A stretch of 64,000 nt of DNA from Actinopolyspora saharensis. Lineage in GTDB: Bacteria > Actinomycetota > Actinomycetes > Mycobacteriales > Pseudonocardiaceae. A model generated the notes under the pieces. It saw only the letters and a list, made by a program, of their open reading frames with translations. It searched no databases and was not told the DNA's origin. Numbering within the stretch: the stretch's first letter is position 1; each line of letters opens with the position of its first letter. Both the position numbers and the translations under genes were made by a program. Location: the NCBI RefSeq assembly GCF_900100925.1, contig NZ_FNKO01000002.1:1488001-1552000 (forward strand), given 5' to 3'. Positions 1 to 64,000 of this stretch are shown here, one piece after another.

Positions 1-2178
1 GTTCGACTCGTCCGCGATGTCGCTGATGCCCGAGAGCTTGCCGTCGCGGTGCATCGTGGCGATGTTCTCGATCAGGTTGTCCGGGTTCACCTGATAGGGA
101 AGCTCGGTGATCACCAGGGCGGCACGCCCCTTGGCGTCCTCCTCGATGTCGACCACGGCACGCATCCTGATCGAACCGCGACCGGTGCGGTAGGCCTCGG
201 CGATCGCGTTGGTGCCCATGATCAGCCCGTCGGTGGGGAAGTCAGGGCCCTTGATCCGCTCGATCAGCGCCTCGAGCAGCTCGTCGTCCTCGGCCTCCGG
301 GTTGTCCAGCGCCCAGACCACCCCGTCGGCGACCTCGCGCAGGTTGTGCGGCGGAATGTTGGTCGCCATCCCGACCGCGATACCGCCACCGCCGTTGACC
401 AGCAGGTTGGGGATGCGCGACGGCAGCACGTCCGGTTCCTGGGTGCGGCCGTCGTAGTTGTCCGAGAACTCGACCGTGTCCTCTTCGATCTCGGACAGCA
501 TGCTCATCGCCAGCGGCGCCAGCCGGGATTCGGTGTTGTGGCTGATGAACCCGTTGGTGACGAAAGCGTGATCGTCACTGTCCACCCGGAGGCTGTAGAC
601 CGGTTGCACCCCCGCCTCGGTCACCGAATCGACCTCGGCGTAGTAGAACCTTCCGTCCACGAGTGGTTCGACGACGTCGAGGACCTCGCGGTTGGTTATA
701 CGGCTCGTGATCTCCTCACGATTCGTTTCCCACCGTTCGACTCGGTCGACGTTGTGCCGCCGCAGCCAGTCCCTTTCCGTCCAACGGTCAGCACCGTTCT
801 CCCGGATGTAGTCCGCGACGAACGGAACGTAGTCGTGGCTCTTGGCCCTGCTCGACAGCGGAATCTCGTCGAGGATCTCGGCAAGCTTCCGCTGCTTGAC
901 GCTGTCGAATCCGACACGGGAAGCGAACAACCGCGCATCTCTGCGATTGCTGATCACGACCTTGTACTCCCCGCGGGCGTACTCGGAGATCGCGGACACT
1001 ATGCCGAACTCGAGCAGCAGCTGCTGTACCTCGCTCGCCAACTCAGCACTGTAGGTGGAGTACGAGATCTGAATGCTGTTGCGCGGCAGCCCGGAGCACG
1101 AACCGTCACCGGTGAACAGCCCGACCAGGAAAGCTTGCTTGGTGTTCCGATCCCCGTGCCACACGAACTCGGGAACCGTCTTCTCCGCGCTCTGTTGACC
1201 GATCAGGTCCGCGAGCACGCTCCGACGAAGCTTCGACAGATCATGAACATCGAGCTCGTGGATGATGCTGCCGGAATCGATCTTCCGGGAGGAGACGTAC
1301 CTCGGCCCACCGACCACAGCGTCGTAGAGGTTTACGACATAGCGGAAGAAGCTCTCGTCCAGGTTGTTGAAACCGGCACGGTTCTGCGAAACGAACCCTT
1401 CGCTGACGAAGGCTCCCGCCAGCAAAGCCCGGTCCCAGTCCCGCTCGTCCACGAGCGCATCGTCCTGCGGAGGCTCGGTCCGCTGCATGGCGATGTACTC
1501 ACCGGGCTGGATCTCCTCGAGGAGCTTCCACACCAGCGTCGGGACTCCGAGCACCTTCGTCAGGCACAGCACGGGGTGGTTGTGCGTGCCGGTCAGCTCG
1601 TAGCCACCCTTGGTGCTCAACTTGAGTGTCGGGTGGCTCCCGGAATGGAAAAACTTCTCGGCCAGAACCGGATCACCGGAACGGCCCTGCACCTTGAGGT
1701 CGATCTCGTTGTCGCTGTTCGGTTCGGCCCCGCGGACGACGTCCGCGATTCGAACCGAGGCACCGTGCGCCAGTTTCACCCTGGTGTCACCTGCGACGCA
1801 GTAGCGCATGGCGGCGGCCGGATCGTTACCGGGGGAGCCGAAGTTGCCCTGGCCGTCGATGAGCACGTTGCGCATCGACCACGGCTGGGCCAGTCGGACC
1901 AGGGTGTCGTAGATCGCCGAGTCACCGTGCGGGTGGTAGTTGCCCATCACGTCGCCGACCACGCGCGAGCACTTCACGTAGGAGCGATCGGGCCGGTGTC
2001 CCGAGTCGTACATGGAGTACAGCACGCGGCGGTGCACCGGTTTCAGGCCGTCGCGCACGTCCGGCAGGGCCCGGGCCACGATCACGCTCATGGCGTAGTC
2101 GATGTAGGAGTTCTGCATCTCCTGCTGGAGATCGACCGGCTCGACGCGGCCACCCTCGGGAGGCAAGGTCTCGGTCAT
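1..2178 (-). CDS. gyrA: DNA gyrase subunit A, intein-containing, 3' end cut by window edge
   Basis: Breakage-reunion subunit of DNA gyrase, which introduces negative supercoils with GyrB. The ATG is at 2178, preceded by an AGAAGGA ribosome site. The reading frame stays open to base 1, so only 726 codons are present and the C-terminal part is missing. The N-terminal winged-helix domain is clear: the quinolone-resistance region reads [10 protein letters not shown], with Ser87 and Asp91 at the positions usually linked to drug sensitivity, and the catalytic tyrosine is Tyr126 in AAMRY. Directly after Tyr126 the protein is interrupted by a 422-residue intein. The host sequence resumes with [13 protein letters not shown] at residue 549, so splicing would restore a normal GyrA. 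The gene lies 218 bp downstream of gyrB on the same strand. Confidence 0.97.
535..1800 (-). other. GyrA intein with LAGLIDADG homing endonuclease domain
   Basis: In-frame protein-splicing element of 422 residues (GyrA residues 127-548) inserted immediately after the catalytic Tyr126, the position used by mycobacterial GyrA inteins. It starts with Cys (CVAGDTRV, block A), has a block-B-like [10 protein letters not shown], and ends [10 protein letters not shown], followed by Thr as the first residue of the C-extein. Two LAGLIDADG-type motifs are visible, [10 protein letters not shown] and [10 protein letters not shown], both keeping an acidic residue, so the homing endonuclease may be active. 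All splice-junction residues (Cys1, His-Asn, +1 Thr) are present. Base composition looks less GC-rich than the flanking exteins. The length matches full-size GyrA inteins rather than mini-inteins. Confidence 0.96.
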
Positions 2179-2396
2179 ACCGTCCTTCTTCTCAGTGAAT
2201 TGGCTGTGGCGGCCCGCCCGGACGATCCTGGATCGTTTCGAGCGGTCGCACGAGTTCGTCAGGCTTCGCTCGGAGTCCGTCCGGCGGCGGGATCCCCGCC
2301 CGGACGGACGCTCGTCGAAGTTCTCCGCTCGGGTGCGTTCCTCCGGTGCTCCGGCGCCGAAGCACCCCACCCGAGCCAACCGAGTCGCCGACCCGC

Positions 2397-4711
<2,315 letters not shown>

Positions 4712-5368
4712 TCACCCGTAGGTGTCGCGCGGGCCCCTGCCCTGAACGTGTCGTGGACCATAACGCCAGCTCGGGGCCGCCGGGCCCTGCACCCTGATGC
4801 TGCGCACCAGCCGCTGCCCGAGCCCGTCGGAGATGCGCTGCACGATCTGACGCTGCAGCAAGCGCAACTGGGTGGCCCACGCCGTGGACTCGGCCTGCAG
4901 GGTCAACACCCCTTCGCGCAGCTCCACTGGCTTGCTGTGCGCGGCTATCTCGTCCCCGACCAGCTCGGTCCACCTGCCGAAGAGGTGCCCCCCGGCCAGC
5001 CGGTCCGACCAGCCGCGGTCGCTGGCCAACCGGGAGGCCAGCCGGCCGAATGCCTGCGGATCACGCTGATCGTCCTCCCCGGCACCGGACCAGCCGCGCC
5101 TCCGCCGGGAAGGAGCCCTCCTGCGCCCGTCCGGGGGACGCCCGCTCCCGCCGGAACGCTGCCTGGCCGCGCGCAGCGCTGCGCGGGCCAGGTCCTGACC
5201 GCTCGTGCCGTCCGCGCGAGCGGAGTCCCCACCGCGGCTCGCCCGTTCACCGGAACCGCCGGAATCGCCGGGACTGCCGCGACCGGACTCAGCGGTCTCC
5301 CCTCCGGAGGAACCCTCCACGGGCCCACTCCCCCGTTCGGGTGCCTCTTCGGAGAACTCACTCGACAT
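4712..5368 (-). CDS. dciA: DciA-like DUF721 protein
   Basis: 218-aa DUF721 protein equivalent by position and sequence to mycobacterial Rv0004. DUF721 proteins are regarded as DciA, the ancestral loader or operator of the replicative DnaB helicase. The first ~100 residues are low-complexity (Glu/Gly/Ser-rich, then Arg-rich). The conserved DUF721 fold follows, with [20 protein letters not shown] and [20 protein letters not shown]. The start was set at the ATG at 5368, which overlaps the recF stop by 11 bp and implies translational coupling; the longer open frame upstream lies inside recF. The helicase-loading role is inferred from the family. Confidence 0.88.
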
Positions 5369-6527
5369 GGCTAACCTCCCCGTCACGCACGTCGAAACGA
5401 ACGCCGGAAAGCTCGGTCGGCACGTCCTCGGGGACGGCCGCCGTGACCAGAACCTGCTCGGCCCCGGACACCGAGCGCGCCAGCCGCGCACGACGTCGGG
5501 AGTCGAGCTCGGCGAACACGTCGTCGAGGATCAGCACCGGCTCGGCACCATCCTCGGACAGCAGGTGGTAGGAGGCCAGGCGCAACGCCAGGGCGAACGA
5601 CCACGACTCGCCGTGACTGGCATAGCCCTTGGCCGGGGTCCGCCCCAGCACGAGCTCCAGATCGTCCCGGTGCGGGCCGACCAGGCAGACCCCGCGCTCC
5701 AGCTCCTGCTTGCGCACCCGCCGGAGCTGCTCGAGCAGCGCCGATTCGACAGCGGCCGGATCGACCCGCTGCCCGCCCGGAGTCCCGCCGTCCGCGGGAA
5801 GGTCCTCCACGCTGCTCCGGTAGGCCAACCGCGCCGCGCTGGTCGCGGACTCCTCCGCGGCCGCGGGGTCCCCGGTTGCCACCTCCGCGTAGGAGCGCGT
5901 CACGTGCGGCTCCAGATCGGCGACCAGGTCCAGCCTGCCCGCGAGCAGCTCGGCTCCGCACCTGGCCAGGTGCCCGTCCCAGACCTCGAGGGTGCGCAGG
6001 TCGTCGGGTCCCGCACCCCGCCCGGCCGACTTCAGCAGGGCACCGCGCTGCCGGAGCACCTTCTCGTAGTCGGAGCGCACGCCCGCGTAGCGCGGAGCCC
6101 TGGCGACCAGCAGCTCGTCGAGGAAGGAGCGTCGCTGAGTGGGATCGCCGCGCACCAGCGTCAGGTCCTCCGGGGCGAACAGGACCGTGCGCAGGATCCC
6201 GAGCGCGTCGCGGGGACGGGTCGGTGAACCGCGGTTGATCCGCGCCCGGTTCGCCTTCCCCTGCGCTATCTCCAGCTCGACCAGCAGCTCGCGGTCCTCG
6301 TTGACCACGGCCGCCCTGGCGACCGCGCGCTGCGCCCCGTGCCGGATCAGCGGCGCGTCCGTGGAAACCCGGTGGGAACCGAGGGTGGCGATGTAGGCGA
6401 GTCCTTCCACGAGGTTCGTCTTGCCCTGACCGTTGGCTCCGATCAGCGCGGTGGCCCCCCGAGACAGCGGGAGATCCACCTGCTGCCAGGACCTGAAGTC
6501 GGTGAGCTGGAGATGGCGTACGTGCAC
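5358..6527 (-). CDS. recF: DNA replication and repair protein RecF
   Basis: SMC-like ATPase that helps load RecA at gapped DNA and collapsed forks, 389 aa from the GTG at 6527 ([14 protein letters not shown], the typical RecF start; the open frame continues upstream but without family similarity). The Walker A motif is GANGQGKTN, the [19 protein letters not shown] segment is conserved, and the Walker B/D-loop is [12 protein letters not shown] near the C-terminus. It sits between gnd and dciA as in other actinomycetes; its stop overlaps the dciA start. Confidence 0.97.
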
Positions 6528-6580
6528 GGCGGTCCTATGGAGCTCTTCCGGGGCGGCTGGCGTAGGTGCTCGGTCGACGG

Positions 6581-6669
6581 GACCTCTCGCGGGCTCCCGC
6601 TTCCGGGCGGGCCCGACCTCGAGCGGCCCACTGGCCACGTCGGCGTCGGGCCTCGTTCACGAGAGAACC
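6581..6669. repeat. Dispersed non-coding repeat, copy A
   Basis: About 90 bp in the recF-gnd intergenic region. It starts with GACCTCTCGCGGGCTC and ends with ACGAGAGAACC, an imperfect inverted repeat. The same arrangement recurs at 36031-36123, where both ends are recognisable and the middle is diverged. Both copies lie just 3' of a minus-strand gene or between converging transcripts. No transposase or coding frame is associated. The rest of the 6528-6772 gap shows nothing recognisable. Confidence 0.55.
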
Positions 6670-6772
6670 ACGACCACTCGGCTTGGCGCGGGGGACGTTC
6701 CGGCGCTGTCCGCGCGGAGGGGAAACCCCGGCCAACCCCTCAACTCGGCCGGAAACTCGAAAAGCGCCCCGG

Positions 6773-7660
6773 TCAGTCGTCGTTGGGCTTGACCGAGTGC
6801 CCGCCGAACTGGTTGCGCAGGGCCGCGACCGCCTTCATCGCGGGCGAGTCGTCCTGCCTGGAGGCGAAGCGGGCGAACAGCGCCGCGGTGATCGCGGGGG
6901 TGGGCACGGCGTTGTTGATGGACTCCTCCACGGTCCACCTGCCCTCGCCGGAGTCGGTGACGTAGCCCTGCAGCTGTTCCAGCTCCGGGTCCTCCTCCAT
7001 GGCCCGGACCAGCAGGTCCAGCAGCCAGGAGCGCACCACCGTCCCGTGGCTCCACGCCTTGATCGTGCCTGCCACGTCGGTGACCACGTCCGAGGCGGCC
7101 AGCAGCTCGAAGCCCTCCGCGTAGGCCTGCATGAGCCCGTACTCGATGCCGTTGTGCACCATCTTGGCGTAGTGCCCCGCACCCACCGGGCCTGCGTGCA
7201 CGAAGCCCCTGGCCCGCTCGCCCTCCGGGCGCAGCGTGTCGAACACGGGAAGCACCCGTTCGACGTCGGCGGCGTCACCGCCCGCCATCAGGCCGTACCC
7301 GTTGGCGGCGCCCCAGACTCCTCCGGAGACGCCGACGTCGACGTAGGAGATCCCGTACTCGGCCAGCAGCGCGGAGTTCTCCTGGTCGTCGCTGTAGGGG
7401 GAGTTCCCGCCCTCGATGACGAGATCGCCGGACTCGAGCAGCCCGGCCAGTTCGCGGATGGTGCTCTTGGTCGGTTCCCCGTGCGGAACCATCACCCACA
7501 CGGTGCGCGGCGGCGAGAGTTTCTCCACCATCCCCGCTATCGAGGACACGTCGGTGACCTGCGGATCACGGTCGTAGCCGACGACCTCGTGGCCCCCGGC
7601 GCGCAACCGCTCGCGCATGTTGAAACCCATCTTGCCGAGGCCGACCAGACCCAGTTGCAC
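6773..7660 (-). CDS. gnd: 6-phosphogluconate dehydrogenase, decarboxylating (short form)
   Basis: Oxidises and decarboxylates 6-phosphogluconate to ribulose 5-phosphate in the oxidative pentose-phosphate pathway. 295 aa, the short form common in Gram-positives. The N-terminal Rossmann motif is GLVGLGKMG, the substrate segment is EGGNSPYSDD, and the catalytic helix reads GAGHYAKMVHNGIEYGLMQA. The GTG at 7660 is chosen because a GGGAG ribosome site lies 7-8 bases upstream and it gives the family start. Its location between dnaN and recF is standard in actinomycetes. Confidence 0.96.
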   Translation of the reverse strand: MQLGLVGLGKMGFNMRERLRAGGHEVVGYDRDPQVTDVSSIAGMVEKLSPPRTVWVMVPHGEPTKSTIRELAGLLESGDLVIEGGNSPYSDDQENSALLAEYGISYVDVGVSGGVWGAANGYGLMAGGDAADVERVLPVFDTLRPEGERARGFVHAGPVGAGHYAKMVHNGIEYGLMQAYAEGFELLAASDVVTDVAGTIKAWSHGTVVRSWLLDLLVRAMEEDPELEQLQGYVTDSGEGRWTVEESINNAVPTPAITAALFARFASRQDDSPAMKAVAALRNQFGGHSVKPNDD

Positions 7661-7754
7661 CAAGAACTCCCTTTCACACTCCATTTTTCGCAAAAGGCGC
7701 CGAACCGGAGCGCTCGCGGGACGTGCCGCCACGCCCCGCGAGCACCCGGACGCC

Positions 7755-8879
7755 TCAGCTCGGCATCCGAACCGGCATGAGCAGGTACAGATAGCCGGGC
7801 ACGGTCTCCCCCTCGTCGTCGACCGGCTTGATGACCGCGGGCCGGCTCGAGGTCGTGAACAGCATTCGCGCGCGATCGGTCTTCAGCGCGGCGAGCCCGT
7901 CCTGCAGGTACGACGGGTTGAACGCGATCGTGAGCGGTTCACCGTCGAACTCGATCGGCAGCTCCTCCTCGGCGCTGCCCTCGTCGTCACCTCCCGCGGT
8001 CAGCCGCAGGCTCGTCTCGGAGAACTCCAGCCGTACCTGGGTACCGCGCTCGGCGACGAGCGAAACACGCTTGATGGCGTCGACCAGCGCGCCGACCTCG
8101 ACCACGGCCGAGGCGGCGTGCTCGTCGGGCAGCAGCTTGCGGTACGGGGGGAACTCCGCGTCGAGCAACCGGGTGGTGCTGCGCCGGGTCGTTCCGGACA
8201 GACCGAGCAGCCCGTCGGAGGAGGCCAGGGAGAGTTCGACCGTGGTGCCGGAGCCGCCGAGGGTCTTTGCCGACTCGGAGAGCGTGCGGGCTGGCACCAG
8301 CACGGCCGTGTCCTCGGCCGAACCGGCCGGTTGCCAGTTCAGCTCGCGCATGGCCAGCCGGAAGCGGTCGGTGGCCACCAGCGTCAGCTGGTCCTCGTTG
8401 ATCTCGACGCGCACCCCGGTGAGCATGGGCAGCGTCTCGTCCTTGCCCGCTGCCACCGCGACCTGGGCGACGGCCGAGCTGAAGGCGTCCCCGGCCACGG
8501 AACCAGCCAGCTCGGGCATCTGCGGAAGTTGTGGATAGTCCTCGACGGGCATCGTGGGGAGGCTGAAGCGGGAGCTGCCGCAGGAGATGCTCACCCTGGA
8601 GCCGTCGACGGTGATCTCCACGGGGCGCTGGGGCAGCGCCTTGGTGATGTCGGCCAGCAACCGCCCGGAGACCAGCGTGCGCCCGGAGGACTCGACCTCG
8701 GCGTCCACCCCGACCTGGGCGGAGACCTCGTAGTCGAAGCCCGAGATCGTCAGCTTGCCCTCGGTCTCGGCGTCCAGCAACATCCCGCCCAGCACGGGAA
8801 CCGGTGGGCGCGAAGGCAGGCTGCGGGCGACCCAGGCGACAGCATCGGCGAGACCGTCACGTTCCAGACGGATCTTCAT
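7755..8879 (-). CDS. dnaN: DNA polymerase III beta subunit (sliding clamp)
   Basis: Ring-forming processivity clamp of the replicative polymerase, 374 aa, made of three similar domains. It starts [21 protein letters not shown] and shows [12 protein letters not shown] in domain 1. Domain 3 ends with the characteristic [11 protein letters not shown], whose MPVR residues belong to the clamp-partner binding pocket. An AAAGGAC ribosome site precedes the ATG. It is separated from dnaA by the 1.2-kb origin region. Confidence 0.98.
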
Positions 8880-9206
8880 GAGTGTCCTTTCGGTTCCGCT
8901 CCCCTGGCGCTGCTGCCGAGGAGAGCCTGATCGAACGGGATGCGGATGTGCTTACCGCGGACCGAAGCGGGTTCGTGGCCGAGTCGTACCGAGGACCCCA
9001 ACCGGGGTGGGTACTCCGCCGGCGGCTCTCAAAAGCTCGATGGGCCTTCCACGGTAGAGCGTTCGCTGTGTGCTCACTACGCGGGTCCGGGGCCAGTCGG
9101 GCGTGTCCGAGGGCGGCGGGAGGCGCTCGTCCACGTCCGCACGCGCTCTTCTTCTTCTCTTCTTCCCTATAAGGAGATTTAGAAGAGCAGTTACCGTAGT
9201 AGGGCT

Positions 9207-9667
9207 TGTGGATGTTGGGGACAAGCCGGTTTTTCGCAGCTTACTGGCTGTACACCGCTGTGGATGCTCTTGTGGGCAATCTGGGGATGAATCAGCTTCG
9301 ATGTGGATTGATTTGTCCACAAGCCGAGCTGTCCACAGCTGAGGGGGGTTTGATCCACAGTCGATCCCCAGGATTTGCCCAGGTTGTCCCCACCGCCTGT
9401 GGATAACGCTGTTTCCCTCGATTAGGTTGTGGATAAATCTGTGGACATCTTGTGGGCAACTTGGGGAGCACCTGTGGGCAACCCGGGGAGGTTTGTGTAC
9501 AGCATGTGGGCGGTTTGAGCCCTGCCGCTGGTCAGCCCTGGGGAGCGTTGAGACTGTGCACAAGCCCACCTTCGAGTGATTTTCAGGCGGCTTCGGATGT
9601 GGAAATTCACATGTGGGTGATCTTTGCGCGAGCCCTTCACGGAAAGTGGCCCCACGGCTGTGCACAA
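9207..9667. other. Chromosomal replication origin (oriC) with DnaA-box cluster
   Basis: The dnaN-dnaA gap is packed with DnaA-box-like nonamers in both orientations. Perfect or near-perfect copies are TTGTCCACA at 9313-9321 and TGTGGATAA at 9398-9406 and 9428-9436. Variants include 9207-9215, 9216-9224, 9259-9267, 9271-9279, 9302-9310, 9329-9337, 9351-9359, 9384-9392, 9440-9448, 9451-9459, 9473-9481, 9555-9563 and 9659-9667. The flank at about 9160-9200 (CCCTATAAGGAGATTTAG and following) is the most AT-rich part and is the best candidate for the unwinding element or the dnaN promoter. Nothing else was recognised between 8880 and 9160 or between 9668 and 9990. Confidence 0.93.
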
Positions 9668-9992
9668 GATCGACCTGCCCGTTTCGTCCGCTTTCGCGGT
9701 GTCCGCCTGCCGAGATCACCCAGTGCTGATCGAAGCTATACCGTGATCCACGTCTCTTCCAGCACTGATCACCGGCGTGTCCGCCGAAGATCCACGACTC
9801 CCGCGGTCACCTCCGGCGGGATCCGGACTCGTTCGAAGGGGCCGGTCGATTCCCGCGGTGCTGTGGACGCGCTGAGCGCTCGCCCGGCATGTGGTGCTGG
9901 CCGACGACGTGCGGCGGGGACGTCCGGTGGCCTCGCCCGGCCCCGCGGCGAGTCCCGCGCAAGGCTTGTGGAAGGCGTGGGCTGAAACCGCT

Positions 9993-10030
9993 CACCGGTG
10001 GAGTCGGGCCTGCTCACGGCCCCACCGGTG
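9993..10030 (-). terminator. Stem-loop downstream of dnaA
   Basis: CACCGGTGG (9993-10001) pairs with CCACCGGTG (10022-10030), with a nested GGGCC/GGCCC stem, 29 bp after the dnaA stop. There is no clear T-run, which is usual for actinomycete terminators. Confidence 0.55.
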
Positions 10031-10058
10031 TGCTCGCGGCAGCGGTGGGTTCACCGGT

Positions 10059-11936
10059 TCACAGGAAGGAGGCCTGCTGCTTGATGCGCGCGGTCAGCTC
10101 CTGCACGTGGTCGTAGACGCGGCGCCGCTCGGCCATGGCCTTGCGGATCTTCTTGTCCGCGTGCATCACCGTCGTGTGGTCCCGACCGCCGAAACTCTGG
10201 CCGATCTTGGGCAGTGACGAGTCGGTCAGCTCCCTGCACAGGTACATGGCGATCTGCCGCGCCTGGGCCAGCGCCTTGGTCTTGCCCGGCCCGCACAGAT
10301 CGTCCACGGTCACGCCGAAGAACTCGGCGGTCATGGACATGATGGTCTGCGTGCTGATCTCCGGGGGCTGCGCGTCATCCGGGATGAGGTCGCGCAGCAC
10401 GATCTCGGCCAGCTGGACGTCCACGGGCTGCTGGTTCAACGAGGCGAACGCCGTGACCCTGATCAACGCCCCCTCGAGCTCGCGGATGTTGCGCTCGATT
10501 CGCGCCGCGATGAACTCCAGCACCTCGGCCGGGGCGGCCAGTCGGTCCTGGGCCGCCTTCTTGCGCAGGATCGCGATTCGCGTCTCCAGCTCGGGCGGCT
10601 GGATGTCGGTGATCAACCCCCACTCGAACCTGGTCCGCAGCCGGTCCTCCAGGGTGTGCAGGCTCTTCGGGGGGCGGTCGGAGGAGACCACGATCTGCTT
10701 GTTCGAGTTGTGCAGCGTGTTGAAGGTGTGGAAGAACTCCTCCTGGGTTCCCTCCTTGCCCTCCAGGAACTGCACGTCGTCGACGAGCAGGACGTCGACG
10801 TCGCGGTAGCGGCGCTGGAAGGCCACCTGCCTGTCGTCGCGCAGCGAGTTGATGAAGTCGTTGGTGAACTCCTCGGTGGAGACGTAGCGCACCCGCATCC
10901 CGGGGAAGAGCCGCTGGGTGTAGTGCCCGACCGCGTGCAGCAGGTGCGTCTTGCCCAGCCCGGACTCACCCCAGATGAACAGCGGGTTGTAGGCCCGGGC
11001 CGGCGCCTCCGCCCCGGCCACGGCCGCGGCGTGCGCGAAGCGGTTGGAGGAGCCTATGACGAAGGTGTCGAAGGTGTACTTGGCGTTGAGCCGCGTCTGC
11101 GAGGTCGGCGGGCCGTTCTTGGGTGCCGTGTACGGCTGGCCCTGCTGCTGCTCGGGCTTGTTCTCCCCGCCGAAGGTCGGCCAGATCTCGTTGGCCGCCT
11201 GGAGCGCTTCGCCCTCCTCGTCCTCCTCCTGCTCGGAGTCGCTCTCCGACTCCCCGCTCAGCAGGGGGCTCGTCCCGGCCGGGGTCGACGCCGCGGGGTT
11301 GCGGGTGGGCTCCTGCGGGGGCAGCGGGAGGCGTTGCTGCTCGGGAGGGCTCGCTGGTAAGGCCCCGCTGATCGAGCCCGTGTGGGCGGTGTTGCCGTAG
11401 TCCTCCGTCTCGTGGGGCGAGTGCGGGCGCGGCCGGGTCTCGCTCGGCCTGCCGTGCCAGCCCTCCGGTTCCCCGACGGGGGAGTGCCCCGGCATCGCCT
11501 GTGGATGGGTGGGCTGCTGGGTGCCGTAGCCGGTCTCGTAGGGCAGCTCGGCCTGGCCGAGGGGGTTGTCCTCCCGCTGCGCGGGTTCCTCCGCGGACTC
11601 GTTCCGGGGAGGCTCGTCCTCCGGTTCCTCCTCCTCCATCGACTGGGGGGTGACCGGGCGGGTCGGGGCCGGTACGGCGGTGTCCACCTTCACGGCGAGG
11701 GAGACCTCCCTGCCGAGCCTGCGCGAGAGCGCCTCGGTGATCGGGTCGCGCAGGGCGCGCTCGATCGCCTCCTTGGCGAAGTCGCTGGGCGCTGCGAGCA
11801 GCGCGGTGCCGTCGAGCAGACCGATGGGGCGCGTGACGCGCATCCACGCGCGCTGCTGGGGTGAGAGCGTTCCAGAAGACAGCTCGTGCACCACCTCGTC
11901 CCAGACTCTGCCGAGATCGGCTTGGTGGTCGGACAC
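10059..11936 (-). CDS. dnaA: Chromosomal replication initiator DnaA
   Basis: AAA+ initiator that binds DnaA boxes and melts oriC. 625 aa from the GTG at 11936, which has a GGGGAGGGGG ribosome site; longer frames upstream run into the promoter region. Domain I starts [16 protein letters not shown]. Domain II is a long Pro/Glu/Gln-rich linker (about residues 100-290), making the protein longer than most homologues. Domain III has the Walker [11 protein letters not shown] and Walker [12 protein letters not shown]. Domain IV carries the DNA-binding signature [15 protein letters not shown]. DnaA boxes upstream of the gene suggest autoregulation. Confidence 0.98.
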
Positions 11937-12576
11937 CGCTGAGCCCCCTCCCCTCGTTGGTGTGTGGCCGGTAGTGCCGGGCCGGTCGGTTCGTGATGCG
12001 GTTCTCGGGCCGCGCGTGTTCCGTGGAGACGGATCGATTCCGCTGTGCACAACGTGCGGGCGGGCAAAATATCCACATAGTTGTCCACAGCGCTGCCGAA
12101 GGTACGACAGACCGAGTGACTCTCGGTGCTCGGGGTTGCCGCAGGTGGGAGGTGAACGGTTTTCAAGCGTGTCGCTCCCCCGGAGGCAGCCTCGATCGTG
12201 TGACGTCGGGAGGTCGTTCGCGTGATGGGCGCGTCGAGCAAGCGGCGCAGCCGCCTTGTCACCACCCGATCCACCGGCGTCGGAGCCGGGCACCGGGCCC
12301 CCGGCTGTGTGTCCGGTGGCGCGGATAAGTACCCTCGTAAGGTCCCCCGCCACAAAGCGGGCGTTTTCCTGGTGCGTGTCAGCGACACTTCCTCGCGGCA
12401 CGGAGCCTGGTTCGTCCGCACGGGGCCTTGCACGCTCAGTCGTGTTCGGTCTCGGCGCGGATGTTGCTCGCAGCCGCTTCCGCTACCCAGTGCGGGGACA
12501 CTTGACCGAGCCACACCGGCCATCTTGTGCCTTGTTAAGGCGCGTGGTTGGCCTGTAGTAACCGGGAGAGCCGACC
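11937..12576. promoter_or_regulatory. Divergent dnaA / rpmH promoter region with DnaA boxes
   Basis: A 640-bp non-coding stretch between the divergent dnaA and rpmH genes. DnaA-box-like sequences TGTGCACAA (12044-12052), TATCCACAT (around 12070-12078) and a perfect TTGTCCACA (12081-12089) lie 110-155 bp upstream of dnaA, where they could mediate DnaA autoregulation. On the plus strand TTGACC (12502-12507) is a candidate -35 for rpmH, but its -10 partner is unclear. No gene is supported here. Confidence 0.6.
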
Positions 12577-12720
12577 GTGAGCAAGGGCAAGCGCACCTAC
12601 CAGCCGAACAACCGTAAGCGGGCCAAGATCCACGGCTTCCGGAAGCGGATGCACACGAGGGCCGGCCGCGCCATCGTGGCCGCTCGTCGCCGCAGGGGTC
12701 GTAAGCAACTCACCGCCTGA
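12577..12720 (+). CDS. rpmH: 50S ribosomal protein L34
   Basis: 47-aa basic protein of the large ribosomal subunit. It reads [20 protein letters not shown] and then [20 protein letters not shown], the universal L34 pattern, and ends KQLTA. The GTG start at 12577 follows a GGGAG ribosome site. It is the first gene of the plus-strand operon rpmH-rnpA-yidD-yidC-jag. Confidence 0.98.
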
Positions 12721-12733
12721 TAGGAGACGGGCC

Positions 12734-13237
12734 GTGCTTCCAGCGGCAGCGCGGCTCAGGCGCAGCCAGGACTTCGACCTGGTCGTGCGCCGGGGACGTC
12801 GAGCCGGCAGGCCACGTCTCGTGATGCATGTCTTCAGGCGCGACCCGTCCGCGTCCGGAGCGGCCGATCGACCGGTCGCCGCGGCCACGGACGTATCCAG
12901 GACGGGCGGCGAGGGCACGCACGAGAGCGATACTTCGAACAGTTCGCCCACCCTGGGCGACCACGAGCGCCCCAGGGTGGGCTTCGTCGTCAGCAAGGCC
13001 GTCGGAAACGCGGTGCGCAGACACCGGGTGGCACGGCAGTTGCGTCATTTGATGCGCGAGCGCATCGCGGTGTTGCCTGCTGGCACACTGGTGGTGGTAA
13101 GAGCACTGCCGCCTGCGGCGGCCTCCACCAGCGAGGAGCTCGCACGGGATCTCGACAAGGCCATGCGCAAGCTGCGTCTGCCGACTCTCCGTGATTCAGC
13201 AGGTGGTGGTAATCACCCATCCACGGATCCCGCGTAA
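12734..13237 (+). CDS. rnpA: Ribonuclease P protein component
   Basis: Protein subunit of RNase P, which together with its RNA removes the 5' leader of pre-tRNAs. 167 aa, longer than the usual ~120 because of a low-complexity insert (about residues 35-75) between the two conserved halves. The N-terminus reads [20 protein letters not shown], and the RNA-binding signature is [20 protein letters not shown]. The GTG start is 13 bp after rpmH. Its stop codon shares a base with the yidD start. Confidence 0.93.
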
Positions 13238-13551
13238 TGGCAGAGCAAGAGTCCGGCGCACTCGACGAGTCGGTAGCGCCCGCGCCCCGGCCGAGCCCGG
13301 TGGCACGGCTGTTGCTGCTGCCGGTTCACGTCTACCGCAAGGTGATCTCACCACTACTTCCGCCCATGTGCCGGTTCTACCCGAGTTGCAGCGCTTACGC
13401 GGTGGAGGCGTTGCGCACGCACGGGGCGTTGCGGGGCGGCTGGTTGAGTGTGTGGCGACTGCTGCGCTGTGGCCCCTGGCATCCAGGGGGTCTCGATCCG
13501 GTGCCACCGCCGAAGCAGCGTGACAGCGAAGCGGACCGAGCCCCCTGCTGA
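13237..13551 (+). CDS. yidD: Membrane protein insertion efficiency factor YidD
   Basis: Small membrane-associated protein of the YidD (DUF37) family that assists YidC-mediated insertion. 104 aa. After a disordered ~25-residue N-terminus the core reads [20 protein letters not shown], then [19 protein letters not shown], with the conserved cysteines, and ends [14 protein letters not shown]. It overlaps rnpA and lies 12 bp before yidC, so the three are translationally linked. Confidence 0.96.
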
Positions 13552-13563
13552 GGAGTAGCCAAG

Positions 13564-14523
13564 GTGCTGGACTTCATAAACTACCCGGTGTCGGCCATTC
13601 TGTGGTTCTGGCACTCGGTCTTCGGATCGCTGCTCGATCCGGACAGCGGCTTTGCCTGGGCCCTGTCCGTGATCTTCCTGGTTTTCACGTTGCGAGCGCT
13701 GCTGTTCAAGCCGTTCGTGCACCAGGTGCGCTCCATGCGCAAGATGCAGGAGGTCGCTCCTCGGATACAGGAGCTGCAGAAGGAGTACGCCCACGATCGC
13801 CAGCGTCTCGCGAGCGAGATGCAGAAGTTGCAGTCGGAGCAGGGGTTCAACCCGGTCAGCGGCTGCCTACCGATACTGGTGCAGGTTCCGGTGTTCATCG
13901 GCCTGTTCCAGGTGCTCAACGGCTTCCACCCGGGGGAGGACAGCAACTTCGTCTTCGGCGAGGCCGGGGTGAACTCGTTCCTCGACGCGCACCTGTTCGG
14001 CGCGAGTCTGTCCACAGTGATCAGCGCGCCCGCCGAGCAGCTCGCTTCCTTCGGAACCGACCGCACCTCGATGCTGCTGGTCGGCGTTCCCCTGATGATC
14101 GCGGCCGCCGTCGCGACCCATTTCACTTCTCGTCACTCGGTTGAGCGACAGCGCACGGATCAGCGCTCGTCCGGTCTCGGAGCACCCGGTCAGCAGGCGA
14201 TGATGAACCGGATGGTGCTGTGGGTCTTCCCGATGTTCGCGATAATCGGTGGACCGTTCCTCCCCCTGGCGATCCTGCTGTACTGGTTGGCGAACAACTT
14301 CTGGACCCTGGGACAGCAGTACGTCGTGTACCGGCGCATCGACAGGGAGGAAGCGCAGCGCGCTCCGTCCGAGGACTCCGCGGCGACCGCCGCTGTCGTC
14401 GATTCGACCGTCGTCTCCGCGGAAGACCCGCCGGAGCGCTCCCGCAGTGACGAACAAGCCGAATTGCCCGGAATACCGGAAGATCGTTCCAGCGAGACGG
14501 ATGCTCCGGACGAGCGCCGGTGA
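13564..14523 (+). CDS. yidC: Membrane protein insertase YidC/Oxa1
   Basis: Inserts and folds membrane proteins, alone or with SecYEG. 319 aa, the Gram-positive form without the large periplasmic domain. A first hydrophobic segment (ILWFWHSVFGSLL) is followed by the FALSVIFL-like helix, the positively charged cytoplasmic loop RSMRKMQEVAPRIQELQKEY, the GCLPILVQVPVFIGLFQVLN helix, and two more C-terminal helices. The last ~50 residues are acidic and disordered. GTG start at 13564. Confidence 0.96.
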   Translation: MLDFINYPVSAILWFWHSVFGSLLDPDSGFAWALSVIFLVFTLRALLFKPFVHQVRSMRKMQEVAPRIQELQKEYAHDRQRLASEMQKLQSEQGFNPVSGCLPILVQVPVFIGLFQVLNGFHPGEDSNFVFGEAGVNSFLDAHLFGASLSTVISAPAEQLASFGTDRTSMLLVGVPLMIAAAVATHFTSRHSVERQRTDQRSSGLGAPGQQAMMNRMVLWVFPMFAIIGGPFLPLAILLYWLANNFWTLGQQYVVYRRIDREEAQRAPSEDSAATAAVVDSTVVSAEDPPERSRSDEQAELPGIPEDRSSETDAPDERR

Positions 14524-14554
14524 GTCCGTCGCACCTCCAGAGAGGAGACAGGCA

Positions 14555-15112
14555 GTGTCCGAGACCGTGCAGGAAGCCGGCCAGGACGAGCAGTCCGTGG
14601 CCGATGGTGCCGAACAGGCCGCTGATGCCGGGTCGGGTAGCAGCGGCGAGGCCGATCTGGTGCGGGAAGGCGATATAGCCGGTGACTACCTGGAACGGCT
14701 GCTGGACCTGCTCGATTACGACGGGGACATCGATCTGGACGTGGAGTCGGGTCGTGCCGTGGTGAGCGTGGAAGGCGGCAAGGACCTCGAGAAGCTCGTC
14801 GGTTCGCAGGGCGAGGTGCTCGAGGCCATGCAGGAGCTGACCCGGCTGGCCGTTCAGCAGGAAACCGGCGTCCGCAGCAGGCTGATGCTGGACATAGCCG
14901 GCTGGCGCGCGAACCGGCGGGACGAGCTCACAGAGCTCGGCCGGCGTACCGCGGAGAAGGTGGCCGAGGACGGCAAGACGCAGCGTTTGCGCCCGATGAC
15001 TCCTTTCGAGCGCAAGGTGGTGCACGACGCGGTTGCCGCCGTTTCCGGAGTCACGAGCGAAGGCGATGGTGAGCCACCCAGCAGGCGGGTGGTCGTTTAC
15101 CGGGTCGAGTGA
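14555..15112 (+). CDS. khpB: KhpB/Jag-type RNA-binding protein (KH + R3H)
   Basis: SpoIIIJ-associated (Jag) family RNA-binding protein, 185 aa. The start is the GTG at 14555 (VSETVQEAGQDEQ) with an AGAGGAG ribosome site. After an acidic N-terminus comes the KH domain (DYDGDIDLDVESGRAVVSVE, then LEKLVGSQGEVLEAMQELT), followed by an R3H domain (MTPFERKVVHDAVAAVSGV, then PPSRRVVVYRV). Jag proteins bind RNA and in Gram-positives are linked to cell division and envelope growth. It is the last gene of the operon, followed by a strong terminator. Confidence 0.95.
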   Translation: MSETVQEAGQDEQSVADGAEQAADAGSGSSGEADLVREGDIAGDYLERLLDLLDYDGDIDLDVESGRAVVSVEGGKDLEKLVGSQGEVLEAMQELTRLAVQQETGVRSRLMLDIAGWRANRRDELTELGRRTAEKVAEDGKTQRLRPMTPFERKVVHDAVAAVSGVTSEGDGEPPSRRVVVYRVE

Positions 15113-15154
15113 TTGCTCGGCGCGTAAAACGCAAGAGTGGATCTTTTGGTGAGA

Positions 15155-15195
15155 GGCTGCCCCCGTGATCGGAAGTCACGGGGGCAGCCTTGTTC
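15155..15195 (+). terminator. Rho-independent terminator after khpB
   Basis: A perfect 14-bp stem, GGCTGCCCCCGTGA (15155-15168) with TCACGGGGGCAGCC (15176-15189), 7-nt loop, followed by TTGTTCGT. It closes the rpmH-khpB operon and separates it from rsmG-parAB. Confidence 0.92.
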
Positions 15196-15203
15196 GTATG
15201 GCC

Positions 15204-15217
15204 GTTTCACGTGAAAC
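15204..15217. other. parS centromere site 1
   Basis: GTTTCACGTGAAAC, the perfect palindromic core of the bacterial chromosome ParB-binding site, in the khpB-rsmG gap just after the terminator. Confidence 0.95.
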
Positions 15218-15286
15218 ACGACAGGCTTCCGGTCGCGCCTCCGCGCGTGAGTGGCGGCGGGCTAGTGTGCCTGAGAGCGCTGTGCG

Positions 15287-15300
15287 GTTTCACGTGAAAC
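15287..15300. other. parS centromere site 2
   Basis: GTTTCACGTGAAAC palindrome 17 bp upstream of the rsmG start, so ParB bound here could also affect the rsmG-parAB promoter. Confidence 0.95.
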
Positions 15301-15316
15301 ACGAAATCACGAGGGG

Positions 15317-16153
15317 ATGAGTGTGACCGGAGAGCAGGGGTCCAGGGGGAAGTCGGACGAGGCCGCGAGCGGCGCTGCTCGGGACGCGGAGCCCGTCGAA
15401 GGGACGTGGCAGGAGGCGGCCGGAGCGGAAGGGAACCCGCAGGACGCGGGCAGTGCTCCGGAGCGGGAGTTGTTCGGAGTTCGGCGGGAGTTGGCGGAGA
15501 AATTCGCGGAACGTCTCCTGACAGACGGGGTTCAGCGTGGTTTGATCGGCCCCAGGGAGGGAGAACGTCTCTGGGAACGCCATCTGTACAACTCCGCGGT
15601 GCTCGCGGAACTGCTTCCGGAGGGCGCCACTGTGGTGGATGTGGGATCCGGGGCGGGGTTGCCGGGAATTCCGCTCGCCATCGCCCGCCCGGATCTGGAG
15701 CTCACCTTGCTGGAACCGATGGCACGCAGGGTCACTTGGTTGGAGGAGATCGCGGATGAGCTGGGGCTGCCCTTGGCCGTGGTTCGCGGTCGCGCCGAGG
15801 AGACCTCGACTCGTTCCCGGTTGTACGACTTCGACTACGTGGTGGCACGTGCTGTGAGTTCGTTGGACCGGCTCGCCGAGTGGTGTCTGCCGCTGCTCCG
15901 CCCCGGAGGGTGGCTGCTCGCGCAGAAGGGCGCGAGTGCTGCCGAGGAGCTGGAGCGGGATCGCGCTTCGATCGAGCGGCGCGGTGGCGAGCGGGCGGTG
16001 GTTCGCGAGTGCGGAGCCGCTGCCTTACGGACTCCGGCCAATGTCGTCGCGATACGGCGTGCGGAAACCCCGGAGCCGGGTGCCGCGGGTCGGAAGGTGA
16101 ACGGCTCAAGGGCACGTCGGGCCGACAATCGGCGGAAGAGAAAGGAACGGTGA
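15317..16153 (+). CDS. rsmG: 16S rRNA (guanine-527-N7)-methyltransferase
   Basis: SAM-dependent methyltransferase (GidB) that modifies G527 of 16S rRNA. 278 aa, with a ~45-residue disordered N-terminal extension. The Rossmann SAM motif is VVDVGSGAGLPGIPLAI, preceded by LWERHLYNSAVLAELLP; the core continues LTLLEPMARRVTWLEEI and DYVVARAVSSLDRLAEWC. The C-terminus is basic (RARRADNRRKRKER). An in-frame GTG two codons after the chosen ATG is an alternative start. The stop overlaps the parA start region. Confidence 0.96.
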   Translation: MSVTGEQGSRGKSDEAASGAARDAEPVEGTWQEAAGAEGNPQDAGSAPERELFGVRRELAEKFAERLLTDGVQRGLIGPREGERLWERHLYNSAVLAELLPEGATVVDVGSGAGLPGIPLAIARPDLELTLLEPMARRVTWLEEIADELGLPLAVVRGRAEETSTRSRLYDFDYVVARAVSSLDRLAEWCLPLLRPGGWLLAQKGASAAEELERDRASIERRGGERAVVRECGAAALRTPANVVAIRRAETPEPGAAGRKVNGSRARRADNRRKRKER

Positions 16154-16155
16154 CG

Positions 16156-17154
16156 GTGACTCCGGAATCGAACCAGCCCGGTGTTTCACGTGAAACACAG
16201 CGGCGCTCCGTGGGCGGCATGCGCTTCCCCGGCGGGGCGAGCGACGGAGCACAGACCGAGACCACTGCCTCCGAGGGAATCGGGTGGAGTCCGGTCGTGC
16301 AGGAGGGCAGGAAGACGACCGACGCGCTGCATTCCGATGCCGCCCAACTCCCCCGCCCGGACCGGCGCCGGATCATGACCGTCGCGAACCAGAAGGGCGG
16401 CGTGGGCAAGACGACGAGCACGGTGAACCTGGCGGCCGCGCTGGCGGTCCAGGGGCTGAACGTGCTCGTGGTGGACCTCGACCCGCAGGGCAACGCGAGC
16501 ACCGCGCTGGGCGTGGAGCACCAGTCCGGGGTGCCTTCGGTGTACGAGCTGCTGCTCGGCAACGTCGGGGTGAGCGATGTCGCCGCGCGGAGCGCTCAGT
16601 CCGAACGCCTGGACTGCGTGCCCGCCACCATCGACCTGGCGGGCGCCGAGGTCGAGCTGGTCACGATGGTGGCGCGGGAGGCGCGGTTGCGTGAGGCGCT
16701 CACTCCGGAAGTGCTCGACGAGCTCGACTACGACTACGTGCTCATCGACTGTCCCCCGTCGCTGGGACTGCTCACGGTGAACGCGCTCGTGGCCGCGCAC
16801 GAAGTGGTGATCCCGATCCAGTGCGAGTACTACGCCCTGGAGGGGCTCGGGCAGCTGCTGAACAACATCGAGCTGGTGCAGTCCCACCTGAATCCGAACC
16901 TGGGGATCTCCACCGTGCTGCTGACCATGTACGACGGGCGCACCAAGCTCGCCGAGCAGGTCACCGCGGAAGTGCGCGGCTACTTCGGCGAGCGGGCGTT
17001 GCGCACGGTCATCCCCCGCAGCGTCAAGATTTCCGAAGCTCCGGGGTACGGGCAGACCATTCTCGGCTACGATCCGGGATCCCGCGGTTCGATGAGCTAT
17101 CTGGACGCTGCTCGCGAGATAGCCGAGCGAGGGACGGAGAGGGAGACGGCATGA
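16156..17154 (+). CDS. parA: Chromosome partitioning ATPase ParA (Soj)
   Basis: Walker-type ATPase that moves ParB-parS complexes and segregates the origin. About 332 aa. GTG codons at 16150 and 16156 are both possible starts; the second is better spaced from AAAGGA at 16141. The first ~70 residues are variable and contain VSRET, encoded by a parS site. The catalytic core has the deviant Walker [15 protein letters not shown], the switch motif [10 protein letters not shown] and [15 protein letters not shown]. It overlaps parB by 4 bp (ATGA). Confidence 0.97.
16182..16197. other. parS centromere site 3 (inside parA)
   Basis: TGTTTCACGTGAAACA, the full 16-bp consensus, near the 5' end of parA, encoding in-frame Val-Ser-Arg-Glu-Thr. 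Confidence 0.96.
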
Positions 17155-18164
17155 CCGAGCGTCGTGGCGGTTTGGGACGTGGACTGGCCGCGCTCATCCC
17201 GAGCGGTCCCACCGAGGAGGAGCAGGAGGCGGACACTCCCGCCCACGACTCCCCCGCGAAGCCTCCGGAGGAGAGCACGGCTCCGGAGACGCCGGAACAG
17301 GACGTGGAACAGGGCGCGGAGCGCGCCGGTGTTTCACGTGAAACAGGCGGGGAGGTGGCCGGGGCGATTTACCGCGAAGTCGAGATAGCCGCCATAACCC
17401 CGAATCCGCGGCAACCGCGCCAGGTGTTCGACGAGGACGCGCTGGCCGAGCTGGAACACTCCATCAAAGAGTTCGGCCTCATGCAGCCGATCGTGGTGCG
17501 TGAACTCGATGGGGGCCAGTACGAGCTCATCATGGGTGAGCGGCGGTGGCGCGCCGCCCAGCGCGCCGAGCTCGCGACGCTGCCCGCGATAGTCCGCAAG
17601 ACCAAGGACGACGCCCTGCTGCGGGACGCGCTGCTGGAGAACATCCACCGGGTGCAGCTCAACCCGCTGGAGGAGGCTTCCGCCTACCAGCAGTTGCTCG
17701 ACGAGTTCGGCGTGACCCATGACGAGTTGGCCGATCGGATCGGACGCAGCAGGCCGGTAATCACCAATACGATCCGGTTGCTGCGGCTGCCGCTGCCCGT
17801 GCAGCGCCGAGTGGCGGCCGGAGTGCTCTCCGCGGGTCACGCGCGGGCGCTGATGAGCCTGGAGGACCCCGCGGCTCAGGAGGAGATAGCCACGAGAATC
17901 GTCGCGGAGGGACTTTCGGTACGCGCGGCCGAGGAGCAGGTGACCCTGAAGAAGGGCGAGGTGACGGAGAAACCGAAGCCCAAGCAGCGGGGCAAGATGG
18001 AGCTCGCGGGCGCGGAGGAGCTTGAAGAGCGGCTCGCCGATCGCTTCGACACTCGGGTGAAGGTCGAGTCCGGGCAGCGCAAGGGACGCATCGTCGTCGA
18101 GTTCGGCTCCCCCGAGGACCTCAGTCGGTTGAGCGCGCTGCTTCTTCCCGATGATTCCGAATGA
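17151..18164 (+). CDS. parB: Chromosome partitioning protein ParB
   Basis: parS-binding CTPase clamp that spreads from parS and recruits SMC and ParA. 337 aa from the ATG at 17151. The N-terminus [16 protein letters not shown] is the arginine-containing ParA-stimulating peptide. Then comes a disordered stretch including VSRETGG (encoded by parS). The N-domain shows [12 protein letters not shown] and the nucleotide-binding [31 protein letters not shown] and the helix-turn-helix follow, and a C-terminal dimer domain ends the protein. It overlaps parA by 4 bp. Confidence 0.97.
17330..17345. other. parS centromere site 4 (inside parB)
   Basis: TGTTTCACGTGAAACA within parB, read in frame as Val-Ser-Arg-Glu-Thr in a disordered part of the protein. 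Confidence 0.96.
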
Positions 18165-18440
18165 ACCCGGCGGTGCTTTGCTCATGTGACCGGTGAGCCG
18201 TCACGTGAGCGGATTCCCGCTCCCCCAGCAGCCGCTCCGCAGTGGCGCGTTTCGCGTGACCGCGGAGCGGTTCATTGTGTTCGGGCTGGTCCAATCCGAT
18301 CGGGGAAGGTCGACTCCGGAAGCGGCCCGCGAGCGATGAGACGCCGTGTACAGCTCCCGATCTTTCACCCGGGGACATTCAGTCACGGTGACGATTTGTC
18401 GCAGCGGGCCTCCGACTCCCCGAACTCCCTCCGAAGCGAA

Positions 18441-18454
18441 GTTTCACGTGAAAC
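18441..18454. other. parS centromere site 5
   Basis: GTTTCACGTGAAAC, 277 bp downstream of parB, in the otherwise non-coding 18165-18789 interval. Confidence 0.94.
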
Positions 18455-18557
18455 GGCTACCCCTGGATCGCTACCCGATGTCGAGGAGCCCGCAACCAAG
18501 CGCCGACCGAGGCTCCGCCAAGTGCTACCTACGCCAAGCCAGTCCCCGCAAAAGCCT

Positions 18558-18641
18558 CCACCCCAACGCAAGCGCTTCAGCCCACGCAGTCGGCACCGCC
18601 GAAAAAGCCCCACCCCAACGCAAGCGCTTCAGCCCACGCAG
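18558..18641. repeat. 52-bp tandem duplication downstream of parB
   Basis: The 32-bp block beginning CCACCCCAACGCAAGCGCTT occurs at 18558-18589 and again at 18610-18641, i.e. with a 52-bp period, and the flanking sequence (GCAAAAGCC / GAAAAAGCC) is also similar. It contains the palindrome AAGCGCTT. No credible coding frame covers it. The rest of the 18165-18789 gap holds parS site 5 and dispersed repeat copy D. Confidence 0.75.
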
Positions 18642-18683
18642 GAGGAGAAGCTCCGGTGCGTGAGTCGGATGCATTGCACGGCC

Positions 18684-18785
18684 GGGCCGCTCGCCGCGTA
18701 GGTCGCTACTCAAGAGCGGCCCAACACAGCAAGGCGCCGACTCACGTGACGGCTAGGCAACCACGCACGCAACCGGCGCCGCCGA
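18684..18785. repeat. Dispersed non-coding repeat, copy D
   Basis: About 100 bp ending directly at the 3' end of the minus-strand ligase gene. It shares GGGCCGCTCGC, CTACTCAAGAGCG, AGGCGCCGACTCACGTG and GGCTA-GCAACC with 26318-26425, in the same order and spacing. Both copies are immediately 3' of a minus-strand stop codon. Confidence 0.7.
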
Positions 18786-18789
18786 ACCT

Positions 18790-19740
18790 TCAAGAACCAA
18801 CGGTGTGTTCGACCAGCTTGCTGAATACTTCTCCAACACTCCGCCCTGCTGCTTCGATCGCCATCGGCAGCAGGGAGGTCTCGGTCAGTCCCGGCGAGAC
18901 GTTCACCTCGAGGAAGTGCACCCGTCCCGCGGCGTCCACGATCGCGTCGGTGCGCGAGACGTCCCGCAGGCCGAGCAGGCGGTGCGCGGACACGGCCAGC
19001 TCGGAGGCCTCCGCGGTGGCCGCGGCGGACAGCTCGGCCGGCGCCTGGTAGCTGGTGAGTCCCGCGGTGTAGCGCGCCGTGTAGTCGAAGATCCCGTTGG
19101 TGGGTTCGATGCGGACCGGTGGGAGCGCGTGCGGCCCGTCCGACTCCTCCACGACACCGATGGCTATCTCGGTGCCCTCGATGAGCTTCTCGGCCAGCAC
19201 AGTGTCGCCGTAGGCGAAGGTTCCCATCATCGCGGAGGGGAGCTCCGCCCGGTCCCGGACCACCCGTGCACCCAGCGCTGAGCCGCCCTGAACGGGCTTG
19301 AGCATCAACGGCAGCCCCATCTTGTCCACCAGGGCGTCCAGCACCGGCTGGGCTCCCAGCTCGCGGAACGTGGACTGCGGCAGCACCGTCCACTCCGGGG
19401 TGTTCAGCCCGGCCCTGGCCAGTTCCGCCTTGGCCGTCGGCTTGTCCCAGGCGCGGCGGCAGGCCCGCGGGTCGGTTCCCACGTAGGGGATGTCGAGCAG
19501 CTCCAGAATCGACTGCACGGCGCCGTTCTCCCCTTCTCCGCCGTGCAGGGCGACGAGCACGGCGTCGGGGCGTTCGTTGCGCAGCCGGTGCAGCAAGTCG
19601 TGGTCGGCGTCCTGTTCGGTCACCGTGAGTCCGGCCGAACGTAGCGCCGCGGACAGCCTGCGTCCGGAGCGCAGGGAGACGTCGCGCTCGTGCGACAGCC
19701 CGCCGGAGAGAACGGCAACCCAGCGATCGGTCAATTCCAC
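18790..19740 (-). CDS. ATP-grasp ligase of the D-alanine--D-alanine ligase family
   Basis: 316 aa, similar to D-Ala-D-Ala ligases, which make the terminal dipeptide of peptidoglycan precursors. The N-domain has AVLSGGLSHERDVSLRSGRR and the LHGGEGENGAVQSILELL loop. The ATP-grasp core shows PLMLKPVQGGSALGARVV, and the metal-binding end is HFLEVNVSPGLTETSLLP, keeping the Glu and Asn ligands. It is shorter than typical Ddl (~350-370 aa), so it may be a paralogue with another amino-acid ligase role. An AGGAG motif directly abuts the GTG at 19740, so a TTG two codons later (19734) is a plausible true start. Confidence 0.82.
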   Translation of the reverse strand: MELTDRWVAVLSGGLSHERDVSLRSGRRLSAALRSAGLTVTEQDADHDLLHRLRNERPDAVLVALHGGEGENGAVQSILELLDIPYVGTDPRACRRAWDKPTAKAELARAGLNTPEWTVLPQSTFRELGAQPVLDALVDKMGLPLMLKPVQGGSALGARVVRDRAELPSAMMGTFAYGDTVLAEKLIEGTEIAIGVVEESDGPHALPPVRIEPTNGIFDYTARYTAGLTSYQAPAELSAAATAEASELAVSAHRLLGLRDVSRTDAIVDAAGRVHFLEVNVSPGLTETSLLPMAIEAAGRSVGEVFSKLVEHTVGS

Positions 19741-19849
19741 TCCTGAACAACGAAGTCCACTGCGCCCGCGGAGCCCCCGCGGGCGCAGTGGACGTGACGT
19801 CTCGACGTCTCCGCCCGGGCGGGCGGAGCGGAAAACCTCGGTCAGCTTC

Positions 19850-21232
19850 TCAGGCCGTGTCCGGTGAGGGGGCCTGCGGCCCCGAGATGTCGCGCTGCCC
19901 GGTCGACCCGAAGGTGCGCAGCAGCTCCATCTCCTCGTTGAGCGTGTTCGCGAGCCTGCGCACCCCTTCCCGGATGCGCTCCGGCGTGGGGTAGCAGAAG
20001 GACAGCCGCATCTGCCTGCTTCCGAGCTGGTCCCGGTAGAACCCGGTGCCGGAGGCGTAGGCCACCCGCTGGGTGACCGCGCGCGGCAGCATCGCCTTGG
20101 CGTCCACGCCTTCCGGTGCGGTGAACCACACGAAGAAGCCCCCTTCGGGGTGGGTCCACTCGCAGCCTTCCGGCATGTACTGCTCGAGCGCGCCGAGCAT
20201 GGCGTCCCGGCGTTCCCGGTACTGCTCGCGGAAGGCCTTGATCTGGCCGAGCCAGTCGTGGGTGCTCAGGTACCGCGAGACGATCATCTGGTTCAACGTG
20301 GGCGGGCACAGCGTCGCCGATTCGGCGGCGAGCACGAGCTTCTCGCGCACGGCGTGCGGGGCGAGCACCCAGCCCACGCGCATCCCCGAGGCGAAGATCT
20401 TGGAGAACGATCCCAGGTAGACCACGTTCTCCGGGTCCTGGGCCTGCAGCGAGGGGTAGGTCTGCCCCTCGAAGCCGAGCAGTCCGTACGGGTTGTCCTC
20501 CAGCACGAGGATGCCGTTCCGCGAGCAGATCTCCAGGATCTCCGGGCGGCGCTCGGGTGCGAGGGTGACGCCGGCCGGGTTGTGGAAGTTGGGGATCGTG
20601 TAGAGGAGCTTGATCTTCTTGCCCTGGCGGTGCACCTCGTCGATCGCCTGGCGCAGCGCGTCCGGGCGCAGTCCGTGCTCGTCCATGGCCACGTGCACCA
20701 CGTCGGCCTGGTAGGTGGCGAAGGCCCCCATGGCGCCCACGTAGGACGGCCCCTCGGCCAGCACCACGTCGCCCGGGTCGCAGAAGATCCTGGTGACCAG
20801 GTCCAGCGCCATCTGCGAGCCCACGGTCACCATCACGTCGTCCGGGTGGGCCGAGATGCCCTCCAGGGCCATGACCTCGCAGATCTGCTCCCTGAGCTCG
20901 GGAACTCCGTGCGCGGAGCCGTACTGGAGCGCGGTCTGCCCCTGCTCGGAAACCAGTCGGGCGACTTCCTCGGACAGCGAGTCCAGTGGCAGAGCCGCCA
21001 GGTTCGGCATCCCCCCGGCGAGGGAAACCACCTCGGGTCTGCTGGCCACTGCGAACAGCGCTCGGATCTCGGAAGCCGTCATGCCCGCAGTGCGCTCGGC
21101 ATACCGTTCGGAGTGGGTGTCGAGGTTGCCCATGCTCCCCGTGCGGGCGACGGGGGCTTGCGACTCGTTCGACGCCTGCTCGGCCGGTTGTTCGGGCTGG
21201 TTCGAGTCTGGCTGGTTCGAGTGATCGGACAT
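19850..21232 (-). CDS. PLP-dependent class I/II aminotransferase
   Basis: 460-aa fold-type I aminotransferase of the LysN/aromatic (MocR-like, without the DNA-binding domain) group. The start is the ATG at 21232 with a GGAGCG ribosome site. The first ~45 residues are Gln/Glu/Asn-rich and disordered. PLP signatures include LLYTIPNFHNPAGVTL, ILVLEDNPYG, and the Schiff-base lysine in VVYLGSFSKIFASGMRVGW. The C-terminal domain holds CEWTHPEGGFFVWF. The substrate cannot be told from sequence; related enzymes transfer amino groups of lysine/2-aminoadipate or aromatic amino acids. It lies between the ligase and cwlM. Confidence 0.88.
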   Translation of the reverse strand: MSDHSNQPDSNQPEQPAEQASNESQAPVARTGSMGNLDTHSERYAERTAGMTASEIRALFAVASRPEVVSLAGGMPNLAALPLDSLSEEVARLVSEQGQTALQYGSAHGVPELREQICEVMALEGISAHPDDVMVTVGSQMALDLVTRIFCDPGDVVLAEGPSYVGAMGAFATYQADVVHVAMDEHGLRPDALRQAIDEVHRQGKKIKLLYTIPNFHNPAGVTLAPERRPEILEICSRNGILVLEDNPYGLLGFEGQTYPSLQAQDPENVVYLGSFSKIFASGMRVGWVLAPHAVREKLVLAAESATLCPPTLNQMIVSRYLSTHDWLGQIKAFREQYRERRDAMLGALEQYMPEGCEWTHPEGGFFVWFTAPEGVDAKAMLPRAVTQRVAYASGTGFYRDQLGSRQMRLSFCYPTPERIREGVRRLANTLNEEMELLRTFGSTGQRDISGPQAPSPDTA

Positions 21233-21419
21233 TTCCGCGCTCCGGGGTCGGTGGTGCGCCGCGTGGTCGTCCCGATCAGTACGGAAGGATCTGATCGGGT
21301 TAACCGGCAATTCTAACCATCACATCGCGTGCGGCTCTCGGCCGTGTAACGTTCGCCTCGAACAATCCTCGCCCAAAGTGGCTGACATCACTAATCGGGG
21401 GCGGTGCGCCCCGCGGGAC

Positions 21420-22568
21420 TCACGCCCCCTCGGCGCGGGCGAGCTCGTAGCGCAGCAGATCGTCGAAGGTGAAGGTCCCCGTGGGCTGGTCGTCCTCGCC
21501 GAGCAGGTACAGCCGCTTCACGGCCACCAGCACCGCTTCCGCGACGGTGTCCCGGAAGCCGGGGTCGAGCAGGCGGGCGTGATCCTCCGGGTTGCTCAGA
21601 TAGCCCGCCTCCACGCGGACCGCGGGCATCTTCGTCCAGCGCAGCACTTCCCAGGTCTTGGGATGGGTGCGGCAGTCCAGCATGCCGGTGCGGGCCACGA
21701 TCTCGCGTTGCAGGAAACCGGCGAGGGCCTCCCCCACGTTCGAAGTGGTCCCGTTGCCGGTGCCGAAGTGGAAGGTCGCGACTCCCTGGCCCTGTGGTGA
21801 GCTGTTGGAGTCCACGTGCAGCGAGAGGAACAGGTCGGCGCCGGCCTCGTTGGCGAAGGCGGCCCGGTCCGCGTCGGGCGGGCAGGAGTTGGGCCCGCGG
21901 GCGATCAGCGCCTCCATCCCGGTGGCCACCATGCGGCCCTCGAGACGGCGGGCGAAGTCCCAGGCCAGGTCGGCCTCGGCCACGCCGTTGACCACGGCTC
22001 CCCGGTCACTGCCGCCGTGTCCCGGATCGATGACTATGCGCTTGCCGCGCAGCTTGGGGCCGGCCCGCCGGACCTTCTCCTGCTCGCGGAGGTAGACGGG
22101 TCTGCCGCCGCGGACCTTCGGCGCGAGCTGGCGCAGCGAGCGCAGCGTGGCCGGGCCGCAGATGCCGTCCGAGTTGAGGGCGTACTCCCGCTGGAAGCTG
22201 CGCAGCGCGTGCTCGGTCTGCCTGCCGAAGATGCCGTCGGGGCGTCCGGCGTCGTAGCCGAGCTCGAGCAGCCGTTCCTGGAGCGCGAAGACGTCGTCGC
22301 CGCTGATGGGGCGGGAGACGAAGTAGGCGAGCGAGCGGTCGCCGAGTCGCCACTTGGCGTCGGTGAGTGCTCGGTATGTGGCCGGTCCCACGACTCCGTC
22401 GGTGATCAGGCCCCGTTGTTGTTGGAAGGCCCGTACCGCGTGTTCCACCGACGCGTCGTACATGATCGGTCCCGCGGGACCGTTCGGTGGTAAGAGGCCC
22501 AGCGTGACCAGAACGTTTCTGATCTCGGAAACTGCCGGGCCGACGTCACCGCGGTGGAGCAGCTGCAT
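21420..22568 (-). CDS. cwlM: CwlM-type peptidoglycan-binding N-acetylmuramoyl-L-alanine amidase homologue
   Basis: 382 aa, in the position of mycobacterial cwlM. It has two N-terminal PG_binding_1 repeats (about residues 5-70 and 85-155; the first contains VRAFQQQRGLITDGVVGPAT, the second LRSFQREYALNSDGICGPAT) and a C-terminal Amidase_3 domain. All putative zinc and catalytic positions are visible: IDPGHGGSD, VAEADLAW, LSLHVDSN and RVEAGYLSN. No signal peptide is present, so the protein is probably cytoplasmic. The M. tuberculosis homologue is an essential PknB substrate that stimulates MurA; a similar role is inferred here. The AT-rich stretch near 22620-22665 is the likely promoter. Confidence 0.9.
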   Translation of the reverse strand: MQLLHRGDVGPAVSEIRNVLVTLGLLPPNGPAGPIMYDASVEHAVRAFQQQRGLITDGVVGPATYRALTDAKWRLGDRSLAYFVSRPISGDDVFALQERLLELGYDAGRPDGIFGRQTEHALRSFQREYALNSDGICGPATLRSLRQLAPKVRGGRPVYLREQEKVRRAGPKLRGKRIVIDPGHGGSDRGAVVNGVAEADLAWDFARRLEGRMVATGMEALIARGPNSCPPDADRAAFANEAGADLFLSLHVDSNSSPQGQGVATFHFGTGNGTTSNVGEALAGFLQREIVARTGMLDCRTHPKTWEVLRWTKMPAVRVEAGYLSNPEDHARLLDPGFRDTVAEAVLVAVKRLYLLGEDDQPTGTFTFDDLLRYELARAEGA

Positions 22569-22991
22569 GCACTCCTCGCTCGATTCAGGCGCCGGACGGA
22601 TCCGACGCTAAGGACGTGTCATTACCCCCAAGTATCAGTTTATAGAGATTTTCCGTTTCGGTTGTCGCAGGTGGTTGCCGAGCGAAACCTCCCCGCTGCG
22701 GCTACCCCGGTTCCGAGGGGCTCCACCCACGTCGATCCGGGCCTTCCCGCGAGGGCACGGGACGGGAGGACCCGCGACGGTTCCGGTGGGCGGCGTGGCC
22801 GTCCCCGCGCCGTCGCGCCGGGCGCCACCCCGAACCGGGCCGTCGACTCAACCGTAAAACACCAGTGAGGTATGCGACTCGCTCCGATGCATTGTGCCTT
22901 GTCGCCCTCGCGGTGACGTCACGGGCCGGACCCTCGTGACATCGGAGGGTGCTCACCCGCTCGTGGTGTGCTGATCGAAATCCGCGCAAAC

Positions 22992-23041
22992 ACGTGATCC
23001 CACCGTCCTCGCTCGTTTCCACGAGGACGGTGGGATCACGT
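22992..23041 (-). terminator. Strong terminator after trxA
   Basis: A perfect 20-bp inverted repeat, ACGTGATCCCACCGTCCTCG (22992-23011) with its complement at 23022-23041. On the minus strand it is followed by GTTTGCG. It ends the sigM-rsmA and trxB-trxA transcripts about 80 bp after the trxA stop. The remainder of the 22569-23120 gap contains the AT-rich cwlM promoter area and nothing else recognised. Confidence 0.92.
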
Positions 23042-23120
23042 CGTGCGGTTGCTCCGGAAAGCAGGCCGGGGCGGAATCAGCTCCGCGCCCGGGTGCTCGC
23101 CGGAGGCGTTCGCCGCGGTT

Positions 23121-23444
23121 TCACAGGTAGTCGGCCAGGTCCTCCAGCAGCTGGGCCTTCGGCTTGGCACCGACGATCTGCTTGACCGGTTCCCCGTTGG
23201 AGAACAGCAGCAGCGTCGGAACCGACATCACCTGGTAGTCCCTGGCGACGCCGGGGTTCTGGTCGATGTCGAGCTTGGCGATGGTGATCTTGCCCTCGTG
23301 CTCGGAGGCGATCTCCTCCAGGACGGGGGCGACCATCTTGCACGGGCCGCACCAGGTGGCCCAGAAGTCGACCAGCACGGGCTTGTCGTTGTTCAGGACC
23401 TCGGTCTTGAACGAGTCGGCGTCGACGGTAACCGGCTTGGACAT
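23121..23444 (-). CDS. trxA: Thioredoxin
   Basis: 107-aa cytoplasmic disulfide reductase. The active site WCGPC lies in [18 protein letters not shown], with the cis-proline loop [13 protein letters not shown]. The ATG at 23444 has an AAAGGAG ribosome site. It is 41 bp downstream of trxB, its reducing partner, in the order seen in actinomycetes (sigM region-trxB-trxA-cwlM). Confidence 0.98.
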
Positions 23445-23485
23445 GTCGTCTCCTTTGCGGTGTTGTGCTCTGCTGCGGATGGTTG

Positions 23486-24499
23486 TCAGCGGGCTGCCGC
23501 CGCGTCGGCCTCGGCGGCGGGACCGTATCCGCCCCCGACGAGCTCCGAGGTGACCTCGGCGCTTTCGGAGGCTTCCTGTTCGGCGAGCCAGCGTTCCGCG
23601 TCGATGGCCGCCGAGCAACCCGACCCGGCGGCCGTGACGGCCTGCCGGTACGTCTTGTCCACCAGGTCACCGGCCGCGAACACGCCCGGGATGTTGGTGG
23701 CGGTGGAGGGCTGGTGCACCTGCACGTACCCCTCCTCGTCCACCTCGACCTGATCGGAGACGAGCTTGCTGCGCGGGTCGTGCCCGATCGCCACGAACAT
23801 GCCGGTGACGGGGAGTTCGGACTCGGCGCCGGTGACGGTGTCGCGCACGGTCAGCCCCGAGACGGTGCTCTCGCCGTTGACCGCGGTGACGACCGCGTTG
23901 GTGCGCCAGTGGATCTTCTCGTTCGCCTGCGCGCGCTCGAGCATGATCTTGGAGGCGCGGAACTCCTCGCGACGGTGCAGGATCGTCACCGAACGGGCGA
24001 ACCGGGTGAGGAAGGTCGCCTCCTCCATGGCGGAGTCACCCCCGCCGACCACGGCGATGTCCTGGTCGCGGAAGAAGAATCCGTCGCAGGTCGCGCACGC
24101 CGACACGCCGCGCCCGAGCAGCTGCTCCTCCCCGGGAACGCCGACGTAGCGCGCCGCCGCGCCCATCGCCAGGACCACGGCCTTCGCGCGGTACTCGACA
24201 CCGTGCGCGGTCACGGTCTTGACCGGGCCGCCGAGGTCCATCCCGTCGACGTCCTCGGTCTTGAGCTCCGCCCCGAAGCGTTCCGCCTGGGCGCGGAACT
24301 GCTCCATCAGCTCGGGGCCCATGATCCCGTCTCGAAAGCCGGGGTAGTTCTCCACGTCGGTAGTGGTCATGAGTTCCCCGCCGTACTGGGTTCCCTCGAA
24401 GACCAGTGGTTGCAGCTCGGCCCTGGCCGCGTACACCGCTGCGGTGTAGCCGGCAGGGCCGGAGCCAACGATGATCAGGTTCCGGACGTCGCCAGTCAC
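23486..24499 (-). CDS. trxB: Thioredoxin reductase (NADPH)
   Basis: FAD-dependent low-molecular-weight thioredoxin reductase that reduces TrxA with NADPH. About 337 aa. The FAD motif is [18 protein letters not shown], the redox-active pair is CATCDGFFF, and the NADPH site is [15 protein letters not shown]-terminal FAD-contact motif is [22 protein letters not shown] at 24499 was chosen because GGGAAGGGG sits 4-5 bases upstream; a GTG at 24520 is an alternative. The ~35 C-terminal residues are an Ala/Glu-rich tail. Confidence 0.97.
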
Positions 24500-24710
24500 C
24501 GCGCCCCTTCCCTCGGTCACGTCGTTCGCGGGTGGTAGGTGTCCCCGCGCTTGTTCGTCAACGCGATACTAGGTCCCGCTTGTTCCCGCCCCCTCCGTGC
24601 ACGTGCCCGCACCCACATGTTGGACGGGGATCCGAGCCGCCGAGCGGTTCCGCCACGGGCGTCGTCCGCCGTCCGCCGTCCTGGTTCGCGGCCTGCCGCC
24701 CTCCGGCCGG

Positions 24711-25559
24711 TCAACCGCCCACGACGGTGTCCGAGAGGGTCGCCGGATTGCCCGGCCCGCATCCCGGGCCGACGGCGAGCAGCCGGAACTGGCCGATCTC
24801 GCCGGTGGACAGCACCATCAGCTGGGCCCGCCGCCCGTTGAAACTGATCTCCCTGGCCCCGATGGGAGAGCCGTCCTCGATGCCGTTCGCCCGTAAGCAC
24901 GTCAGCAGTCGCTGCGGGTCGACCAGGGAGTCGACGTACTGCTCGGAGGAGAGCACCTGCTGGAGCTGCTGCCCGTCGAGCTCGACCCGGTCTCCGGTCA
25001 GCGCCAGCGGGGACGGTTCCTCGCCCTCCGGCGGCTGGGCCGCGGTCGTGTCGTCGGCCCTGGTCTCCTCCCGCCTCGGCTGGTTCGGCTGGACCGTCAG
25101 CACCACGGCCAGCAGGACCGCTGCGGCGGCCACCAGGCTGGAGCCCACTGCGAAGGCCCTGCGGCGGCTGCGGCGGCTGCGGCGGCTGCCGCGCCCGCGG
25201 GCCCCGCCGATGGGGGCGACGTTGTCGGGGAGGGGCTGCTCGGGTTGCTCGGGCTCCGCGGCGGGGTGTTCCTGCCGGTCGGTCTCCGCGGCGGGCGGGG
25301 GCAGCGGTTCGGCCGCGAGTGAGTTCTCGATGCGGGCCGCGACCTCCTCCGGCATCTCGAGAGCGGGCCTGCCCGCCAGTTCGGTTCGCGTGTTCTCCAG
25401 CGCCGTCAGGACGGCGCCCGCCTCCGGGTCGGTTCGCGCGGCCGAGGCGATTCGCCCCGCCGTTTCCTCGTCGAGGGCGTCCGCGTGCAGCTCGGCCAAC
25501 ACGTCCGGGGACCGGTCCGGGTCCCGAGGTGTCCCGGCGCTCAGTTCCTCGCCACTCAT
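24711..25559 (-). CDS. rsmA: Anti-sigma-M factor, single-pass membrane protein
   Basis: 282 aa, encoded directly after sigM with a 4-bp overlap, in the place of mycobacterial Rv3912 (RsmA). The N-terminal ~100 residues are acidic and cytoplasmic. After an Arg-rich stop-transfer stretch comes one membrane helix (AFAVGSSLVAAAAVLLAVVL, about residue 135). The extracytoplasmic part follows, containing two cysteines (LLTCLRANG and VGPGCGPGN) that could form a disulfide. No canonical ZAS HxxxCxxC motif is visible. Binding and inhibition of SigM are inferred from context. Confidence 0.85.
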   Translation of the reverse strand: MSGEELSAGTPRDPDRSPDVLAELHADALDEETAGRIASAARTDPEAGAVLTALENTRTELAGRPALEMPEEVAARIENSLAAEPLPPPAAETDRQEHPAAEPEQPEQPLPDNVAPIGGARGRGSRRSRRSRRRAFAVGSSLVAAAAVLLAVVLTVQPNQPRREETRADDTTAAQPPEGEEPSPLALTGDRVELDGQQLQQVLSSEQYVDSLVDPQRLLTCLRANGIEDGSPIGAREISFNGRRAQLMVLSTGEIGQFRLLAVGPGCGPGNPATLSDTVVGG

Positions 25560-26164
25560 CGTCCCTCCCGTCGACGCGTGGCCATGCCTCCATCTGGGAC
25601 GTCCGTACGCGCACTCGGGTTCCGCAGATGCCCGAGAAGTTGTGCGAGCTTCAGCCTGCCGCGCGCGCAACGGCTCTTGACCGTTCCCTCGGCCACCTCG
25701 AGCATCCGAGCGGCCTCGGACACCGGGTAGCCCTCGACGTCCACGAGCACGATGGGGGCACGTTGGTCCGCGGGCAGCTGGGCGAGCGCGTCCTCGACGA
25801 CCATCCTCGTGTCGTGCTCGGAGATCCTGTCGTGCGGGTGCGCGGGCTCTCCCGGACCGCTCTCCGGCAACGGGACGGTGGCTCTGGTGCGCTGTCTGCG
25901 CATCCGGTCGAGGCAGGAGTTCACGACTATCCGGTGCAACCAGGTGGTGACCCTCGACTCGGCCCGGAAGGAGCTCGCGTTGCGGAAAGCGGAGATCATC
26001 GCCTCCTGCAGCGCGTCGGCGGCCTCGTCCGGGTCCCGCATCGTGCGCAGCGCCACGGACCACAGCCGATCGCGGTGCCGCCGGAAGAGCTCGGAGAAGG
26101 CCTGCCGGTCCCCGGAGAGGTGGGCCGCTATGAGATCGGCATCCGAACTGGCGGTTTCTGACAC
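25556..26164 (-). CDS. sigM: ECF RNA polymerase sigma factor SigM
   Basis: About 202 aa from a GTG at 26164; a GTG seven codons upstream (26185) is also possible, and neither has a strong ribosome site. Region 2 reads LFRRHRDRLWSVALRTMRDP, then DEAADALQEAMISAFRNASS. Region 4 has ALAQLPADQRAPIVLVDVEG, then EAARMLEVAEGTVKSRCARG. Together with its anti-sigma gene and the downstream trxBA genes this matches mycobacterial sigM, which responds to envelope stress. Confidence 0.94.
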   Translation of the reverse strand: MSETASSDADLIAAHLSGDRQAFSELFRRHRDRLWSVALRTMRDPDEAADALQEAMISAFRNASSFRAESRVTTWLHRIVVNSCLDRMRRQRTRATVPLPESGPGEPAHPHDRISEHDTRMVVEDALAQLPADQRAPIVLVDVEGYPVSEAARMLEVAEGTVKSRCARGRLKLAQLLGHLRNPSARTDVPDGGMATRRREGR

Positions 26165-26232
26165 GCCCAGAACCCTACTGATCACTGGAAGGGGTAAGCG
26201 GGTCGGCGGTGCCGGTTGCTCGGTTCGAGGGG

Positions 26233-26425
26233 CGGCGGCGCCGACTGCTCGGGCTCAGAGCGCCTGGGTTGAGCGGAGCCTTTCGCTGGAAGTTCCTGGC
26301 AAGGATTTCGGCGGATCGGGCCGCTCGCAGCGTAGGTGGCTGTTGTGGCTACTCAAGAGCGTGCCCAACGCTCCCGAGGCGCCGACTCACGTGTCGGCTA
26401 AGCAACCGCCCCGGCAACCGGAACC
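26233..26425. repeat. Dispersed non-coding repeat, copy B (composite)
   Basis: Two repeat modules side by side between the sigM promoter and the pseudokinase stop. Bases 26233-26328 match 36128-36223 (GCGGYGCCGACTGC ... GGCTCASAGCGC ... GGCCGCTCGC pattern). Bases 26318-26425 match 18684-18785. The composite suggests modules that combine in different ways. It is non-coding and lies directly 3' of a minus-strand gene. Confidence 0.7.
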
Positions 26426-26439
26426 GGCACCCCGACGAC

Positions 26440-28077
26440 TCAGGACTGGGCGGACGTGCCCATCACCTTGATCTCGTCGATCTGGGAGCTGTAGCGGTCC
26501 CCGGAGGCCAGCTCGGTGATCCACACGAGCACGTGCGAGGTCGAGCCGTCCGTTTCCGCCGGGATCTTGGTGGTGCCGTCCTTCAGCGTCCCGCTGCCGA
26601 TGACCTCGGCGTCCGAGAGGCTCGGCGAGGAGCTCGAAGCGCTGCGGATCTCCACCTCGGTCCCCGAGCTCGGGGACCGCACCTCCACCTCGCTGATCTT
26701 CGAGGGGTTCTCCAGCTCCAGCATGACCCCGATGCCGTTCTTGAACCCGGTGCCCAGCTGGTCGTTGTAGTTGTCGGTCTGCCAGTGCGTGCCGGGGTCC
26801 CCGTCGTGCACCTTGTCGATCTCGTCCTGGTGGTCGCGGTCCTTCTCGGTGACGAAGACGCTCGAGTCGGACACCGCGACGGGCTTCGGCTTCGGCTGCT
26901 GCTGCGAGCCCTGCCCGGACTGCTCGCTCGTGGTGCTGCCGTTCTCGTCGGGGTTCAGCACCACCGGAGGACCGGAGGCGCCCGAGCCGGCGAACAGGCC
27001 GATCAGGTTCGCGGTGAGCCAGCCGAGCACCACGACGGTGGCCACGGCGAGCACGCTGACGCTGAGCATGAGCTTGCGCCGCTTGGCCGGGTCGGGTTTG
27101 GGCTCCTCGCGGTTCCACACCTCGTTGCTCTGCGACTCGCCGCCCCCCGCGGGGGCGGAGTGCATCACGGTGTCGGCCGCCTCCTGCTGGGCGTACTGCT
27201 CCAGCACCCGCAGGACGGCGGCACCGGTGCGCACCCCTCCCGTGGTTCCGTGCGACTCGGGACTGCCGAGAGCCCGAGTGGACACCGTGGACAGTTCGAG
27301 CGGGACGGCGGGGCGCAGGGTGCGCGGGGGGACGACGTTGCCCTCGGAGTCGGCCGGGGCGGAGGAGATCCCTTCCGGCGCGCCGGGCAGAGCCCACCGT
27401 CCGGTCAGCAGCAGGTACAGCACCGCCCCGAGCCCGCGGACGTCCTCCCCGGAGCCCGCGTGGGGCATCGGCCCGGGAAACGCCATTCGGATCTCGCCGG
27501 AGGCGGTGACCCGCACCCGCTGGGGGTGGTCTATCCCCAGCACCAGCCCGGCGTGGTGGGCGGCCTCCACAGCGGCGGCCAGGGGTTGCAGCAACCGCGC
27601 CGCCCCTCCGGGCGCCAGCGGGCCGTCCGAGATCAGCTCGGTCAGGTCGCTGCCGTGCGTCCACTCCGCGATGACGATGCCGAGCACGCCGTCCGGGTCG
27701 CCCGGGGAGTTGTGGACCACGTCGAGCACTCTGGCCACGCCGACGTGGTTGAAGGTGCTCGCGTGCATGGCCCGCTCGAGGGTGCGCCGCGCGTTGGCGG
27801 CCTGCTCGGCGTCGGCCCGGTCCCCCACGATGATGGTCAGGGCCACGTCGCGGCCCAGGACACCGTCCTTGGCGCGCCAGAGCTGGGCGTTGCAGCGACT
27901 GTCCGAACCGACCTTGGCGAGCAGCCGATATCGACCGTGGTCGAGCACGGCTCCCGGTGCGAGCGGCGGCTCCTGGGAGTGCCCCGTGCTCGCGGGACTT
28001 CCCTGGTGCACGGTGTCGTCGTGCTGGTTGGCGTCCTGCTTGCCTGCACCCGCCTGTCCGGTCGGTTTTCCGCTCAC
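26440..28077 (-). CDS. Membrane-anchored pseudokinase with discoidin-like ectodomain
   Basis: 545 aa from the GTG at 28077 (GGGAGA ribosome site). The N-terminal half is a Ser/Thr-kinase-like fold (YRLLAKVGSDSRCNAQLWRA to LYLLLTGRWALPG). The catalytic loop and DFG motifs are lost: GLVLGIDHPQRVRV and EIRMAFPGP stand where HRD and DFG should be, so it is a pseudokinase. After a basic patch comes one membrane helix (LMLSVSVLAVATVVVLGWLT, about residue 340). The external part is a low-complexity linker and a C-terminal F5/8-type-C-like beta domain (about residues 400-545). In mycobacteria this pseudokinase is fused to MurJ (MviN); here it is the next gene. Confidence 0.85.
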   Translation of the reverse strand: MSGKPTGQAGAGKQDANQHDDTVHQGSPASTGHSQEPPLAPGAVLDHGRYRLLAKVGSDSRCNAQLWRAKDGVLGRDVALTIIVGDRADAEQAANARRTLERAMHASTFNHVGVARVLDVVHNSPGDPDGVLGIVIAEWTHGSDLTELISDGPLAPGGAARLLQPLAAAVEAAHHAGLVLGIDHPQRVRVTASGEIRMAFPGPMPHAGSGEDVRGLGAVLYLLLTGRWALPGAPEGISSAPADSEGNVVPPRTLRPAVPLELSTVSTRALGSPESHGTTGGVRTGAAVLRVLEQYAQQEAADTVMHSAPAGGGESQSNEVWNREEPKPDPAKRRKLMLSVSVLAVATVVVLGWLTANLIGLFAGSGASGPPVVLNPDENGSTTSEQSGQGSQQQPKPKPVAVSDSSVFVTEKDRDHQDEIDKVHDGDPGTHWQTDNYNDQLGTGFKNGIGVMLELENPSKISEVEVRSPSSGTEVEIRSASSSSPSLSDAEVIGSGTLKDGTTKIPAETDGSTSHVLVWITELASGDRYSSQIDEIKVMGTSAQS

Positions 28078-28225
28078 CTGACGTCTCCCGATTCTTCCCG
28101 TCGGCGAAGAGTCGCCGAACGCGATCCCCGCTCGTGCCAGGGGTGTTTCCGCGGCCGGAAAAAGAACGCCGCTTGCCCGCACCCCGCCGTAGAGACTCCC
28201 CGTCCGAGAGTACGTGACGCTGCCG

Positions 28226-30136
28226 TCACCGGCGACGCAGTAGACCGGTGATTCGGCTGAACGCCGGTTGCAGTTCGGCAACGCGCAGCAGCCACATGCA
28301 GGCGAGGATGACGCCCATTCCGCAGACCCCGCCGGAGGCCAGCCGCAGCCAGCCGCTCACGAGACCGTCGCTGACCAGACCGTCGACGCCGCTGCTGATC
28401 AGCCACGCGACCAGCGCGCCCGCCACCGAGGCGAGCAGGGTGCGTCCCAGGGTGTTCAGGAAGCGCCTGCTCCCGAGCGGACCCAGCCGGGAGCGCAGCC
28501 AGAGCTCGCCCACGAGCGAGCCGACCACGAAGGTGAACGAATTGGTGAAGGTCAGCCCGAGCACCACGTTCTCCGGGGCGATGAGCGCTCCGACCGCGAT
28601 CGCCATGAGCACCTTGAACACGGTCATCACGACCATGATCAGCGTCGGGGTGCGCGCGTCCTTCATCGCGTAGAAGGCCCGCATCTGCATCATGGTGATC
28701 GCGAAGGGCAGCACGCCGAAGGAGGAGACGGCGAGGGCGAGGCCGAGCTGCTCGGTCGAACCGCTGCCGTCCTTGATGGAGAACAGCGCCACCGCGATCG
28801 GGACCCCCAGCGCGGTCATGATCGCGCTGATCGGCAGCAGCGCCACCGTGGACAGCCTGTTGCCCAGCGACAGGTCGTCGACCATCCGCGCGTGGTCCTT
28901 GTCGGCGGCCGCGGCGCTCATGCGCGGCAGGATCGCGGTCATCACGGAGAAGCCGATCACCCCGTAGGGCAGCTGCAGCAGCATCCACACGTAGTTGTAG
29001 ATGGCCCAGGACCCCGGATCGGAGGAGGTGGCGACCCGGGACAGCGCGAGCAGGCCGACCTGGCTGACGCCCACGTAGCCGAGCATCCACAGCGTCATCC
29101 CGCCGAACTCGGAGAGCCTGGAGTCCCAGCCGAGCCGCGGGACGAAGCTCAGCCCGGTCTTGCGCAGCGCGGGAAGCTGGATGAACGCCTGGGCGAACAC
29201 GCCGCAGGTCACCCCGATGCCGAGCGTCAGCAGGTGCGCGTCGCTCATCCGCACCGGGTTGAGGGTCAGCTCCCCCGGCAGCGCCCGGTAGATGAGCAGC
29301 GTGGCGATGATGACCACGTTGTTCAGCACGGGAGCCCACGCGGGTGGACCGAAGACGTGCTTGGACTGCAGCAGCGCGCCGAACAGCGCGCTGGCCCCGT
29401 AGAACAGGATCTGCGGCAGCAGCAGGTAGGCCAGCCCGGTGGCCAGTTCCGGACTGGCCTTCTCCGAGTCGCCCATGTACAGCCACACCAGTCCCGGGGC
29501 GGCCAGCAGCGAGAGCAGGGTGCCCGCCAGCAGCACCACCCCGGAGGCGGCGAGCAGCTTCTGGACGTAGGCCCGGCCCCCGTCCTCGTCGCTCTTCTGC
29601 GCCCGCACGAGCACCGGGACGATCACGCTGGTGAGCACGCCGCCGATGAGCAGCTCGAAGATGCTGGTCGGGAGCGTGTTGGCCACTGTGAACGAGTCGT
29701 TGACCACGCCGAAGCCGACCGTGTAGGCCAGCACCAGCTTCCAGCCGAAGCCTGTGATGCGGCTGACCAGCGTCGCCACCGCCATCGAGCCGCTGGCCTT
29801 GAGCAGGGACTTCTTGCCCTCCTGCTGCTGCTCGGTCGTCTCGGGTTCCGCGTCCTCGGCTTCGGGGTGCTCGGACGTCCCGCTGCCGTGTGGTTCGCCC
29901 ACTGCGGGGATCACCTCGGTGTGCTGTTCGGAGCGCACGTTGCCCGGGGTGCGTCCGAGTGCCGGGATCGGTTGGGTCAGTTCGTCGGCGTTGCCGGAGA
30001 TGCCGTCCCGCTCCGGGAACGCGGTTCCGGTCAGCGGACCGGCCACCTGCGGAATCGGCTCGGTCGGGTGAGCTTCCTCCTCACCGGGACCCCGCCGCTG
30101 GTAGCCGAGGGCTCCGGCGCGGTTCTCTCCGTTCAC
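28226..30136 (-). CDS. murJ: Lipid II flippase MurJ (MviN)
   Basis: Polytopic MOP-family transporter that flips the peptidoglycan precursor lipid II. 636 aa from the GTG at 30136 (GAAGGAATGAG ribosome site). A ~105-residue acidic cytoplasmic N-terminal extension with three TQPIP/TEPIP/TEVIP-like repeats precedes the membrane domain. That domain begins SMAVATLVSRITGFGWKLVL and has about 14 helices, including FELLIGGVLTSVIVPVLVRA and PYGVIGFSVMTAILPRMSA. The threonines in the repeats could be kinase targets. The pseudokinase gene follows on the same strand. Confidence 0.95.
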   Translation of the reverse strand: MNGENRAGALGYQRRGPGEEEAHPTEPIPQVAGPLTGTAFPERDGISGNADELTQPIPALGRTPGNVRSEQHTEVIPAVGEPHGSGTSEHPEAEDAEPETTEQQQEGKKSLLKASGSMAVATLVSRITGFGWKLVLAYTVGFGVVNDSFTVANTLPTSIFELLIGGVLTSVIVPVLVRAQKSDEDGGRAYVQKLLAASGVVLLAGTLLSLLAAPGLVWLYMGDSEKASPELATGLAYLLLPQILFYGASALFGALLQSKHVFGPPAWAPVLNNVVIIATLLIYRALPGELTLNPVRMSDAHLLTLGIGVTCGVFAQAFIQLPALRKTGLSFVPRLGWDSRLSEFGGMTLWMLGYVGVSQVGLLALSRVATSSDPGSWAIYNYVWMLLQLPYGVIGFSVMTAILPRMSAAAADKDHARMVDDLSLGNRLSTVALLPISAIMTALGVPIAVALFSIKDGSGSTEQLGLALAVSSFGVLPFAITMMQMRAFYAMKDARTPTLIMVVMTVFKVLMAIAVGALIAPENVVLGLTFTNSFTFVVGSLVGELWLRSRLGPLGSRRFLNTLGRTLLASVAGALVAWLISSGVDGLVSDGLVSGWLRLASGGVCGMGVILACMWLLRVAELQPAFSRITGLLRRR

Positions 30137-30451
30137 CAACTCATTCCTTCGCTCGGTGTGCGCACCCGTGCGTGTACAACCCGGCCATGCTAGCGGAAGC
30201 GGCCCCTTCGGCGGTTGCTCTCGCCGAGTGTCCGGATGCCGAAAGGCCGGGGTCTCACCTGAAAGCACGATGACCCCGCCGGGTCTCCGCTCGCCTCCGG
30301 GCAGGAGGCCCTCGCAAAGGCTCTCACTGCGGTTCCCCGACCGAGTCGACGGCCGGGGCGTTCCCGCTCCGGCGCGGGCGGCGCCGGGGAGGCCACGCTG
30401 CCCACCGGTGCCGCTGAGCGGGCACCCCACCGACCCGTTGGAAAACTCCGA

Positions 30452-32986
30452 TCAGCTTCGCCGCGGATCGTTGTCGGTGACCGGTTCGGCCGGACCGTCC
30501 TCGTCGGCCCCTCGCTCGGGTGAGCTGTCGTGGTCCTCCGCACGGGGAGTCTCCTCACCCGGGGACGTCTCGGGGGCGGTCGGGTTGTCCTGCGCGGGTG
30601 TGGTCTCGGTCTCCCCGCCCGCCGGGGACTCGCCTGCCGGGGACTCGCCTGCCGGGGACTCGCCTGCCGGGGACTCGCCTGCCGGGGAGCCGCCCGGTCC
30701 GCTCGGATCCGTTCCGTCCCCGCCGCCGTTCGAGCCGTTGCCGCGGGAGCGGACCCTGCGCACGATGCGGCGGGCCGACAGCAGCACGAGCAGCGCGGCC
30801 GCGGTGATCGTGAGGATCAGGGGCACCGTCCCGTAGGCGTTCGAGTCGACCCGCAGCCTGCGCGTCTGGCCCAGCTTGGCCCCGCCCTCGGTGCGCAGGG
30901 TCACGTCCACGGTGAACTTGCCCGACCGCTCCACGGTGGTTTCCGGCAGGAAGAGCCTGCTGCCGTTGGCGGGCACCCGCAGCACCCCGAGGTCGTCGAC
31001 CTGGACCCCCGGCGGGCTGTCCACGTGCAGCTTGAACCGGACGTTGACCGGCAGGTCGTTCTGCACCGTGACGAGGATCTTGCCCTGCGAGGAGGTCAGC
31101 GTTATCTGCCCGTCGAACTTGGAGGTGTGCACCCCGTCCAGCACGCCTTCGAGGGTTCTGCTGGCCACGTCGACCCAGTGGGAGGCGGCTGCGCCGTTGC
31201 CCCGCCACGCGCTGGAGGCGCCGTGCAGCAGTCCGTTGCGCAGCGGGGTGGTCACCCTGGCCGGGGCCACGTTCAGCGCTGGCTCGCGTTCGGCCGCGCT
31301 GTACAGCTGGCCGACCTTGTAGTTCTGCGCCGCGAGTTCGTCCAGCACCGTCGGCGGGATCTCCGCGCGCTCGCTGCTGGTCGGGTAGGTGGGTGCGACC
31401 CGCCGGTTTCCGCCCGCCGCGGAGCTGGACGTCCCCGCGGAGGAGTCGCCGCCGCCGGCTCCGCCCTCGTCCGGCGCGGGAAGCGGTTCCGGCCGCACGT
31501 AACCGGCCTCTTGCAGGTTCCGCAGCCCGGAGAAGAACTCGCGCAGCTCCGCTCCGCCCGGGTTCCACCTGCGGGGCGGGGCGATGAGCGTGTCGCCGGC
31601 CACGGCGGCCTCGCTCGCCCGGAAGGTCAGCGCGGCCAGCCCGTCGAGCACGGCGGGCATTCCGTCCCCGACCGGGGCGAGCCCGGTCGAGCCGCCTGCC
31701 TGCTGCCCTCGTGCCGGGTTCAGCGCGTCGGCGAGCAGCGGGTCGATCTTGCGCGCGGTGGGGGCGTAGTCCGGGTTGCCGGTGTTCAGCCGCGCGGGGC
31801 GCAGCGTCCCGCTGGTGCCTGCCAGCGAGTCGGGGTGCATCAGCACGCTGCTCACTGAGGTGTCGGCCAGCTGGGAGGCGGTCGAGCGGTCGAGGGAGCC
31901 GTCGACGGGCCAGAGGACGTCGTCGCGGACGGTGACGTTCAGCTCGCGGCTCAGCAGCTCGGCGCCGTCCAGCGATCCCCGGATCAGGTCCGGCAGCCCG
32001 GCCCGGGCCAGCGCGACCAGGTCCGCGTCGCTGTACGGCAGGGAGAGCACGCAGCGCCCCTCGACGGCTTCCCGCAGCCGGTCCAGCCAGTCGGCGGCCG
32101 TTCGGGAGCCGGTGCCGGGCACGGTTCTGCCGCCCTGCTGGCGCACCTGGTAGCCCTCGGCCATGGCCTTGGCGGTGACCACCAGGTCCGGGTCGATGGC
32201 GAAGCAGACGCTCTTGCCGAGCTCGGAGTCGGCCGGGACCTGTTCGGAGACCGCGTCGACGAGCTCGGAGAGTCGACCGCCGGGGGCCAGCGATTTCGCG
32301 AGGCGGTCGTCGGTGAGGATGGTCGGCCGTCCCGGCAGCTGCTCCTGGGCCATGTGCGGGTAGTCGACCAGCGGTACCAGCGTGGTGATGCCGGTGCTCT
32401 GCGCCGGGGCCTGGGTCGATCCCCCGGGTAAGGACAGCACCGGGAGCGTGAAGTCCGTGACCCCCAGCCGCGCCCTGCGCTGCGGGGCCAGGTCGCCGTT
32501 GACGTTGAGCAGCACGGGGTACACCCCGGGGTGCTCCAGGCCCAGCGCCTGCGGGCCGTTGCCCTTCAGCTCGACGCGCAGCTCGAACGAGGTGCTCTGC
32601 CCGGGTGCGAGCCGGTCGGTCACGGGAGTGAAGCGGGTGCGGTTCGCGGTTCGCACACCACCGCGCATCGCCTCGACCAGCTCGGGACGCGTCGCGCGCG
32701 ATTCGCCGCGCTCCACACGCATCTCGAGCTGGTCGATCGTCTCGTCGCTGTTGTTGTGCAGGCTCCCGGACACCTTGAGAACGTCACCGGAGTCGGAGCG
32801 CACCACGCCGGGCGTGATCGAGGACACGTCGATTCCGATCTGTCCGCCCGGCTGCGCGGCCGCTTCGGGGGCCGCGGGGGCGAGGGCCGACAGCAGCACC
32901 GCGACCACGGCGACCAGCGCGGCCCTCGTCCACGTCCGCGCGCTCGCGGGGATCTGCGGCGTGTGCGCGCCCGGCTGCGGGCTCAT
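30452..32986 (-). CDS. Secreted, C-terminally anchored DUF6049 protein (Rv3909-like)
   Basis: 844 aa with an N-terminal signal peptide ([20 protein letters not shown]) and a C-terminal membrane helix ([18 protein letters not shown], about residue 725), followed by an Arg cluster and a Gly/Glu/Pro-rich cytoplasmic tail. The ectodomain includes beta-rich segments such as [20 protein letters not shown] and a C-terminal [20 protein letters not shown]. Its position between the NUDIX gene and murJ is that of M. tuberculosis Rv3909. Function is unknown; an envelope role is inferred from neighbours. It overlaps the NUDIX gene by 4 bp. The 30137-30451 gap to murJ shows nothing recognisable. Confidence 0.85.
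30621..30695 (-). repeat. 15-bp tandem repeat in the DUF6049 gene
   Basis: Four identical units of GCCGGGGACTCGCCT and a fifth diverged one. On the minus strand they encode repeated Ser-Pro-Ala-Gly-Glu in the cytoplasmic tail. The unit is a multiple of three, so copy-number change would keep the frame. Confidence 0.93.
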
Positions 32987-33516
32987 CCGTGCTCCGTCCA
33001 GCTACCGAACTCCACGCTGCCCGGAGTGCTTCCGAACAGTGCGATCACGTGCCGCACGAGCCTGCGCTCGTCGGCGTAGGCCAGGATCTCGTCCAGTTCA
33101 CCCAGCGGCGCCCATGCCACCTCGGTGACCTCCACGTCCTCGTCGGAAAGCTCGCCGCCCGTGGCGACGAGCAGGAAGTGGTGCACGGTCTTGTGCACCT
33201 TCCTGTTGTCGGCCACGAACCAGTAGTCGATCGTGCCGATCGGGCGGACCGCCCTTCCGATGATGCCGGTCTCCTCGGCGACCTCGCGGACGGCGGTCTC
33301 CTCCGGAGTCTCTCCCGGCTCGATGTGGCCCTTGGGCAGGGACCACAACAGGCGCCGTTGCCGGTCCAGTCTCCCGATGACGGCCGCGTACCGCTTCGAG
33401 GCGTCGACGACCAGTCCGCCCGCCGACGTCTCGTCCACGGTCCGCAACCTGCGTCGCCGGCGCGGACCCCGGCGCTTCGGGCCGGATCCGCCGGGACCAC
33501 CGGGCGGAGGAGGCAT
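32983..33516 (-). CDS. NUDIX hydrolase (MutT4-like)
   Basis: 177 aa, equivalent by position to mycobacterial Rv3908 (mutT4). The N-terminus is Pro/Gly/Arg-rich (about 25 residues). The NUDIX box is complete: [20 protein letters not shown] followed by TGI, giving the Mg-binding REVAEE. Sequence before it (WSLPKGHI) is typical of nucleotide-polyphosphate hydrolases. The substrate cannot be assigned. It starts divergently from pcnA and its stop overlaps the DUF6049 start. Confidence 0.92.
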
Positions 33517-33796
33517 GGGCCCGATGGTAATGCGCTTCGCCGGTCAATCGTCGTTGTTGACAACGCACCGTGTTTCGACGTGTCGTGCGGCTGGTTCCGC
33601 TCCGCCCCGTTCGGTGGAGAGCTCCGCTCGCGGATGATCATTTCATCGTCGCCGTGCGTGTTCGAGGGTGGTTTGTCCAGGACCGGGAGAGTGATCTCGG
33701 CCGAGGGCGGCCGTTCGCGCCGGGTTCACCGGGGTGGAACGCGGTTCGCGGTGACCGCCGTGGGCCGCCGCGGGGTGGCCGATACCCTGGTCTGCC

Positions 33797-35335
33797 GTGT
33801 CCCCTTCCGTGTTCGACGCCGCCGACTCCGATTACGGTCCACGAGCCTCCGCCGCGCAGTCACCGGGTGCCGGTGCGGACCCGGCGCTAACGGCGCGGCA
33901 CAACGCGGTCGAGGAGCTGCTGAGGCAGGCACCGGTCGCCGAGGAGCTGGCGCGCCTCTTCGCCGATTCCGGTTTCACGCTCTACATCGTGGGCGGCAGC
34001 GTCCGCGACGCGCTGCTCGGCAGACTCGGCGGCGACCTGGACTTCACCACCGAGGCGCGCCCCGAGCGGGTGCAGGCCCTGCTGGAGGACTGGGCCGAGA
34101 CGGTCTGGGACACCGGCATCGAGTTCGGCACGGTGGGCGCCTACCGGCGGGGCGTGACGGTCGAGATCACCACGTTCCGCGCCGACACCTACGACCGCTC
34201 CAGCCGCAACCCCGAGGTGGCCTTCGGGGACTCGATCCGCGGGGACCTGTTCCGCAGGGACTTCACCGTCAACGCCATGGCCGTCGAACTCGCCGGGCGC
34301 GAGTTCGTCGACCCGCACGACGGGATGCGCGACGTGATCCAGCAGCGGCTGGACACCCCGGCCACCCCGGAGGAGTCCTTCGCCGACGACCCGCTGCGGA
34401 TGATGCGCGCGGCCCGGTTCGCGGCGCAGCTCGGCTTCGAGCCCGCAGAGCGGGTGCTGGAGGCGATGCGCCGGATGTCCGACGAGATCAAGCGGATCAC
34501 CCCGGAGCGGGTGCAGACCGAGCTGTCCAAGCTGCTGTGCGGGCAGCACCCGCGCAAGGGCGTCGAACTGCTGGTCGACACGGGGCTGGCCGATCACGTG
34601 CTGCCCGAGCTGCCCGCGATGCGGCTGGAGATCGACGAGCACCACCAGCACAAGGACGTCTACCTGCACTCGCTCGTGGTGCTGGACCAGGCCGTCGACC
34701 TGGAGCGGGCCGCCGACCCGGAGGGCGAGCCGGACCTGGTCCTGCGGCTGGCCGCGCTGCTGCACGACATCGGCAAACCCGCCACGCGCCGCTTCGAACC
34801 GGGCGGCGGGGTCAGCTTCCACCACCACGAGGTGGTCGGGGCCAAGATGACCCGCAAGCGGCTGCGCGCCCTGCGCTACTCGAAGGACACCATCTCCGAC
34901 GTGTCCAACCTCGTCTACCTGCACCTGCGGTTCCACGGATACGGCGAGGGCAACTGGACCGACTCCGCGGTGCGGCGCTACGTCAACGACGCGGGGCACC
35001 TGCTGCAGCGGCTGCACAAGCTGGTGCGGGCCGACTGCACCACCCGCAACAAGCGCAAGGCGCGCGCCCTGCAGCGCGCCTACGACGACCTGGAAGCGCG
35101 GATCCAGCGCATCGCCGAGGAGGAGGACCTCGCCAAGGTTCGCCCGGACCTGGACGGCAACGAGATCATCGAGCTGCTCGGCGTGAGCCCCGGGCCCGTG
35201 GTGGGGCGCGCGTGGCGCCACCTGAAGGACGTCCGGCTCGACCAGGGGCCGCTGGACCGGGAGGACGCCGTGGCCGAGCTGTACCGGTGGGCGCGCGCGG
35301 AGGGCGTCCTGCCGTCCGAGGACGATCCCGGCTGA
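33797..35335 (+). CDS. pcnA: CCA tRNA nucleotidyltransferase
   Basis: Adds or repairs the 3' CCA end of tRNAs. 512 aa from a GTG at 33797. The nucleotidyltransferase head reads LYIVGGSVRDALLGRLGGDL followed by DFTTEA, with the catalytic Asp pair, then RRDFTVNAMAV and the ERVQTELSKLL region. A C-terminal HD domain is visible (HSLVVLDQAVDL, then LAALLHDIGKP). The first ~35 residues are disordered. Synteny with Rv3907c supports the call. It diverges from the NUDIX gene across a 280-bp intergenic region. Confidence 0.96.
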   Translation: MSPSVFDAADSDYGPRASAAQSPGAGADPALTARHNAVEELLRQAPVAEELARLFADSGFTLYIVGGSVRDALLGRLGGDLDFTTEARPERVQALLEDWAETVWDTGIEFGTVGAYRRGVTVEITTFRADTYDRSSRNPEVAFGDSIRGDLFRRDFTVNAMAVELAGREFVDPHDGMRDVIQQRLDTPATPEESFADDPLRMMRAARFAAQLGFEPAERVLEAMRRMSDEIKRITPERVQTELSKLLCGQHPRKGVELLVDTGLADHVLPELPAMRLEIDEHHQHKDVYLHSLVVLDQAVDLERAADPEGEPDLVLRLAALLHDIGKPATRRFEPGGGVSFHHHEVVGAKMTRKRLRALRYSKDTISDVSNLVYLHLRFHGYGEGNWTDSAVRRYVNDAGHLLQRLHKLVRADCTTRNKRKARALQRAYDDLEARIQRIAEEEDLAKVRPDLDGNEIIELLGVSPGPVVGRAWRHLKDVRLDQGPLDREDAVAELYRWARAEGVLPSEDDPG

Positions 35336-35402
35336 GGTCCGCGGCGTATTCGGGCACTCGGTCCAGTTGTGGCGATCCCCAAACTGGCTTCGGAGTGAGA
35401 TC

Positions 35403-35984
35403 ATGCCGGACGTGGGAACCGACGCGGACGTGAAACCGGGAACGCTGCTCGTGGCGGCGCCGACCCTGTACGACGACAACTTCCGCCGGGCGGTGGTGTT
35501 CGTCATCCACCACCACGAGGAGGGCACTCTCGGCGTGGTGCTCAACCGACCGAGTGAGATACCGGTGCACGACGTGCTGCCCAAGTGGGCCGAGCACTCC
35601 AGCGAGCCGCAGTCCCTGTTCGTGGGCGGACCGGTGGACCAGCGCACCGCAATCTGCCTGGCCGCGCTGCGCACCGGGGTGGAGACCGGTGAGCTGGAGG
35701 GAGTCGTCGGGGTCAACGGGCCGGTCGGGCTGGTCGACCTCGAGCAGGACCCGGAGGAGCTGGCCGGGCTGGCCAGGGGGATGCGCTTCTTCGCAGGCTA
35801 CGCGGGCTGGGGCAAGCAGCAGCTCGAGGGCGAGATCGAGCGCGGGGACTGGCACGTGATCCCGGCGCTGCCGGAGGACGTGATCGCCGACCCCTCGGTG
35901 AACCTGTGGGGGCGGGTGCTGCGCAGGCAGGGGCCGCCGCTGGCCTTTCTGGCCACGCACCCCGGCGATGTCCAACTCAACTGA
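35403..35984 (+). CDS. YqgE/AlgH family protein
   Basis: 193 aa, DUF179 family, with GTLLVAAPTLYDDNFRRAVV, FVIHHHEEGTLGVVLNRPSE, LFVGGPVDQ and RFFAGYAGWGKQQLEGEIER, all family hallmarks. The ATG at 35403 has a GGAGTGAG ribosome site. The biochemical role is not established; the Pseudomonas homologue AlgH was described as an alginate regulator. The stop lies 250 bp from the convergent SdpI-like gene, and the gap holds repeat copy C. Confidence 0.93.
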   Translation: MPDVGTDADVKPGTLLVAAPTLYDDNFRRAVVFVIHHHEEGTLGVVLNRPSEIPVHDVLPKWAEHSSEPQSLFVGGPVDQRTAICLAALRTGVETGELEGVVGVNGPVGLVDLEQDPEELAGLARGMRFFAGYAGWGKQQLEGEIERGDWHVIPALPEDVIADPSVNLWGRVLRRQGPPLAFLATHPGDVQLN

Positions 35985-36030
35985 GTTTTTGGGTGTGGTC
36001 GGTCCCGTTGCTTGGCGGTGCGGGTGGCGG

Positions 36031-36223
36031 AACCTCTCGCGGGCTCTCGCTCCGGGAGGCCCGACATCGGGTAGCCACCTACACAACGTCGGACCTTCCT
36101 CGCGAGAGCACCACGAGAGAACCCGCGGCGGTGCCGACTGCGTAGGCTCACAGCGCTCGCGTTGGCGTGAAGGCTCTGGTTGGGAGCTCCTGTTCGGGTT
36201 TTGCGGCGGCTCGGCCGGCTCGC
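36031..36223. repeat. Dispersed non-coding repeat, copy C (composite)
   Basis: Between the convergent yqgE and SdpI-like genes. Bases 36031-36123 match copy A at 6581-6669 and are bounded by an imperfect inverted repeat (CTCTCGCGGGCTCTCG against CGAGAGCACCACGAGAG). Bases 36128-36223 match the first half of copy B at 26233-26328. The element therefore joins two modules seen separately elsewhere. Confidence 0.7.
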
Positions 36224-36234
36224 GACGGTGCCGG

Positions 36235-36753
36235 TCACTCGGGGGACGGGGAGGAGGACTCCTGCTGGCCGAGCAGCGCGGCCGCGCAGCCGCCGCCCGC
36301 CGAGCAGAGCCCGGCCGCGGCGCAGCCGCCTCCGGCCGAACCGGCCCCGGCGGGTGTTTGGCCGCTTCCCGAGGAGGCCGCGCAGACGGAGCAGCCGGAT
36401 TCGACCGGAGCCGCCGCCGCGGCGCGCGCCCCGAGCATCCCCCCGGTGAGGATCAGCGCCACCGCGCCGACGGCACCGATTCCCACGATCAGCCAGCTCG
36501 TCGCCGCTGTTCCCAGCGCGGCCGCGCAGCCACCGGCGATCACGGCCACCGCTCCCCCGGCGAGGATCGGCGGCGCGGCCACCCGGTTGGCGAGCCGGAA
36601 GGTCTGCTCGTCGCGCAGCGCGTCCGGGGTGCGCACCCCGGCGTAGCGGTTGCGCGGCAGCGTGCCGCGCAGCCCGCGCACCCCGAGGGTAAGGGCGGCC
36701 GCGCCGAGCAGGATCACGGCGACACACACGATGATCAGCAATGCAAGCGCCAC
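36235..36753 (-). CDS. SdpI-family membrane protein with Cys/Gly-rich tail
   Basis: 172 aa. Three hydrophobic helices are evident (LALLIIVCVAVILLGAAALT; PPILAGGAVAVIAGGCAAAL; SWLIVGIGAVGAVALILTGG). The SdpI signature RNRYAGVRTPDALRDEQTF, then RLANRVAAPP, lies between the first two. SdpI of Bacillus is an immunity protein against the SdpC toxin; most actinobacterial members are uncharacterised. The last ~55 residues are unusual: at least five cysteines in GCSVC, GGGC and GLC contexts with Gly/Ala, which could bind a metal or form disulfides. Confidence 0.8.
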   Translation of the reverse strand: MALALLIIVCVAVILLGAAALTLGVRGLRGTLPRNRYAGVRTPDALRDEQTFRLANRVAAPPILAGGAVAVIAGGCAAALGTAATSWLIVGIGAVGAVALILTGGMLGARAAAAAPVESGCSVCAASSGSGQTPAGAGSAGGGCAAAGLCSAGGGCAAALLGQQESSSPSPE

Positions 36754-36770
36754 CCCGACAGCCTACGACC

Positions 36771-36824
36771 TCCCCGCGCGGCTGCCGGGCACACCGCCGC
36801 GCGGCGTGCCCGGGAGCACACCGG
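36771..36824. repeat. 54-bp direct repeat, left copy
   Basis: Identical over 54 bp to 37864-37917, in the same orientation 1,093 bp away. It contains a near-perfect 29-nt hairpin (CCGGGCAC ... GTGCCCGG). The two copies bracket the AbiEi gene and the toxin remnant. Confidence 0.95.
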
Positions 36825-36850
36825 GCGGCGGGGAGAGACGTTCCCTGCTC

Positions 36851-36958
36851 CTACTGCTCCCAACGCTGCGTCGTGGGACTCCACTGGTTCACGGCGTCGC
36901 CGCGCAGTATCGGAGTGAGGAATGCGTCGGCGAGGGCGACGGCGTCTTCGAACGAGTC
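36851..36958 (-). pseudogene. Remnant of an AbiEii-like toxin C-terminus
   Basis: On the minus strand, in a different frame from the overlapping AbiEi end, 35 codons read DSFEDAVALADAFLTPILRG, then DAVNQWSPTTQRWEQ and a stop. This resembles the C-terminal tail of AbiEii nucleotidyltransferase-like toxins from actinomycetes, which typically end in an AFLDPVL segment and a W-P...W motif. No nucleotidyltransferase core is present, so the toxin seems to have been removed by an internal deletion. The assignment is from remembered family pattern, not an alignment. Confidence 0.5.
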
Positions 36959-37785
36959 ACCGCGTTGAGCGCCCTGCGTACCGGTGCCATACGTGCTTCG
37001 GTGAGATCTGGTAACGACGACTCCGCTCCGGGGGCCGAGTCGGGCAGGGGTGCCGTGTGGCACACGTTCCTTCGGGCTTCCTCGTAGACTTCGGGGAAGG
37101 ACCGCAGGATCTCGGCCAGGACGCGTTCGCTCGGCGAGTCGGCGCTGACGTGATCGAGCAGGTGGTCCAGCAGGGCACGACCATCACCGGCCGCGAGCCC
37201 GTAGCGGCGACTGTAGCCATCGATGCGGGGGGCCAGTCGATTCAGATCCAGCCTGCCGTCGCGGGCGGCGTCGTGGACGATCGGCCCCACGTGACTGGCG
37301 TCGACATGCTCCTCGAGCAGGTCGACGACGGTACGTTCGATCGTCGTGACCGGAAGTCCGTCGACCAGTGTCACGTCGGACTCCGCGACGGCTCGCTTCC
37401 GCAGGCGCAGCGAGGGATCTCGCGGGTTGCGGCGGCGGGGCACGATCATCTCGACGTCCTCGGCGACCAGTTCGCCGAGATCGTGCAGCGTAGCGGCGCT
37501 GCGGTGCGAGACCACTCCACCGTCGGTATCTGGGGTCAGCCGTTCCCAGGCCGGAACGCTCGGGTTGAGCGCGAGCCAGGCGGCCTTGATGTCGGTGTGT
37601 TCGGCCTCCTCGGCCGCGGCGACGGCGTACACCCCGCGGCGCGGGCGCACGAGCAGACCTTGTTCGACCAGCCGAGTCAGCGTGACCGTGTCGATTCCCG
37701 CCCGGCGGGCCTGGGCCGAGGTCACCATTCCCCACTGTCCCGCTGAGTAAGCACCGAGCGCCTTGAGAGCCATCGCCGTCTTCAC
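36889..37785 (-). CDS. AbiEi-family type IV antitoxin, without intact toxin partner
   Basis: 298 aa. The N-terminal winged-helix antitoxin domain reads GMVTSAQARRAGIDTVTLTR, then LVEQGLLVRPRRGVYAV. The conserved middle has VVSHRSAATLHDLGELV, VTLVDGLPVTTIERTVVDLL and GPIVHDAARDG. AbiEi proteins repress their own operon and counteract the AbiEii nucleotidyltransferase toxin. Here no toxin gene follows. The last ~60 residues (after EEARRN) look unlike the family and run over the remnant of the toxin, so the native stop was probably lost in the same deletion. A 15-bp inverted repeat lies just upstream. Confidence 0.8.
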   Translation of the reverse strand: MKTAMALKALGAYSAGQWGMVTSAQARRAGIDTVTLTRLVEQGLLVRPRRGVYAVAAAEEAEHTDIKAAWLALNPSVPAWERLTPDTDGGVVSHRSAATLHDLGELVAEDVEMIVPRRRNPRDPSLRLRKRAVAESDVTLVDGLPVTTIERTVVDLLEEHVDASHVGPIVHDAARDGRLDLNRLAPRIDGYSRRYGLAAGDGRALLDHLLDHVSADSPSERVLAEILRSFPEVYEEARRNVCHTAPLPDSAPGAESSLPDLTEARMAPVRRALNAVTRSKTPSPSPTHSSLRYCAATP

Positions 37786-37808
37786 AGCCCCAGGTTACAC
37801 AGCGGGAT

Positions 37809-37844
37809 ACAGCAATTACTACACCTGAATGTAGTACTTGCTGT
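37809..37844. promoter_or_regulatory. Inverted-repeat operator upstream of the AbiEi gene
   Basis: ACAGCAATTACTACA (37809-37823) and TGTAGTACTTGCTGT (37830-37844) form 15-bp arms with one mismatch and a 6-bp spacer, 24 bp before the ATG. AbiEi antitoxins are known to bind inverted repeats at their own promoter, so autorepression is inferred. The sequence is AT-rich for this genome. Confidence 0.85.
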
Positions 37845-37863
37845 CGGAACATGTGGTTTTCGC

Positions 37864-37917
37864 TCCCCGCGCGGCTGCCGGGCACACCGCCGCGCGGCGT
37901 GCCCGGGAGCACACCGG
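37864..37917. repeat. 54-bp direct repeat, right copy
   Basis: Exact copy of 36771-36824, including the hairpin, located 79 bp upstream of the AbiEi start codon and before the leuS leader region. Confidence 0.95.
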
Positions 37918-38013
37918 TCCGGTCGCGCGTGCTCCCCTGCGGGCGGGTGCCCCGGCTCCTCGCGGCCAGTCCCGGCCCGCGTACGTGCTTTACCCACCGG
38001 TTATCCTGTTCGC

Positions 38014-38049
38014 GTGGCCATCGCCCGACTTCTTGTCGTGCCGCGCTGA
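38014..38049 (+). CDS. Candidate leaderless leader peptide of leuS (MAIARLLVVPR)
   Basis: A GTG-initiated 11-codon frame ending TGA. It contains two adjacent leucine codons, both CTT (38029-38034), a codon that is rare in this GC-rich genome. A TATCCT -10-like hexamer (38002-38007) ends six bases before the GTG, which places the expected transcription start at the GTG itself and suggests a leaderless message. A terminator hairpin follows at 38074-38107, then leuS. The arrangement is that of ribosome-mediated attenuation responding to charged tRNA-Leu. Confidence 0.65.
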   Translation: MAIARLLVVPR

Positions 38050-38073
38050 GACGACGTGACCCTCGGCGCGGCG

Positions 38074-38107
38074 ACCCCTCATGCCCGGCTCGGGATGAGG
38101 GGTTTTT
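38074..38107 (+). terminator. Intrinsic terminator in the leuS leader
   Basis: ACCCCTCAT (38074-38082) pairs with ATGAGGGGT (38095-38103), with a nested CCCG/CGGG stem, and is followed by TTTTT. An earlier ACCCTC (38059-38064) could pair with the same GAGGGGT arm and act as antiterminator. CCGCGC (38041-38046) at the leader-peptide end can pair with GCGCGG (38066-38071). It lies 87 bp upstream of the leuS start. Confidence 0.85.
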
Positions 38108-38193
38108 AGTTTTCCAGGGGCGGCACACCGATGGGTCGTCCGGAGCGCCGGCCGGTGAGCCCGGGCGACGAACTAGGGAAGGAAACGCACACG

Positions 38194-41106
38194 ATGAGTG
38201 GCGCGGAACGGAACTCGCAGGGCACGGACGGTGCGGGCGACGAGACGCCCCCCTTCCGGTACACCGCGCGGATCGCGGGGGAGATCGAGCGGAACTGGCA
38301 GCGGCGCTGGGAGGAGCTCGGCAGCTATCACGCCGCGAACCCGGTGGGTCCGTTGAGCGGCGAGGACGCGGCCGCGGAGAAGCTGTTCGTCCAGGACATG
38401 TTCCCCTACCCCTCGGGGTCCGGCCTGCACGTCGGTCACCCGCTCGGGTTCATCGGCACCGACGTCTACGCGCGCTACCACCGGATGCGGGGGCGCAACG
38501 TGCTGCACACGATGGGCTTCGACGCCTTCGGGCTGCCCGCCGAGCAGTACGCGATGCAGACCGGCACGCATCCGCGCACCACGACCGAGAACAACATCGA
38601 GCGCTACCTGACGCAGATCCGCAGGCTCGGTCTCGGCCACGACGAGCGGCGCAGGGTCGCCACCACCGACATCGAGTTCTACAAGTGGACCCAGTGGATC
38701 TTCCTGCAGATCTTCCACGCCTGGTACGACACCGAGGCCGACCAGGGGCGCGGCCGGGCCCGCCCGATCAGCGAGCTGGAGGCCGAGTTCGCCGCGGGCA
38801 AGCGGTCCACACCGGACGGCACTCCGTGGGAGGAGCTGGACCGCGAGCAGCAGCGCCGCATCATCGACTCGTACCGGCTGGCCTACCTCTCGGAGGCGCC
38901 GGTGAACTGGTGCCCCGGTCTGGGGACGGTGGTGGCCAACGAGGAGGTCACCGCCGAGGGGCTCAGTGAGCGCGGCGACTTCCCGGTGTTCCGCCGCAAC
39001 CTCAAGCAGTGGATGATGCGGATCACCGCCTACGCCGACCGGCTCGTCGACGACCTGGACCGGCTGGACTGGCCGGACAAGGTCAAGACCATGCAGCGCA
39101 ACTGGATCGGCCGTTCGCAGGGCGCCGAGGTGCACTTCGGGCTGGAGAACCGCTCCGAGCGGATCGAGGTGTTCACCACCAGGCCGGACACCCTGTTCGG
39201 CGCCACGTACATGGTGCTGGCCCCGGAGCACCCGCTGGCCGACGAGATCCTGGGCGCCCCGGAGGAGTTCGGTTCCTGGCCGGAGGGCACCGACCAGCGC
39301 TGGACCGGGGGCTACTCGGGCCCGGCCGAGGCCGTGGCCGAGTACCGGCGCGCCGCCGAGATGAAGTCCGAGCTGGACCGCCAGGAGAACAAGGACAAGA
39401 CCGGCGTGTTCACCGGGATGCACGCGGTCAACCCGGTCAACGGCGAGCGCGTTCCCGTGTTCGTGGCCGACTACGTGCTGCTGAGCTACGGAACCGGCGC
39501 GATCATGGCCGTGCCTGGGCAGGACCAGCGCGACTGGGAGTTCGCCGAGAAGTTCGGGCTGCCGATCGTGCGCACGGTGCAGCCGCCCGAGGACTTCGAG
39601 GGCGGGGCCTACACCGGCGACGGGGCCGCGATCAACTCCTCGTCCGAGGTGACCGGGCTGAGCCTGGACGGGCTGGACGTGGACGAGGCCAAGAAGAAGA
39701 TCGTCTCCTGGCTGGAGGAGCACGGTCACGGCAAGGGCAGCGTGCAGTACAAGCTGCGCGACTGGCTGTTCGCGCGGCAGCGCTACTGGGGCGAGCCGTT
39801 CCCGGTCGTCTACGACGAGGAGGGCTTCCCGCTGGGGATCCCCGCCGATCAGCTGCCGGTGGAGCTGCCCGAGGTGGCCGAGTACTCCCCGCGCACCTAC
39901 GACCCGAACGACGCGGACAGCAGGCCGGAGCCGCCGCTGTCCAAGGCCGAGCAGTGGGCCGAGGTGGAGCTGGACCTCGGCGACGGGCTCAAGCACTACC
40001 AGCGCGACACCAACGTGATGCCGCAGTGGGCCGGGTCGTGCTGGTACCAGCTGCGCTACATCGACCCGGACAACCACGAGCGGTTCGTGGACCCGGAGAA
40101 CGAGCGGTACTGGATGGGGCCGCGCCCCGACCGGCACGGCGCGGACGACCCGGGCGGGCTGGACCTCTACGTCGGCGGTGTGGAGCACGCGGTGCTCCAC
40201 CTGCTGTACGCGCGGTTCTGGCAGAAGGTGCTCTACGACCTGGGGCACGTCTCGGCCGAGGAGCCGTACCGCAGGCTGTACAACCAGGGCTACATCCAGG
40301 CCTACGCGTTCACCGACTCGCGCGGGGTCTACGTCCCCGCGGAGGAGGTCGTCGAGCAGGACGGCAAGTACTTCTACAACGGCGAGGAGGTCAACCGCGA
40401 GTACGGGAAGATGGGCAAGAGCCTCAAGAACTCGGTCTCGCCGGAGGAGATGGCCGATTCCTACGGCGTGGACACGCTGCGGCTCTACGAGATGTCCATG
40501 GGTCCGCTGGACTCCTCCCGCCCGTGGGCGACCAAGGACGTGATCGGCTCGCACCGCTTCCTGCAGCGGCTGTGGCGCAACGTCGTCGACGAGCAGACCG
40601 GGCAGCCGCGGGTCACGGACGAGGAGCCCGACGAGGAGCTGCTGCGCGCGCTGCACAAGACCATCGACAGCGTGCGCTCCGACTACGACAGCCTGCAGTT
40701 CAACACCGCGGTGGCCAAGTTGATCGAGCTGAACAACCGGGTCACCAAGGAGTACTCGGGTGCGGCCGGGCCGCCGCGCTCGGTGATGGAGCCGATGGTG
40801 CTGCTGGTGGCCCCGCTGACCCCGCACCTGGCCGAGGAGCTGTGGTCGAAGCTCGGTCACGAGGAGAGCCTGGTGCACGGGCCGTTCCCGGTGGCCGATG
40901 AGAACTACCTCGTCGAGGACACGCTGGAGTACCCGATCCAGTTCAACGGCAAGGTGCGGTCCAGGATGACGGTGCCCGCCTCGGCCGAGCAGGAGGAGCT
41001 CCGCGCCACGGCGCTGGCCGATTCCAGGATCCAGGAGCTGCTGGACGGTTCCGAGCCGCGCAAGGTGGTCGTGGTTCCCGGTCGACTGGTCAACGTGGTC
41101 GGCTGA
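38194..41106 (+). CDS. leuS: Leucyl-tRNA synthetase
   Basis: Charges tRNA-Leu with leucine; class Ia synthetase. 970 aa from the ATG at 38194, which has an AAGGAA ribosome site; the frame extends 21 codons upstream without similarity. The HIGH-type motif is [16 protein letters not shown]. The editing domain contains [20 protein letters not shown] and [20 protein letters not shown]. The KMSKS-type loop reads KMGKSLKNS. The C-terminus ends with [16 protein letters not shown], typical of LeuS. Expression is probably controlled by the leader attenuator just upstream. Confidence 0.98.
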
Positions 41107-41169
41107 ACTCCGGTTCCGGTGTCCGGTCGCGCGGGCGGTGAGTCCGCTGCGGGCCGGTGGGAGCGCGTG

Positions 41170-41206
41170 CGGCCCCGGTTCCGCCGTTTCGGCGGGGCCG
41201 GGGCCG
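41170..41206. terminator. Bidirectional terminator between leuS and the convergent operon
   Basis: CGGCCCCGG (41170-41178) with CCGGGGCCG (41198-41206), and a nested CCGCC/GGCGG stem, form one long hairpin 64 bp after the leuS stop and 50 bp from the convergent minus-strand gene. Confidence 0.85.
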
Positions 41207-41256
41207 CTCTCGTGCGCGACGGGCGGGCTCGGTTCCCGGCGGCTCGCTCGGGGCGG

Positions 41257-41844
41257 TCACAGCAGCAGGAGGCCGTCCCGGACGCGACGCATGATTTCCA
41301 GGGCCGGGTCCGGAGGCGGTGGCGCGGGCCTGGACGCGTGGGGTGCCGCGTTCCAGGCGCTGTCGCGCCCGTCGGGGTGGGGTTCGCGCCACGCGGTGCG
41401 GGCGGCGGGCACCAGCGGTTGCGGTGGTGCCGCGGGGAATTCCCGGTCGATCCACTGTGGCCTGACCTGTTCCGGGGCGGGTTCGTCCGGGTCGGTTTCG
41501 GGCCAGCGCACCGGTGCGTGCGGGGTCTCCGGTGGTGGAATCCGGGGTGGTGCCGCGGGTTCCGGTGGTTCCGGCCGTGCGGGCGGTTCCGATCGCGCTG
41601 GTGCCGCGGGCGGGGGCTGCGGTGCGGCGCGGGCGGGCACCTGCGGGGTGAGCTCGCCGGTTCCGGCGGCACCAGCAGGGGCGAGGCGGGCGTGCAGCTG
41701 CCACACGCTCAGCGCTCCCGGCCCGGAGTCGGCGTGTCGGACGTGCGGGCGGGAGCGCGGTGCCGCGGGGTGCTCGGGCCAGGCCAGCAGCGCGATCGCC
41801 AGCAGGGTCAGCAGCATGGGCACGAGGAGTTGGTGCTGCATCAC
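41257..41844 (-). CDS. Hypothetical proline-rich membrane-anchored protein
   Basis: 195 aa, not recognised. An N-terminal hydrophobic helix (LLVPMLLTLLAIALLAW) is followed by a strongly Pro/Ala-rich region (about residues 60-170) with scattered PEP/PPP motifs. A short C-terminal segment PALEIMRRVRDGLLLL could form a helix. Its ATG overlaps the stop of the upstream small gene by 4 bp, so it is the third gene of an operon with the 97-aa and zinc-finger-like proteins. Topology suggests a membrane-anchored protein with a disordered domain. Confidence 0.65.
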   Translation of the reverse strand: MMQHQLLVPMLLTLLAIALLAWPEHPAAPRSRPHVRHADSGPGALSVWQLHARLAPAGAAGTGELTPQVPARAAPQPPPAAPARSEPPARPEPPEPAAPPRIPPPETPHAPVRWPETDPDEPAPEQVRPQWIDREFPAAPPQPLVPAARTAWREPHPDGRDSAWNAAPHASRPAPPPPDPALEIMRRVRDGLLLL

Positions 41845-42134
41845 GTTCCTCCTTCCGCGGTGGTCGGTGGCCGGGTTGTCGCGGTGTTCCCGGCGGTTTT
41901 TCCGACGGCTTCTTCAGTGGTGAGTTCTTCGGCAGTGATCTCTTCGGCGGGGGTGGTTTCGTGGGCGGTGGCGCACTGGCGCAGCACCGCGGCCAGCTCG
42001 ATCAGCTCGTCGGCCAGTTCCCGGCAGTGCGCGGGGGTGTAGCGCCAGTTCCCCAGGGCGAAGGCGGCCTCGGAGCAGTGCCACCGGCACTGCCGCAGCA
42101 GTGCGGCTGCCCGTTCGTTCGGAGCGTTCAGCAC
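41841..42134 (-). CDS. Hypothetical small protein of the zinc-finger operon
   Basis: 97 aa, GTG start. The first ~60 residues are predicted helical with two Cys/His-bearing segments (LLRQCRWHCSEAAFALGNWR, then YTPAHCRELADELIELAAVL). The C-terminal third is Thr/Glu-rich and disordered. It overlaps the upstream gene by 7 bp and the downstream one by 4 bp. Similar small proteins accompany XRE/DUF397 loci in Pseudonocardiales; the function is unknown. Confidence 0.65.
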   Translation of the reverse strand: MLNAPNERAAALLRQCRWHCSEAAFALGNWRYTPAHCRELADELIELAAVLRQCATAHETTPAEEITAEELTTEEAVGKTAGNTATTRPPTTAEGGT

Positions 42135-42373
42135 TGCTCACCGTCCGCGGAGTCCGTGCGCGGCGGTGCGCCGACCAGTTCGCGGGCCCTGCCGTCGCAG
42201 TCGGGGCAGGTGGGCCACAGCCAGGCGATCTCCCCCGCGGCCGAGGTGACCTCCCGGCCGCACAGCGCCGTGACCGTCAGGTCCGGCGGGAACTCCACCC
42301 CCGGTGGCGGGACCGGGTCCTCGCTCACGTGCCGCGCGTGGTCGCCCGGCACCCAGGTGAACGGATGGGGCAT
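42128..42373 (-). CDS. Small zinc-finger-like protein
   Basis: 81 aa from the ATG at 42373, which has an AGGAGGT ribosome site. A potential metal site is formed by HARHVSE, TALCGRE and the CPDC pair in WLWPTCPDCDGRARELVG. Proteins of this type are common next to XRE-DUF5753/DUF397 genes in Pseudonocardiales and are annotated as zinc-finger proteins. It is the first gene of a three-gene operon transcribed away from the XRE gene; a TACCTAT -10-like element lies 23 bp upstream of the start. Confidence 0.72.
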   Translation of the reverse strand: MPHPFTWVPGDHARHVSEDPVPPPGVEFPPDLTVTALCGREVTSAAGEIAWLWPTCPDCDGRARELVGAPPRTDSADGEQC

Positions 42374-42418
42374 GATTACCTCCTGTGCACGATAGGTAGG
42401 GCGGGCACCGTGGTACCG

Positions 42419-42450
42419 TTGGTGACACAAATTTGGCACCTGGCACCAAA
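42419..42450. promoter_or_regulatory. Candidate operator between zinc-finger and XRE genes
   Basis: The divergent 140-bp region contains TTGGTG (42419-42424) facing CACCAA (42444-42449) and an inner palindrome TTTGGCACCTGGCACCAAA (42432-42450). A TAGGAT hexamer (42500-42505) ends seven bases before the XRE start codon, implying a leaderless transcript. The palindrome could bind the XRE regulator and control both directions. Confidence 0.55.
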
Positions 42451-42512
42451 GTCGACAATTCCTCGATCAGGTGAAGCTCGGGTGTGCAGCGTGCTCACCT
42501 AGGATGTGGTGC

Positions 42513-43364
42513 ATGGCTGGCACCAACGGAACGCCGAAAGCCAAAGCGCTTGGGGCACGACTCAAGGAAGCCCGCAAGGCGGCTGGCTACACCGTGCGAG
42601 GGCTTGCGGATCAACTCGGCCTGTCGCACAGCGCGATCTCTCGGTGGGAGACGGGAGCGCGTTCGCCGGAGACTGAAGACGTCGCGTCCGTACTCGCCGT
42701 CACTGGAGCCAGCAGCGCCGACCGCTCCGAGCTGCTGGAGATGGCGCGCGGCACCAACGATCCTCAGTGGCTGTCGGTACAGAGCGGCGATCGCGAGCGC
42801 CAGATGGCGGCACTGCTCGAGTTCGAGCGCGATGCCAGCCACATCACCGATGTGTCTCCGCTGCTGATTCCCGGACTGCTGCAGACGGCCGACTACGCCC
42901 GAGCAATCATGATCTCGGGCGAGGTACCGCCGTCCGAGGTAGAGACTCGTGTAGCCGTGCGCGTGGGACGTCGAGAAACCTTGACCCGCCGCAACCCGGC
43001 GCAGCTGCTCGCCTTGGTCGGCGAAGCGGCGATCAGGCAGCAGATCGGTGGCAGAGAAACCGTGGTCGACCAGCTGAACCATCTGCTGAACGTCGCCGAG
43101 ATGCCCAACGTCGATCTGCGCGTTGTTCCCGCCTCCGCAGGATGGACCCCGGCTCTCGAGGGGCCCTTCGTGCTGATCGACTTCGACAACGACACCCCGA
43201 TCGTTCATCTCGAAAACCGCAGAGCAGCCCTGTTCTTCCACGAATCGGCCGATGTGGACGCGTACCGAAGCGCCGTGGATAAGGTGAAGCAGGTTGCGAT
43301 GACACCAGCGGATTCCACCGCGCTCATCGCCAACGTCATTACTGAGCTGGAGACGACGACATGA
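42513..43364 (+). CDS. XRE-family regulator with DUF5753 domain
   Basis: 283 aa. The N-terminal helix-turn-helix reads GARLKEARKAAGYTVRGLAD, then QLGLSHSAISRWETGARSP. The C-terminal DUF5753 domain (about residues 95-275) includes LLIPGLLQTADYARAIM and VDQLNHLLNVAEMPNVDLRV, with FVLIDF and VHLENRRAALF further on. It overlaps the DUF397 gene by 4 bp. Such pairs are abundant in actinomycetes (WhiJ/BldB-like control systems in Streptomyces). Base composition is somewhat lower in GC than the neighbourhood. Confidence 0.93.
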   Translation: MAGTNGTPKAKALGARLKEARKAAGYTVRGLADQLGLSHSAISRWETGARSPETEDVASVLAVTGASSADRSELLEMARGTNDPQWLSVQSGDRERQMAALLEFERDASHITDVSPLLIPGLLQTADYARAIMISGEVPPSEVETRVAVRVGRRETLTRRNPAQLLALVGEAAIRQQIGGRETVVDQLNHLLNVAEMPNVDLRVVPASAGWTPALEGPFVLIDFDNDTPIVHLENRRAALFFHESADVDAYRSAVDKVKQVAMTPADSTALIANVITELETTT

Positions 43365-43555
43365 CCACAGCAGCACCAACCCACTGGCGTAAATCGAGTC
43401 GGAGCAGCACGCAGACGAACTGCGTCGAGGTCGGTCGTACTGCCGAGGGTGCGGCCGTGCGGGACACCAAGGATCGCGCGGCTGGGTACTTCGCGGTGTC
43501 CGGTCCGCAGTGGCGGGCGTTCGTGGCCGCGCTCAAGGCCGACCGGTTCGGCTGA
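43361..43555 (+). CDS. DUF397 protein
   Basis: 64 aa, complete DUF397 domain: WRKSSRSSTQTNCVEVGRTA, VRDTKDRAAGYFAVSGPQWR and AFVAALKADRF. DUF397 proteins are small partners of XRE-DUF5753 regulators and have been proposed to act as antitoxin-like or anti-regulator proteins. It is translationally coupled (ATGA overlap) to the upstream regulator. Confidence 0.95.
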   Translation: MTTAAPTHWRKSSRSSTQTNCVEVGRTAEGAAVRDTKDRAAGYFAVSGPQWRAFVAALKADRFG

Positions 43556-43614
43556 GCGCGGCTCGGCGGAGCGAGTCCGCTTGAGGCCTGCTGGACTCAC
43601 CCGGTGTGGTGATT

Positions 43615-43847
43615 CCAGTTTTAGGCAAAACTGGCACAGTCCACTCTGGAGGGAAAGCCGGGGTGGACCGTGCCGGTTTCGTGCGGGCGTCTCGCGCGAG
43701 GTGGCGACGGTCGATCGCGCCCGTTTCGCGAGCTTTTTTCGATCTCGGCTCAACCCGCTCCGGATCTCGTGCGTCACCGGGGGTGAAATACGGAAAGCGA
43801 CGAACCGTGCGATCGGTCCCGGGGCTAGCGGAGAGCCGATCGCACGG
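43615..43847 (+). promoter_or_regulatory. Structured 5' leader upstream of the RTX-like gene
   Basis: The 311-bp gap contains four stems in a row. They are CCAGTTTT/AAAACTGG (43615-43634); GGCACAGTCCAC with GTGGACCGTGCC (43633-43674, one mismatch); CTCGCG/CGCGAG followed by TTTTTT (43691-43739); and a perfect 12-bp pair CCGTGCGATCGG/CCGATCGCACGG (43805-43847) ending three bases before the AAAGGAG ribosome site. The third could be a terminator of the DUF397 transcript; the last could control translation. A GGGGGTGAAA stretch between them is only superficially like c-di-AMP riboswitches. Confidence 0.55.
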
Positions 43848-43866
43848 CCGAAAGGAGCGAACCGCT

Positions 43867-44364
43867 TTGCGCACCACTCGCACGAGAACCGGCCTGACCG
43901 GACTGGTTGGCACCGGAATCGCCGCGGCTGCTCTGGTGGTCGGCGCGCCGTTGGCCGCGGCCGCGCCTGCCCAGGACCAGCCTACCCTCTCGACGGCGGC
44001 GGACGAGCAGAACCACGTGGAAGGAACCGCCGGGCCGGACGGGCTGCACGGCACGTCGGGTGAGGACGTGATCAAGGGCCGTGGCGGCTACGACGTCATC
44101 TTCGGCAAGGCCGCCCACGACAGCCTCTTCGGCAACTCCGGCATGGACGTCATCCGGGGCGGTTCCGGTGACGACTTCCTCCACGGTGGACAGGGCGGCG
44201 ACTACCTCTACGCCGGTCCTGGCGACGACACCGTGATGTCCGACGAGGTCGGCTCCGACGACGAGGCCGACGTGGTCGACTGCGGCCCCGGCGTCGACCG
44301 GTACAACGCCGACCTCGACGACAAGGTGAAGAACTGCGAGATCCCCTACTACGGCAGGGGCTGA
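43867..44364 (+). CDS. Secreted RTX-like calcium-binding protein
   Basis: 165 aa from a TTG start at 43867 with an AAAGGAG ribosome site nine bases upstream. A signal peptide is clear (GLVGTGIAAAALVVGAPLAA, cleavage near AAAAPAQ). The mature part has RTX/hemolysin-type nonapeptides: GTAGPDGLHG, GTSGEDVIKG, GNSGMDVIRG, GGSGDDFLHG, GGQGGDYLYA and GPGDDTVMSD, which would form a short calcium-binding beta-roll. Two cysteines (VVDCGPGVD and KNCEIPYY) follow near the C-terminus. No catalytic domain is attached. Confidence 0.87.
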   Translation: MRTTRTRTGLTGLVGTGIAAAALVVGAPLAAAAPAQDQPTLSTAADEQNHVEGTAGPDGLHGTSGEDVIKGRGGYDVIFGKAAHDSLFGNSGMDVIRGGSGDDFLHGGQGGDYLYAGPGDDTVMSDEVGSDDEADVVDCGPGVDRYNADLDDKVKNCEIPYYGRG

Positions 44365-44380
44365 CGCAGTTCGCCAGCTC

Positions 44381-44413
44381 GTCGTGCCGTCCCGGATCCC
44401 GGGGCGGCACGAC
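44381..44413. terminator. Bidirectional terminator between RTX-like and LLM genes
   Basis: GTCGTGCCG (44381-44389) with CGGCACGAC (44405-44413) and a nested CCCGG/CCGGG stem, between two convergent genes. Confidence 0.85.
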
Positions 44414-44488
44414 CCGTCCGGCAGCGCCCTCGACTTCACCGAGACGTCGCGTCTCGGTGAGGTCCGCACGGCGACCGAGCCCGGCCGG

Positions 44489-45391
44489 TCAGTCGAGGTG
44501 CTCCGGCAGCACCTTCTCGACGACCGCGTCGAGCACGGCCAGGTCCTCCGCCACCGGCCGGTGCTCGCTCGGCACGCCGCCGTAGGTGTCGAGCAGCACG
44601 TGGGTGGCGCCGAGCTCGGCCAGCCCGTCGAGGTCGCGCCGGATCTGATCGAGGGTGCCCTGACCGGCCAGCCTGCTCTCCTCGTCGAGCGGGCTCTCGC
44701 TGGTGCGCAGCTGGATGCGCGGGGCGAACTCCGGGACCGGGCGGTGCTGTTCGGCGGCGATCCGGTGCAGCGCGGGAACGCCTTCCGCGCGCAGCCACTC
44801 CATCCGCTGGTTGACCGGGTGCCACGCGTCCCCGACCCGCACGGCGCGGCGCAGCGCGGCCTCGCTGTGCCCGCCCACCCAGATCGGTGGCCTGCGCGTC
44901 GGCAGCGGGCCGGTGGCCACGTCGGTGAAGGAGACGAACTCGCCCTCGAAGGAGAACTTATCCTCGGTCCAGGCCCTGCGGATGACGTCCAGGTACTCGT
45001 CGGCCATCGCCCCGCGCCGGTGGAAGGGCACTCCGAGCGCGGCGAACTCCTGACGGGGCCAGCTGACCCCGACGCCGAGCACGAGCCTGCCGCCGCTGAA
45101 GCGGTCGATGTTGGCCGCGATGCGGGCGGTGTGCAGCGGGTGCCGGTACGGCAGGACCGCGACGGTGGTGCCGAGCTCGATCCGTTCGGTGCGGCCCGCC
45201 AGCCAGGCCAGGGTGGTGAACGGGTCGTAGAAGGGTGCCGGGTAGTGCTCGGCCACGTCGGGGGTGACGGCCAGGTGGTCGGAGATCATCGCGGAGTGCA
45301 GTCCGCGTTCCTCGGCGAATCCGGCCCAGCTCAGCAGGGATTCCGGGTCGGTTTCCGCCCCGAAGTTGAGGATGTTCACTCCGAAGCGCAT
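44489..45391 (-). CDS. LLM-class F420-dependent oxidoreductase
   Basis: 300-aa TIM-barrel protein of the luciferase-like monooxygenase superfamily. It starts MRFGVNILNFGAETDPESLL at 45391 with a CAGGAG ribosome site. Family features are SDHLAVTPD, DPFTTLAWLAGRTERIELGT, VAVLPYRHPLHTARIAANID, RFSGGRLVLGVGVSWPRQEF and PIWVGGHSEAALRRAVRVGD. Members use F420 or FMN and act on diverse substrates; the substrate is not deducible. It is divergent from the acyl-CoA dehydrogenase gene. Confidence 0.9.
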   Translation of the reverse strand: MRFGVNILNFGAETDPESLLSWAGFAEERGLHSAMISDHLAVTPDVAEHYPAPFYDPFTTLAWLAGRTERIELGTTVAVLPYRHPLHTARIAANIDRFSGGRLVLGVGVSWPRQEFAALGVPFHRRGAMADEYLDVIRRAWTEDKFSFEGEFVSFTDVATGPLPTRRPPIWVGGHSEAALRRAVRVGDAWHPVNQRMEWLRAEGVPALHRIAAEQHRPVPEFAPRIQLRTSESPLDEESRLAGQGTLDQIRRDLDGLAELGATHVLLDTYGGVPSEHRPVAEDLAVLDAVVEKVLPEHLD

Positions 45392-45605
45392 GTGCTCGGC
45401 TCCTGTTCGTGTCGGGGTGATCGCGTCCGAGACTACGGGAGCGGCGCGGGCGCGGTGCCCGCTTCGCCCGGTCCACTCCGGAGAGGTGTGACGCTCGTCC
45501 GAGGTTCGCCCGGCGACGGCGGGAAGCGTGCTCGAGCGGCAGACTGGTCCTCGTGGAGGCGTCCGGAGGTTCGTCCGGACGCCGGTCGAGTGGTCTGGAG
45601 GACGT

Positions 45606-47567
45606 ATGCGGGTTCCGAAGGTCCCCGGTGATTTCGACGCGGGCGAGTTGCGCGGCTGGTTGGACGGCCGCTGGGGCGGGGTTCGACAGCGGGTTCGGAA
45701 GGTGCTGGAGGACGAGCCGCTGCCTCCCGGCGAGGGGCTGGACACCGAGTCCCACCGCGCCCGCACCCGCGAGCAGCTGGGCAGACTGGCGGGCAGCGAG
45801 ATCACCTCGCTCGGTTTTCCCACCTCGCACGGAGGTGGGGGCGATCGCGGCGGTTCCGTGGTGTCGATGGAGATGCTGGCGGGCAACCTCTCGCTGATGG
45901 TCAAGGCGGGCGTCCAGTGGGGACTGTTCGGTGGCGCGGTGACCGCGCTGGGCACCGAGCACCACCACGACCGCTACCTGCGGTCCATCATGGACCTGTC
46001 GCTGCCCGGTTGCTTCGCGATGACCGAGACCGGTCACGGTTCGGACGTGCAGAACCTGGGCACCACGGCGACCTACGACCCGGAGGCGGGCGAGTTCGTG
46101 GTGCACACCCCGGACGAGTCCGCGCGCAAGGACTACATCGGCAACGCCGCCCGGGACGGGCGCACGGCAGTGGTCTTCGCCCAGCTGCGCACCCCGAACG
46201 CGGACGGCTCCGCGGAGGGGCACGGGGTGCACGCGCTGCTGGTGCCGATCCGCGACGAGGACGGCGAGCCGATGCCCGGGGTGAGCATCTCGGACTGCGG
46301 GCGCAAGGCCGGGCTCAACGGGGTGGACAACGGGCGGATCGTCTTCGACCGGGTGCGGGTTCCGCGCGAGGCGCTGCTGAACCGCTACGGCGACGTTTCC
46401 GCCGACGGCACCTACACCAGCCCGATCGACGGGGTGAACAAGCGCTTCTTCACCATGCTGGGCACGTTGATCACCGGCCGGGTGTCGGTGGCGGGAACGG
46501 CCGGCGCGGCCACCAAGCTGGCCCTGGAGATCGCGCTGCGCTACGGCGACGTGCGGCGCCAGTTCGAGAACCCGAGCACCGGCGCGGAAACCCCGGTGCT
46601 GGACTACCGCGGGCACCAGCGCAAGCTGCTGCCGGCGCTGGCCACCTCCTACGCGCTGCACTTCGCGCAGGAGGAGCTGGTCAACACGCTGCACGAGCTG
46701 CACACCAACCCGGACAGCGACTCGGACGGGCGGGCGCAGCGCGAGCTGGAGTCCCGCGCGGCCGGGTTGAAGGCGGTGACCACCTGGCACGCCACCCGCA
46801 CCGTCCAGGCGTGCCGCGAGGCCTGCGGCGGGGCCGGGTACCTGGAGGAGAACCAGCTTTCCACGCTGAAGGCGGACACCGACGTGTTCACCACCTTCGA
46901 GGGGGACAACACGGTGCTGCTCCAGCTGGTGGCCAAGGGGCTGCTGACGAACTACCGCGACCGGTTCGAGGAGCTGGGCACGTTCGGGATGGCCCGCTAC
47001 GTGGCGGACCAGTTCGTGGGCACCGTCGTGGAGCGCACCGCGGCGCGGTCGCTGATCCAGCGGCTGGTGGACGCGGCTCCGAACCGGGACGAGGAGGACG
47101 TGCTGTTCAACCGGGGCTGGCAGCTGCGGATGTTCGAGGAGCGCGAGCAGCACGTGCTCGACGGGCTGACCCGCAGGATGCGCAGGGCCGGTACCGGTGA
47201 CGCGGACCCGTTCGAGGTGTTCAACGACGCGCAGGACCACGTGCTGCGGGCCGCGCGGGTGCACATCGACCGGGTGGTGCTGGAGGCCTTCGTCGCGGGG
47301 ATCGACCGCTGCACCGATCCGGCCTCGGCCGGGGTGCTGGAGCGGCTGTGCGACCTGTACGTGCTGTCCAACATCGAGGAGGACCGGGGCTGGTTCCTGG
47401 AGCACGAGCGGATCAGCGCGAGCAGGGCGAAGTCGGTGACCGAGGCGGTCAACGCGCTGTGCGCGCAGCTGCGTCCGCACGCCGTCGAGCTGGTCGAGGC
47501 GTTCGGCGTTCCGCGCCAGTGGCTGACCGCGCCCATCGCCACCGGGGAGCAGCCGGGTACGCGGTGA
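45606..47567 (+). CDS. Acyl-CoA dehydrogenase / oxidase family protein
   Basis: 653 aa from the ATG at 45606 (CTGGAGGA ribosome site). FAD-binding dehydrogenase motifs include FAMTETGHGSDVQNLGTTAT, RKDYIGNAARDGRTAVVFAQ and GLNGVDNGRIVFDRVRVPRE. Then come LITGRVSVAGTAGAATKLAL and ALRYGDVRRQF, and the C-terminal CREACGGAGYLEENQLSTLK. The length and the extra ~200-residue C-terminal region resemble acyl-CoA oxidases more than the ~380-aa dehydrogenases. A role in fatty-acid or acyl-CoA breakdown is inferred. It ends at a strong hairpin. Confidence 0.9.
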   Translation: MRVPKVPGDFDAGELRGWLDGRWGGVRQRVRKVLEDEPLPPGEGLDTESHRARTREQLGRLAGSEITSLGFPTSHGGGGDRGGSVVSMEMLAGNLSLMVKAGVQWGLFGGAVTALGTEHHHDRYLRSIMDLSLPGCFAMTETGHGSDVQNLGTTATYDPEAGEFVVHTPDESARKDYIGNAARDGRTAVVFAQLRTPNADGSAEGHGVHALLVPIRDEDGEPMPGVSISDCGRKAGLNGVDNGRIVFDRVRVPREALLNRYGDVSADGTYTSPIDGVNKRFFTMLGTLITGRVSVAGTAGAATKLALEIALRYGDVRRQFENPSTGAETPVLDYRGHQRKLLPALATSYALHFAQEELVNTLHELHTNPDSDSDGRAQRELESRAAGLKAVTTWHATRTVQACREACGGAGYLEENQLSTLKADTDVFTTFEGDNTVLLQLVAKGLLTNYRDRFEELGTFGMARYVADQFVGTVVERTAARSLIQRLVDAAPNRDEEDVLFNRGWQLRMFEEREQHVLDGLTRRMRRAGTGDADPFEVFNDAQDHVLRAARVHIDRVVLEAFVAGIDRCTDPASAGVLERLCDLYVLSNIEEDRGWFLEHERISASRAKSVTEAVNALCAQLRPHAVELVEAFGVPRQWLTAPIATGEQPGTR

Positions 47568-47571
47568 GGTG

Positions 47572-47607
47572 GTGCCCGGCGCGGTTTCCGCGGGCCGCGC
47601 CGGGCAC
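47572..47607 (+). terminator. Terminator after the acyl-CoA dehydrogenase gene
   Basis: A perfect 13-bp stem, GTGCCCGGCGCGG (47572-47584) with CCGCGCCGGGCAC (47595-47607), five bases after the stop codon. Confidence 0.9.
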
Positions 47608-47767
47608 GTTCCGCGCGAAACGTTCTTTCTGGCTTTCTGGAGCGGTTCCAGGGTGACGGCCTCGCGCGAGGCGTTCGAAAGTGCCTGGGGGCTCTCACAC
47701 CGCCACTCGACCTCCACTCGACCGCCGCGACAGCCGAGCTGCCGGCGGTCGTTCACCAACCGAGGCG

Positions 47768-47915
47768 GTGGCGGCCGATGTATCCGGGTTCCGGGGCGTA
47801 GCTGTCCGGGTGGGCGGCGATGCCGATCAGGGCGGCGAGGTCCTGTTCGGCGAGGCTGGGGACGTGGGCGGCCTTCGTGGACCGGCTCAACGAGGGCGGC
47901 TGCGACCGCGCGTGA
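47768..47915 (+). pseudogene. Frameshifted DUF397 remnant
   Basis: In the 47608-48014 gap one frame reads VAVRVGGDADQGGEVLFGEA, and the neighbouring frame continues TWAAFVDRLNEGGCDRA and a stop (47913-47915). Together they match the C-terminal half of DUF397 proteins, e.g. the intact one at 48714-48917 (VGVRDAEDRSGGTLVLAPEV then WSAFVDRLREGG). A one-base frameshift near 47866 and the missing conserved N-terminus make it a pseudogene. Confidence 0.72.
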
Positions 47916-48014
47916 GGAGCGCGGCTGTTTGTCCACTGTGCTGCTCGCTGTCGGCTCGTGGCTGAGATCGTGAGCAGTGTGGACGTCGTTCTTCGAGGCC
48001 GTCAGAAGGTGATC

Positions 48015-48626
48015 ATGGGGAGCAGCAGTGGGGTGCGTCGTGGCGCCGCTGCCGTGAGTGGCTTGGTGCTGAGCGTTGTGCTGGCGGCGTGCTCCGGAGG
48101 TTCCGGGGCGCCGTCAGGTACGAGCCAGTCTGCGGATGCGTCCGGTTCGCAGGGTTCTTCGGAGGTGGACATCGCCAATCCGAAGGACGCTGCGGCTACG
48201 GATGTGTGCAGCTTGCTCTCCGCTAGAGCTGCTACCGAGCTCGGTCTCAGTCCGGAAGGTGAGAGAAAGTCCAGTCTCATTGACGAGAGCGATCCTGACT
48301 CGTGCTACTGGCAGGATCCTGGAGACAGAGCGACTAAGAGTAGGTTCAGGGTATTCGAGGGACGCTCGATCCAGTCCTACTATGAGAATCCTGGAGAATT
48401 CCAAGATTTCAAGAAATTGACAATTTCCGGGTATCCTGCTGCGCGAGCCAACAAGGGTGATCCTGTATCTGCTGGATCCTGCAACGTGTATCTAGCTACG
48501 CAGCAAAACCAGCTGGTAGCGACTTCTGCGCACGTCAGCGTCGAAGACACGGGCAAGGTCGATCCTTGTGCTAAGGCGAAGAAGGCGCTGAAGCTGTCGG
48601 TCTCGTCGTGGCCCGCGGCGGAGTGA
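48015..48626 (+). CDS. DUF3558 lipoprotein (first copy)
   Basis: 203 aa. Basic N-terminus, hydrophobic segment and lipobox (SGLVLSVVLAACSGG, Cys about residue 27) mark a lipoprotein. A Ser/Gly-rich linker leads to a DUF3558 domain with DIANPKDAAATDVCSLLSAR, SCYWQDPGDR, LTISGYPAARANKGDPVSAG and the end SVSSWPAAE, including conserved cysteines. It is paralogous to the protein at 49447-50064. DUF3558 proteins are common in Pseudonocardiales and mycobacteria; function unknown. GC content is visibly lower than in the flanks, especially 48290-48520. Confidence 0.88.
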   Translation: MGSSSGVRRGAAAVSGLVLSVVLAACSGGSGAPSGTSQSADASGSQGSSEVDIANPKDAAATDVCSLLSARAATELGLSPEGERKSSLIDESDPDSCYWQDPGDRATKSRFRVFEGRSIQSYYENPGEFQDFKKLTISGYPAARANKGDPVSAGSCNVYLATQQNQLVATSAHVSVEDTGKVDPCAKAKKALKLSVSSWPAAE

Positions 48627-48713
48627 GGCTTTAGGGCTCGGGTGAGTTGCGAGGTTTGTTGGGAGGGAGCGTAAGTCTTCCGAGGGGTTGTTCCGCGCAG
48701 CTACGGTTGGCTC

Positions 48714-48917
48714 ATGACCAGGGAGCTTCTGCCGAATGTGTGGCACGTGTCCAGTTGCAGCGCCAACGACGCGCACTGCGTCGAGGTCGCGTTGACCGCC
48801 GAGGCGGTCGGTGTGCGGGACGCCGAGGACCGGAGCGGCGGCACGCTGGTGCTCGCGCCGGAGGTCTGGTCGGCCTTCGTGGACCGGCTCAGGGAGGGTG
48901 GTCACGCCCGTTCGTGA
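48714..48917 (+). CDS. DUF397 protein (second copy)
   Basis: 67 aa, starting MTRELLPNVWHVSSCSANDA at 48714. It has the DUF397 pattern CVEVALTAEAVGVRDAEDRS then GGTLVLAPEVWSAFVDRLRE. No XRE-DUF5753 partner is adjacent, so it is an orphan. It lies between the first DUF3558 lipoprotein gene and the PE-like gene. Confidence 0.9.
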   Translation: MTRELLPNVWHVSSCSANDAHCVEVALTAEAVGVRDAEDRSGGTLVLAPEVWSAFVDRLREGGHARS

Positions 48918-49108
48918 GGGGCATGTGCGCGGTGTGCCCAGGGTGAGCTGATGATTGCTCCGTTCGAGTGATCGAAGTGCGGTATGGGCACCACGTTAGG
49001 GTGTCGATCGTCATAGTGCTGATGAGCCGATTCCGCTGACGCCGGGTGTGGTGATCGGGCAGGATGTGGCTCGGTTTCGGACCACAACCTTCGTGGGGGA
49101 GGTACGGC

Positions 49109-49441
49109 GTGACCCAAGGCGGGTTCCAGGTCGACAAGGAGGGCCTGAGCAAGGCCATCGAGCAGCTAGAAGACGCCCGTGACAAGGCCGATCAGCTGGC
49201 ACGTGAGGCGCTCCAGTTTGAGCCAGGAGAGCTTACAGCTGAAGACCAAAACACCAAAGAGGCTCGGGAGCTATTCCGGAAGCGTCTGGTCGGCACGGAT
49301 ACCTCGTTGCAGAGTGCTGCAGACGACATCGCTAAACAACTGCAAGAGAAGATCGACTCGTACAAAGCGGTCCTGGGGGAGTACGAGAAGGCCGAGGACA
49401 ACGCGGATGCCGCCACCCGGGACACCGAAAGGCAGAGCTGA
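49109..49441 (+). CDS. PE/WXG-like small helical protein
   Basis: 110 aa from the GTG at 49109 with a GGGGGAGG ribosome site. It is predicted to be an alpha-helical hairpin (GLSKAIEQLEDARDKADQLA; then SLQSAADDIAKQLQEKIDSY). No WXG motif or signal peptide is present. The gene order with DUF3558, PPE-like and EspG-like genes is that of type VII-secretion-associated loci, so it is probably the PE-like partner of the PPE-like protein downstream. It ends five bases before the next ATG. Confidence 0.7.
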   Translation: MTQGGFQVDKEGLSKAIEQLEDARDKADQLAREALQFEPGELTAEDQNTKEARELFRKRLVGTDTSLQSAADDIAKQLQEKIDSYKAVLGEYEKAEDNADAATRDTERQS

Positions 49442-49446
49442 CCGAC

Positions 49447-50064
49447 ATGACCTTCATTAGCGGATTTCGTCGTAGCATCGTGGCTGCAGGCGGTGTGACG
49501 TTGAGTGTTGTGCTGGCCGCTTGTTCTGGAGGAGCAGGCGACGAGTCGCCAGCGAGTGGGAGTCAGTCCACGGAGACGTCCAGCTCACAGACAACCCCGG
49601 GGGTGGACATTGCTAATCCGAAGGATGCCACGGCAGTTGATGTGTGCAGCTTGCTACCCGAAGAAGCCGCACAGAAACTCGGAGTTCAAGCGCAAGGCGA
49701 GAAAGAGTCTAATCTGACTAGCTCAGAGAGTTCTACAGAGCCTTGCGTCTGGGAAAGCGAGTACGGTGCTACCAGTGTCTCGCTTGCTCCTCTGTCGAAT
49801 AGTTCCATCAAGCAGTACCTCGATGGTTCGGATTCCTATTCCGACTTCAAGGAGTTGACCATATCAGGGCATCCCGCTGTTCGGGCCAACAGGAATGATC
49901 CGATGACTGGGGGAAGTTGCAATATATTCTTGGCTTCGAAGCAGGGTCAAGTCGTTCAATCCTACTCGAGGCTTAATTCCGAGGATACCGGAAACGTCGA
50001 TCCCTGTGTCAAGGCGAAGAGGACATTGGAGTTGTCGGTCTCGTCGTGGCCCGTGGCGAAGTGA
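49447..50064 (+). CDS. DUF3558 lipoprotein (second copy)
   Basis: 205 aa with a lipoprotein signal (VTLSVVLAACSGGAG, Cys about residue 26). The DUF3558 domain contains DIANPKDATAVDVCSLLPEE, PCVWESEYG, LTISGHPAVRANRNDPMTGG and SCNIFLA, and ends SVSSWPVAK. It is clearly paralogous to the protein at 48015-48626. It lies between the PE-like and PPE-like genes in one transcription unit. Codon use is less GC-biased than in the surrounding chromosome. Confidence 0.88.
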   Translation: MTFISGFRRSIVAAGGVTLSVVLAACSGGAGDESPASGSQSTETSSSQTTPGVDIANPKDATAVDVCSLLPEEAAQKLGVQAQGEKESNLTSSESSTEPCVWESEYGATSVSLAPLSNSSIKQYLDGSDSYSDFKELTISGHPAVRANRNDPMTGGSCNIFLASKQGQVVQSYSRLNSEDTGNVDPCVKAKRTLELSVSSWPVAK

Positions 50065-50076
50065 GAGGTGGGGGTA

Positions 50077-51387
50077 ATGTCTTCTGTTCCGCAGATGTGC
50101 TACATAAGTCAGGCTTTGCAGCTCCGCGCGAACATGGCCGGTTCCGCCGACGCAGAGAGTTTACCTTCTCCGGTCTGGAAGGCCACTGAGCGAGTGAGGA
50201 AGTCAGCGGAAGTTTTCAGGGATCTGAGTAGCGAGATAGATGCCGCGCTGAAGAAGGCCGAGCAAGCCCACACCGGCCGGGCGGCCGAGTCCGCCAATGC
50301 CTCGATCGCCGAGATCAAGCCGATCGCCGAGAACGCCGCGCAGACGGCCGATGAGATAAACACCAAGCTGGCCGAGCAGAACCAGAACCAGCACGAGACC
50401 TTCAACACCCTCCCCGCCAGGGGCGGCAGACTCTCGGATGGGCGCGCGACGCAGATGGAGCCGCCCGATAAGAACTGGGCCGAGCGCAACGGCGTGGACA
50501 ACATCCCCGGCCTCGGCTGGACCAGCGACTACGAGGACAAGCAGGCGCGCTTCCAGGCCACCAACGACGAGGCCGAGCAGGCGATGAGCCGCTACAACTC
50601 GCAGACCGCCAACACCACTCAGGCGGTTCCCGAGTTCAAACCGCCGGACGACTCCGGCCGCACCGGCAGCGACCAGGGCGACTACGGCCAGGGCGCCGGC
50701 GAGATCATGGACGGCACCTCCTACGGCAGCGGCTCCGGCTCGGCCGGAACCAGCTCGGCCTGGGCCTCCGCCCCGAGCGGTGCCGGAGCGGGTGCCGGCG
50801 CGGGCGCGGCTGGCTCCTACGCCTCCTCCGGATCGAACGCGGCAGCGAGCCCGGCCGGAACCGGCTCCGCCTGGTCCACCCCGCCGGGAACGGTGCGCGG
50901 CCCGGACGGCACCCTCTACCGCCAGGGCCCCGACGGCAGCTGGCAGCGGCAGAACCCCTACAACGGGCGCTGGGCCCCAGCCCCGCAAGGCCCTCCGGGA
51001 GGCGCGGCCTCGGGTGGCGGTGCTCGCGGCGGAGGCGCGGCCCCGCGCGGCGGCGCGAGCGCGGGCGGACGCGCGGGCGGCGGCTTCGGCCCCCGCGGCA
51101 GCGGCAGCTCGGAACTGGCCCCCGGCGGACGCTCCGGCACCGGCTCCTTCGGCCCCAAGGGCAGCGGCACCACCCCCACCACGGCAGGCGGCGGAGCCTC
51201 CGGAGGCGGTCGCGGCAACGGCATGATGCGCGGCGCGGGCGGCGCGGGCGGAGCCCAGCAGGGCGGCGAGGAAGAGGAGCACGAGCGTCCCAGCTGGCTG
51301 ATGGAAACCGAGGACGTGTTCACCAACGACATGCAACGCGTCGCCCCGCCCGTCATCGGCGAAACCCCCTACGAGCAGGGCAACTGA
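50077..51387 (+). CDS. PPE-like protein with Gly/Ala-rich C-terminal domain
   Basis: 436 aa from the ATG at 50077 (GGTGGGGG ribosome site; an in-frame GTG three codons upstream is an alternative). The first ~200 residues are helical (SGKAT-type coiled segments such as AESANASIAEIKPIAENAAQ and YEDKQARFQATNDEAEQAMS) and resemble the PPE/WXG fold. The middle and C-terminal parts are Gly/Ser/Ala-rich (residues 210-400), with a YRQGPDGSWQRQNPYNGRW segment. An acidic end contains WLMETEDVFTNDMQRVAPPV. Proteins of this layout are type VII secretion substrates; EspG-like chaperone is next. Confidence 0.75.
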   Translation: MSSVPQMCYISQALQLRANMAGSADAESLPSPVWKATERVRKSAEVFRDLSSEIDAALKKAEQAHTGRAAESANASIAEIKPIAENAAQTADEINTKLAEQNQNQHETFNTLPARGGRLSDGRATQMEPPDKNWAERNGVDNIPGLGWTSDYEDKQARFQATNDEAEQAMSRYNSQTANTTQAVPEFKPPDDSGRTGSDQGDYGQGAGEIMDGTSYGSGSGSAGTSSAWASAPSGAGAGAGAGAAGSYASSGSNAAASPAGTGSAWSTPPGTVRGPDGTLYRQGPDGSWQRQNPYNGRWAPAPQGPPGGAASGGGARGGGAAPRGGASAGGRAGGGFGPRGSGSSELAPGGRSGTGSFGPKGSGTTPTTAGGGASGGGRGNGMMRGAGGAGGAQQGGEEEEHERPSWLMETEDVFTNDMQRVAPPVIGETPYEQGN

Positions 51388-51615
51388 CGTGAGGACGTCG
51401 GCTCGGTCCGCGCGGCGGTGCGAGTTGCCGGGGCGGATGCTCCGGCGCCGTCGCGCCGAAGGGCTGCTTCGGGCGGCCGGAGCGGACGACACCGGGCGAA
51501 GCGGTGCCGATCACCGGCACCGCGAGCGGTCGGGCGCTCCCCCGCGGCACGGCCGCTCGCCGTCCTCGCGGCGGGGACGACGCGTGGCAGGAACGAGCGA
51601 AAAAAGCGGAAAGTG

Positions 51616-52440
51616 ATGGCGCGCAACCAGATCTCGATCAGCCCGGTGGCAGCGGCCTACCTGTGCGAGCGCTACGACATGCGCCCGCACCCGATGCTGC
51701 GCATCGGGACACTGCCCGGCGAGCCGGACGAGCAGCAGCGACGCGAAGCCAGTGACCAGGGGCGACGCGAACTCCAACAGCAGGGGATGATCGACACCGA
51801 CGAGGTGCACCCCTTCCTGGACGACGCCTGGCACCTGCTGGCGCACCCACCGCTGGCGCTCGGGATCGCGGTGCTCGACCGCAGGCGCGAGAACTTCAAC
51901 GCCGTGCTGGTCGAGCAGGGGCGCAACACCTTCCAGGCCTACCAGGTCGACGGGGAGGACAACGAGACACTGCACGACATCGTGCTCGCCCGGCACGACC
52001 AGGGCGGGGTGACCGGCAACGCGGTCAACCTGCTCGGCGAGCTCAAACTCGCCCCCGGCGGCTCGGCCAGCCTGCCCACGGAACTGCTGCAGCACGCGGG
52101 CGACCGCATGTCGGCCGACCCGAGCGGCAGCGCGCTGACCGCCCTGTCCGCCGCAGGGGTGCGCAGGGACGACGCCCAGGTGCTCGCCAAGGCGATCAGC
52201 GCGGAACGCCGCATGGAAGCCCTGATCACCGTCCGCCTCTTCGACCAGCGGGTCCGCCGGACGCACGCGCTGCCGTTCGGCCTGCAGGTGTTCACCACCG
52301 CGGACGGCTCCTACATGACCCAGCGCAAGCCCGGAGGCGACGGCCGCGAGTGGTACACCATGGCCCCCGCGGACGGGCGCAAGATCGCGGCCAAGATCGA
52401 CGAGATGATCCAGCAGCTGCGCGCCTCCCTGCAGCGGTAG
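51616..52440 (+). CDS. EspG-like ESX secretion-associated protein
   Basis: 274 aa from the ATG at 51616 with a GGAAAG ribosome site. It carries the ESX-associated EspG-family pattern: ISPVAAAYLCERYDMRPHPM near the start, then DEVHPFLDDAWHLLAHPPLA, AISAERRMEALITVRLFDQR and the end DGRKIAAKIDEMIQQLRASL. EspG proteins are cytoplasmic chaperones that bind PE-PPE pairs and keep them soluble for export, which fits the upstream PE-like/PPE-like genes. No type VII core genes (EccC etc.) are present in the window. Confidence 0.82.
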   Translation: MARNQISISPVAAAYLCERYDMRPHPMLRIGTLPGEPDEQQRREASDQGRRELQQQGMIDTDEVHPFLDDAWHLLAHPPLALGIAVLDRRRENFNAVLVEQGRNTFQAYQVDGEDNETLHDIVLARHDQGGVTGNAVNLLGELKLAPGGSASLPTELLQHAGDRMSADPSGSALTALSAAGVRRDDAQVLAKAISAERRMEALITVRLFDQRVRRTHALPFGLQVFTTADGSYMTQRKPGGDGREWYTMAPADGRKIAAKIDEMIQQLRASLQR

Positions 52441-52541
52441 GCACCGCGACCGAGCGAGGCGGGGCGCCGAGCCGCGGAACCGAGCGGTCCCGGTCCGGTG
52501 GGGGTTCACCAGCCGGAGCCACTCAACTGGGATTAAAGGAC

Positions 52542-52560
52542 TTTCATCTCCGTTTCATCC
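52542..52560 (+). promoter_or_regulatory. Direct-repeat site upstream of the two-component locus
   Basis: TTTCATCTCCGTTTCATCC, two TTTCATC half-sites at 11-bp spacing, 34 bp before the start of the small exported protein gene. The same arrangement is at 55004-55022. Direct repeats at one helical turn are typical of OmpR-family response regulator sites. Confidence 0.7.
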
Positions 52561-52594
52561 CATCCCCGCCCGCACCGGTCCAGAGTGGTGAAAC

Positions 52595-52900
52595 ATGAGA
52601 TCGACATCGCGGACCGCCCTGCTGGTTGCGGCCCTCGTGCTGCCCGCCGCGGCCGTGCTCGGCGTCTACGCGCTGAGCAGTTCGCCCAGGCAGCCCGAGG
52701 TGCCGGAACGGGTCCGCGTCGTCCACACCTCCACGGAAGCACCGTCGTCCCCCCCGAACTCCTCGAAATCCCCGAGCACCCGACCGACCTCGGGACCTGC
52801 CTCGCGGCCACCGCCCCCGCCGGAGGACGATGAACGCGGCGACGAGGACGAGCTCGGCCCACCCGTCCCCGACGACGATCGCGACGATGACGAGGAGTGA
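52595..52900 (+). CDS. Small exported protein with acidic tail
   Basis: 101 aa, not assigned to a family. The N-terminal hydrophobic segment (TALLVAALVLPAAAVLGVYA) is a signal peptide or anchor. Then come a Ser/Pro/Thr-rich linker and a tail in which Asp and Glu dominate (DDERGDEDELGPPVPDDDRD). Its 3' end overlaps the histidine kinase start by 14 bp. A direct-repeat regulator site lies directly upstream. It may be the periplasmic accessory or signal-binding partner of the kinase; this is inference from context. Confidence 0.7.
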   Translation: MRSTSRTALLVAALVLPAAAVLGVYALSSSPRQPEVPERVRVVHTSTEAPSSPPNSSKSPSTRPTSGPASRPPPPPEDDERGDEDELGPPVPDDDRDDDEE

Positions 52901-54326
52901 GTCGACACGCCGCCGCGGCCCCCGCATGCCCGCCCGGGTACGGATCATGGCGTGGCTGCTGCTGGTGCTCGTGGTGGTGCTCGGCACCGTTGTGCTGCTG
53001 GTGCGCCAGCACCTGCACAACCGGGCCACCGAACGGGTGACGACCTCCCTGGAGCAGGAGGTCGGCGAGTTCGCCAGGTTCGCCGCTGAGGGCGGCGCCG
53101 CGGCGGGCTCGTCTACCGATCCGGAGAAGCTGTTCCGGGCCTATCTGAGCAACCAGTACCCGGACGCCTCGGAAGCGCTGATCGGGGTGTGGCGGGGACA
53201 GGACGGTCCGCGAGCGCTTCCTCAGGCCCAGGACGGCGGGATCAAACGCATCGTGGGGGACCCGGCGCTGTTGCGGCGGATCACCACGAGTACCGCGAGC
53301 TTCGGAACGGAACGAACCGAAGCCGGCCCGATGCGCTGGGCACGGGTACGTGCCCTGACCGGTGGACAACAGCGGGCCTGGTTCGTCGTCGCCAGGTTCA
53401 CCAGCGAGGACACCGCGCAGGTCAACCGGGTAGTCCGGACGCTGGTGCTGGTCAGCGGCATCGGAGTCGTGCTGGCCGCCGTGGCGGCCTGGCTTGTCGC
53501 TGGGGCGATCCTCGCCCCGGTGCGCCAGGTGCGTCGACTCGCGGCCGAGCTGGGTGAACGGGACCTGACGCAGCGCATCCCCGTTGAGGGGCGTGACGAC
53601 ATCGCCGCGCTGGCCGAGCAGTTCAACGGGATGCTGGATCGCCTGCAGGAGGCGTTCGCCGCCCAGCGGGAGTTCGTCGACGACGCCAGCCACGAGCTGC
53701 GTACCCCGATCACGATTCTGCGCGGCAACCTGGAGCTGCTCGGTCCGGACCCCGAGGAGCGCGAGGAGGTGGTCCGGCTGTGCACCGACGAGCTGGACCG
53801 GATGGGTCGACTGGTGGAGGACCTGCTGGTTCTGGCCAAAGTGGACCGCCCTGACTTCGTCACCCCGGAGCGGACCTCAGTGATCGAGCTGATCAGCGAC
53901 ATCGACGCCAAGGTTCGAACTCTGGGCGATCGGCGCTGGATCCTGGAGCACATCGCCGACGGGGAGGTGCTCGTGGACCCGCAGCGGCTGACCCAGGCCG
54001 TGGTTCAGCTGGCGCAGAACGCCGTCCAACACACCGAGCAGGGCTCCGCGATACGGCTGGGCTGCGCGCTGAAAGCGGGCAGGCTGACGCTGTGGGTCAG
54101 CGACAACGGCCCCGGAATCGAGCGGACACAACTCGCCCGGATCTTCGAGCGCTTCGCGCACGGCAGCGAGCGCAGCGGTGGTGCCGGACTCGGACTGTCC
54201 ATAGTGCGCGCCATCGCCGAGGCCCATAACGGGCAGGTGCGCGTCCGTTCGGAGGACGGGGCGATTTTCGAGATCGAGATCCCCGTTCCGACCCCGGACG
54301 AACGCAGTGAGGAGCCCTGTTCATGA
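52887..54326 (+). CDS. Sensor histidine kinase (EnvZ/OmpR-pair type)
   Basis: 479 aa if started at the ATG at 52887; another in-frame ATG lies 19 codons upstream. Two membrane helices (IMAWLLLVLVVVLGTVVLLV and VLVSGIGVVLAAVAAWLVAG) flank a ~150-residue sensor domain. HAMP follows, with LAPVRQVRRLAAEL. The H-box is FVDDASHELRTPITILRGNL, the N-box is QLAQNAVQHTEQGS, and the G-boxes are VSDNGPGIE and GAGLGLSIVRAIAEAHNGQV. Its stop overlaps the response regulator start (ATGA). Confidence 0.95.
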   Translation: MTRSESTRRRGPRMPARVRIMAWLLLVLVVVLGTVVLLVRQHLHNRATERVTTSLEQEVGEFARFAAEGGAAAGSSTDPEKLFRAYLSNQYPDASEALIGVWRGQDGPRALPQAQDGGIKRIVGDPALLRRITTSTASFGTERTEAGPMRWARVRALTGGQQRAWFVVARFTSEDTAQVNRVVRTLVLVSGIGVVLAAVAAWLVAGAILAPVRQVRRLAAELGERDLTQRIPVEGRDDIAALAEQFNGMLDRLQEAFAAQREFVDDASHELRTPITILRGNLELLGPDPEEREEVVRLCTDELDRMGRLVEDLLVLAKVDRPDFVTPERTSVIELISDIDAKVRTLGDRRWILEHIADGEVLVDPQRLTQAVVQLAQNAVQHTEQGSAIRLGCALKAGRLTLWVSDNGPGIERTQLARIFERFAHGSERSGGAGLGLSIVRAIAEAHNGQVRVRSEDGAIFEIEIPVPTPDERSEEPCS

Positions 54327-54985
54327 GCAAGATCCTGATCGTCGAGGACGAGGACCGCATCGCGCGGTTCATCGAGAAGGGGCTCTCCGCCAACGGTTTC
54401 GCCGCCACGGTGGTCGGCGACGGGCAGAGCGCGCTGCACTACGCGATCACCGGTGACTTCGACCTGGTCGTGCTCGACCTCCGGCTGCCCGACCAGGACG
54501 GGTTCGTCGTGCTGCGCAGGATGCGGGACCAGCGCGTCAACATCCCCGTGGTCATCCTGACCGCGAGGGACACGGTGCACGACACCGTCGCGGGGTTGGA
54601 AGGTGGAGCCGATGACTACATGACCAAGCCGTTCCGGTTCGAGGAGCTGCTCGCGCGGGTCCGGCTGCGGTTGCGCTCCTCGGACGGCGCCGCCGAGACG
54701 ACCGCGCTGAGCAACGGGGAACTCTCCCTGGACCTGCGCTCCCGGCGCGCCCGGATCGCGGACACCACGGTGGATCTCACGGCGCGCGAGTTCGCGATGC
54801 TGGAGCTGTTTCTGCGGCATCCAGGTCAGGTGCTCTCGCGGGAGCAGATCCTTTCGCACGTGTGGGGGTACGACTTCGATCCCGGATCGAACATCGTGGA
54901 CGTCTACGTGCGGGCGCTGCGCCGCAAGATCGGGGCCGAGCGCATCGGAACGGTCCGCGGGATGGGCTACCGGCTCGGGAAGTGA
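54323..54985 (+). CDS. OmpR-family response regulator
   Basis: 220 aa. The receiver domain starts SKILIVEDEDRIARFIEKGL, the phosphoacceptor is Asp in LVVLDLRLPDQDG, and the conserved Lys is in GADDYMTKPFRFEEL. The C-terminal winged-helix DNA-binding domain contains ARIADTTVDLTAREFAMLEL and VLSREQILSHVWGYDFDPGS, ending VRGMGYRLGK. It is the partner of the kinase just upstream. The duplicated TTTCATC direct repeats before the two small exported protein genes are its likely targets. Confidence 0.96.
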   Translation: MSKILIVEDEDRIARFIEKGLSANGFAATVVGDGQSALHYAITGDFDLVVLDLRLPDQDGFVVLRRMRDQRVNIPVVILTARDTVHDTVAGLEGGADDYMTKPFRFEELLARVRLRLRSSDGAAETTALSNGELSLDLRSRRARIADTTVDLTAREFAMLELFLRHPGQVLSREQILSHVWGYDFDPGSNIVDVYVRALRRKIGAERIGTVRGMGYRLGK

Positions 54986-55003
54986 CCAACCGGGTGAAGA
55001 CCC

Positions 55004-55022
55004 TTTCATCCCGGTTTCAGCC
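55004..55022 (+). promoter_or_regulatory. Direct-repeat site upstream of the Asp/Arg-repeat gene
   Basis: TTTCATCCCGGTTTCAGCC, matching the site at 52542-52560 in 16 of 19 positions with the same 11-bp spacing, 66 bp before the TTG start of the next gene. Confidence 0.7.
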
Positions 55023-55087
55023 CTTCGTCAGGTCCGTGGCGGAGCCTCGTGGTTGTCGGCGCAAGCACGGAAGAGAAGGGGAAGACC

Positions 55088-55450
55088 TTGCGCAACAAGA
55101 AGCGGATTTGGGTCGTGGCCGCGGTGACGAGCGCGTTGGGAATCGGTGGTGCGGGGTTGGCCCTCGCCGCTGAGGGCGCTTCGAACGCACCGCAGCCCTC
55201 CGGAGGGCAGAACGGTGCTGTTACCAGGGACGACGACCGTGACGACCGTCGAGACGACCGCGATGGCCGAGATGACCGGGGTGACCGGGACGATGACCGG
55301 GACGACCGGGACGACCGGGACGACCGGGACGACCGTGACGACCGTGACGACCGTGACGACCGTGACGACCGTCGAGACGACCACGATGACCGGAATGATC
55401 AGGATGACCGTGATGATCGGGATGACCGTGATGACGGCCGCGACGACTGA
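55088..55450 (+). CDS. Exported Asp/Arg-repeat protein
   Basis: 120 aa from a TTG at 55088 (GAAGGGGAAG upstream); a GTG 13 codons earlier is an alternative. A signal peptide (IWVVAAVTSALGIGGAGLAL, cleavage near AAEG) is followed by a ~75-residue tail made almost only of Asp and Arg in DDRDDR-type repeats, encoded by 9-bp units (GACGACCGG/GACGACCGT variants, about 55226-55445). The tail would be a disordered polyampholyte able to bind metal ions or surfaces. It follows the two-component genes and shares their candidate regulator site. Confidence 0.72.
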   Translation: MRNKKRIWVVAAVTSALGIGGAGLALAAEGASNAPQPSGGQNGAVTRDDDRDDRRDDRDGRDDRGDRDDDRDDRDDRDDRDDRDDRDDRDDRDDRRDDHDDRNDQDDRDDRDDRDDGRDD

Positions 55451-55561
55451 TCCGCTCCGGACCGCTGTCAAGTCGGTGTGACACCGGCCCGTCGGGGCAG
55501 GCGTGTACAGCGCCCCGGCGGGCCGACAGCGTCGAAACGTCTCGAGCAGGCCGGCCCGGTC

Positions 55562-55615
55562 AGGTCAGCCCGAGCAGGTCAGCCCGAGCAGGTCAGCCCG
55601 AGCAGGTCAGCCCGG
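55562..55615. repeat. 14-bp tandem repeat at the 3' end of the TetR gene
   Basis: Nearly four copies of AGGTCAGCCCGAGC at 55562, 55576, 55590 and 55604. The repeat spans the TetR-family stop codon at 55593, so it sets the last residues of that protein. The unit is not a multiple of three, so copy-number change would alter the C-terminus. Confidence 0.93.
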
Positions 55616-56366
55616 ACTCCCGGGCCAGCTCGACCAGCATCGACTCGAACAGCCTGCCCGCCTGGCTGACGTCGAAGGGGAACTGCTCGAACACCTCCAG
55701 CGCCACCTGCCCGTACAGCCGGGCCCACCAGCGCAGCAGCAGGTAGACGGCCTCGGCGCTGAGCGCCTCCCGCGGCATCTCGATGCCCTCGTTGGCGAAG
55801 GCCTCGACCAGGTCCCTCCTGCTGTCGCCCAGCCCGTCCCGCAGCTCCTCGGGGATGTGCGCGGGGGGTGACTCGGCCACCCCCTCGGCCATCAGCGGCC
55901 CGGCCACCTTGAGGAAGACGCTGCCCAGCTCGTCGCGGCGGGGCGTCTCCTGCCCGCGGGTCGTGCCGTTCTCGCCGCGCCGTTCGCCGTTCGCCCGCTT
56001 GCGCGGTGCCTTGGCCGCGGGGGTGGCGAACACGAGGGCGAACTCGCGCGGGTGGGCCAGCGCCCACCACCGGAACCCCCGGCACACGGCGAGCACCTTG
56101 TTCAGGTGGTCCTCCGCCTGCGCGGGCATGCTCGCGGTGAGCTCCGCGGACAGGTCCCCGCAGATGTCCTCGCGGAGCCGGGAGAGCAGCTCCTCGCGGG
56201 AGGCGTAGTAGCGGTACAGCGCCGGGGCCGTGATGCCCAGCTCCCGCGCGATGGCGCGCAGGGTCACCGCTTCCTGCCCCTCCCGGACCAGCAGCTCGCG
56301 CGCGTGCCTGCGGATGTCGGACTCCGTGGCGGCTCGGGACTGCTCACGCCGAGTGACTTCGTTCAT
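55593..56366 (-). CDS. TetR-family repressor of the divergent MMPL transporter
   Basis: 257 aa. The N-terminal helix-turn-helix reads ARELLVREGQEAVTLRAIAR, then ELGITAPALYRYYASREELL. The C-terminal ligand domain is of the WHG type (GFRWWALAHPREFALVFATP, then VYLLLRWWARLYGQVALEVF), with a basic low-complexity insert (about residues 118-145). It is divergent from the MMPL gene, and a perfect palindrome lies between them. Autorepression and control of the transporter are inferred from this arrangement. Confidence 0.92.
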   Translation of the reverse strand: MNEVTRREQSRAATESDIRRHARELLVREGQEAVTLRAIARELGITAPALYRYYASREELLSRLREDICGDLSAELTASMPAQAEDHLNKVLAVCRGFRWWALAHPREFALVFATPAAKAPRKRANGERRGENGTTRGQETPRRDELGSVFLKVAGPLMAEGVAESPPAHIPEELRDGLGDSRRDLVEAFANEGIEMPREALSAEAVYLLLRWWARLYGQVALEVFEQFPFDVSQAGRLFESMLVELARESGLTCSG

Positions 56367-56386
56367 GGGTCACTCCATCGGGTGCT

Positions 56387-56408
56387 TGTAACGGCTGTCA
56401 CCGTTACA
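56387..56408. promoter_or_regulatory. TetR operator palindrome
   Basis: TGTAACGG (56387-56394), a 6-bp spacer and CCGTTACA (56401-56408) form a perfect inverted repeat in the 122-bp divergent promoter region. A weaker related palindrome, GTAAACGCCGTTAAC, follows at 56418-56432. Confidence 0.88.
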
Positions 56409-56488
56409 GTGGTCGAAGTAAACGCCGTTAACTCAGGATCGGTGGCCGTGGCCACTGTACGGCCCGCACCACGTCGCCGGAGGTCCGC

Positions 56489-58654
56489 GTGTTCTCTTCC
56501 TGGGGATCCCTCGCCTACCGACACCGACTTCCCGTGCTGATCACGGTGCTGCTGCTCGTCGTGGCCGGTGGAATCTGGGGGCTCGGAGTGTTCGACCGCC
56601 TCGGGCAGGGCGGCTACGAGTCCCCGAACAGCGAAGCGGCCCGCGCCCAGGAGGTCGCCGCGGAAGCCCTCGGCCCCACCGGCGGCGACGTGGTCGTGCT
56701 CTACGACGTCGGTGACGGCGCGACCATCGACGACCCGGAGCTGTTCCACCGGATCCGGAGCAAGCTCGCGGAGCTGCCCGACTCCGCGGTCGACGGGATC
56801 ACCTCGTACTGGTCCACCCCCCAATCGAGCCTGGCGAACGACGACAAAACGGTCGGGCTGGCCACCATAGACCTGTCCGGGGACGAAAGCGGCAAAACTG
56901 CCTCCTACGAACGCATCGAGGGGCGGCTCGACGTCGCGGGCGCGGAGACGCACGTGGCCGGGGACGTGCCGATGCAGGCCTCGATGAACCAGCACTCCAA
57001 GCAGGACCTGGCCGTGGCCGAGGCGGTCTCGCTGCCCGTGGTGCTGGTGCTGCTGGTGATCATCTTCGGCGGGGTGGTCGCGGCCGCGCTACCGGTGCTG
57101 GTCGGCGGAGCCGCCGTGTTCGGATCGCTGGGGCTGCTGCGCCTGATCTCGCTGCTGACCGAGGTCAATACCTTCGCGGTCAACGTCGCCAGCCTGCTCG
57201 GGCTCGGACTGGCCATCGACTACGGCCTGTTCCTGGTCGGACGCTTCCGCGAGGAGCTCGCCGCGGGCGCCGGGACCGGGCAAGCGGTCCGGCGCGGCGT
57301 CAGCACCGCGGGCCGCACCGTCGCCTTCTCCGCGACCCTGCTGGTGATCGCGCTGGCGAGCCTGCTGCTCTTCCCGCAGAGCTTCCTGCGCTCGCTGGCC
57401 TACGGCGGGATGTCCGCGGTGGCGCTGGCCGCGGTGATCTCGCTGACCGTGCTGCCCGCGCTGCTCGGCGTGCTCGGGCACCGCGTGGACAAGCTGGCGG
57501 TGCCGTGGCGCGGGAAGCGGCGGGAGAGCGGGAGCGCACCCGCCCGCGGCTGGTACCGCTTCGCCGCGGCCGTCATGAAACGCCCGCTGCTCACGGCGTT
57601 GCCGATCATCGCCGTCCTGCTGCTGCTCGGCGCGCCCTTCCTCGGGACCAAGTTCGGCACCCCGGACGAGCGCGTGCTGCCGCAGGACGACCCGGCCCGG
57701 CAGGGCATCGAGAAGCTCCGCGCGGAATTCCCCGCGATGAGCGGCGACAACGTCCGGATCGTCGTGGACGGCGGTCGAACCCCGCCCGCTCAACCCGAGC
57801 TGGACCGCTACGCGCAGCGGATCTCCGAAGTGCCCGGCATCGGAGAGGTCCGGCCCGCGGGCAGCGGGGAGGGCGTGGTCGTGCTCGAAGCGGGGCTGAA
57901 CGGCGAACCGTTCGGCGAGCGCGCCAACGACGCGGTGGACGAGATCCGCTCGCTGAGCGCCCCCGCGGACAGCGAGGTGCTCGTCGGGGGGAAGACCGCG
58001 CTGAACCTGGACAGCCTGCGCGACACCGTCGACGTGCTGCCCTGGGTGGCGGCCCTGCTGGTCGGGGCCACGCTGGTGCTGATGTTCTTCGCCTTCGGCT
58101 CGGTGGTGCTGCCGATCAAGGCCGTCGTGCTCAGCGTGCTGAGCCTTTCGGCAACGTTCGGCGTGCTGACCTGGATATTCGTCGACGGGCACGGGGCGGG
58201 GCTGCTCAACGTGACCCCGGCCCCGCTGTCGGTGGGCATCGTGGTGCTGATGGCCTCGGTCGTGTTCGGGATGTCCACCGACTACGAGGTGTTCCTGCTG
58301 TCCAGGATGGTCGAGGCGCGCGAGGAGGGCGCCGCGACCCCGGATGCGGTGCGGGACGGGCTGGCCCGCACGGGCAGGATGATCACCGCTGCGGCCCTGC
58401 TGCTGATCGTGGTGACGGGGGCCTTCGCGTTCTCCAGCGTGACGATGATGCGGTTCATCGGCGTGGGGATGATCGTGGCCCTGGTGCTGGACGCCACCGT
58501 GGTGCGGATGGTCCTCGTCCCGGCGCTGCTGCGGCTGTTCGGCGACGCCTCGTGGTGGGCGCCGAGCTGGCTGCGGTGGAGGCGGCGAGCCGGCGCTTCC
58601 GGCGGTGATCCCGGAACCGACTCCGAGCAGCACCGTCCGCGGGTGCCGCGCTGA
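56489..58654 (+). CDS. MMPL-family RND transporter
   Basis: 721-aa integral membrane protein of the MmpL group of RND transporters, which export lipids or small molecules using the proton gradient. GTG start after GGAGGT. Two repeats each have one helix, a ~150-residue external domain and five helices. Characteristic motifs are GLGLAIDYGLFLVGRFREEL in the first half and ASVVFGMSTDYEVFLLSRMV in the second, the Asp-Tyr pairs forming the proton relay. A short basic and acidic tail ends the protein. Divergent TetR control suggests an inducible efflux pump. Confidence 0.95.
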   Translation: MFSSWGSLAYRHRLPVLITVLLLVVAGGIWGLGVFDRLGQGGYESPNSEAARAQEVAAEALGPTGGDVVVLYDVGDGATIDDPELFHRIRSKLAELPDSAVDGITSYWSTPQSSLANDDKTVGLATIDLSGDESGKTASYERIEGRLDVAGAETHVAGDVPMQASMNQHSKQDLAVAEAVSLPVVLVLLVIIFGGVVAAALPVLVGGAAVFGSLGLLRLISLLTEVNTFAVNVASLLGLGLAIDYGLFLVGRFREELAAGAGTGQAVRRGVSTAGRTVAFSATLLVIALASLLLFPQSFLRSLAYGGMSAVALAAVISLTVLPALLGVLGHRVDKLAVPWRGKRRESGSAPARGWYRFAAAVMKRPLLTALPIIAVLLLLGAPFLGTKFGTPDERVLPQDDPARQGIEKLRAEFPAMSGDNVRIVVDGGRTPPAQPELDRYAQRISEVPGIGEVRPAGSGEGVVVLEAGLNGEPFGERANDAVDEIRSLSAPADSEVLVGGKTALNLDSLRDTVDVLPWVAALLVGATLVLMFFAFGSVVLPIKAVVLSVLSLSATFGVLTWIFVDGHGAGLLNVTPAPLSVGIVVLMASVVFGMSTDYEVFLLSRMVEAREEGAATPDAVRDGLARTGRMITAAALLLIVVTGAFAFSSVTMMRFIGVGMIVALVLDATVVRMVLVPALLRLFGDASWWAPSWLRWRRRAGASGGDPGTDSEQHRPRVPR

Positions 58655-58838
58655 ACCCGGGCGGGGTTTTCCGGGCGCGGAGGTGGCGCGCATGCTCGGG
58701 GTGGCGGGACGTGTCGTCCGCCGAACCCGCCGGAGCGGTCCCGCCGAACGAGCACGTTCGCGCGCCTCGGGGACCATCGGGGCTTGCGGACCATCAGGGT
58801 GGGTCGTTGTGCGCGCGAGAGATGTCGGAGGTGTCCCC

Positions 58839-59204
58839 ATGGCCGAGGAGCAGCCCAACCGGGAAGGTGCTGCCGAGCAGGAGAACGCGGGCGTGCTGGT
58901 CTACAGCCGTCCCGGTTGCCCGTTCTGCACGAGTTTGCGCGCCGGTCTGCGCAAGCACGGCGTGAGTTTCGACGAGGTCAACATCTGGGAGGACGGGCAG
59001 GCCGCCGCTACCGTGCGCTCGCTGGCCGCGGGCAACGAGACGGTCCCCACCGTGGTGGTCGGTTCGTGGTCGGGGGTCAATCCCTCCGCCGAGGAGGTGC
59101 GCGCGGCCGCAGCCGAGCACGCTCCAGCCGCGCTGCCCGCCAGCGAGCCCGGGCTGGTGGACGGGACGATGCGCGCCCTCGGGCTGCGGCGCGGCGATTC
59201 CTGA
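58839..59204 (+). CDS. Glutaredoxin-like protein (mycoredoxin type)
   Basis: 121 aa from the ATG at 58839 with a GGAGGTG ribosome site. The thioredoxin fold carries a CPFC active site in VLVYSRPGCPFCTSLRAGLR, the EVNIWEDGQAAATVRSLAAG segment and the cis-proline loop NETVPTVVVGSWSGVNP. Actinobacterial glutaredoxin-like proteins of this type reduce mycothiol mixed disulfides or substrate disulfides. A ~20-residue acidic N-terminus and a ~35-residue C-terminal extension are extra to the core. Confidence 0.92.
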   Translation: MAEEQPNREGAAEQENAGVLVYSRPGCPFCTSLRAGLRKHGVSFDEVNIWEDGQAAATVRSLAAGNETVPTVVVGSWSGVNPSAEEVRAAAAEHAPAALPASEPGLVDGTMRALGLRRGDS

Positions 59205-59309
59205 CCTCCCGACCTCGCGGCGGTGGCCGCAGGGGGAGCGTGAATCCCGTGCGGGCCTCTGCTGCGGCGACCGCGCGGCAGGCGAGTCGTGCGGGAGGCG
59301 GCTTCTGGG

Positions 59310-59351
59310 GCTGGGGTCAGCCGTACGGGGGGCATTACGACCGACCCCAGC
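59310..59351 (+). terminator. Hairpin after the glutaredoxin-like gene
   Basis: GCTGGGGTC (59310-59318) pairs with GACCCCAGC (59343-59351), a 9-bp stem with a 24-nt loop, about 105 bp after the stop. Nothing else was recognised between 59205 and 59560. Confidence 0.5.
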
Positions 59352-59561
59352 GGTTGCGATCGTCGATGGCGCGATATCGACGAGCAGCAACCATCCCAGT
59401 GTGACGCGTAAGAACCCGAAAAGGATGCGGTTTTGCTCCGAATGACCCCCGATCGGGGGTGTATTCGGGAAACCACCGCCGCGCAACAGGATGATCGTGT
59501 GAAAACTTCACCCGATCACGCCCGCGGCGTGCCCGGGCCACTGTGGAATCCACCGGGGGAT

Positions 59562-59839
59562 TCATCGGGGAATCCCCCGGGAAGCCCGCTGTGGAGCGCC
59601 GCCCCAGCCGAGAGCGGCCAGCGCGGTGCTGCCCGGCGGCACGACCGCGTCGGCGGTCTCGCCCGGGTTCTTCGGGGTGGGGCTTCTTCGCGCGAGTCGG
59701 TGCGGGTGCCCGCCTCCGGGATCCGTTCCGGAGGTATCGCGCTGGTGTCGACCGGTTCGCCGAGCACGATCCGCGGGATCGCGGCGCGCGGTTGCTCCGG
59801 AGGAGTGCCCTGGGGGTTGCTCACGTTTCGTCGTGTCAT
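59562..59839 (-). pseudogene. Small gene with apparent frameshift
   Basis: On the minus strand an ATG at 59839 with a GGGTGGAGG ribosome site opens TRRNVSNPQGTPPEQPRAAI, PRIVLGEPVDTSAIPPERIP and EAGTRTDSRE. After that, coding character moves to another frame that reads NPGETADAVVPPGSTALAAL, GWGGAPQRASRGIPR and a stop at 59562. The switch lies near 59680-59690. Joined, they would give a ~93-residue unrecognised protein. It may be a frameshifted pseudogene or a sequence error. An ACTCATGAGT palindrome (59886-59895) lies in its promoter region. Confidence 0.45.
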
Positions 59840-60034
59840 GCCTCCACCCTGCTGGTCGGAACAGGGGAGCGGGATCCGTGCGGTTACTCATGAGTTACCT
59901 ATTGTCGGAGAAGCACTGCTCCGGACGAGTGAAGTAGGAACCCTTCAGTGGGGCGCCTTGTCGTTCGGTTCCGGTGGTGCGACGGTGTTTTCGAAGCGGG
60001 CGCTGGCCATCGCGGCGGCTCCGGAACGAAAGGT

Positions 60035-60048
60035 ATGGTCTAGACCAT
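60035..60048. promoter_or_regulatory. DasR-type responsive element overlapping the ptsI start
   Basis: ATGGTCTAGACCAT, a perfect palindrome whose core TGGTCTAGACCA matches the known binding site of the GntR regulator DasR. Its last two bases are the first two of the ptsI start codon. DasR controls PTS and aminosugar genes in Streptomyces and Saccharopolyspora, so direct control of ptsI is inferred. Confidence 0.85.
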
Positions 60049-61684
60049 GTTGCGATTGAGTGGTGTCGGCGTCAGCGGCGGGCAGGCCGCCGGGCCCCTC
60101 GTGCGGGTGGCCGAACCCCTGCCCGAACCGATCGCCACCCCGGCGGTCGAGAACCACGACGCCGAAGCGGCCCGGATCGGCCCGGCGGCCGAAACCGTGG
60201 CCAACGGCCTGTTCACCCGCGCCGCGGGAGTCGAGGGCGACGCGAAAGCGGTACTGGAGACCACGGCGGCCATGGCCATGGACCCGTCGCTGAGCTCCCG
60301 CGCCGAACAGCTCGTCCGCCAGAACTCGCTGCCCGCCCCGCGCGCCGTGCTGGAAGCCGCCGAGGAGTTCGCCGAGTCGCTGCGCGCCACCGGCGGCTAC
60401 CTGGCCGAACGAGTGCGCGACGTGTACGACGTGCGCGACCGGATCATCGCCGAGCTGCTCGGCGTGCAACCGCCCGGCGTTCCGCCCCTGACGGAACCGA
60501 GCGTGCTGCTGGCCCGCGACCTCGCCCCCGCCGACACCGCCGACCTCGACCCCGAGATGGTGCTGGCCCTGGTCACCGAGGAAGGCGGCCCCACCAGCCA
60601 CACGGCCATCCTCGCCCGCTCCCTGGGGATACCGGCCGTGGTCGCCGTGCGCGGGCTGCTGGCCGCGACCTCGGCCGTCGCGGCCGAGGTGGACGGCGAC
60701 GCCGGAACCCTGGAACTGTCCGAGGAGCGGATCGCGGTGCGCGCCCCCGAACGCGGCGGCGGGGAGAACTGGACCGGCACCGGCAGCACCTCGGACGGGC
60801 ACCGCGTCAAGGTCCTCGCCAACGTCGGCGCGGCCACCGACGCCACCGCCGCCGTGGCCTCCGGTGCCGAGGGCGTGGGGCTGTTCCGCACCGAGTTCTG
60901 CTACCTGGCCGTGGCGGACGAGCCGGACGTGGCGACCCAGCGCGCCGCGTACGCGGAGGTCCTCGAACCGTTCGCAGGAAAACCCGTGATCGTGCGCACC
61001 CTGGACGCGGGCGCCGACAAACCGCTCGGATTCCTCGACACCGGCAGCGAACCGAACCCGGCGCTCGGAGTCCGCGGGCTGCGGATCGCCTTCGACCGCC
61101 CGGAGGTGCTGGACCGCCAGCTGGAGGCCATCGCCGGGGCCGCCAGGGACTCCGGGGCCGAGGTCTCGGTCATGGCCCCCATGGTGGCCACTGCCGAGGA
61201 GGCCGCCTGGTTCGCCGAACGGGCCAGAGCCGCCGGAATCGCCCGTGCCGGGGTCATGGTCGAGGTCCCCGCCGTGGCCCTGGCCGCGGAGGAGCTGCTC
61301 CGGGAGGTCGACTTCGTCAGCATCGGAACGAACGACCTGGCCCAGTACACCTTCGCGGCCGACCGGCAGCTCGGCGCGCTCGCCGCGCTGAACGACCCCT
61401 GGCAACCCGCCCTGCTCCGACTCATCGGAACGCTCGGAAAGGCGGGGGTCGCGGCGGACAAACCCGTCGGGGTCTGCGGGGAGGCCGCCGCCGACCCGCT
61501 GCTGGGCCGCGTGCTCGTCGGGCTGGGCGCGAGCAGCCTGTCCATGGTCGCCACGGCAGTGCCCTCCGTGGGCTCGGCACTGGCCGGAACGTCGCTGCGG
61601 AACTGCGAGCGGGCCGCCGAGGCGGCGCTGGCCGCCCCGGACGCGGGCAGGGCACGAGCCGCCGCCCGCGACGCGCTGGAGTGA
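60047..61684 (+). CDS. ptsI: Phosphoenolpyruvate-protein phosphotransferase (PTS enzyme I)
   Basis: 545-aa general PTS enzyme that takes phosphate from PEP and passes it to HPr. The phospho-histidine is in the swivelling domain: EEGGPTSHTAILARSLGIPA. The C-terminal PEP-binding barrel shows GAEGVGLFRTEF, VIVRTLDAGADKPLGFLD, MVEVPAVALAAEELL, FVSIGTNDLAQYTFAADR and VGVCGEAAADP. It is a single gene here; HPr and crr are not in the window. The DasR-like site at the start codon suggests repression relieved by aminosugar phosphates. Confidence 0.96.
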   Translation: MLRLSGVGVSGGQAAGPLVRVAEPLPEPIATPAVENHDAEAARIGPAAETVANGLFTRAAGVEGDAKAVLETTAAMAMDPSLSSRAEQLVRQNSLPAPRAVLEAAEEFAESLRATGGYLAERVRDVYDVRDRIIAELLGVQPPGVPPLTEPSVLLARDLAPADTADLDPEMVLALVTEEGGPTSHTAILARSLGIPAVVAVRGLLAATSAVAAEVDGDAGTLELSEERIAVRAPERGGGENWTGTGSTSDGHRVKVLANVGAATDATAAVASGAEGVGLFRTEFCYLAVADEPDVATQRAAYAEVLEPFAGKPVIVRTLDAGADKPLGFLDTGSEPNPALGVRGLRIAFDRPEVLDRQLEAIAGAARDSGAEVSVMAPMVATAEEAAWFAERARAAGIARAGVMVEVPAVALAAEELLREVDFVSIGTNDLAQYTFAADRQLGALAALNDPWQPALLRLIGTLGKAGVAADKPVGVCGEAAADPLLGRVLVGLGASSLSMVATAVPSVGSALAGTSLRNCERAAEAALAAPDAGRARAAARDALE

Positions 61685-61723
61685 ACGAGCAGCCCGACGA
61701 CCCCGCGGAACCGGTCCTCGGGC

Positions 61724-61738
61724 ACCCCGCAGCGGGGT
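61724..61738. terminator. Hairpin between ptsI and the response regulator
   Basis: ACCCCGC-A-GCGGGGT, with a further CGCGGGGT at 61741-61748 able to compete, 40 bp after ptsI and between convergent genes. Confidence 0.5.
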
Positions 61739-61796
61739 CTCGCGGGGTCCTCGGTGCCGCCGGTGCGTCCGGCGTATCCGACGCCGAGGGCCCCGT

Positions 61797-62471
61797 TCAG
61801 TCCTCCTGCTGGCCCTCCTGGTCGAGTCCGTGCTCGATCGCGTAGCGGGCCAGCTCGACGCGGTTGTGCAGCTGGAGCTTGCGCAGCGTGGACTGCACGT
61901 GGTTCTCGACGGTGCGGTGCGAGATCACCAGCTTGTTCGCGATCTGGCGCGCGGTCAGCCCCTTGGCGACCTGGCGCAGCACGTCGGTCTCCCTGTCGGT
62001 GAGCTGCGGCGGCTGCGGAGCGGAGTCGTCGGGGCTGACGGCCATCCTGCGGTACTCGCCGAGCACGAGCCCGGCCAGCCCCGCCGTGAACACGGCGTCA
62101 CCGACCGCGGTGCGCCGCACCGCGTCCACCAGCTCCTCCACCGAAGCCGACTTGACCAGGTAGCCGGAAGCCCCGGCCTTGACCGCCTCCAGCACGTCGG
62201 CGTGCTCCCCGCTGGCCGAGAGCACCAGCACCCGGGTGCCCGAGATCTCCTGGGTGATCTGCCTGGTCGCCTCCACCCCGGAGGTGTCGCCGAGGTTGAG
62301 GTCCATCAGCACCACGTCGGGACGCACCGTCCGCGCGATCCGCAGCGCCGAGACGGCGTCGCCCGTGGTCGCACCAACCTCGAAGCCGCGCTCGGTGAGG
62401 TCCCGTGCGACACCGTCCCGCCAGATCGGGTGGTCGTCGACCACCATCACCGAAGTCTCCGAGCCAGTCAT
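61797..62471 (-). CDS. NarL/LuxR-family response regulator (MacR-like)
   Basis: 224 aa from the ATG at 62471. The receiver domain starts TSVMVVDDHPIWRDGVARDL, with the phosphoacceptor Asp in RPDVVLMDLNLGDTSG and Lys in GASGYLVKSASVEELVDAVR. The C-terminal LuxR helix-turn-helix is LTDRETDVLRQVAKGLTARQ, then IANKLVISHRTVENHVQSTL. It overlaps the kinase stop by 4 bp. Actinobacterial MacRS pairs have been linked to morphology and membrane proteins in Streptomyces; that role is only suggested here. Confidence 0.93.
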   Translation of the reverse strand: MTGSETSVMVVDDHPIWRDGVARDLTERGFEVGATTGDAVSALRIARTVRPDVVLMDLNLGDTSGVEATRQITQEISGTRVLVLSASGEHADVLEAVKAGASGYLVKSASVEELVDAVRRTAVGDAVFTAGLAGLVLGEYRRMAVSPDDSAPQPPQLTDRETDVLRQVAKGLTARQIANKLVISHRTVENHVQSTLRKLQLHNRVELARYAIEHGLDQEGQQED

Positions 62472-63793
62472 GCCGTCGCTCCTCCGTGCTGCCCCCGTGC
62501 CCGATCCCCGTCGTGCGCGGAATCGCCACGTTTCGTTCCGGAGCGGGGGACGTGGATCTCCCACTCGGTCCCCTCGCCCTCGGCCGTGTCCAAAGTGATC
62601 GTCCCACCCAGACTCTCCACGCGGCCACGGATCGACTGGGCCACACCCATCCTGCCCTCGGAGGCGGCCCGCTCCAACCGCCCCTCGGGGATGCCCGGGC
62701 CGTCGTCGCGGATGCTGAGCACCACCTCGTCACCGAGGTCCTCCAGCAGCAGCCAGGCCTGGGCCTGCGCCCCGGCGTGCTCCTCGACGTTGTTCAGCGC
62801 TTCCCTGGCCGCGGAGAACAGCGCCGAGGCGTCGGCGGCGGGAAGGGCGACCTTCGTGGCGGGAACGGAGACGTTGACCCGGGCGCTGTCGAGCGCCCTC
62901 AGCTGCGCTGCCAAGTCCGTGCTCCCGTTCGAGGTCTCGGCCGGACCGGTGGAGACCAGCGCGCGCAGCGCCGTCTCCTGCTCACCCGCCAGCGCGGCGA
63001 GCTCGGCGGCCTCCCCGCCCAGCTCGCGCCCGCGTCCGCGCACCCGCGCGAGCACCTGGAGCACGCTGTCGTGGATGTCGCGGGCCAGCCGCTCCCGCTC
63101 AGCCGTGGCCGCCTCGGTGCGCAGGGCACGAGCCAGCCGTTCCGTGGAGATCCGCGCCGTGTCCGAGGCCAGTCCGAGCAGCAGCCCTATGGTCACGTGC
63201 AGGATCGTGTCCATCCACATGTTGGGGTCGATGTAGCCGCGCATGGCGAAGTTGGCTGCAGCGGCGACGGCACCGCTGAGCAGGCCGCGGAACGTTCCCC
63301 ACTGCACCGCGGCCACCGTGACCATCGAGGCGTGCCAGATGGTGACCACGGTTGGCCTGCCGCTTTCCAGCTGCTGCTCGGTCAGCACCAGGTAGCACGC
63401 CGCGAACAGCGCCATGGTCACGACCTGGTCCACCGCGACGAGGAGGTCGGTCCGGCCGGAGGGTTTGCTGTAGCGCCAGAACGTGAAGCCGGTCCACAGG
63501 ATCATCCCCGCCATGACCACCACCGCGAGCGCGGGGCGCTCGTAAGCGGGGAACATGATCAAGAACCACACGAGCGCGTAGAGCAGCGCTATGACGCGGA
63601 GCCCGTTGTGCGCCCTCCACAGCGGGATCCGTCCGTCGGTGACCGTCTCCCCCGCCGCGGAATCCGAGTTCCCGGAAGCGGTCTCCGGGGTGCCGCGTGC
63701 CACGATCGTCCGTAACAACCCCGATTCCTCCTTCCGGGACGACTCACCGGTCGGCCCGCCCGTGTCCGTTCGACGACTGCCCACGCTGCCCAC
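62468..63793 (-). CDS. MacS-type sensor histidine kinase
   Basis: 441 aa from a GTG at 63793. After a ~60-residue disordered N-terminus, about six membrane helices form the sensor (VIALLYALVWFLIMFPAYER; LAVVVMAGMILWTGFTFWRY; VVTMALFAACYLVLTEQQL; and others to LHVTIGLLLGLASDTAR). The kinase part is of the HisKA_3 type: ERERLARDIHDSVLQVLARV, with the catalytic domain containing REALNNVEEHAG and LSIRDDGPGIPEGRLE and the late RMGVAQSIRGRVESLGGTIT. It pairs with the response regulator that follows on the same strand. Confidence 0.93.
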   Translation of the reverse strand: MGSVGSRRTDTGGPTGESSRKEESGLLRTIVARGTPETASGNSDSAAGETVTDGRIPLWRAHNGLRVIALLYALVWFLIMFPAYERPALAVVVMAGMILWTGFTFWRYSKPSGRTDLLVAVDQVVTMALFAACYLVLTEQQLESGRPTVVTIWHASMVTVAAVQWGTFRGLLSGAVAAAANFAMRGYIDPNMWMDTILHVTIGLLLGLASDTARISTERLARALRTEAATAERERLARDIHDSVLQVLARVRGRGRELGGEAAELAALAGEQETALRALVSTGPAETSNGSTDLAAQLRALDSARVNVSVPATKVALPAADASALFSAAREALNNVEEHAGAQAQAWLLLEDLGDEVVLSIRDDGPGIPEGRLERAASEGRMGVAQSIRGRVESLGGTITLDTAEGEGTEWEIHVPRSGTKRGDSAHDGDRARGQHGGATA

Positions 63794-64000
63794 CTTCGGA
63801 AGTCCTTTCCGGTTGACTCGCCAAGGGCTCGCTCCCTTCGACGGTTGCGCTCAACCGTGCGTTCCACCGGCGCGGGACTCGTGGAGATCCGTGAGACATC
63901 CTGCCGCAGTGCCGGAAGGAACCGCGGAGAGCCCGCAACCGTCCACGAAGCGGGACACCTCGCGAAGTCGGTGGGCAACTCCGGCTCGCGGCCGGTGTGG
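63794..64000. other. Window end, no gene recognised
   Basis: The last 207 bp lie upstream of the sensor kinase. No reading frame with family similarity or clear promoter element was found; they probably contain the kinase promoter. Confidence 0.4.

Follow-up and report, generated by a model that had tools for sequence, protein, structure and literature searches.

The DNA analysed here, referred to as the window, is a stretch of 64 kb from Actinopolyspora saharensis. It contains leuS, the gene for leucyl-tRNA synthetase, which matched TIGR00396 at 889.4 bits with its neighbours in frame. The nearest named relative of the protein is that of A. xinjiangensis, with which it shares 92% identity across 236 N-terminal residues. 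Upstream of the leuS start codon at 38194 there is another in-frame ATG at 38131. leuS on the plus strand and a minus-strand gene at 36889-37785 enclose a divergent intergenic region (37786-38193), and within this region an element composed of a leader frame and a terminator occupies positions 38000-38107, leaving 86 nt between its end and leuS. The features are the following:

38000 and 38002-38007, plus strand: promoter of the form GNTANNNT, with G at 38000 and the -10 hexamer TATCCT, according to a conserved profile
38014-38049, plus strand: leader-peptide frame VAIARLLVVPR, 11 codons from GTG to TGA, read from the sequence and from homologous frames at leuS loci
38029-38034, plus strand: regulatory codons CTT CTT, the second of which (38032-38034) is near-invariant
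38040-38050 with 38062-38072, plus strand: hairpin 1:2, which includes the stop codon, according to fold and compensatory changes
38065-38071 with 38079-38085, or 38070-38073 with 38082-38085, plus strand: candidate antiterminator 2:3, weak (-4.5 kcal/mol)
38073-38104, with T run 38103-38107, plus strand: intrinsic terminator 3:4, according to fold and compensatory changes
38176-38182, plus strand: likely Shine-Dalgarno sequence of leuS, GGGAAGG, read from the sequence
38194-41106, plus strand: leuS, ATG start, 970 amino acids, NCBIfam TIGR00396

No gene on the same strand lies upstream that the terminator could end, and the natural reading is therefore that it acts on the leader transcript. 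In the window an intrinsic terminator thus stands between the leader frame and the gene that would be regulated. The initial annotation had described a -10 box, an 11-codon frame, two adjacent CTT codons and a terminator, with the GTG of the frame placed so that transcription would start there. All of these are real. Their positions can be read directly, the GTG follows TATCCT after six bases (38008-38013), and the composite of a leaderless start, a short frame with a pair of adjacent Leu codons and a terminator matched only once on both strands of the 64 kb, at the leuS leader. The C-terminal pattern of the leader, CTNCTTNNNNNNCCGYGYTGA, likewise occurred once in the genome, which comprises 4.68 Mb on two contigs, at the same place, and its reversed control did not occur. 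As for the neighbours, the divergent gene at 36889-37785 contains an AbiEi_4 antitoxin domain (PF13338), and a SdpI/YfhL family protein (PF13630) is encoded at 36235-36753 on the minus strand.

For the predicted transcript 38014-38115 the folding energy is -53.5 kcal/mol (z = -4.44), a value that none of 200 shuffles reached. The terminator was missed by the rules of the consensus scan tool and found by the folds and by a separate scan. It had been called a perfect intrinsic terminator with a U-run; it is strong and has the U-run, but it is not quite perfect, as its stem consists of 10 pairs, one bulged base and 4 further pairs. Hairpin 1:2, a structure absent from the initial annotation, directly abuts the terminator, and both are present in the minimum-energy fold. 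An identity as T-box or riboswitch was rejected, as Rfam gave no gathering-level match in the window and only a tRNA in five relatives. The best Rfam hit at E<=1 in 37900-38200 was anti-hemB, with 15.1 bits where 49.5 are needed.

Multiple homologous loci were used to characterize the promoter. Of 100 distinct homologous promoters, 98% carry the G two bases 5' of the hexamer, and their profile shows no -35 consensus. When loci were picked by the C-terminal motif of the leader alone, 98 of 103 had TANNNT 6-7 nt 5' of the in-frame start (five did not), compared with 2 of 2032 other start triplets in the same regions. The distance between the -10 box and the start was 6 in 72, 7 in 31 and 8 in 5 of the 108 loci found by a scan described below. 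The mean distance from -10 box to transcription start in Streptomyces lividans is 6.3 nt (PMC8079986), and the start codon is therefore the expected 5' end of the leuS leader RNA. Judging from this spacing, transcription would start at GTG 38014 and the message would be leaderless. The -10 box some 6-7 bases before the start codon is also the arrangement of the leaderless leuL2-leuS leader of Streptomyces, and by its spacing the promoter of the window appears to share it. In six loci that lack the leader (L082, L106, L107, L109, L112 and L113) leuS itself apparently starts 6 bases past a TANNNT box, as judged by eye, as if leuS had become leaderless there.

To describe the distribution, 179 leuS loci were collected, of which 110 came from a family search and from named genomes (30 and 80, respectively) and 69 from a class-wide draw, with families labelled by number only (f2, f18 and so on). 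A strict scan that required a terminator with a T run recovered 79 of the 110 loci. An anchored scan recovered 108 of the 179; its anchors were two Leu codons, six bases and a CCGCGCTGA-like arm, together with a leaderless promoter, and the terminator was not required. To these 108 were added, by hand, thirteen loci whose frame has an early TAG and three irregular loci (L069, L094 and L156). Counted over distinct actinobacterial loci, promoter, frame and hairpin arm occur together at 121 of 175; the Pseudonocardiaceae-centred set contributes 83 of 106 and the class-wide set 38 of 69, although the sequences are related and such counts are therefore not independent. In the class-wide set the element was present in all loci of f18 (13/13), f19 (13/13), f10 (4/4) and f3, f28 and f36 (1/1 each), in part of those of f26 (3/5) and f30 (2/4), and missing in f2 (0/12), f14 (0/5) and f17 (0/10; one f17 locus was re-read). 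Among the named carriers are Actinopolyspora, Saccharothrix, Umezawaea, Prauserella, Saccharomonospora, Lentzea, Amycolatopsis, Kibdelosporangium, Actinokineospora and Micromonospora. The named loci without the element include Gordonia, Rhodococcus, Nocardia, Mycolicibacterium and Actinomycetospora, two Amycolatopsis loci and several of Saccharopolyspora.

The leader reads GTG GCC ATC GCC CGA CTT CTT GTC GTG CCG CGC TGA, with the TGA at 38047-38049, and the homologous leaderless leaders are mostly 11-12 codons long. Six bases separate the second CTT from the CCGCGC of the hairpin. Of 108 loci, 105 have CTT as their last Leu codon (98 of 101 distinct leaders), and the remaining three, all from f26, have CTC. 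With the leuS coding parts of 85 loci as yardstick, CTT accounts for only 20 of 4272 Leu codons (0.47%). The irregular loci vary the arrangement. L069 has extra codons in the frame and still has CTT six bases before the hairpin arm; L094 has nine bases between them; in L156, from f30, three glutamines precede the only Leu codon, a CTT (VASQQQRLIGPR), and hairpin and terminator are of the usual type.

The stop codon gives a further indication of translation. In 15 leaders an in-frame TAG occurs two codons after CTT, and the usual stop codon has been lost in 13 of them, compared with one (L018) of 106 other leaders of the scan set. The Fisher P value for this contrast is 1.3e-14, with 106 and 1 entered (105 and 1 on recount), and it ignores relatedness: the leaders with the early TAG are mainly from Lentzea and Saccharothrix, with L163 from another family. 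Decay of a stop codon once an earlier one is present is the behaviour of a translated frame. Frame, stop codon and CTT codon thus look selected and the frame is probably translated, so that the element appears to contain a short translated frame with cognate codons.

Compensatory changes were assessed in two alignments, one with 46 sequences of the first, Pseudonocardiaceae-centred set (A1) and one with 23 sequences of other families (A2). For hairpin 1:2 and the terminator together, 95.2% of the cells in A1 can pair, eight pairs have changed on both sides and none of 500 shuffles reached as high a value. In A2 the corresponding numbers are 97.3%, two pairs and 7 of 500 shuffles; the number of additional pair types in these hairpins does not rise above that of shuffles in A2 (483 of 500 as high). 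Downstream of the hairpin, 107 of 108 loci have the left arm of the terminator, the exception being L138 with a mis-set right arm, and the U-run is weak in some relatives, for example L029 and L051. The alignment of leuS upstream regions, which had been proposed as a check, thus revealed both the conserved Leu-Leu frame and covarying stems.

The recurrence of promoter spacing, frame, CTT and terminator in many families favours the earlier proposal of a leaderless Leu-Leu leader with terminator as leucine attenuator of leuS. We propose, with a probability of roughly 0.8, that the element is a ribosome-mediated transcription attenuator that tunes leuS to the supply of leucine. Transcription would begin at GTG 38014 and a ribosome would begin on the leaderless message. 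When Leu-tRNA is plentiful, the ribosome would pass the CTT codons, reach the TGA and leave. Hairpin 1:2 could then form and occupy its right arm, and the terminator at 38073-38107 would halt transcription before leuS. When charged Leu-tRNA is short, the ribosome would wait with CTT 38032-38034 in its A site. The leading edge of a ribosome lies about 12-13 bases downstream of the A-site codon, as seen in E. coli toeprints. The outer left arm of the hairpin (to about 38044) would then lie under the waiting ribosome, and 1:2 could not close fully. Its freed right arm may then pair with the emerging upper left side of the terminator, and RNA polymerase would continue into leuS. The start site, stalling, the exact antiterminator and the response to leucine are the parts of this model that we infer.

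The antiterminator is the weakest structure of the element. It had been proposed that an upstream ACCCTC, as a duplicate of the left arm of the terminator, forms it. The copy does exist (38059-38064), but such a duplicate would be complementary to the right arm, beside the U-run, and hence does not make an antiterminator. Moreover, it varies within the genus: six Actinopolyspora loci have ACCCTC (L009 and L012), ATCCTC (L010, L011 and L039, the last on the same contig as L011) or TTCCTC (L013). We therefore rejected ACCCTC in this role. An antiterminator that hides CCCCTC, the lower left arm of the terminator, was rejected as well, as this arm was paired less than in shuffles in seven of eight groups; it was above them in f36, which is one sequence. 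One that conceals the complete left arm is therefore not seen. Two other pairings were considered by eye and rejected. The leader start could pair with CTCAYG of the terminator, but leaders with ATG or GTG do not track the T/C variation, and pairing of the Leu codons with the leuS Shine-Dalgarno sequence, of the type proposed for leuA (PMC1262725), loses its complementarity in leaders with CTG-CTT.

When the part of the RNA left free by a ribosome waiting at CTT was folded, with the left arm of the hairpin masked, the upper left side of the terminator paired upstream with probabilities of 0.65-0.89 (four core positions, Pseudonocardiaceae set) and, in f18, 0.58-0.85 (seven positions). This pairing was at most 0.06 when the left arm was available, and 0.43-0.65 in shuffles. 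Its mean for the 14 positions tested in the Pseudonocardiaceae set did not exceed that of shuffles (0.32 vs 0.41). The upper left side or loop of the terminator is conserved as AYGCC in A1 and CUGYGY in A2, where much of CUGYGY is loop, and it complements the right arm of 1:2. This right arm paired with the upper left side of the terminator (2:3) is the best antiterminator candidate. We list 2:3 as a candidate only, because it is weak and shows no covariation. It can pair in 93.1% of the cells in A1 and 94.9% in A2, compared with 45-68% and 23-78% in slid registers, a control that favours structures derived from members of the same sets. Covariation of 2:3 was not found in A1 (92.9% in shuffles, 211 of 500 as high) nor in A2 (96.0%, 491 of 500 as high). 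For 2:3 the window and L013 both give -4.5 kcal/mol and the four folded loci of other families (L148, L132, L150 and L119) -6.5 to -7.5, and in L063 the stretch prefers another hairpin. The terminators, in comparison, have -15 to -23 kcal/mol, and equilibrium folding yields the terminator in either state (0.88-1.00). It is thus possible, although we doubt it, that attenuation proceeds here without a dedicated antiterminator: 1:2 would help termination or pause RNA polymerase, and a ribosome stalled at CTT would block 1:2 and make termination less efficient. The abutting hairpins that share the minimum-energy fold, the weak and non-covarying 2:3 and the avoidance of upstream pairing by the lower left arm of the terminator all agree with this mechanism, but it leaves unexplained why the upper left side or loop of the terminator is conserved in a form that complements the right arm of 1:2.

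A separate question is what the leader senses. tRNA-Leu(GAG) reads both CTT and CTC according to the decoding rules. A gene for this tRNA is present in the genome, and the leader could report the charging of this single isoacceptor rather than leucine charging in general. The near-invariant CTT six bases before the hairpin arm, with its position kept in L069, and the scarcity of the codon in leuS make this conceivable. Slow decoding of a rare codon would however explain the choice of CTT equally well, the three f26 leaders use CTC, a codon of the same tRNA, and only seven of 49 tRNA matches were inspected, with two Leu tRNA genes among them, from which no copy number follows. We therefore regard sensing of one isoacceptor as rather doubtful. 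The joint proposal of a pan-actinobacterial, leaderless attenuator that senses essentially one rare codon, CUU, six bases from a hairpin that holds the stop codon of the leader, with readout of tRNA-Leu(GAG) charging and an unusual antiterminator that hides the upper left side or loop of the terminator in place of its whole left arm, seems unlikely. Finally, the Leu-Leu frame could be incidental to an ordinary small RNA or to a short transcript that ends at the terminator, with leuS transcribed from another promoter. The consensus scan of 37700-38300 detected no sigma-70 promoter, that of the leader included (it has no -35 match), and is in this respect compatible with another start. Still, this reading is very improbable, since frame, stop codon and CTT look selected and the counterpart in S. 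lividans was described as a leuS leader (PMC8079986).

Read as an attenuator, the leuS element adds one more case to a known type and is not a discovery, because leuS attenuators have already been reported in Streptomyces. Seliverstov et al. (2005; PMC1262725) predicted them in S. avermitilis and S. coelicolor, and RNA-seq of S. lividans TK24 in 2021 described LeuL2 before leuS, a leaderless leader followed by a hairpin and a U-stretch (PMC8079986). The opinion in the initial annotation that control of a synthetase gene by a leaderless peptide is unusual therefore does not hold. LeuL2 resembles the leader of the window in its leaderless start before leuS, its adjacent Leu codons, a C-terminus ...LLLSEPR*, the hairpin and the U-rich terminator, and its peptide, MRAVRLLLSEPR, is encoded exactly in 11 of the 13 f18 loci. 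Common to both are the position before leuS and a homologous C-terminus LLxxPR*. The leader of the window, from the family Pseudonocardiaceae, differs in having 11 codons, a GTG start and two Leu codons (CTT CTT), and its terminator has a longer stem with AYGCC instead of CUGYGY.

With the predicted attenuators of S. avermitilis and S. coelicolor the element shares a leader frame and a terminator hairpin before leuS; the antiterminator hairpin predicted there has its counterpart here in the candidate 2:3. The word leaderless does not appear in the excerpts of that study compared here (PMC1262725). The LEU element or LeuL1 before leuA is likewise a leucine-rich leader in actinobacteria, leaderless in S. 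lividans; these leuA leaders have no typical terminator and were described as a pseudoknot, whereas the leuS element has a terminator (PMC1262725, PMC8079986). Mutations of leader codons of ilvB and leuA in S. coelicolor did not indicate simple attenuation (PMC1262725). Compared with the trp, leu and pheST attenuators of proteobacteria, the leuS element is leaderless, has its stop codon inside segment 1 and has a short and weak 2:3. Those attenuators follow the logic of 1:2, 2:3 and 3:4 that is proposed here as well, with regulatory codons beside segment 1. A comparison with pheST was already made by Seliverstov et al. (PMC1262725). Relative to these two Streptomyces studies, to which our comparison is limited, the present analysis appears to add breadth, the near-invariant CTT and evidence for translation. 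The distribution suggests that the leuS attenuator of Streptomyces is an old device common to at least nine of the sampled family groups and absent from others. The near-invariant CTT, the decay of the stop codon that indicates translation and a relative with a terminator broken by a repeat provide testable handles.

This relative (L010) is the nearest one examined, with a leuS N-terminus that is 98% identical to that of the window. Its leader and hairpin are intact, but a palindromic repeat, present as a copy of 216 bases (L010:2299-2514), splits its terminator. The repeat is interspersed, up to about 216 nt long, and folds into one long hairpin at -137 kcal/mol. At least 40 matches were found in nine of ten Actinopolyspora genomes searched and two in the tenth (G117), and the window itself contains one copy, at 36009-36146 on the minus strand.
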